Shown one piece after another: positions 1 through 22,731 of a stretch of 22,731 nucleotides of DNA. Position 1 is the stretch's first letter. Every line of letters starts with the position of its first letter. Under the pieces are notes generated by a model, which worked only from the letters and a program-made list of their open reading frames with translations, was not told the origin of the DNA and searched no databases. The position numbers were made by a program, and so were the translations under genes. This DNA comes from a virus: positions 1-22,731 of IMG/VR virus record IMGVR_UViG_3300010885_029422; one strand, written 5' to 3'.

Positions 1-265
1 CATATGATGCTGTTGTAGCATAAGATGAACTTACAGCCGAACTAGCTGTACCAAATATACTACCTGTTATTCCATTAGTAACAGTTAATGATCCTGAAAT
101 AGTTTGATTTCCTGCGAAAGTATTAGATCCACTTGTTTGGGCGCTACCACTTAAACGAGTCACTGTTTCCCATAAACGAGTGGTTTCATTATATACGGGT
201 ACATGATCCTGTTTAGGGGAATTTATATTAACTTCTACTGGTTTTCTACCATTTAATCTTGACAT
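1..265 (-). CDS. Tail fibre-like protein, N-terminal part (runs off the left edge)
   Basis: An open frame starts at an ATG at 263-265 (MSRLNGRKPVEVNI...) and stays open for 88 codons to the window edge, so the C-terminal part is missing. The visible part has a short polar head followed by low-complexity Ser/Thr/Gly/Ala sequence ending in GTASSAVSSSYATTASY. This stalk-like pattern is typical of trimeric phage fibre proteins and resembles the SASYALTASY stretch of the beta-helix gene two genes upstream. It is the last gene of the neck/fibre series, 8 nt after the stop of the preceding gene, and has no Shine-Dalgarno sequence. The structural-fibre role is inferred from composition and context; receptor binding cannot be judged without the missing C-terminus. 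Confidence 0.7.
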   Translation of the reverse strand, partial: MSRLNGRKPVEVNINSPKQDHVPVYNETTRLWETVTRLSGSAQTSGSNTFAGNQTISGSLTVTNGITGSIFGTASSAVSSSYATTASY

Positions 266-273
266 TTTCTATC

Positions 274-612
274 TTAGTTATTTGCGGTTTCAAGAACAGA
301 TAATATTACATCTAATGTACTAGTTTGACTTGTACTTACAATAAAGGCATCATTTCTTTCTAATACTACTTTACCACTTAATGGATTTAATGATTCATAA
401 GCAGGTATATATCCGGTGTTTAATAATGTTACGGTATCTAATGATCCGCTTTTTTGAAGCTGTACTGAAGTTGTTTTTGTAGATGCAGTTAAATTAGTAA
501 TTTGACACGATAATACGATCGTAGAAACATCTATATTTTCTTGATATATTATATTACTTCCGCTAACTAAGTGGGCGGTCATCAATCTAAATTTATTTAA
601 AGGTATTGCCAT
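274..612 (-). CDS. Small beta-rich virion protein of unknown function (112 aa)
   Basis: A complete 112-residue frame starting MAIPLNKFRL and ending in TANN. It has no cysteine, signal peptide or membrane segment. The sequence alternates hydrophobic and Ser/Thr residues (IVLSCQITNLT, VTLLNTGYIPAY), which suggests a small beta-sandwich. It sits 11 nt after the beta-helix protein and 8 nt before the fibre gene, so it is probably a virion component, perhaps a fibre adaptor or decoration protein. I do not recognise the family. Assignment to the particle rests on its neighbours alone. Confidence 0.6.
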   Translation of the reverse strand: MAIPLNKFRLMTAHLVSGSNIIYQENIDVSTIVLSCQITNLTASTKTTSVQLQKSGSLDTVTLLNTGYIPAYESLNPLSGKVVLERNDAFIVSTSQTSTLDVILSVLETANN

Positions 613-623
613 ATTCTATATTT

Positions 624-2393
624 TTAAAATGTTTCTAACGCTAAATTTAATGGTGTAACTTGCGCAGATACTGCTTTGTAAAATGTTCTACCTTCAATTG
701 TTCCAGTAGCTTGTCTAATAATAAAATCGTTACCTGCATAGAAGTCCCCTGTTTCATCTCCAGATGTATGATACACGCGTCCTCCTGTTTCTTCTACTAC
801 TCTTCTTGATACATTGGTTTCTCCTACTCCACCTTGGTTAATGGGTAGTGCTAAGAAGTTAACTCCAGCACCAGCGTATGAAAAGTCATGCGATGTTGAG
901 GTAATAAGCGAACCAAATTCTTGTAATAAATCGGCTCCTGCTACATTTACAACTACTCTTTGTATTGTGTCTATCACCACATCTAATAATTGTCCAACTT
1001 TGACTTTACCTTGCGCAGATACGCCAGTAAATTTATTATCGGGATCAACAATAATATACTCTTTAATATATTGATATGACTTAATAAAATCTCCTGCTAA
1101 TGAACCACTAGTATTTGATATTAATGGAAATATAGTTATAGCGCCTTCAGTAAATGTTGAGCCTGAAGCTATCGGTAGAGTATAGATACTACCTGTTGAT
1201 ACATCTTGTCCTTTAAATAATCCTGATCCAAATTGAGAAGTTCTAGCTGCTCCTGGGACCAATAGATCGTCGCAAATTGCATCTATTAGCAAGCCAGAAT
1301 CTGTTAATGTAGATTCATATCTTGAACCTGATGGTAAATATGAAGTGTTATAACTACCTGATATTTGTAACTTATCAATCATATAGTTTCTAATACTATT
1401 TTTTTGAGCTTTTATTATTAAAGAGCCATTTACATCTAAGGAAGCACTAACATTACTAATATTAGGTTTAACTAACATTCTTAGACCTTTCGATCTTAAA
1501 CCATAATCACCAAATGTAGTGTTTGAGTTTAGTAAAGACGCTTGACCTCCTTCAATACAATATGTTCCTACTCTACTAAAGTTGGTAAAGAATGAAACCA
1601 TCTGTGCGTAGCCTCTGCCTCTTACGCAAATACCAATTCCATTAAATGCTACCTGTGTATAAGCATCTACAATCATTGACTTAAGAGGAGAGTATCCATT
1701 TAATACCGAGTCATCTACTATCATTCCACCAGGACCATTACCGACTAAAGGATTTCCAGCTGCAAAATCTAATGGCGTATAAAATTTATCTGCCGGCGTA
1801 TTAATTGCTGAGCAGTTTTGTATGTATGGTGAAGTTACAATATAAGCATTTGGTGAAAATGCAAAAAAGAATCCATTTCTAGGATCTTCTAAACTATCTA
1901 ATACACATCCTTCTAATCTTAATCCCCAACAATAAGTACCATTATTCATTAAGAATAAATTAGAACCACTTGTTGCTGATGTTGGCCTAATTACTACGGT
2001 TCTTAGATCATCTCCCAATATCGATGTGTTTGATGGAAGAGTAACAGGAGCTTCCTCTATATAATATCCACTTTTTACTTGAATACTTTGTCTATAAACA
2101 GGAGTTACATTATTAGCCGCTAATGAAGCAGATGCTGCAATAGTAGCAGCCTTTATTGTTCTAAAAGGGAATGATAAAGATTTACCATCATTATTGTCGT
2201 TTCCCTGTTCTGATACATAAAATATTTTATTTACACTTCCAACAGTTCCTTGACCTTGCCAATAAGAAGCGGTTAATGCATAAGACGCAGATGCAGCCAC
2301 ACCATTAAATGATCCGCTAAATATTCCACCGAATGATCCAGTAAAAGAGCCAGATAATGGATAAAATAATTGTTTATTTTTTAACTGTGACAT
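624..2393 (-). CDS. Right-handed beta-helix tail fibre/spike protein
   Basis: A 589-residue protein. Residues 13-45 are a stalk of GSFxG units (GSFTGSFGGIFSGSFNG) followed by ASASYALTASY. Residues about 57-85 carry the entry signature of pectate-lyase-type helices (FYVSEQGNDNNDGKSLSFPF, then RTIKAA). After this come many short turns such as NTSILGD, GLRLEGCVL and YIQNCSAI, as expected of beta-helix rungs. The C-terminal 50 residues (GDFYAGNDFIIRQATGTIEG) resemble the GDFxxGDxFxxxQATG segment I recall from structural proteins of T4-like cyanophages. It starts 2 nt after the gp15-like stop. It is probably a fibre or baseplate spike; no polysaccharide-lyase catalytic residues can be assigned by eye. 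Confidence 0.72.
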   Translation of the reverse strand: MSQLKNKQLFYPLSGSFTGSFGGIFSGSFNGVAASASYALTASYWQGQGTVGSVNKIFYVSEQGNDNNDGKSLSFPFRTIKAATIAASASLAANNVTPVYRQSIQVKSGYYIEEAPVTLPSNTSILGDDLRTVVIRPTSATSGSNLFLMNNGTYCWGLRLEGCVLDSLEDPRNGFFFAFSPNAYIVTSPYIQNCSAINTPADKFYTPLDFAAGNPLVGNGPGGMIVDDSVLNGYSPLKSMIVDAYTQVAFNGIGICVRGRGYAQMVSFFTNFSRVGTYCIEGGQASLLNSNTTFGDYGLRSKGLRMLVKPNISNVSASLDVNGSLIIKAQKNSIRNYMIDKLQISGSYNTSYLPSGSRYESTLTDSGLLIDAICDDLLVPGAARTSQFGSGLFKGQDVSTGSIYTLPIASGSTFTEGAITIFPLISNTSGSLAGDFIKSYQYIKEYIIVDPDNKFTGVSAQGKVKVGQLLDVVIDTIQRVVVNVAGADLLQEFGSLITSTSHDFSYAGAGVNFLALPINQGGVGETNVSRRVVEETGGRVYHTSGDETGDFYAGNDFIIRQATGTIEGRTFYKAVSAQVTPLNLALETF

Positions 2394-2395
2394 AA

Positions 2396-3646
2396 TTAAG
2401 CGAATTTACCTATTGCGTATAATGTATCTGCTGAGTCGAGGACAAATCCAAGAGTTGTTGTATTAACAACTAAAGTGCTTGTATTATTGTTATTATCTAT
2501 AAAACTTACTATTGCATTTGGATCTACCAAAGTTGAATTTACAAAAAATGTAAAATTTCCAGCTGAATTTGCCGGGAATCCAGTTGGAGCTTGAGCCCAA
2601 CTTCTTGGGAATGTTACAGTAGTCGAAGACACATAAGATCCTTGTATCTGTTTATTATTTACTAAATAAGCTATTACCGAGGTATCAATTCCAGATTGTA
2701 CAATTACATTTATTGAATCATTTGCAGCTATTGATGCCAGTGTTCTAGCTTTAGGTTTATTCATATTTAAAATATTTTGATCTGGTGATATTGCGGTTTC
2801 TAATCCGAATACTAAATTGGCTACTCCAAAAGTTCTAGTGGCGTTAGCCATTTTTTTATTTATAGAATCTGGTATTAAATATCCATTTAATGTGATCTTA
2901 AATTCATTTCTTACCGCTCTGTCTGTTCCAGATAAATATTCTAAGTTCTCTTGAAAAGAGTCTATAGACACATAAAAGAGAAAGCGCTCCTTGTCTCCCC
3001 AGTAGCTCCTGGATGCGAAGTTTAATGACTCAATAAGTTTATCCATCTGCTCAACAAAGTACGTCCAAACTACGCAGGAGTACTCTACAGTGACATAATC
3101 AGGAGTAACTGATACTACATATTTTGTTTCAGGATTTCTACTATTTAATACATTAAAATTAGAATAAGAGTTTCTTTTATTATATTTAGTTTGAAAGTAT
3201 TGTAAATTATGTACTTGATTTCCGTCTAATTTAAACCCTAAATTGGTATTTTGAGTTAATCCTGTTCTTCTAAAAAATAGCATAGGAGCCATCATTTTAC
3301 CATTTCTATCTCTTAAATAACCCTCTAATTGAATGTCCTTCCAATTTTCTTGGTTGCCGTAAAGTACAGGCACTTGCACGTCTGTATTGTTTTGTAATAC
3401 AGATAATTTTAGAACGTTATCAAAATAATATTTAACAGCTTCATCAAAATCTTTAATACCTATTGCAAAATCTTTATCGGTATCACCACGAAGTGTAGTT
3501 TCCAATGCGCGATTGTGTTCTGGTTGACCAAGTTTTTGAGGCAGTGAAAATACTTCGTTATTATCGCTTGAGGCTTTTATATATGGATCCTCAAGCTTAC
3601 TCATAAACTCTTTTCTATTAAGCGGTCTAGTTATTTGATTCGCCAT
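2396..3646 (-). CDS. g15: gp15-like tail completion / sheath terminator protein with C-terminal extension
   Basis: A 416-residue protein. Residues about 55-262 match the architecture of T4 gp15, which caps the tail tube and sheath and joins tail to neck. VPVLYG (92-97) matches the VPITYA box. VTVEYSCVVWTYFVEQMDKL (185-204) matches the helix-strand segment with the YEDDM-type motif. FKITLNGYLIP (249-259) matches the final FEVNGWMYP strand. T4 gp15 is about 272 aa; this one carries an extra N-terminus and about 150 extra C-terminal residues rich in Ser/Thr/Asn and short beta strands. It follows gp13 and gp14, as 15 follows 14 in T4. The call rests on motif memory and synteny, not on a search. 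Confidence 0.62.
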   Translation of the reverse strand: MANQITRPLNRKEFMSKLEDPYIKASSDNNEVFSLPQKLGQPEHNRALETTLRGDTDKDFAIGIKDFDEAVKYYFDNVLKLSVLQNNTDVQVPVLYGNQENWKDIQLEGYLRDRNGKMMAPMLFFRRTGLTQNTNLGFKLDGNQVHNLQYFQTKYNKRNSYSNFNVLNSRNPETKYVVSVTPDYVTVEYSCVVWTYFVEQMDKLIESLNFASRSYWGDKERFLFYVSIDSFQENLEYLSGTDRAVRNEFKITLNGYLIPDSINKKMANATRTFGVANLVFGLETAISPDQNILNMNKPKARTLASIAANDSINVIVQSGIDTSVIAYLVNNKQIQGSYVSSTTVTFPRSWAQAPTGFPANSAGNFTFFVNSTLVDPNAIVSFIDNNNNTSTLVVNTTTLGFVLDSADTLYAIGKFA

Positions 3647-3649
3647 TTA

Positions 3650-4144
3650 TTATATCTTCTGTTGCGTAATACCGAGCCTATCTGGACTGGTATAATGCGT
3701 TTTTAATATGATTGAATAAGAAGATCCAAATTTATCTAATCCAGTTGAATAAGCGTACTGATTATCTTTTCCTAAAATTAATTGATTTTCATTGACATTA
3801 TTTACTTCAAAATATAGTTCATTATACATGATAATATCACCTAATTCAGGAACTATATTTGCGTCAATTAAATGATCTTTAAAAAATCTAAAGGTCACTT
3901 CTCTTGTTAAATCAGTAGACGAATTTTGCCAATCTTGAAAAGTAAAATCACCCCTTTCTATTAAGCTAAAAATTAAAACTGGTCCTATGTATCTTTTCTC
4001 TGCAGATTCACCGTACACATTTGGAACAGTATCTGATAACATGACTTTATAATATCCAATTTGTTGACTAACTACATTCTCTACGAATTCCTTAGTCACT
4101 CCTTTAAACATATTTATATCTCTTAAAGAACCAAAAATTGCCAT
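3650..4144 (-). CDS. g14: gp14-like neck (head completion) protein
   Basis: A 164-residue protein. VPNVYGES (40-47) and a later PELGDIIMYNELYFEVNNV (99-117) followed by ENQLILGKDNQ (119-129) are the marks of T4-like gp14, which with gp13 forms the neck after DNA packaging and binds the finished tail. It is shorter than T4 gp14 (256 aa) and appears to keep only the core. Gene order 13-14-15 is preserved here. The start is the first ATG, 21 nt after the gp13 stop, with no Shine-Dalgarno sequence. The C-terminal strand-loop region (SIILKTHYTSPDRL) is also typical of the family. Confidence 0.65.
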   Translation of the reverse strand: MAIFGSLRDINMFKGVTKEFVENVVSQQIGYYKVMLSDTVPNVYGESAEKRYIGPVLIFSLIERGDFTFQDWQNSSTDLTREVTFRFFKDHLIDANIVPELGDIIMYNELYFEVNNVNENQLILGKDNQYAYSTGLDKFGSSYSIILKTHYTSPDRLGITQQKI

Positions 4145-4165
4145 ATTATCGAATTTTACATTCTA

Positions 4166-5362
4166 TCATAGGAATCCACTTAATATAAGTACTAAGTAAC
4201 TTCCTATATAAATAAATAACGGTACTTGATTTAAAGTGTTTGATATAGAATCATTTTCAGATTGTTTTCTTTCTAATTGTGATCTTCTACTCATATCTTC
4301 TAAATCCTGTCTTAATTTGTCTCTTAGTGATGATTGAGTGTCTTTTCCTTTTGCTATTAAATCTGCTCCATTTAAAGTTACTTCCGATCCTGGAATCGCT
4401 ACTGTTGTATACTTTCCTCTAATTAATCCAAGTAATTCTGATGCTAATGCTAGTGTGTACTCATAAACCCACTGTTTACCAGGTTGATTAATTTGAGCAT
4501 ATGTCATTGATGCATAAGGAACATTAGAAGGATTAGTTATTAATCCTTGATTATTTCCGTATGGGCTATTTCCTGAAATGCTTGAATAATCACTCTTTTT
4601 AGAATATTGAATTTGAAGAGTCATTGCAACCTCTGGTATGGGAAATATTCTTAATTTATTATTGGTTAATTCGAAAGAAAACGCTGATCGTCTAACTTGA
4701 TTTGACATCTCAATTTCTTGTATTCTTTGAATATCCCAAAATACTGGAAATAGCTGAAAGTTCAATCCAGGAGAATAACTAGCCCAACCAAAATTTTCAG
4801 TTGCGCCTTGATAGTTAATTGATCCTCCTAAATATGGATCATAATATTGATTAACTGCAGGAGTTGATTCATAGAATAGTCTTTGTATAATCATTCTATC
4901 TCCTTGTGATATAAATCCATTATTTAATCCCCATTGTTGTAAATCGTATACTTGTACACTAGCAGAAAGCGCTAATGAACCAGTACGCCATTCATTTAAA
5001 CCTCCAACTCCTATATAAGAACCGTAGTTATCTCCAATATTTACAATCGAATTAATGGTTGGAACTATTAATTGATTATTAAGATTAGAAGACGTAGATG
5101 CACCTTCTAAAGAAAGATAGTTATCTTTAATCTTAGAGTGGTATACCTCTTCAGCATACACAGAAACTGCTTCTTCAAAACATGCATAAATTTGTATGTC
5201 TTGTAATTCTACTTCCATTACTGGATATCCAAGCTTTGTAGCAACATAATTAGCTACTTTTGGTCCATCTGTTTTATAACTTATATCAGTATCATAAAAC
5301 CCAAATGGGGTACTTCCTGATATTGGTGATGGACTTCCTGTATATATAATTGGGTTAGACAT
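4166..5362 (-). CDS. g13: gp13-like neck (head completion) protein with hydrophobic C-terminus
   Basis: A 398-residue protein. Residues 317-378 read KYTTVAIPGSEVTLNGADLI and then a charged helical stretch with RDKLRQDLEDM. This is the pattern I know from T4-like gp13: a helix, the IPGxxxxLNG loop, and a long helix. The N-terminal half holds a helical region (VANYVATKLGYPVMEVELQD) and a middle beta region with many aromatics. Together with gp14 it would form the neck ring under the portal. T4 gp13 is about 309 aa. Oddly, it ends VPLFIYIGSYLVLILSGFL (380-398), a strongly hydrophobic tail. It starts 9 nt after the PhoH stop and is followed by gp14-like and gp15-like genes. Confidence 0.66.
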   Translation of the reverse strand: MSNPIIYTGSPSPISGSTPFGFYDTDISYKTDGPKVANYVATKLGYPVMEVELQDIQIYACFEEAVSVYAEEVYHSKIKDNYLSLEGASTSSNLNNQLIVPTINSIVNIGDNYGSYIGVGGLNEWRTGSLALSASVQVYDLQQWGLNNGFISQGDRMIIQRLFYESTPAVNQYYDPYLGGSINYQGATENFGWASYSPGLNFQLFPVFWDIQRIQEIEMSNQVRRSAFSFELTNNKLRIFPIPEVAMTLQIQYSKKSDYSSISGNSPYGNNQGLITNPSNVPYASMTYAQINQPGKQWVYEYTLALASELLGLIRGKYTTVAIPGSEVTLNGADLIAKGKDTQSSLRDKLRQDLEDMSRRSQLERKQSENDSISNTLNQVPLFIYIGSYLVLILSGFL

Positions 5363-5371
5363 TTATTTTAT

Positions 5372-6076
5372 TTATTTACCGTATTCAACTTCTAATATTT
5401 TTCCAACTAAGTCTGATCTATGATTCTCCTTTAGTTTTATATATTTAATTTCATCTATTCTGTTAGATAATTCAATGGCGTAAGTTAAACCATTCATTTC
5501 CCCAGTCATGGTTTTAATGTCGGTTTGTTCATTATCACCATTTATTACTATTTTACCATTTTTACCCAAACGAGTAAGAATGGCTAACATTTCTCCTTTA
5601 GTTAGGTTTTGAGCCTCTTCAACAATTAAAATATCATCAATAGTTTTACCTCGAATAAATTGAACTGGTAAAGCTTTAATCTTTTCATCTTGTACTAACT
5701 TAGCCACTTCATTTTTATCAGAGCAACACTTTGATATATTTTCAAGTAAAGCTTCCATATAAGGATCGAACTTCTCACTCAAAGCTCCAGGTAAAAATCC
5801 TAAACTTTTGCCAACTTCAATTGCAGCTCTTGTATTATAAATACATGCAATCTGCTTCTTTTTTAAAAAATCTAAGGCCGCTTGAGCGCATACTAATGAT
5901 TTACCGCTTCCTGCTCTACCTGTTACTATAACAATTTGATTTTCAACTATTAATCTTTTTGCTTCTTTTTGTTCTTCATTTAATTGTAAAGCGTTTATAG
6001 ACTTAATTTCACTTTTTCTTTCGCGATTAGGTTCTTTCATAGATTGATTGAGCGTGATTAATAATAGCGAAGCCAT
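5372..6076 (-). CDS. phoH: PhoH-like P-loop ATPase
   Basis: A PhoH-family ATPase. Numbered from the chosen start, Walker A is GRAGSGKS (53-60), Walker B is DDILIVEEAQN (147-157), GDNEQTD (180-186) is the following sensor-type motif, and ENHRSD (217-222) is the conserved arginine motif. Host PhoH is a phosphate-starvation protein with suspected RNA-related activity; phage copies are common but their role is unsettled. The frame is open to an ATG at 6124, but that start lies inside the terminator hairpin at 6118-6137. The ATG at 6074-6076 (MASLLLITL), 11 nt after an ATATTTATA motif, is preferred and gives 234 aa; ATG at codon 14 of this version (MKEPNRERKS) is another option. It sits between gp23 and the neck genes. 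Confidence 0.86.
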   Translation of the reverse strand: MASLLLITLNQSMKEPNRERKSEIKSINALQLNEEQKEAKRLIVENQIVIVTGRAGSGKSLVCAQAALDFLKKKQIACIYNTRAAIEVGKSLGFLPGALSEKFDPYMEALLENISKCCSDKNEVAKLVQDEKIKALPVQFIRGKTIDDILIVEEAQNLTKGEMLAILTRLGKNGKIVINGDNEQTDIKTMTGEMNGLTYAIELSNRIDEIKYIKLKENHRSDLVGKILEVEYGK

Positions 6077-6087
6077 TCCACTACATG

Positions 6088-6096
6088 TATAAATAT
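6088..6096 (-). promoter_or_regulatory. ATATTTATA motif before phoH
   Basis: On the minus strand this reads ATATTTATA, 11 nt before the preferred phoH start and just after the gp23 terminator. A new transcript would be needed here because the terminator ends the upstream one. It belongs to a set of similar sites in this window. The promoter role is inferred. Confidence 0.42.
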
Positions 6097-6111
6097 GAGA
6101 GGTTTGAATAT

Positions 6112-6137
6112 AAAAAAAGCCCAACCGAAGTTGGGCT
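6112..6137 (-). terminator. Rho-independent terminator after the major capsid gene
   Basis: On the minus strand an 8-bp perfect stem AGCCCAAC / GTTGGGCT encloses a TTCG tetraloop and runs straight into a T tract (seven T in a row counting the last stem base). UUCG loops closing a GC-rich stem are unusually stable. It lies about 30 nt after the gp23 stop. The opposite face also has a T-rich flank, so it could act both ways, but no convergent gene is present. It would end the highly expressed scaffold-capsid transcript. Confidence 0.88.
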
Positions 6138-6166
6138 CTCTTTTTATGTATTCTTATTTAAGTAGA

Positions 6167-7885
6167 CTATACTACGTTCAAATCAGATACTACAACACCT
6201 CCATAAAACTCGGGTCTGATCATCGTCATTGCGTAACGAGTCATAATTCCCTTACGAGGTGTAAAAGTGGTAGGATCGTAGATCAATGGAGTCATGATCA
6301 ATGGAACATATGGAGAATATACAGCGCCACACTCCAAGAATTGATTACCTCTAAATCCTAATAGGATGAAGTTTTCAAGCATGTAAGGGTTTTTGTATAC
6401 TTTGTAACGGCTGTTTAAAGAACCGATCTTCTGAACACCGAATGCATATTTCATTGTATCTGCTGCGCCATCAGTATCAGCTGCGAATCCAGGAATTGAT
6501 TCCAAGATTGTTGCTACTGCTGGAGAAACTACCATGAAGTTAGCACCGCCACGTAAAGTACGTTGGTGGATGATGTTAGAAATTTTCTGCAATTTGATAC
6601 CAATAGTTTGGAACCAAGTCATTTGATTGTAGTAAACACCAGCGGTATTACTATCAAATCCAGTCTTAGCTGTATTGATTTGGTTACCAACTTTAGCAGA
6701 CCAATACTCAACTACTGGAGCATTTTGGATTAACATGTCTAAGATTTCCAAATCAATCTCCAAAGAGATGTATTCAGACAATAGACCAGTCAATTCAGCT
6801 TCAGCATCTAAGCTATGGTAAGCGTTTAAGTCTTGCGCAAATTCTGGAGTCCATTGTGCTTTCAACTTACGAGTTTTAGCAGAGATGGTTTGACTCTTCA
6901 TTTGTACGTTAACTTCTGGGATAGCGATCTGTGTAGGGCTATATGCGTTTGGTACAGACATACCTTGAGCAGCAGTTCTATCTTCGAAATCACCTCTAGC
7001 GTTAAAATCAGTTTGCTTGTTGTAGAAAACTGTCAATACGTTAGAACCAGTGATTTGATTAAAAGAAGCAGCAACTAAAGAACCAGAATATACGAAAGTA
7101 ACTGTGTTAGCAGTTGAATCGTATTTGGTAAATTGGTTCAAAGTAGTAGCTGGACTAATTAAAGATCCAGAATTTAATTCAAAAGCTCTAACACCAAGAG
7201 TATTAAAGTTAACTAATGAAGTTCCAGGAACCGTTAATTTAAATAAAGAAGTAGCAGCTAAAGTGTTGGTTCCACCTTGAGCAGCGATAGATGCGCTATA
7301 TGTACTATCAAAGTTTACATCAGCGAAAGTTACAGCAGAACCAGTAGCTACAGAAGCAGATACAGAAGCTGAGAATACGTTCAATGAATAAGCGAAAGTA
7401 CCAGCACCATATAAAGCACCAGCTGCAGCGTTACCGAAGTTAGCAGTAGCAGTACCATATACTGAACCAGTTTGACCCAATGGAGATGCAACACCGTTAG
7501 CACCACCGTATTGGAAATCTAGATAAAATACTAAACCTGCAGGCAAGTTCATTGGTTGTACGCTAACGAATTCTTTCGCTGCGATTTGACCAAAGATTTT
7601 TCTTACCAAAGGTAGAGCAACTCCAGCCCACTGTTCGCCAGTACCAGGAGTAAAAGTAGCACCGCTCGCTTGAGCAACGTTTCCGTTTGTGCCAGAAGCT
7701 TCAACAATAAGTTGTTTAGCTTGATTTTCAAGGATCATCGCCATGTTAGCGCGATCGTAGTCGTGCAAGCCTTCTAAAAGACCTGATTTACCCCATTTTT
7801 TTGCAAGACGCTGAGCAACAGTAAAAGTTGCAGCTTGTGCATTTTGGGCCGACTCGTTTAGTAATGATTGTACTAAGTTTGCCAT
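6167..7885 (-). CDS. g23: Major capsid protein gp23
   Basis: A 572-residue homologue of T4 gp23, the HK97-fold shell protein. The N-terminus SGLLEGLHDYDRANMAMILEN (34-54) and C-terminal segments YKVYKNPYMLENFILLGFRG, YSPYVPLIMTPL and RKGIMTRYAM match family landmarks. A likely gp21 cleavage site is LIVE/AS after Glu62, fitting the T4 (I/L)xE rule and close to the T4 site at Glu65. It is longer than T4 gp23 (521 aa); the extra length lies in a Ser/Thr/Ala/Gly-rich region of about residues 110-300, probably a surface insertion domain. It follows the scaffold by 35 nt and is followed by a strong terminator. Confidence 0.95.
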   Translation of the reverse strand: MANLVQSLLNESAQNAQAATFTVAQRLAKKWGKSGLLEGLHDYDRANMAMILENQAKQLIVEASGTNGNVAQASGATFTPGTGEQWAGVALPLVRKIFGQIAAKEFVSVQPMNLPAGLVFYLDFQYGGANGVASPLGQTGSVYGTATANFGNAAAGALYGAGTFAYSLNVFSASVSASVATGSAVTFADVNFDSTYSASIAAQGGTNTLAATSLFKLTVPGTSLVNFNTLGVRAFELNSGSLISPATTLNQFTKYDSTANTVTFVYSGSLVAASFNQITGSNVLTVFYNKQTDFNARGDFEDRTAAQGMSVPNAYSPTQIAIPEVNVQMKSQTISAKTRKLKAQWTPEFAQDLNAYHSLDAEAELTGLLSEYISLEIDLEILDMLIQNAPVVEYWSAKVGNQINTAKTGFDSNTAGVYYNQMTWFQTIGIKLQKISNIIHQRTLRGGANFMVVSPAVATILESIPGFAADTDGAADTMKYAFGVQKIGSLNSRYKVYKNPYMLENFILLGFRGNQFLECGAVYSPYVPLIMTPLIYDPTTFTPRKGIMTRYAMTMIRPEFYGGVVVSDLNVV

Positions 7886-7920
7886 GTTTGTTATTAGTTT
7901 AGTTTGTTTTTTGTTTTTGT
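7886..7920 (-). promoter_or_regulatory. G-free A-rich leader of the major capsid gene
   Basis: All 35 nt between the scaffold stop and the gp23 ATG lack G on the sense strand and are mostly A with some C and T, containing repeated ACAAA units. There is no Shine-Dalgarno sequence. Unstructured A-rich leaders are known to favour translation in Bacteroidota, so this probably acts as the strong initiation region for the most abundant virion protein. The role is inferred. Confidence 0.5.
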
Positions 7921-9009
7921 TTATTTAATAATTCCTGCCAATTTCTGCATTCTTGAGATAAAAGGATCTGCCTCAGTAATGTTTTGTTTTGGCGCATAAC
8001 CCATTGGTTTTGAAGCGTAACTAAATGATTCGCTAAGTTGTTTTTTAGGCGCTGTGATTGATTCATTCAAAGTAGCAAAGATATTTTTAACTTCTTTTAC
8101 GTTTGATGCTCTATCAAATGCTCCAACAACTCTTTTCTTTTGTGATTCGTTTAAAGATTTAGATTTGAAGATCTTATTCATGTAAAGTAATTTAGCATTC
8201 AAAAGATTAACTTCTTGTAGAGAATGTCTCATCTCTTCAACAGCTTTTTTAGCCTCATCCATTTCTTTTTTATGCTTCTTTTCTTGCATTTGATTCTTCT
8301 TTTCTTCCATCTTGTACTTACCTTCTTCTAAATCTTCTTCAAGATCGTCTTCTCCTAAAATTTCGTCAAGATCAACATCAGCTTCTTCAGCATCAGTGTC
8401 ATCCATTCCTTCTTCGCCGCCAATAAATGGAGCTAAAGCTTGTTTAAGTTGACCAAATGTTAAAACGATTTCTTCATCGTCTTCACCTTCTTCAGCGTTG
8501 TCAGCATCATGATCGCTAGGACCACCCATGTTGTCTGCATCAGGCTCTTCGTGTTCATCGTCTTCCATGTCATCTTCAGCTTCTTCCATGTTTTCCATGT
8601 CATCTTCGTCAATTGAATCTTCGTCTTCTTCCATTTCAAGTTCTTCTAATTCTCCTAGAATTTCTTCTAATGTAGACTCTTCAAGATCTTCTTCAAGTTC
8701 TTCGTCAAGTCCTTCTTCTAAATCTTCGTCAAGTCCCTCTTCAAGATCTTCTTCAAGTTCTTCTTCAAGTTCTTCTTCTTTAATTGGAGCTTTTTTTACT
8801 TTTACGTTTTGCGTGTAAGCTCCGTTTTTGCTTTCTTTTTTTACTTGCTTTTCTTCAGCTTCATCTTCAGCTTCTTCTCTTAGAGATTGTTTAACTAAAG
8901 CTTCAACTTGAGGAGCAAATGTTTCTTGCAACGATGCTTTTGCATTAGCGATTGCGCTAGCTCTTAATGCTTTTGCGTCAGCGATTGCTTGTTTGTACAA
9001 GTCCTGCAT
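7921..9009 (-). CDS. g22: Prohead core scaffolding protein gp22
   Basis: A 362-residue, highly acidic scaffold protein between the prohead protease and major capsid genes, the position of T4 gene 22. Residues 1-50 are helical (MQDLYKQAIADAKALRASAI). Residues about 75-175 are an Asp/Glu-rich repeat region of LEED/LEEG units. Residues 230-290 form a Lys/Glu-rich coiled coil with EEKKNQMQEKKHKKEM. The C-terminus FISRMQKLAGIIK is typical of the family. It is longer than T4 gp22 (269 aa) because of the acidic repeats, which contain many (I/L)xE sites at which the protease could degrade it during maturation. It has its own upstream gap with promoter-like signals. Confidence 0.88.
   Translation of the reverse strand: MQDLYKQAIADAKALRASAIANAKASLQETFAPQVEALVKQSLREEAEDEAEEKQVKKESKNGAYTQNVKVKKAPIKEEELEEELEEDLEEGLDEDLEEGLDEELEEDLEESTLEEILGELEELEMEEDEDSIDEDDMENMEEAEDDMEDDEHEEPDADNMGGPSDHDADNAEEGEDDEEIVLTFGQLKQALAPFIGGEEGMDDTDAEEADVDLDEILGEDDLEEDLEEGKYKMEEKKNQMQEKKHKKEMDEAKKAVEEMRHSLQEVNLLNAKLLYMNKIFKSKSLNESQKKRVVGAFDRASNVKEVKNIFATLNESITAPKKQLSESFSYASKPMGYAPKQNITEADPFISRMQKLAGIIK
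8677..8763 (-). repeat. 60-bp tandem duplication in the acidic region of the scaffold gene
   Basis: A 27-nt string beginning CTCTTCAAGATCTTCTTCAA on the plus strand occurs at 8677-8703 and again at 8737-8763, exactly 60 bp apart, which is 20 codons. Shorter imperfect copies of CTTCTTCAAGTT continue to about 8790. On the coding strand they encode runs of Leu-Glu-Glu-Asp/Gly. The repeat number could change by slippage without a frameshift. Confidence 0.8.
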
Positions 9010-9064
9010 GATAATAATTGTTTTTTGTGATGCGATTGCTTATTGGGGTATGAAAGCAATATGT

Positions 9065-9107
9065 GTATTTAATACGTTTAGCGTTATATTGTAGTATTTA
9101 ATAACGC
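9065..9107. repeat. Inverted repeat and paired near-palindromes before the scaffold gene
   Basis: GCGTTAT (9081-9087) and ATAACGC (9101-9107) form a perfect 7-bp inverted repeat around 13 nt. GTATTTAATA occurs at 9065-9074 and 9094-9103; the first copy extends to the palindrome GTATT-T-AATAC. Spacing between copies is 29 bp, near three helical turns. This looks like an operator or promoter region for the scaffold-capsid genes; function is inferred. Confidence 0.45.
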
Positions 9108-9114
9108 ATATACG

Positions 9115-9123
9115 AATAAATAT
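9115..9123 (-). promoter_or_regulatory. ATATTTATT motif upstream of the scaffold gene
   Basis: Reads ATATTTATT on the minus strand, preceded by CAT, about 105 nt before the gp22 start and just after the terminator at 9165-9194. It matches eight of nine positions of the ATATTTATA motif found before other genes here, and its TATATTTA core is close to the Bacteroidota -7 box TAnnTTTG. Candidate promoter for the scaffold-capsid unit. Confidence 0.4.
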
Positions 9124-9164
9124 ATGTTTTTTGTCTAAAACTAAATTTTACTAGAAAAATAATT

Positions 9165-9194
9165 AAAAAAAACTCCAATCTTACGGGATTAGAG
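9165..9194 (-). terminator. Rho-independent terminator after the prohead protease gene
   Basis: On the minus strand the stem CTCTAATC / GATTGGAG (eight pairs, one of them G-U) closes a six-base CCGTAA loop and is followed by eight T. It lies about 90 nt after the gp21 stop and before the scaffold gene leader, so it separates the packaging/core transcript from the capsid transcript. Confidence 0.78.
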
Positions 9195-9282
9195 CAAACT
9201 ATAATACTGAGACTATAGCGGGGTTGTATTACGTCGGTCTAGAAACGCTCGACTTATTGTTCCTAAGGTAGACTAGAACAAA

Positions 9283-9918
9283 TTATTTTATGCAACAAAC
9301 TCCACTGACTGAACAGATAATATCTGATAACATTCTATTGGCTTTGTCGTACTTATCTTCTAATGCGACTGTTCTATCGAAAGATTCCTGTAAACCTCTA
9401 TTTCCAACTGGTTTCATGTACGCACCATAAGTAGATGGCGTAGAAACAAAGTCCCAGCAGATCAGGTCAAGATCATCCTCAACCTTAACAATACCTTCAC
9501 CAATAGGAGAGACTGAACCCATAGCTCTTGATGAGATCCCAACAGTTATATTTGCGATGAATAGCTCTTTTAATATATTTCCTGATGGAGTTGGTAGTAT
9601 TTCTATCTTTCCGTAAAGATCTTTACCTTGCCACCAAAGTTCTAATATATTATGACTAACGTTTTTTAAATTAATTACCGCAGTTTCTGGGTGGTCTAAT
9701 TCCCCTAATGCTCTATGTTCTGCTATTGGTCCAGCAATGTATTTTTCAACTTGTCCTTCTAAAATATCGTAAGGATAAATTCTTTTATTAGCGTTTGGCT
9801 TATCACTCGCTTGTACTTGACCAACAACTATCATGTTGCCACTTCTATTTTTAATTCCTTCATGTAAAGAAGTAATCGGGTGAAATAGTGAATGCTCTAT
9901 AAGTAATTGTTTTGCCAT
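9283..9918 (-). CDS. g21: Prohead core protease gp21
   Basis: A 211-residue serine protease, almost the length of T4 gp21 (212 aa). NANKRIYP (42-49) matches the NxNxRxYP box of prohead proteases. GELDHPE (72-78) carries the catalytic histidine His76. VGISSRAMGSV (126-136) carries the nucleophile Ser129 or Ser130. Asp156 in ICWDFVSTPS is a possible third residue. It cleaves core and shell proteins at (I/L)xE sites once the prohead is assembled. The start overlaps the upstream stop as TAATG, suggesting translational coupling with the 429-residue gene. Its own N-terminus contains LLIE at residues 5-8. Confidence 0.93.
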   Translation of the reverse strand: MAKQLLIEHSLFHPITSLHEGIKNRSGNMIVVGQVQASDKPNANKRIYPYDILEGQVEKYIAGPIAEHRALGELDHPETAVINLKNVSHNILELWWQGKDLYGKIEILPTPSGNILKELFIANITVGISSRAMGSVSPIGEGIVKVEDDLDLICWDFVSTPSTYGAYMKPVGNRGLQESFDRTVALEDKYDKANRMLSDIICSVSGVCCIK

Positions 9919-11207
9919 TATGCTACGGTTGTTGAAGTTGCGGATTTAACGCCTTTTTGTTTATATGCTTGTGCAGTTTTTACACCTTTTCCAGTAGCGA
10001 CTACGTCTAAAGTAATATCTTCACCTTTTTGATTTTTGCCTTTTATTACGTCCATAGATTCGTCTACTTCTTTCTTTTTATTTTTGTTAGACTCTTCTTT
10101 TAATTTATTAAAAAGCTCTTTTAGTTTGTCTTGTTTACTTACGAAGTTTTGACCACGTGTTCCAATGTCTGGTAATTTACCAAATATTCTGTCTCTATAT
10201 TCTTTATCGCTTTCTGCTGGCTTAATATCATTGACATCCACTGCTTTATAAAAAGTTCCGTCTTTTTGCGGTATCAAAGCATGCATTTTGCCTTGATCTT
10301 TTTTAAAGGATTTAATTGTAGCTTCTTCATCTTCATGAATTACAGTATCTCCAGTTTTGAAATTATGACCATGTCTATTTGTAACAGGTTCAACTATTTT
10401 TTCTTCTGGTAACTCATCATTATCCATATTATACTCGATAATATTGGTTTGTCTTGCTATTTCTATAGGTTGACCATTATCATCTGTAACATCTAATTCT
10501 AAATATAAAGTACCGCCTTGAATATCTTTTACTATTCCAGTATCGCATCCAAAAGTTTCCCTATCTTTTTTGGGCAAAGGAACTTGTTGACCGTGTCCGA
10601 ACTTATAATGTGTATCTTCTGTTAAGTTAACTTTTTTTTTAAAAAGTAAGTTCTTTAAAATGTCAAAATGAGATTCTTTCATTATCTTGACATCTTTAGG
10701 TTTACCTTTTCTATTTTCTGTTTTTGGAGCATTATCAGCTTTATATGACTGTTGTCCTTTTATCTTAGTCATTTGATTGTACTCAGCAACATGATTACCC
10801 GGCTTAACTGGGATCATTTGACGTTTAGCATCTTCTTTTTCGATTTCTTTCGCATTAAACTCTTGAAATTCTCTATAAGCGCTTTTATCATTTGTAATTT
10901 TCTTTGCTACTTTAGCGCGAAGTTGTATGTAAGTTGCTTGATTTAAATCTTTGCATTTAGAAACTTCAAATTCCATAGCCTTTTTAAATTGGTATGGATT
11001 TAAATAATCTATCATCGCTGTAACTTTAGGATCTTCTTGTATCCATTCTTTGATAATGCCTTTATTCTTAAGAATCTTTTCAGCATCTTCAAATGAAGTG
11101 GTATTTAAAATCCAAGGTAAATTCTGGTCTCTACGAACTTCGTATAAGAACTTAGATTCAGCGATCTTACCTTCTTTTAATTGTTTATATAAATCTATCG
11201 TTGTCAT
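9918..11207 (-). CDS. Probable head-core protein with two SH3-like segments (429 aa)
   Basis: Not a named family to me, though the opening (IDLYKQLKEGKIAESKFLYE, then VRRD) is one I recall from distant T4-like phages next to the protease gene. Residues 1-130 are helical. Residues 130-180 are a Lys/Pro-rich linker. Residues about 200-260 and 278-330 look like two related small barrels, each opening with FGHG or HGHNF and a turn-rich strand pattern (KFGHGQQVPL; HNFKTGDTVIH). The C-terminal 90 residues are Lys-rich. The N-terminus has LKE and IAE, possible gp21 cleavage sites; IAE is the end of the T4 internal-protein targeting peptide. It occupies the place of T4 genes 67/68. An internal core or DNA-binding protein is the best guess. 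Confidence 0.6.
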   Translation of the reverse strand: MTTIDLYKQLKEGKIAESKFLYEVRRDQNLPWILNTTSFEDAEKILKNKGIIKEWIQEDPKVTAMIDYLNPYQFKKAMEFEVSKCKDLNQATYIQLRAKVAKKITNDKSAYREFQEFNAKEIEKEDAKRQMIPVKPGNHVAEYNQMTKIKGQQSYKADNAPKTENRKGKPKDVKIMKESHFDILKNLLFKKKVNLTEDTHYKFGHGQQVPLPKKDRETFGCDTGIVKDIQGGTLYLELDVTDDNGQPIEIARQTNIIEYNMDNDELPEEKIVEPVTNRHGHNFKTGDTVIHEDEEATIKSFKKDQGKMHALIPQKDGTFYKAVDVNDIKPAESDKEYRDRIFGKLPDIGTRGQNFVSKQDKLKELFNKLKEESNKNKKKEVDESMDVIKGKNQKGEDITLDVVATGKGVKTAQAYKQKGVKSATSTTVA

Positions 11208-11213
11208 AGTTAC

Positions 11214-11222
11214 TATAAATAT
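11214..11222 (-). promoter_or_regulatory. ATATTTATA motif before the 429-residue gene
   Basis: Exact ATATTTATA on the minus strand, between the stop of the 40-residue gene and the next ATG. The spacing to the ATG is only 6 nt, shorter than the 14-15 nt seen at other copies, so it may be a chance match in AT-rich DNA. Confidence 0.28.
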
Positions 11223-11226
11223 TTAG

Positions 11227-11349
11227 TTATCTACCTTGACCTCTATATGCTTTTGGTCTCGGAGAATTTTTATTATATGATTTTTTTGGACTTCCTTTTT
11301 TTCTTTTTCCAAAAGTTGATTTAGAACCACTAGAAACTGATTTTGCCAT
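11227..11349 (-). CDS. Very small basic head-region protein (40 aa)
   Basis: A complete 40-codon frame with ATG at 11347-11349 and TAA at 11227-11229. The product begins MAKSVSSGSKSTFGKRKKGS and ends RPKAYRGQGR; it is strongly basic with almost no acidic residue. The stop of the upstream gene is separated from this ATG by one base (TAA-C-ATG), which supports translation by coupling. I recall short proteins ending YRGQGR at this place in other T4-like phages. It may bind DNA or the acidic scaffold inside the prohead, as small core proteins do in T4; the role is inferred. The gene is easy to miss because of its length. Confidence 0.72.
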   Translation of the reverse strand: MAKSVSSGSKSTFGKRKKGSPKKSYNKNSPRPKAYRGQGR

Positions 11350-11350
11350 G

Positions 11351-11932
11351 TTATTCCGCTAATTTTTTTATTTTTTTATACGCTTCAGCAACTTGCTCCT
11401 TTATTTTCTGTATGGCTTTTTTAGTATGACTCTTTGCTTCATACATACCTGTATTTTGATATGGCATTTCTTCTTTAAGTCTCTTAGAGTATTCTAATAT
11501 CTTATTAATTTCGTCCAACTTCTTTCTTACAAGCTTAACAGCTTCATGATATTGTTGAGATCCGTCTCTTGTTCTGGTTTCTTTTTTAAATTTAGAATAA
11601 GACTCGTTTAAATTGGTCTCTTTCCATAAATCTTTATAAATAAATCCACCTTTAGAAGCTCTATTAGGAATTGAAGGCGCATTAGACCAATCTTCTATTC
11701 CAGTTTTATAACCTTTTGATTTTCCAGCAGCTAATTTGGGTTCTTTATCTTTAATCTTTGATATTTTAGATATAGGCTGTTTTTTCTTTGATCCAGGTAA
11801 ATACGAATCGTTATTGCTTCCTGGAATTGTTCCTGTACCTGTTACTGATCCACCTAGATCTTCTTCGATATCTTCTTCTCTTAATCTCTGTGTAGCAAAC
11901 TGATTAGAATATTCTTTTTTTGGATTTTTCAT
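11351..11932 (-). CDS. Probable head-core protein with C-terminal coiled coil (193 aa)
   Basis: A 193-residue hydrophilic protein of unknown family. The N-terminal 110 residues are disordered-looking and rich in Gly, Ser, Lys and Pro (GTGTIPGSNNDSYLPGSKKK). Residues about 125-193 form a charged helical region with heptad-like spacing (AVKLVRKKLDEINKILEYSK). LREEDIEED at residues 17-25 contains two possible (I/L)xE protease sites. The start overlaps the upstream stop as TAATG and the 40-residue gene follows after one base, so this is one translational chain between portal and protease. It is probably a prohead core component by position. Confidence 0.55.
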   Translation of the reverse strand: MKNPKKEYSNQFATQRLREEDIEEDLGGSVTGTGTIPGSNNDSYLPGSKKKQPISKISKIKDKEPKLAAGKSKGYKTGIEDWSNAPSIPNRASKGGFIYKDLWKETNLNESYSKFKKETRTRDGSQQYHEAVKLVRKKLDEINKILEYSKRLKEEMPYQNTGMYEAKSHTKKAIQKIKEQVAEAYKKIKKLAE

Positions 11933-12783
11933 TACTTGATAGATTTTAATTCATCGATTAGATCATAGTATTGTAAAATTCCGTAAACAACTTCGTCTTT
12001 AAGACCTATATTTTCTTTTATTGGCTCAATTAATTTAATAACTTCGGTAAGTTTAATTCTAATTACTGGACTTTCTACTGTTTTAGATATGGTAGTAAGT
12101 TCTTTTTTAATGGCAACTAACATTTTGTTCAATGATTCCTTTAAAGTAGTTGTATCAGATATACTTCCAATATATTCTGTTAAAACTAGCTTTTGATTAC
12201 TAGAAAGGTCTTCGTATTTTTCATTAAATTTTTCAACCAATATTTTATACGTCATCAAACGAATCTCTTTGTCTTCTTTCATCAATTCTTCAACTAAAGT
12301 AGACGGTACCTTCTTATTCTTAATGCTTTCTTTACTAATTTTCTCTAAAAGAGTAATTTTATTAGCTACTAGTTGCTTTGTATCAGCTTGATTACTATTT
12401 TGTGATTCAAATATAGTATAAATGGACGCGTATGATTTATAATGGTCAACTTTTGCTTTAAAAAAGTCTTCCAAATCATAGTTATGCTTGATTTCCTTAA
12501 TCAAATTGTACTTTAGTCTATTTACGGTCTCATAATTGATCTTTTTATATTGATCAACTACTGTTGAGATTAAGATCTCAGCCTTTGATTCATTCAATTT
12601 AGGACTCATCACTAAAGCGTTATACAAATTGTATTCTTTGCCTAACTCAGTGTTAGTAAAGTACTTTTTTATTATTTTTACCGCTTTTGAATCTTTATTC
12701 CCCAAAAGGTCAGCTGTTGTTTGTCTTACTAAAAGCTCAAACAATATTCCGGTATTTCGATATTTGCTATGTTTCAAGGCCAT
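11932..12783 (-). CDS. Conserved T4-like protein between portal and protease (283 aa)
   Basis: A 283-residue, all-helical-looking, Lys-rich protein. Its opening (ALKHSKYRNTGILFELLVRQ) followed by a KIIKKYF segment and GKEYNLYN is a signature I recall from hypothetical proteins at the same place in T4-like phages of cyanobacteria and other aquatic hosts. No catalytic motif, membrane segment or zinc site is visible. Residues 105-200 are repeated amphipathic helices. It begins 35 nt after the portal stop and its stop overlaps the next start as TAATG. A role in prohead core assembly or portal vertex formation is plausible from position only. Confidence 0.6.
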   Translation of the reverse strand: MALKHSKYRNTGILFELLVRQTTADLLGNKDSKAVKIIKKYFTNTELGKEYNLYNALVMSPKLNESKAEILISTVVDQYKKINYETVNRLKYNLIKEIKHNYDLEDFFKAKVDHYKSYASIYTIFESQNSNQADTKQLVANKITLLEKISKESIKNKKVPSTLVEELMKEDKEIRLMTYKILVEKFNEKYEDLSSNQKLVLTEYIGSISDTTTLKESLNKMLVAIKKELTTISKTVESPVIRIKLTEVIKLIEPIKENIGLKDEVVYGILQYYDLIDELKSIK

Positions 12784-12805
12784 ATTTTCTTATGAGTTGG
12801 CTACC

Positions 12806-12814
12806 AATAAATAT
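12806..12814 (-). promoter_or_regulatory. ATATTTATT motif at the end of the portal gene
   Basis: Reads ATATTTATT on the minus strand, 22 nt before the ATG of the 283-residue gene and overlapping or just past the portal stop. It matches the motif set at eight of nine positions. Spacing differs from the 14-15 nt class, so confidence is low. Confidence 0.27.
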
Positions 12815-12818
12815 GTTA

Positions 12819-14750
12819 TTATTTTTCTAAGTCTTCTATTATATTACTTTCGTCTAAAGTAGTAGATTGTTCGAAAAGTGTTACCTTTTTTGAAGGAAAC
12901 ATTTTTGCTAAAGAATCCCTATGTTGAAAAAAAGCAGCTTTTGTACTATTAATGTTTTCTAAATTCAAAGGACCACCTTTAAACTTAGGTTTAAAACTGT
13001 CTTCTCCAGTTTCTGCATTAGCTTTTAAGTCATAAGAGCCTAATCTGTCTCTACCAAAAGGAGAATCATCAGTTCCATAAGTAGATTTATATTTTTGAGG
13101 TCTTCCTGATATCTTGGTTGGTCTATTTGGATCAGTTTCATCGTATCCAGTAGGTACATCTAAATTGCCATCGCCTTTTCCACCATATAGACTAGCTAAT
13201 TGATGAGGAGTACCGAACGCTTGACCTGTTTCTGCTGGATCATTGCCTTCTTCTTGTATTTGATTGTATCTAAATACTCTTTTTTGGTCTTCTACAATCA
13301 TGTCTTCTAATTCACCAAATTCATCTTCAGATATTCTCATTACATTCTTCCACATATAGTCTCTTGGCAAGCTCTTAGATTCCATTGCTTGATTCATTAG
13401 GTCTACTTTCTCCTTCAACATAGCTATTCTCTCTTGATCATAGATAATAGAAGGTCCAGTTAAGCTTAATTGGAAGTTAGCGGCTGATTCATCAGTATAA
13501 CCATTTGCATATAAGTGTACAAGAGCGATCTTTTTAAGTTCAGAAACAATAATTCTTTGGATTCTTTCAATCGTTCTAGCGAATCTAATGTCTTCTGCAG
13601 CTAATGTTGCTTTACCTGTTAAGTCTTTTTCATATCCCATGAATGCTTTAGGTATCTTTAGAGCAGCAAATAGCTTTTCTCTGAAGTATTCTACGTCTTC
13701 GATTCCGTTATAGGTCAATCCAGGTATAGTGTCTATCTTAGTTGTATCACCATTACCTCTAAAAGGAATAAAGTAGTCTTCTAACATGTTTTGCACGTTG
13801 TACTTCATGTTATATTGTCCAGTTTGAGGATCAACAAGAGAAGTTTTCTTCATCTTACTCATCATTCTCTGTACATAGTTCTCTACTTCAGCTGGTGGAA
13901 TGGCTCCAACGTTAATATAGTAGGCTCTTTTATCTGGGGCGCGTACTATTCTATGAATAAGCATCGCATCTTCGATCAAAGTGTATTGTTTAAATAATTT
14001 TCTTGCTGGTTCTAAATAAGATCTACCATAGGGTAAGTAGTTAACGTCTCCAATAAATCTAAAGTGAGCCATTTCGTAGTTATCAAACCAAATTCCTGGA
14101 TCTTGGTTGTTATAAGCTGACGTATAACCAGTTGTTGAACCTAATGCAGCGTTTGGATCATATTTAAATCTTACTTCATTAGGATTGTGTGGATTAAAAC
14201 CTTCTTGTCTAACAATATTGTAAGCTGAGAATGGAATTACGTTGTAAACTCCGAAGCCTTCGGCGATCTCTAGTTTTAGATAGAAGTCACCGTACTTACA
14301 CATATTTCTAACCCAAGACCACATATTAAATTCTATGTTTAAAACAGAATAAAATAAGTTTTCAAGTAAGTTTTGTATATTTTCGTCAGCCGATCTGATT
14401 TGTAATACTTCTCCTTTCTCATCTTTCAATGTAGACTCATCAGAAATAATATCTAACGCTGATGCGATGATAGCGTCAGTATCCATTGCATCATAGTCAG
14501 CATAAATTTGAACGCGAGCAGATTGATAGTTCTGTGCTAAATTTAAATTGACTCCAAAAGCAGTTGAAGTAGTGTATACTTTATGAAAACGATCAATTAA
14601 AGAGTTGGTTTGAATAACTCCAGTAGTTTGAACGTTGCCAGTATCAAGCACTTGAACCCCTTTACCGCTGCCAGTGTTTCTAATAATTACATCAGTAGAG
14701 AATAGTCTCCTTAATGACGAAAATAAATTATCCTTTTGTAGTTCTGCCAT
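12819..14750 (-). CDS. g20: Portal vertex protein gp20
   Basis: A 643-residue T4-like portal. Family landmarks include YADYDAMDTDAIIASALDII (81-100), SDESTLKDEKGE, PYGRSYLEPARKLFKQYTL, MLIHRIVRAPDKRAYYINVG, and IDTIPGLTYNGIEDVEYFR followed by KLFAALKIPKAFMGYE. Twelve copies would form the ring through which DNA is packed and to which the neck binds. T4 gp20 is 524 aa; the extra length is a Gly/Asp/Pro-rich, probably flexible C-terminal tail of about 150 residues ending near LFEQSTTLDESN. It starts 16 nt after the terminase stop. Genes 18 and 19, which lie between 17 and 20 in T4, are absent. Confidence 0.95.
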   Translation of the reverse strand: MAELQKDNLFSSLRRLFSTDVIIRNTGSGKGVQVLDTGNVQTTGVIQTNSLIDRFHKVYTTSTAFGVNLNLAQNYQSARVQIYADYDAMDTDAIIASALDIISDESTLKDEKGEVLQIRSADENIQNLLENLFYSVLNIEFNMWSWVRNMCKYGDFYLKLEIAEGFGVYNVIPFSAYNIVRQEGFNPHNPNEVRFKYDPNAALGSTTGYTSAYNNQDPGIWFDNYEMAHFRFIGDVNYLPYGRSYLEPARKLFKQYTLIEDAMLIHRIVRAPDKRAYYINVGAIPPAEVENYVQRMMSKMKKTSLVDPQTGQYNMKYNVQNMLEDYFIPFRGNGDTTKIDTIPGLTYNGIEDVEYFREKLFAALKIPKAFMGYEKDLTGKATLAAEDIRFARTIERIQRIIVSELKKIALVHLYANGYTDESAANFQLSLTGPSIIYDQERIAMLKEKVDLMNQAMESKSLPRDYMWKNVMRISEDEFGELEDMIVEDQKRVFRYNQIQEEGNDPAETGQAFGTPHQLASLYGGKGDGNLDVPTGYDETDPNRPTKISGRPQKYKSTYGTDDSPFGRDRLGSYDLKANAETGEDSFKPKFKGGPLNLENINSTKAAFFQHRDSLAKMFPSKKVTLFEQSTTLDESNIIEDLEK

Positions 14751-14766
14751 AATTTTTATTTACAGG

Positions 14767-16368
14767 CTATATAAGCCAAGTTAAATCTTGAGAATAATCT
14801 CCTCCTGGAGCTGGTATATTCATTGACCATGGATTCTGGTTTGCAAAACTATTGGTATTATACATTCCAGCGTCAGCTGAAGTCTTGCCAATGTTGTTCA
14901 TTACAGATACAGTTAGGCTATCAGCCGCTCTTTTATATCTAATTGATGTTTCTCTTAGATACATCGCTATGGCAAAACACATTACTAAGTCATCATTGTA
15001 TCCACCCATGGCTTGTTGCTTGCCATTCTTCCATATAAATACTCTTAACTCATCCAATAGTCTAATAGACCTAAAGATAACCTCTTTATTTTCTATAAAA
15101 GATCTCATTTTCTCAATTACATTCACTCTATTTTTTGTTGATGTTGTGAATCCTGGAACTAGTGAGTTATTGCCGTTGTGAACAGCTAGATAATCTTGAA
15201 AATCAGCGCTATTATCAGCTCTATGACTGTAGTGCATATTATTATATCCACTTTCAAGGACTGATTGTATTACATCCCATCCTATATTGGCATTTTCTAT
15301 TACTAGAAGCGCTCTATTATATTTAGTTGCTATAGAAATAAGCTCATTAGCAAAATATCTTGTGTCTATCTGAGCTTTATATTCAGCTACTTGTGTTAAA
15401 GTATCAACGTCTATTACGTGAAACGCAGAATAGTCCATCCCGTCTCCTCTGGCAACGTCGGCAACTACCATATAATACTTCATTGGATCGGGATATTCCC
15501 ATACCCATAGAGCCCTATCGAGTCCCTCTCTATTAATTGGCTCCTTTACCATAGTCTCAGCATACCAAGTTAAGATATCTGGTTCGATTACTGTATTACC
15601 CGATGTTGCAAAGTCACAATCACACTCTTGAGCTGCATTTCTTACTCCTAAATCTACGTCTTGCTGCTTTCTCCATTCAGGATCTCTTTCAGGGTGTACA
15701 GTCCAGGGTAAAGATATTGGCAAAAAATTGTTTTCTTGCTTTTGAGCTTTAGAATATGCGTTATGAAACCAATTACCAACACCGTTAGGCGTAGATAATG
15801 CTATACAACCTCCTCCAGTTGCCAAAGTCATCTTAGAGGCTGTATATATAGTTTCAATATTATCAATAAACGCTGCCTCATCTATCACAAGTAGTGATAC
15901 GGCTTCAGAACGACCTGCGTCACCTGCAGCAGATACAGCTTTAATTTGAGAACCGTTACTTAATCTAAGACTAAGTTGGTTATTTGATACAGATTTTGCA
16001 ATTTTTCTCATCCAATCTGGTAAATTATCGTAAGCAAATCTTACTTTAGTTACCATGTTCTTAGCAGTTTCCTGCTTAGTTGCAATTACAAGTACGTTTT
16101 TATCCCTTTGAAATAGCATTAGCCATAAAGAATACGCAGAAACTAGAGTAGAAATACCTAGCTGACGCGACTTATTAATTATGGAATCAGGATGCTTTTG
16201 AAATAGTTTAAGTACTTTTTCTTGGAATGGATATAGATCAAAGTATTGACGTCCTCTTTGTGGATGCTGGATCATGTAATACTTCTTCATGAAATACACC
16301 GGATCAGTAGCACATTTAAGGTACTCTTCCTTTAATCTATCTTGCATGTTTATACCTTCTGCAGCCAT
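14767..16368 (-). CDS. g17: Terminase large subunit gp17
   Basis: A 533-residue packaging motor and headful nuclease. ATPase domain: a deviant Walker A KSRQLGIST (66-74), Walker B LLVIDEAAF (159-167, Asp163/Glu164) and motif III LSTPNG (191-196). Nuclease domain (RNase H fold): Asp304 in VVADVARGDGMD, Glu358 in VIENA and Asp459/Asp460 in YNDDLVM are the three acidic metal-binding positions. It ends QDLTWLI, a tail I recall in relatives. It is shorter than T4 gp17 (610 aa). The start is one base after the previous stop. No small terminase gene (gp16) is recognisable in its usual place just upstream. Confidence 0.96.
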   Translation of the reverse strand: MAAEGINMQDRLKEEYLKCATDPVYFMKKYYMIQHPQRGRQYFDLYPFQEKVLKLFQKHPDSIINKSRQLGISTLVSAYSLWLMLFQRDKNVLVIATKQETAKNMVTKVRFAYDNLPDWMRKIAKSVSNNQLSLRLSNGSQIKAVSAAGDAGRSEAVSLLVIDEAAFIDNIETIYTASKMTLATGGGCIALSTPNGVGNWFHNAYSKAQKQENNFLPISLPWTVHPERDPEWRKQQDVDLGVRNAAQECDCDFATSGNTVIEPDILTWYAETMVKEPINREGLDRALWVWEYPDPMKYYMVVADVARGDGMDYSAFHVIDVDTLTQVAEYKAQIDTRYFANELISIATKYNRALLVIENANIGWDVIQSVLESGYNNMHYSHRADNSADFQDYLAVHNGNNSLVPGFTTSTKNRVNVIEKMRSFIENKEVIFRSIRLLDELRVFIWKNGKQQAMGGYNDDLVMCFAIAMYLRETSIRYKRAADSLTVSVMNNIGKTSADAGMYNTNSFANQNPWSMNIPAPGGDYSQDLTWLI

Positions 16369-16369
16369 A

Positions 16370-17059
16370 TTATTTGTGAGTTGCTATCAATCCTATTACA
16401 GCACCACTTAAAATGATATTTGCAATTTTTGATTTTTTGATAGACCAGTTATTTTTTTTGATGTCTGCTTTTAAGCCGCTAATTTGAATCTTGTAATTAT
16501 GTCCTTGTTCAACATGCTTCTCAATAATAGATTGATAATTATCTTCTTTTCCTCTTAGTAGAGCAATAACAGTGTCTTTATTAGTTATAATATTATCTAA
16601 TACGCTTACTAAACTATCTGTGTGAAAAAGAATTTTATTAGTTTTATCTAATTCTAATATATCAATTATAGTCGCCTTAGCTACAGGTATCGGTAGATGA
16701 GTTGTGTCAATAGAATACTCTTTATATTGATTTGCATATCTAATTAGAAAAAAGCTATCAACTTGAGTTGGAGTATAGGCTTTAACAAAATCAACATGTG
16801 AATTATCACTTTTTAAATCTTTAATTGTATTTTTTAAGCCAATAGATTGACCAATTAATTGTGTATTTACACCTTCTACTAATTGAATACTGGTTTCTAA
16901 AGAATCATTTTGTTGATGTAATGAATCTATGCCTTTTTGCAAAGAATCTATTTTTGCATCGTATGGTTTTGTATCAAAGTTTTTTGAATTACAACCAGAT
17001 TTTAAGACAATTAATGCCACTATAGCTAAAATGGCGATTACTACAAAAGTTTGTTTCAT
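16370..17059 (-). CDS. Membrane-anchored coiled-coil protein, spanin candidate (229 aa)
   Basis: Residues 4-20 are hydrophobic (TFVVIAILAIVALIVLK) and are followed by SGC, with Cys23 as a possible but imperfect lipobox. Residues about 35-90 form a coiled coil of Asp-Ser-Leu-rich units (IDSLQKGIDSLHQQNDSLET). Residues 150-210 are a second helical region. Residues 210-226 (SKIANIILSGAVIGLIA) form a second hydrophobic segment near the C-terminus. Two hydrophobic ends around a long periplasmic coil fit a unimolecular spanin, which fuses inner and outer membranes at lysis; an inner-membrane Rz-like protein is the alternative. A GH19 endolysin lies two genes upstream. No family match can be claimed. 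Confidence 0.5.
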   Translation of the reverse strand: MKQTFVVIAILAIVALIVLKSGCNSKNFDTKPYDAKIDSLQKGIDSLHQQNDSLETSIQLVEGVNTQLIGQSIGLKNTIKDLKSDNSHVDFVKAYTPTQVDSFFLIRYANQYKEYSIDTTHLPIPVAKATIIDILELDKTNKILFHTDSLVSVLDNIITNKDTVIALLRGKEDNYQSIIEKHVEQGHNYKIQISGLKADIKKNNWSIKKSKIANIILSGAVIGLIATHK

Positions 17060-17073
17060 AAAAAGTTATTTAT

Positions 17074-17082
17074 TATAAATAT
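17074..17082 (-). promoter_or_regulatory. ATATTTATA motif before the spanin-candidate gene
   Basis: Exact ATATTTATA on the minus strand with a TATATTTA core, ending 14 nt before the ATG at 17059. The same 14-nt spacing is seen at 17338 and 20503. Candidate phage promoter or start-site element. Confidence 0.45.
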
Positions 17083-17092
17083 ACGATTGATC

Positions 17093-17323
17093 CTAATTTT
17101 CTTCGGGAAGCTTATTAGTCTTCTTATAATAAGTAACTGATCTTTCCCAAGAAGCGTAAGAATGCTTTAGTCCATAAATATAATACTCTTCTTTGCCATC
17201 AGCGTATTTAAATGCAGCTTCATGGATTGAGTGGGGTTTGGCTATTTCTCCAGGTAATTCTACCAAATGGATCTTATGGCCTTCTGTAGTTGTAATGGTT
17301 CTGTATTGCGGATTGATTGACAT
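17093..17323 (-). CDS. Small protein of unknown function (76 aa)
   Basis: A 76-residue frame beginning MSINPQYRTITTTEGHKIHL and ending NKLPEEN. No cysteines, membrane segment or known motif; several aromatic residues (YYIYGLKHSYASW) suggest a small folded domain. It lies downstream of a hairpin and an ATATTTATC motif and upstream of the spanin candidate, so it may have its own transcript. I do not recognise it. Confidence 0.55.
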   Translation of the reverse strand: MSINPQYRTITTTEGHKIHLVELPGEIAKPHSIHEAAFKYADGKEEYYIYGLKHSYASWERSVTYYKKTNKLPEEN

Positions 17324-17337
17324 TTATAACTTATTTA

Positions 17338-17346
17338 GATAAATAT
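17338..17346 (-). promoter_or_regulatory. ATATTTATC motif before the 76-residue gene
   Basis: Reads ATATTTATC on the minus strand, preceded by TT and so with the core TATATTTA, ending 14 nt before the ATG at 17323. It follows directly the hairpin at 17349-17366. Candidate promoter restarting transcription after a partial terminator. Confidence 0.42.
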
Positions 17347-17348
17347 AA

Positions 17349-17366
17349 CCCAGTCTTTCGACCGGG
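17349..17366 (-). terminator. GAAA-loop hairpin after the 615-residue gene
   Basis: On the minus strand CCCGGTC / GACTGGG (seven pairs including one G-U) closes a GAAA tetraloop. What follows is TTATATTTAT, T-rich but not a continuous run, so it may be a weak terminator or an mRNA-stabilising hairpin. It lies 14 nt after the stop of the 615-residue gene. Confidence 0.6.
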
Positions 17367-17380
17367 TATAATTTATTTAT

Positions 17381-19228
17381 CTAGTACAATTGATTATATG
17401 TCATTGATGCGTCATAATGAACATCTTCTGTATACATTTTAATTCCTAAATGATCTAAAGCCTTTTCGTATGATATTTTAGCAAGCTCTTTTAATTTATT
17501 AATAAAATTAGTAAAGAAATCAATAATTTTTTTAAGTATATTTAAACCTTTTTCTTTTACATAATTAATTCCTTTTTGCAATATATTATCTTCTAATAAT
17601 AATTTGTTTTTAATGAGTTTATCCTCTACTAAAAGTATAGTATTAAACTCATTTATTAAACTATAAAGTTCTTTCATAGGCTGTGGCTTATAGAATTGTT
17701 GCACTGTTTTTGATATTCTTGTACCAGATGATTTAGTACCAAATTTAGGGGGACTATAAGATTCTGATACTTTTTTAGCCGCATTACTTATTGACGTTAT
17801 ATTAATTTTAGAAAAATCTAAAGAAAAAGTTAGTATTTTGTCTGCTGCGCCTTGTGATTTTTTACCAAACATTCCTTTGCCTGAAAGAGATTCTTCTATA
17901 AATACACGTTTAAAATTAGGATTTTTTTGTGCTTGTTGGAATATATTATCTACTATTTTATTTAGATCTTGCGTATTTTTATCAAATTTAAATATTAATT
18001 TTTGTAATTCCTTATCTATAATTTTTCGTAAGTCGCCTAAACCATATATTTCTCCGTCTCCGTCATATATTCTGCTTAATGTGCTACCTTCTTCTTTCGC
18101 TGTCTTTTCTAATTGATTAATTTGATCTTCTAATGCTTGTTTTATGGATTTTTTATAATCTAAAACGTCTACGCAATAATTAATTAATGCTTTTAATTGA
18201 GGCGCTGATGCGTCTAATACTCTTACTTGAGTTTCTCCATTTTTTACTGAGTAATTTACTTTATCTGTTGCGATATCTGTTTTAGATCTAGCTGATGGAA
18301 TTCCCCCGTAATTAACCCATAGTAAAGAGGTTTTAAAATTTCCTTCGCCTAAATTTTTTGCGTTATTTAATACAGGAAGTTTTTGTATGCCATTAAAATA
18401 TAATGAGCTTATATTATTACCGCCTAAATACGTGTTAAAGTATTTAGTTAAAAATTTAGAGTCTGGGCTATTTCCTCTTAAAAATTCTTTAAGAGAAGCT
18501 TCATTTTTTATCTTTTGTTTTAAATTAATTAAAATCTCTAAAACTTTTTCCGCTTCTGTTGAACCTCCTGTATTAGCTTCTTTTAATAATAATTGTAATA
18601 TGCTAACTTTATTTACTGATCCTTGATACGGTTTAAATAATTCATGCATAATATATTCTTTTAATGATTCTTCTCCTCCTGTCTGTTCTGCTCCTGTTTC
18701 TTTAGGGGCTTCATTTCCTTCAGTTTCTCCGCCTCCAATCTCACTTTCTCCTTCTGGTCTAGTTGATTCTTCTGCGCCTTCTGGCCCTTTTGTTTTTAAG
18801 GGCGCTCCAAACTTTAACAGTCTAGTTATAGCATTCATCGCCCTTTCTTTAATACCAATATTGTCTAAATAGAATCTTTTTCCTGCTATATTAGCTTCGT
18901 ATACATGAGAATCAGTTTCATTTGTGCCAGCAATTTTCTTTCCCATGTAGGTCATAAAAAAATATTGACCATTATGCAAAACAATTTTAAATGTAGTAGG
19001 TTTAGGCGCAACAAGAAATATAGCTGTTAGATACTGCTTATAATCTTTGCTCATCAATTCTGTTAATGCTACATTGAGTCCTTCGTACTTTCGAATAATA
19101 AATCCCATTGGATCTTCTTCAAATCCTTCAGGTTTGTCAGGTTTTTGATTTGGTTGCTTTTGCGGATTATTTGGATCAGCATCTGCTTCCAATAAAATTT
19201 CTAGTATTCTATTATTTTGTACTATCAT
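17381..19228 (-). CDS. Large conserved T4-like phage protein, possible nuclease-like core (615 aa)
   Basis: A 615-residue multi-region protein. Residues 5-15 are an N-terminal helix NRILEILLEAD with ILE and LLE sites. Residues 40-140 look like a small alpha/beta domain. Residues 145-190 are a Glu/Gly-rich linker (EESTRPEGESEIGGGETEG). Residues 300-350 contain SKTDI (Asp318) and, eleven residues on, YSVK (Lys329), a spacing seen in PD-(D/E)xK-type nucleases. Residues 444-456 (FIEESLSGKGMFG) match a box I recall from large uncharacterised T4-like cyanophage proteins. Residues 553-597 form amphipathic helices (INYVKEKGLNILKKIIDFF). No activity is established. It lies 2 nt after the endolysin gene. 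It may be a virion-internal protein. Confidence 0.55.
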   Translation of the reverse strand: MIVQNNRILEILLEADADPNNPQKQPNQKPDKPEGFEEDPMGFIIRKYEGLNVALTELMSKDYKQYLTAIFLVAPKPTTFKIVLHNGQYFFMTYMGKKIAGTNETDSHVYEANIAGKRFYLDNIGIKERAMNAITRLLKFGAPLKTKGPEGAEESTRPEGESEIGGGETEGNEAPKETGAEQTGGEESLKEYIMHELFKPYQGSVNKVSILQLLLKEANTGGSTEAEKVLEILINLKQKIKNEASLKEFLRGNSPDSKFLTKYFNTYLGGNNISSLYFNGIQKLPVLNNAKNLGEGNFKTSLLWVNYGGIPSARSKTDIATDKVNYSVKNGETQVRVLDASAPQLKALINYCVDVLDYKKSIKQALEDQINQLEKTAKEEGSTLSRIYDGDGEIYGLGDLRKIIDKELQKLIFKFDKNTQDLNKIVDNIFQQAQKNPNFKRVFIEESLSGKGMFGKKSQGAADKILTFSLDFSKINITSISNAAKKVSESYSPPKFGTKSSGTRISKTVQQFYKPQPMKELYSLINEFNTILLVEDKLIKNKLLLEDNILQKGINYVKEKGLNILKKIIDFFTNFINKLKELAKISYEKALDHLGIKMYTEDVHYDASMTYNQLY

Positions 19229-19230
19229 GA

Positions 19231-19830
19231 TTATGCTAATAAGCTATAAAATTCTTTAAAATGCTTAATACGATCTTCTAAACCTATAGTTCCACCATTT
19301 ACACGTTTAGTAATAGAAGTTACCACTGCATCAGTTGCGCCTCCATCTGCTATAGTATGCAATTTGTTTTTATTAAAAAACCATGCTGCTGATGCTAATG
19401 GATATTTAGTAGCTACTAATGCTGGATCAGCGTTAACGTCTTCTTTAACAGATTTAAAAAACGCTTGATAATTAGTCTTTCCAGTCAATTGAATGAATCC
19501 TCTACCGCAGTATTTTGCTCCATCTCCAGAAGCTTCATCTCCATTACCCATTCTATTTGAATACACTACATTGGCAATTTTTTCTGGCTTTCTTTCGTAC
19601 AATTTTGCTTTTGCTTCAGTAGGAAAATACTTTTTAAATATTCCCATTAAGCCTTTTGCAGAATAATTTAAATTTTCTTTGGTCAATTTAAATCCACCTG
19701 ATTCGTGTCCGCATTGCGACAAGAAATGTGCTAATCTTAAAGCTGTATTAATTTCAAACTTCTCCTGTACTTCAGGAATCTGCGCAATAACGCTGTCAGG
19801 AACGTGCCCTTTAAGCTTTGATAAATCCAT
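19231..19830 (-). CDS. GH19-type endolysin (chitinase/muramidase-like)
   Basis: A 199-residue glycoside hydrolase family 19 enzyme that would cut the host cell wall. AHFLSQCGHESGGF (34-47) carries the catalytic acid Glu43; Glu52 in TKENLNY is the probable second acid. NRMGNGDEASGDGAKYCGRG (92-111) followed by FIQLTGKTNY is the substrate-cleft signature. The short N-terminal part (LSKLKGHVPDSVIAQIPEVQ) is usual in phage versions. No signal peptide is present, so release to the periplasm would need a holin, which is not recognisable nearby. It starts one base after the stop of the zinc-ribbon gene. Confidence 0.88.
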   Translation of the reverse strand: MDLSKLKGHVPDSVIAQIPEVQEKFEINTALRLAHFLSQCGHESGGFKLTKENLNYSAKGLMGIFKKYFPTEAKAKLYERKPEKIANVVYSNRMGNGDEASGDGAKYCGRGFIQLTGKTNYQAFFKSVKEDVNADPALVATKYPLASAAWFFNKNKLHTIADGGATDAVVTSITKRVNGGTIGLEDRIKHFKEFYSLLA

Positions 19831-19831
19831 A

Positions 19832-20488
19832 TTATTTATGCTTTATATTTTTTGCGAACTGAGCCATGTGTCTTAAATGAGGATTTTCGCTATGTGTTGC
19901 CTTATTTAGTTTGGCCGCTGGTATTTTTTTATCTTTTGCAACATGAAGTGCAGTATGTAAATCTCCTTTATGAGCAGGATTTATTGCTTTTTGAATAAAT
20001 TTAGCTGGTTTCTTTTTAGTTTCCATCATTCTAGATAAACTCATATCTTCTTCAGGCTCTTCATCTCCTTGTTCATCTTCAAAATAGAAACCGTCATTTG
20101 CTTGTTCGATATAGGTTTCTGATTTTGTAATATGATCTGCTACCCAAGCTGGAACTTCTCTTTCTTCTGTTCCTAATTTAGATAACAATTCTGTAGCAGA
20201 TTTAATGATGGTTTCAAGGTTTTTTTGCGCCATGAATACTTCGTGTTTTTCTTCTTCTAGATCTTGTGTTTCTTGCATATATCCACACTCTTTACACATT
20301 TCGTCTTCATACATCATAGGATATTTGCAATTTTCACAGAAATATTCATTTTCTTCAGAATGAGGTTCGTATGCTTTCATTCCTATTCGCACATCATTTT
20401 CTCCACCATTAATACGGTTTTTAATTGGTAATTGAGGACGTCCAAATTCTTTAAGAAGAGCCAATTTTAATTTTGTACTATTTTTCAT
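19832..20488 (-). CDS. Zinc-ribbon protein with phage C-terminal IQKA-HKGDLHTAL module (218 aa)
   Basis: Residues 3-15 form a short amphipathic helix ending LLKEF. A four-cysteine zinc ribbon follows (Cys51, Cys54, Cys65, Cys68; CENCKYPMMYEDEMCKECGY). Residues about 85-135 are helical, including EVPAWVADHITKSETYIEQA, a box seen in several phage proteins. Residues 160-218 hold KFIQKAINPAHKGDLHTALH and PHLRHMAQFAKNI, a basic module I recall at the ends of many T4-like proteins. A structural or nucleic-acid-binding role is likely; none is proven. The ATG lies 14 nt after an ATATTTATA motif and the stop is one base from the endolysin start. Confidence 0.58.
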   Translation of the reverse strand: MKNSTKLKLALLKEFGRPQLPIKNRINGGENDVRIGMKAYEPHSEENEYFCENCKYPMMYEDEMCKECGYMQETQDLEEEKHEVFMAQKNLETIIKSATELLSKLGTEEREVPAWVADHITKSETYIEQANDGFYFEDEQGDEEPEEDMSLSRMMETKKKPAKFIQKAINPAHKGDLHTALHVAKDKKIPAAKLNKATHSENPHLRHMAQFAKNIKHK

Positions 20489-20502
20489 GCTTATTATATT
20501 GA

Positions 20503-20511
20503 TATAAATAT
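20503..20511 (-). promoter_or_regulatory. ATATTTATA motif before the zinc-ribbon/endolysin genes
   Basis: Exact ATATTTATA on the minus strand, ending 14 nt before the ATG at 20488 and lying just after the stop of the preceding gene. Spacing equals that at 17074 and 17338. Candidate promoter for the zinc-ribbon, endolysin and 615-residue genes. Confidence 0.45.
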
Positions 20512-20514
20512 TAT

Positions 20515-21018
20515 CTATTCTTTATTTTTAGATTTACTTGCTCTTTTCCAAAGACCTTTATCAGCTTTTCTTGCTCCTCCTTTACCAGTTACAAAAGAAT
20601 TTACTCTTGCCATTGCCCATTGATGTTGAGTCACTCCCGGTCTATGACCTGTTTTAAAAGCAGCTAATCCTTTATCGTATACTCCGCGTAAAATAGTCTT
20701 AGATATACCGGTAGCCTTAGCTTTATTCGACAAAGCTTTATCTTCATCTCCTTCATTAACGCTTTTTCCAAATCTTTTTTCGTAAGCTGTAGTTGCTGTG
20801 CTTTTTTTAGTGGGATAAGGTTTCTTTTTTGCTTTATCCGAATAGTCTGCATCCCATTTTTCGTAAGCTGCAGGATCATTGTCGCTTAATTTAGCCGCTT
20901 TATCTATATCTTTTTTCATCGCAGTCTTATTTTTAGTAAGATATGCTTTATTTAGTTTTCTACCCTCAGGAGTTCTTTCCTCTCCTAATACCTCTTTTAA
21001 AATAGATAATAATTTCAT
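20515..21018 (-). CDS. Basic modular protein with GHRPG-TQHQWAMARVNSF domain (167 aa)
   Basis: Residues 1-13 are MKLLSILKEVLGE, a short amphipathic helix with LKE and LGE, both fitting the gp21 cleavage rule. Residues 67-85 hold PYPTKKSTATTAYEKRFGK, a recurrent phage box. Residues 95-157 hold ALSNKAKATGISKTILRGVY, then GLAAFKTGHRPGVTQHQWAM and ARVNSFVTGKG. This domain is widespread in phages (I recall it as DUF5824, not checked) and has no known activity. The protein is strongly basic. The start overlaps the upstream stop as TAATG. Being internal to the capsid or DNA-bound would fit charge and context; this is inference. Confidence 0.62.
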   Translation of the reverse strand: MKLLSILKEVLGEERTPEGRKLNKAYLTKNKTAMKKDIDKAAKLSDNDPAAYEKWDADYSDKAKKKPYPTKKSTATTAYEKRFGKSVNEGDEDKALSNKAKATGISKTILRGVYDKGLAAFKTGHRPGVTQHQWAMARVNSFVTGKGGARKADKGLWKRASKSKNKE

Positions 21019-21299
21019 TACTTAATATTTTTTCCTGCTTTAACTGCTTGTTTATACGCTTTTGATCCTTTTTTTGCTGGTGCTTCACCTCTAGCTTTTT
21101 TTGCTCTAATGTTTGCCCATAAACCTAGTTTCTCTTCATTTTTAGGTAAAAATTCACCTGTTTTTGGAGAATTATCATGACCGCATTTATGACAAATGAA
21201 AGGATCTTTACCTCCATCTGATAAACTCCAAGTCCAACCGCAATTTTGGCATGTAACTTTTCCTAAAATTTCCTTTAATATATTAGTTAACTTTACCAT
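21018..21299 (-). CDS. Zinc-ribbon protein with WANIRAKKARGE module (93 aa)
   Basis: Residues 1-13 are MVKLTNILKEILG, closely similar to the N-terminus of the next gene. A zinc ribbon follows: Cys17, Cys20, Cys36, Cys39 (CQNCGWTWSLSDGGKDPFIC, then HKCGHD). Residues 59-93 are LGLWANIRAKKARGEAPAKK and a basic end; the WANIxAKxxRGExPAK box recurs in phage proteins. The ATG overlaps the end of the upstream gene by 7 nt, and the stop overlaps the next start as TAATG. Function unknown; nucleic-acid or protein binding through the ribbon is the usual role of such folds. Confidence 0.62.
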   Translation of the reverse strand: MVKLTNILKEILGKVTCQNCGWTWSLSDGGKDPFICHKCGHDNSPKTGEFLPKNEEKLGLWANIRAKKARGEAPAKKGSKAYKQAVKAGKNIK

Positions 21300-21610
21300 G
21301 CTTCACAACTCCAATAATTTGCTTTTGTTTTAGGTCCTGGATTTTCACAGTGATGCCTTGCTCTATAAGATTTTCTATGTTTGGGTAAGTGCTTTTTTAT
21401 CGCTACTCCTTTTTGACCAAAATTAACTTTAATTACATTACCTTTTGCATTTTTAACATAAACAGATCTTTTCTTAGGTCCATCAGGGGTTAAAAATGGT
21501 TTGCTTAAGGTAACTGTTTTACCGTGGTATTTAGCTTCTTCTAGATTTCCCCAATTTTCTTTTAGGTATTCAGCTAAACATTGAGGACAAAAGTGTTCAG
21601 TCTCAATCAT
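21293..21610 (-). CDS. Conserved phage protein with RARHHCENPGPK box (105 aa)
   Basis: Residues 26-56 (AKYHGKTVTLSKPFLT, then KKRSVYVKN) and 57-105 (GNVIKVNFGQ, SYRARHHCENPGPKTKANYW, SCEAW) match a small domain found in very many T4-like and other aquatic phages; there it is often attached to head-region proteins. Cys8 and Cys11 (CPQC) with Cys88 and Cys102 could bind one zinc; the N-terminal CPQC pair is not something I recall from relatives. LAE, LKE and LEE in residues 12-25 would fit gp21 cleavage just before the conserved domain. The start overlaps the Dps-like stop as TAATG. Function unknown. Confidence 0.62.
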   Translation of the reverse strand: MIETEHFCPQCLAEYLKENWGNLEEAKYHGKTVTLSKPFLTPDGPKKRSVYVKNAKGNVIKVNFGQKGVAIKKHLPKHRKSYRARHHCENPGPKTKANYWSCEAW

Positions 21611-21993
21611 TATATTAAATTAATCAATTTATACTTAGTAGATTCTATTAATGCCATAATCTCATCAACTTGATTTTGTATATAAGAGTCTTGAGTTATT
21701 CTCTGTCTTTTTAATTCAACATATTTTGACAATCCATCGAAATACATTTTATAACTTCCGTCTTCTCTTACAATCCCTGATATTTTATATCCGTAAATAA
21801 TTCCATATTTACCTTGATAAGATTCTACTAAACTATCTACTAAATCAATAATTTCATCGTAATATGTGTTTAGAGCCATGTGAGCAGAAAAAGATCCTAC
21901 ATTTTGAGCTTGCCAATGATATACATGGGCTTGATTTCTAGATGCTAATAAAGTTGATACAAATTCTGCTATCGCTTGTGGATTTTCTTCCAT
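21610..21993 (-). CDS. Dps/ferritin-like small four-helix protein (127 aa)
   Basis: A 127-residue helical protein. HWQAQNVGSFSAH places His26-Trp27 and His38 twelve residues apart, and LVDSLVES adds Asp53 and Glu57. This H-x11-H-x14-D-x3-E spacing is exactly that of the Dps ferroxidase site (E. coli His51, His63, Asp78, Glu82). The Asp67 position of E. coli Dps is Asn42 here. YQGKYG (59-64) is a box I recall from a phage family of this type. It is shorter than Dps (about 167 aa) and has a beta-like hairpin insertion (ISGIVREDGSYKMYFDGL). It could bind metal or DNA, or be a structural four-helix remnant. It lies in a chain of small overlapping genes. Confidence 0.62.
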   Translation of the reverse strand: MEENPQAIAEFVSTLLASRNQAHVYHWQAQNVGSFSAHMALNTYYDEIIDLVDSLVESYQGKYGIIYGYKISGIVREDGSYKMYFDGLSKYVELKRQRITQDSYIQNQVDEIMALIESTKYKLINLI

Positions 21994-21997
21994 AATA

Positions 21998-22603
21998 TTA
22001 TTTCTTTTTATCTATTTTATCTTCTTTGGCTGGCTTCTTTGATTTTTCAACTCTTTCAAGTTTATCCATTAAATCATCAATCTGATGCGCTAATTTAGCA
22101 ATATGTTCTTTATGTGTGCGAGAATTTTTTGGATCTTCTTTCGCCATATCTACGTGTGTCTTTCTCTTTTTCTCTAATGCGTCAATTGCGCTAGTGATTT
22201 TACTAGAAACATGAGCTTTCTTTTCTTCCAACTCTTCTAATTGTTTCATATGACCAGCATGTAATCCTTCTGCTACTTTAGTGGCCTCTTCTTGACTTGG
22301 ATATATGCCATGAATTTCTTCTGCTGTAATAGAATGAGCTCTTAAACCATCCATAGGATTGATTTCTTTTACCATTCCTGCAACCGTACAACCTCTGTAA
22401 GGTTTAATTGCTGCGTGAATTTCTCCTATTTTATTTTCGTACTTTGCTTTTTTCTTAGATCCAGAAGGATTTTTTGCATGTAATGCAGCTGCGACTCCCA
22501 TTTCTGCGCGTTTTTCTTTGCTTTTACCTTTGAATTGAGGCGCGTCTGATTTTTGAAAGTCTTTTACGACGGTTCCTATAGGAGTTTTTTTTGTGATTGG
22601 CAT
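21998..22603 (-). CDS. Modular protein with SDAPQFKGKS box and coiled-coil tail (201 aa)
   Basis: The chosen start, ATG at 22601-22603, gives MPITKKTPIGTVVKDFQKSD followed by APQFKGKSKEKRAEMGVAAA. This box opens many small proteins of T4-like and other aquatic phages. Residues 55-110 include YRGCTVAGMVKEINPMDGLR. The rest is a Lys/Glu/His-rich coiled coil (about residues 115-195). The frame is open to an ATG at 22651, which would overlap the upstream gene by 34 nt; the later ATG removes the overlap, begins at the conserved box and sits 15 nt after an ATATTTATA motif. Function is unknown; a structural or core role is inferred from its neighbours. Confidence 0.6.
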   Translation of the reverse strand: MPITKKTPIGTVVKDFQKSDAPQFKGKSKEKRAEMGVAAALHAKNPSGSKKKAKYENKIGEIHAAIKPYRGCTVAGMVKEINPMDGLRAHSITAEEIHGIYPSQEEATKVAEGLHAGHMKQLEELEEKKAHVSSKITSAIDALEKKRKTHVDMAKEDPKNSRTHKEHIAKLAHQIDDLMDKLERVEKSKKPAKEDKIDKKK

Positions 22604-22617
22604 TTTGCGTAATTTAC

Positions 22618-22731
22618 TTATAAATATGTCTCTTTCTGTTCTTTTATCCATTGTTTAACCTCATCATACATCTTAGTTTTATCTACTTCTGACCAACTTT
22701 CTACATCTCCTGATTCTGAAACATAGCTATC
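22618..22731 (-). CDS. C-terminal fragment of an unknown gene (cut by the right edge)
   Basis: The frame is open from the window edge and reads 37 codons (DSYVSESGDVESWSEVDKTK, then MYDEVKQWIKEQKETYL) to a TAA at 22618-22620. The piece is acidic then helical. It is too short to identify. It is tightly followed by the SDAPQFKGKS-box gene and in the same direction. Confidence 0.6.
   Translation of the reverse strand, partial: DSYVSESGDVESWSEVDKTKMYDEVKQWIKEQKETYL
22619..22627 (-). promoter_or_regulatory. ATATTTATA motif before the SDAPQFKGKS-box gene
   Basis: Exact ATATTTATA on the minus strand, overlapping the stop codon of the upstream fragment and ending 15 nt before the preferred ATG at 22603. 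It supports that start over the ATG at 22651, which would place the motif inside the gene. Confidence 0.4.

Follow-up and report, generated by a model that had tools for sequence, protein, structure and literature searches.

Why should several unrelated proteins encoded by one stretch of viral DNA begin with similar short helices that end in (I/L)xE, and what might such starts be for? The question is raised by the window analyzed here, which comprises 22,731 nt (IMG/VR record IMGVR_UViG_3300010885_029422, positions 1 to 22,731). The best-supported reading, and a likely one, is that these starts are capsid-targeting and cleavage tags of the T4 type that together form a modular cargo system, although packaging, cleavage, and injection are inferred in the absence of virion data.

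Tagged genes and the head module of the window

An earlier note had described four unrelated proteins with an N-terminal helix ending in (I/L)xE, and all four N-termini were found at the genes it named, on the minus strand (Table 1), with a larger signal in relatives. The individual tags differ in standing. The zinc ribbon of the 93-aa protein is found in other phages behind several different N-termini. The tag of the 167-aa protein falls one residue short of the T4 register (E9), and homologues of this protein display a variable yet tag-like start, while in the 615-aa protein the Glu at position 14 (E14) is conserved among homologues. The start of the 218-aa protein was recovered solely in close relatives (three), which constitutes weak evidence; this fourth tag is merely plausible, and for this protein alone chance similarity cannot be set aside. 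Two zinc-ribbon proteins and a possible nuclease were among the cargo proposed in the earlier note, the packaging of each being inferred. A further candidate from the same source, QLKEGKIAES in the 429-aa protein, was rejected as a tag since it is not conserved, homologues carrying GKITES, GEISRE, GKTTRE, and GKMSRD in its place.

The tag-bearing genes adjoin the head module of the window, in which the S77 protease itself begins with MAKQLLIE, followed by H. The major capsid protein has the same type of site as the cargo tags: E11 of its tag-like start is present in 63 of 64 homologues, and E62 of its predicted propeptide site is invariant in this set. Among relatives, an S77 protease is encoded in all 12 of the 12 contigs of at least 100 kb; the short contigs carrying the zinc ribbon, being fragments, do not allow S77 presence to be judged.

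Table 1. Positions of the features discussed (window coordinates).
Feature	Position	Strand	Remarks
Major capsid protein (gp23 type)	6167..7885	-	Predicted propeptide site QLIVE62, then A
Major capsid protein, tag-like start	7853..7885	-	MANLVQSLLNE, then S
Scaffold/core protein	7921..9009	-	Directly upstream of the major capsid protein gene; assigned by position
Scaffold C-terminus	7921..7962	-	FISRMQKLAGIIK; same motif as relatives' class-B N-terminal cargo tags
S77 prohead protease (gp21 type)	9283..9918	-	PF03420, E=4.5e-27; PHROG head maturation protease
615-aa protein	17381-19228	-	N-terminus MIVQNNRILEILLEA
615-aa protein, exchangeable payload	17381..18577	-	Probably PD-(D/E)XK-like nuclease; within the modelled cluster, a divergent member
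615-aa protein, internal second tag-like helix	18578..18604	-	SILQLLLKE, then ANTGG; start of payload
615-aa protein, conserved trunk domain	18779..19132	-	Single trunk cluster from 65 homologues
615-aa protein, tag	19187..19228	-	MIVQNNRILEILLE, then ADAD; homologues keep the tag
218-aa protein	19832..20488	-	CxxC...CxxC zinc-ribbon-like segment; starts MKNSTKLKLALLKEF; probable cargo
218-aa protein, tag-like start	20447..20488	-	MKNSTKLKLALLKE, then FGRP; outside T4 register; plausible
167-aa protein, DUF5824 (PF19141)	20515..21018	-	Pfam E=1.6e-18; cargo reading inferred
167-aa protein, tag	20992..21018	-	MKLLSILKE, then VLGE; E9
93-aa zinc-ribbon protein	21018..21299	-	CQNCGWTW...CHKCGHDN; probable cargo; Pfam zinc-ribbon matches weak
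93-aa protein, tag	21270..21299	-	MVKLTNILKE, then ILGK; exact T4 register, E10

Register, position, and association with the S77 protease

One rival explanation attributes the starts to chance or composition, that is, to helix-forming K, L, I, and E residues near the starts of AT-rich genes. In its favor, the (I/L)xE rule alone is easily satisfied, being expected near the start of 4.0 of the 24 window genes and observed in 11; this rule, which the earlier note had used to define the site, is too weak by itself and held only once a second hydrophobic residue or the T4 register was required. With the second hydrophobic residue, seven of the 24 genes qualify, the major capsid protein and the protease among them, versus 1.0 expected (Poisson p = 8e-5).

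The T4 register was tested as phi4-x-x-phi7-phi8-x-E10 at the protein start; in the T4 tag, residues 4 and 7 are important for targeting, and residues 8 and 10 for processing (PMC9026906). Families from relatives (1051) and from phages without an S77 protease (410) were examined. The exact register occurs at the starts of 25 of the 1051 families, as compared to 4.5 +/- 2.0 with shuffled N-termini and about 4.8 families per interior offset, and at the starts of none of the 410. A stricter MIKL-type pattern is met by 16 families versus 0.2 after shuffling, control sites at internal Met residues gave none, and the same scan recovers the starts of T4's own IPII, IPIII, Alt, and gp24. In the commonest tag type, E occupies the site in 63% of N-termini, whereas matched interior sites have it in 11%; relative to these interior look-alikes, Glu is under selection at the cleavage position. 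De novo comparison of genes with unrelated bodies yielded 41 pairs with similar N-termini (score >= 50) versus two interior and two C-terminal pairs, signal peptides accounting for part of this excess. Since shuffled N-termini, internal-Met sites, interior offsets, and AT-rich crAss-like phages give far fewer matches or none, chance is all but excluded for the class as a whole. Identical tag peptides are encoded by differing synonymous codons, and it is therefore the peptide that selection keeps; recent duplication of a DNA tag cassette is unsupported, as both the codons and the upstream DNA differ.

The distribution of tags among genomes and along them was also determined. Tagged genes number 63 of 2218 in S77 genomes versus 0 of 365 in crAss-like and phi4:1 genomes (p=1.3e-4), with the caveat that S77-negative genomes differ from S77 genomes in further respects. 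Of the 467 genes lying no more than 25 kb from the protease gene, 33 are tagged, versus 30 of 1751 elsewhere, a 4-fold greater density. Tag usage varies, as G007 (182 kb), though S77-positive, contains none of the regex-defined tags.

A second rival explanation, which we consider very unlikely, is that the starts are localisation or docking helices unconnected with the head, serving a membrane, a replication compartment, or a protein complex, and that the LxE is incidental. While an amphipathic helix by itself could have many roles, this proposal is opposed by the exactness of the T4 register, the selection of Glu at the cleavage position, the lack of tags in phages without S77, and the occurrence of the motif at the scaffold C-terminus. 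The motif, its position and register, its independence of protein family, and its association with S77 are shown. The modular prohead cargo system envisaged in the earlier note is supported by sequence, packaging and injection remaining inferences.

Cargo enzymes, tag classes, and the 615-aa protein

In relatives, the tagged proteins include superoxide dismutase, zeta-type kinases, a nucleotidase, a lysozyme, and zinc ribbons, as well as a Tpt1/KptA-like domain, and cargo content differs from one relative to another. The lysozyme is an unexpected cargo. The same tag is found on proteins with unrelated bodies, and modular fusion to known folds is shown: the tag of superoxide dismutase stops right where solved superoxide dismutases start. 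This enzyme is tagged in S77 contigs, whereas two large contigs that lack S77 encode it without a tag; these two, it must be cautioned, have 64% GC.

Two features extend the system beyond what the earlier note had described, namely further tag classes, one of them common to the scaffold C-terminus, and the exchangeable nuclease-like payloads of the 615-aa protein. With regard to the former, further classes exist besides the T4-register type, and class B repeats the conserved C-terminus of the scaffold. Among isolate phages, tblastn located classes B and D only in immuto phages; the class 'F' pattern (KLFExFxxE) matched no families in this data. Candidate cargo of the cultured Flavobacterium phage immuto (MW353176) comprises QQO92101 (NT5C-like; predicted site ADLLLE, then ESDF), QQO92105 (class B; AGIITE, then SQFN), QQO92096 (class D; KKFLVE, then NKLT), and QQO92095 (MISIYNILKE, then VISP).

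The 615-aa protein consists of a tag, a conserved trunk, a linker containing a second tag-like helix, and an exchangeable payload. The internal helix is kept in 60 of 65 homologues, whose payloads fall into seven clusters, most with PD-(D/E)XK-like motifs; payload exchange is thus shown. The motif (S/T)D-phi-x-phi...SxK is present in five of the seven clusters versus 0.07 expected, and in the cluster to which the window's payload belongs, E13, D97, S106, and K108 are invariant across the alignment, window included. When an AF2 model of the payload of a homologue, L421, rather than that of the window was compared to the PDB with Foldseek, the top three matches were HinP1I, HinP1I, and MspI, although the match is weak (E >= 0.014, TM about 0.3, Foldseek prob 0.77-0.89). 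A Pfam search of ten homologues of the 615-aa protein returned no nuclease family, and a payload profile found no match among PDB sequences. The payload is likely to be nuclease-like, of the PD-(D/E)XK kind, without a sequence-profile match to a known family and with its activity inferred. AlphaFold prediction for the full-length 615-aa protein, in which different payloads were mixed, was unusable (pLDDT 39).

These cargo data bear upon a third rival explanation, in which the tags load the prohead and are cleaved, but the proteins merely assemble or structure the inner head and are not injected effectors. Consistent with this proposal, tagged genes adjoin head genes, the major capsid protein and protease have similar starts, and the same kind of protease cleaves T4 core proteins (PMC5694885). 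It is nonetheless unlikely: superoxide dismutase, zeta-type kinases, a nucleotidase, a Tpt1/KptA-like domain, and nuclease-like payloads are implausible structural parts, and cargo content varies among relatives.

Proposed mechanism and comparison with known systems

In this T4-related phage, and in many relatives sampled from water, unrelated proteins share head-loading address tags of the T4 kind; these phages therefore probably carry an enzyme set that can change, with interchangeable nuclease-like domains among its members, and inject it with their DNA; targeting, cleavage, presence in the virion, and injection are inferred. The tag would bind the prohead core (or inner shell) during head assembly, drawing unrelated cargo inside; the S77 protease of the same head module would then cut after phi-x-E, releasing the cargo, which would be ejected alongside the DNA upon infection. 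Such tags may represent a modular code, several classes being joined to many unrelated enzymes, and in the 615-aa protein cleavage at the second tag-like site of the linker would free the nuclease-like payload inside the head.

A bolder reading, the parts of which taken jointly might as readily prove wrong as right, is that uncultivated T4-related phages possess a general, multi-class cargo-loading code of interchangeable N-terminal tags, that the class copying the scaffold's C-terminal helix brings cargo into the prohead by scaffold mimicry, and that the 615-aa family represents a polymorphic effector delivered by the capsid, with one loading trunk and protease-releasable, exchangeable nuclease payloads, akin to polymorphic toxins. 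If true, scaffold mimicry would explain cargo entry into proheads, and the exchangeable payloads would serve as injected, modular arms directed at the host or at competitors, or else would suppress defence. More generally, a phenomenon known from T4 and few others becomes readable from sequence. It could then be possible to single out many so far unannotated phage genes as encoding virion-borne, injected proteins and to list the time-zero enzyme set of a phage, and protein packaging in many phages could make use of the tags as loading handles.

Comparison with known systems reveals both similarities and differences. The modelled payload of the homologue shares with its best structural matches, the PD-(D/E)XK restriction endonucleases HinP1I and MspI, a D...xxK active-site layout, yet it belongs to a putative capsid cargo protein and has S in its SxK motif. 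In phiKZ-like phages and SPN3US, a diverged gp21-type protease likewise cuts after Glu and many inner-head proteins are ejected (PMC5694885); propeptides there often exceed 100 residues, whereas the tags described here are short. In the DarB/Dar cargo of phage P1, an N-terminal packaging signal similarly directs proteins of large size to the head interior, and a stretch of 30 residues suffices for packaging of a reporter (PMC9024508), but the protease and capsid system is a different one, the signal is longer, and no multi-class tag code is described in that work. The T4 capsid-targeting sequence (IPI-III, Alt, and gp24 propeptides; gp21 protease) shares an N-terminal position, a length of about 10 residues, phi4/phi7/phi8/E10, a phi-x-E end, an S77 protease in the head module, and attachment to unrelated proteins. 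Unlike T4, with its MKTYQEFIAE, the phages studied here, the hosts of which are probably Bacteroidota, display the consensus M-I/K-K-L-x-x-I/L-L-x-E, several tag classes of which one matches the scaffold C-terminus, enzymes such as superoxide dismutase and zeta-type kinases, and, within the 615-aa family, a second tag at an internal position.

T4-type capsid targeting probably recurs in uncultivated T4-related phages, with several classes of tag (a short N-terminal peptide ending in phi-x-E), enzyme cargo and a protein with an exchangeable payload; packaging, cleavage, injection and nuclease activity are inferred, without virion data. Phages with this system likely infect Bacteroidota. No description of it was found in the literature searched, which is no proof of novelty.

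Head module and tag statistics

The window, a 22.7-kb virus contig, carries a T4-type head module on its minus strand, and its capsid places Flavobacterium phage immuto, Microcystis phage Mel-JY01 and Rhodothermus phage RM378 among the nearest isolates. The four genes with proposed tags lie just upstream of the terminase gene in transcription order, and relatives show similar gene order. The major capsid protein begins MANLVQSLLNE↓S (arrows mark predicted cuts), with E11 nearly invariant, and E62 is invariant at a gp23-like position (LIVE↓A). A chitinase-type (GH19) endolysin gene within the cargo cluster (19231-19830) is untagged and serves as an internal negative control.

Features of the window's head module and tagged genes
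Feature	Position	Strand	Remark
Terminase-like protein	14767-16368	-	named by gene order (adjoins portal as in annotated relatives), not profile search
Portal		-	part of T4-type head module
S77 prohead protease	9283-9918	-	PF03420, E=4.5e-27
Scaffold/core protein		-	directly upstream of capsid gene
Major capsid protein, gp23-type		-	head module
615-aa protein	17381-19228	-	tagged
218-aa protein	19832-20488	-	tag weakly supported
167-aa protein	20515-21018	-	tagged
93-aa protein	21018-21299	-	tagged

The earlier note had claimed that these four proteins begin with peptides ending in (I/L)xE, and the quoted N-termini are indeed present. As worded, an (I/L)xE close to the start is a weak criterion, met by 11 of 24 window genes against 4.0 expected; with a second hydrophobic residue added, 7 of 24 pass against 1.0. 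A further example, QLKEGKIAES in the 429-aa head-region protein, was rejected.

The decisive test of the observation is a comparison of family counts across relatives, for which genes were called in the window, in 80 IMG/VR loci selected by capsid, and in nine further sequences, phage genomes or contigs (eight >130 kb, one 50 kb), and proteins were grouped by body minus the first 22 residues. The proposed enrichment over shuffled sequences held: the T4 pattern, phi-x-x-phi-phi-x-E beginning exactly at residue 4, occurs in 25 families, versus 4.5-5.1 +/- 2.0 when shuffled and a mean of about 4.8 at interior offsets. A stricter pattern, M..K(L/F)xx(I/L)(L/I/M)xE, occurs in 16 families versus 0.2 shuffled, and at none of 14,057 internal methionines. 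No tag class occurs in 410 families taken from Cellulophaga phage phi4:1 and crAss-like phages, in which S77 (the gp21-type protease family) is missing where tested. Of 158 N-terminal cases, 100 have Glu at the predicted cleavage position, against 11% of similar interior sites; this set is of distinct starts rather than families and takes in zinc-ribbon-selected loci.

S77 is encoded in all 12 of the 12 contigs ≥100 kb that carry relatives. Tagged genes number 63/2218 in ten S77 genomes versus 0/365 in crAss-like and phi4:1 genomes, or 0/756 with two GC-rich S77-negative contigs added, and their density is four-fold higher ≤25 kb from the protease gene (33/467) than elsewhere (30/1751; summed counts). 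No regex-defined tag was found in the S77-positive contig G007.

Modular tags and their proposed cargo

Unsupervised comparison of 25-mers between genes with unrelated bodies (BLOSUM score ≥50) gave 41 similar N-terminal pairs versus 2 interior and 2 C-terminal. Some of the N-terminal clusters are Sec or lipoprotein signals or divergent homologues, but others are non-secretory, among them RMQKLAGI (10 genes, 10 families), FDLKKFLVENKLT (5 genes, 5 families), MKKSQLRxIIKEAL (3 genes, 3 families) and MIKLxDLLxE pairs. Because synonymous codons differ in the tag-encoding DNA and upstream sequence is unrelated, it is the peptide that is conserved, not a recent DNA cassette. The class-B tag, MKQxLNEIKRMQKLAGIIxE, is found on 12-15 unrelated families, and its core is the scaffold C-terminal motif, approximately ExDxFVxR(M/W)QKLAGI in nearly all relatives' scaffolds listed and FISRMQKLAGIIK in the window. 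This correspondence suggests, by inference, that class-B cargo would enter by mimicking the scaffold's capsid- or core-binding end.

Pfam matches of tagged cargo include some over curated cut-off (Fe/Mn superoxide dismutase, LysM-lysozyme, zeta-type kinases) and some under it (5'-nucleotidase, Tpt1/KptA-like domain, polyvalent-protein kinase). One tagged superoxide dismutase (SOD) aligns with its closest solved structure from residue 13 onward, right behind MKLMSILTE↓A. Among SODs in S77 contigs, four (L469, L471, L479, L493) have the tag at their start, L477 has it immediately ahead of the SOD domain, and L470 lies within a longer fusion; those of two large S77-negative contigs (167 and 266 kb) begin directly with the enzyme, untagged. 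Tagged phage SOD is probably virion-borne, as inferred without virion data. L109:8570-9208 likewise encodes an SOD with a T4-like tag right before the enzyme, and the same locus encodes a Lysozyme-LysM protein tagged MIRLSNILNE↓S (10921-11577), a surprising head cargo.

Zinc-ribbon proteins of other phages (L096, L098, L105, L112, L136, L140 and others) share a different recurrent start, M(R/K)xI(I/V)TESQLxKI(I/V)E; S77 was not found in their contigs, but all are <100 kb. Large proteins at L104:11567-12706 and L149:560-1804 have LTESDLxRIV or LTESQI within their N-termini, one having weak ArdC/IrrE-like domains. Mel-JY01 encodes two MIKLxxL-tagged paralogues with RVWHxT motifs (L317:10276-10926, L317:12056-12718), which by eye resemble ADP-ribosyltransferase-like proteins (compare T4 Alt); Pfam gave no match for the one searched.

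The 615-aa protein and its payloads

In homologues of the 615-aa protein, a tag at the N-terminus is followed by a trunk (about residues 33-150), then by a linker rich in Gly and Glu, and last by a payload; 60 of 65 have a second tag-like helix between linker and payload (SILQLLLKE↓A in the window). Payloads split into seven clusters and trunks all fall in one. The motif (S/T)D-phi-x-phi...phi-S-x-K occurs in representatives of five payload clusters (chance expectation 0.07), and the E, D, S and K of its layout are invariant in 17 aligned sequences of the window's cluster, including the window's own, among the most divergent (23% to the reference). A fair AlphaFold model of homologue L421 (pLDDT 76.7) best matches HinP1I and MspI among solved structures, with marginal significance. 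By inference the payloads are PD-(D/E)XK-like nucleases that have diverged, an assignment that in the window's case rests on homology. Other phages encode short proteins resembling the trunk alone; those of L093, L117, L125, L126, L133 and others (148-192 aa) carry the trunk motif without payload, and many have a start resembling M(T/A)xxELxxKI.

Comparison with T4

Overall, the earlier note's finding held and was extended, as a T4-type capsid-targeting system in altered form. The tag scan, run on the T4 genome, returned hits including IPII, IPIII, Alt and gp24. T4 gp61.1 (18966-19130; 54 aa, hypothetical; L284) starts MKTFKEFIKED, almost the internal-protein targeting sequence, and is possibly an unrecognised internal protein. 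MVKLTNILKE in the window matches the T4 signal MKTYQEFIAE in length and register, and in T4 targeting depends on residues 4 and 7 and processing on 8 and 10 (PMC9026906). Finally, the start of T4 gp21 fits gp21's own cleavage rule, at LIE-9, and may be compared with the start of the window protease, MAKQLLIE.
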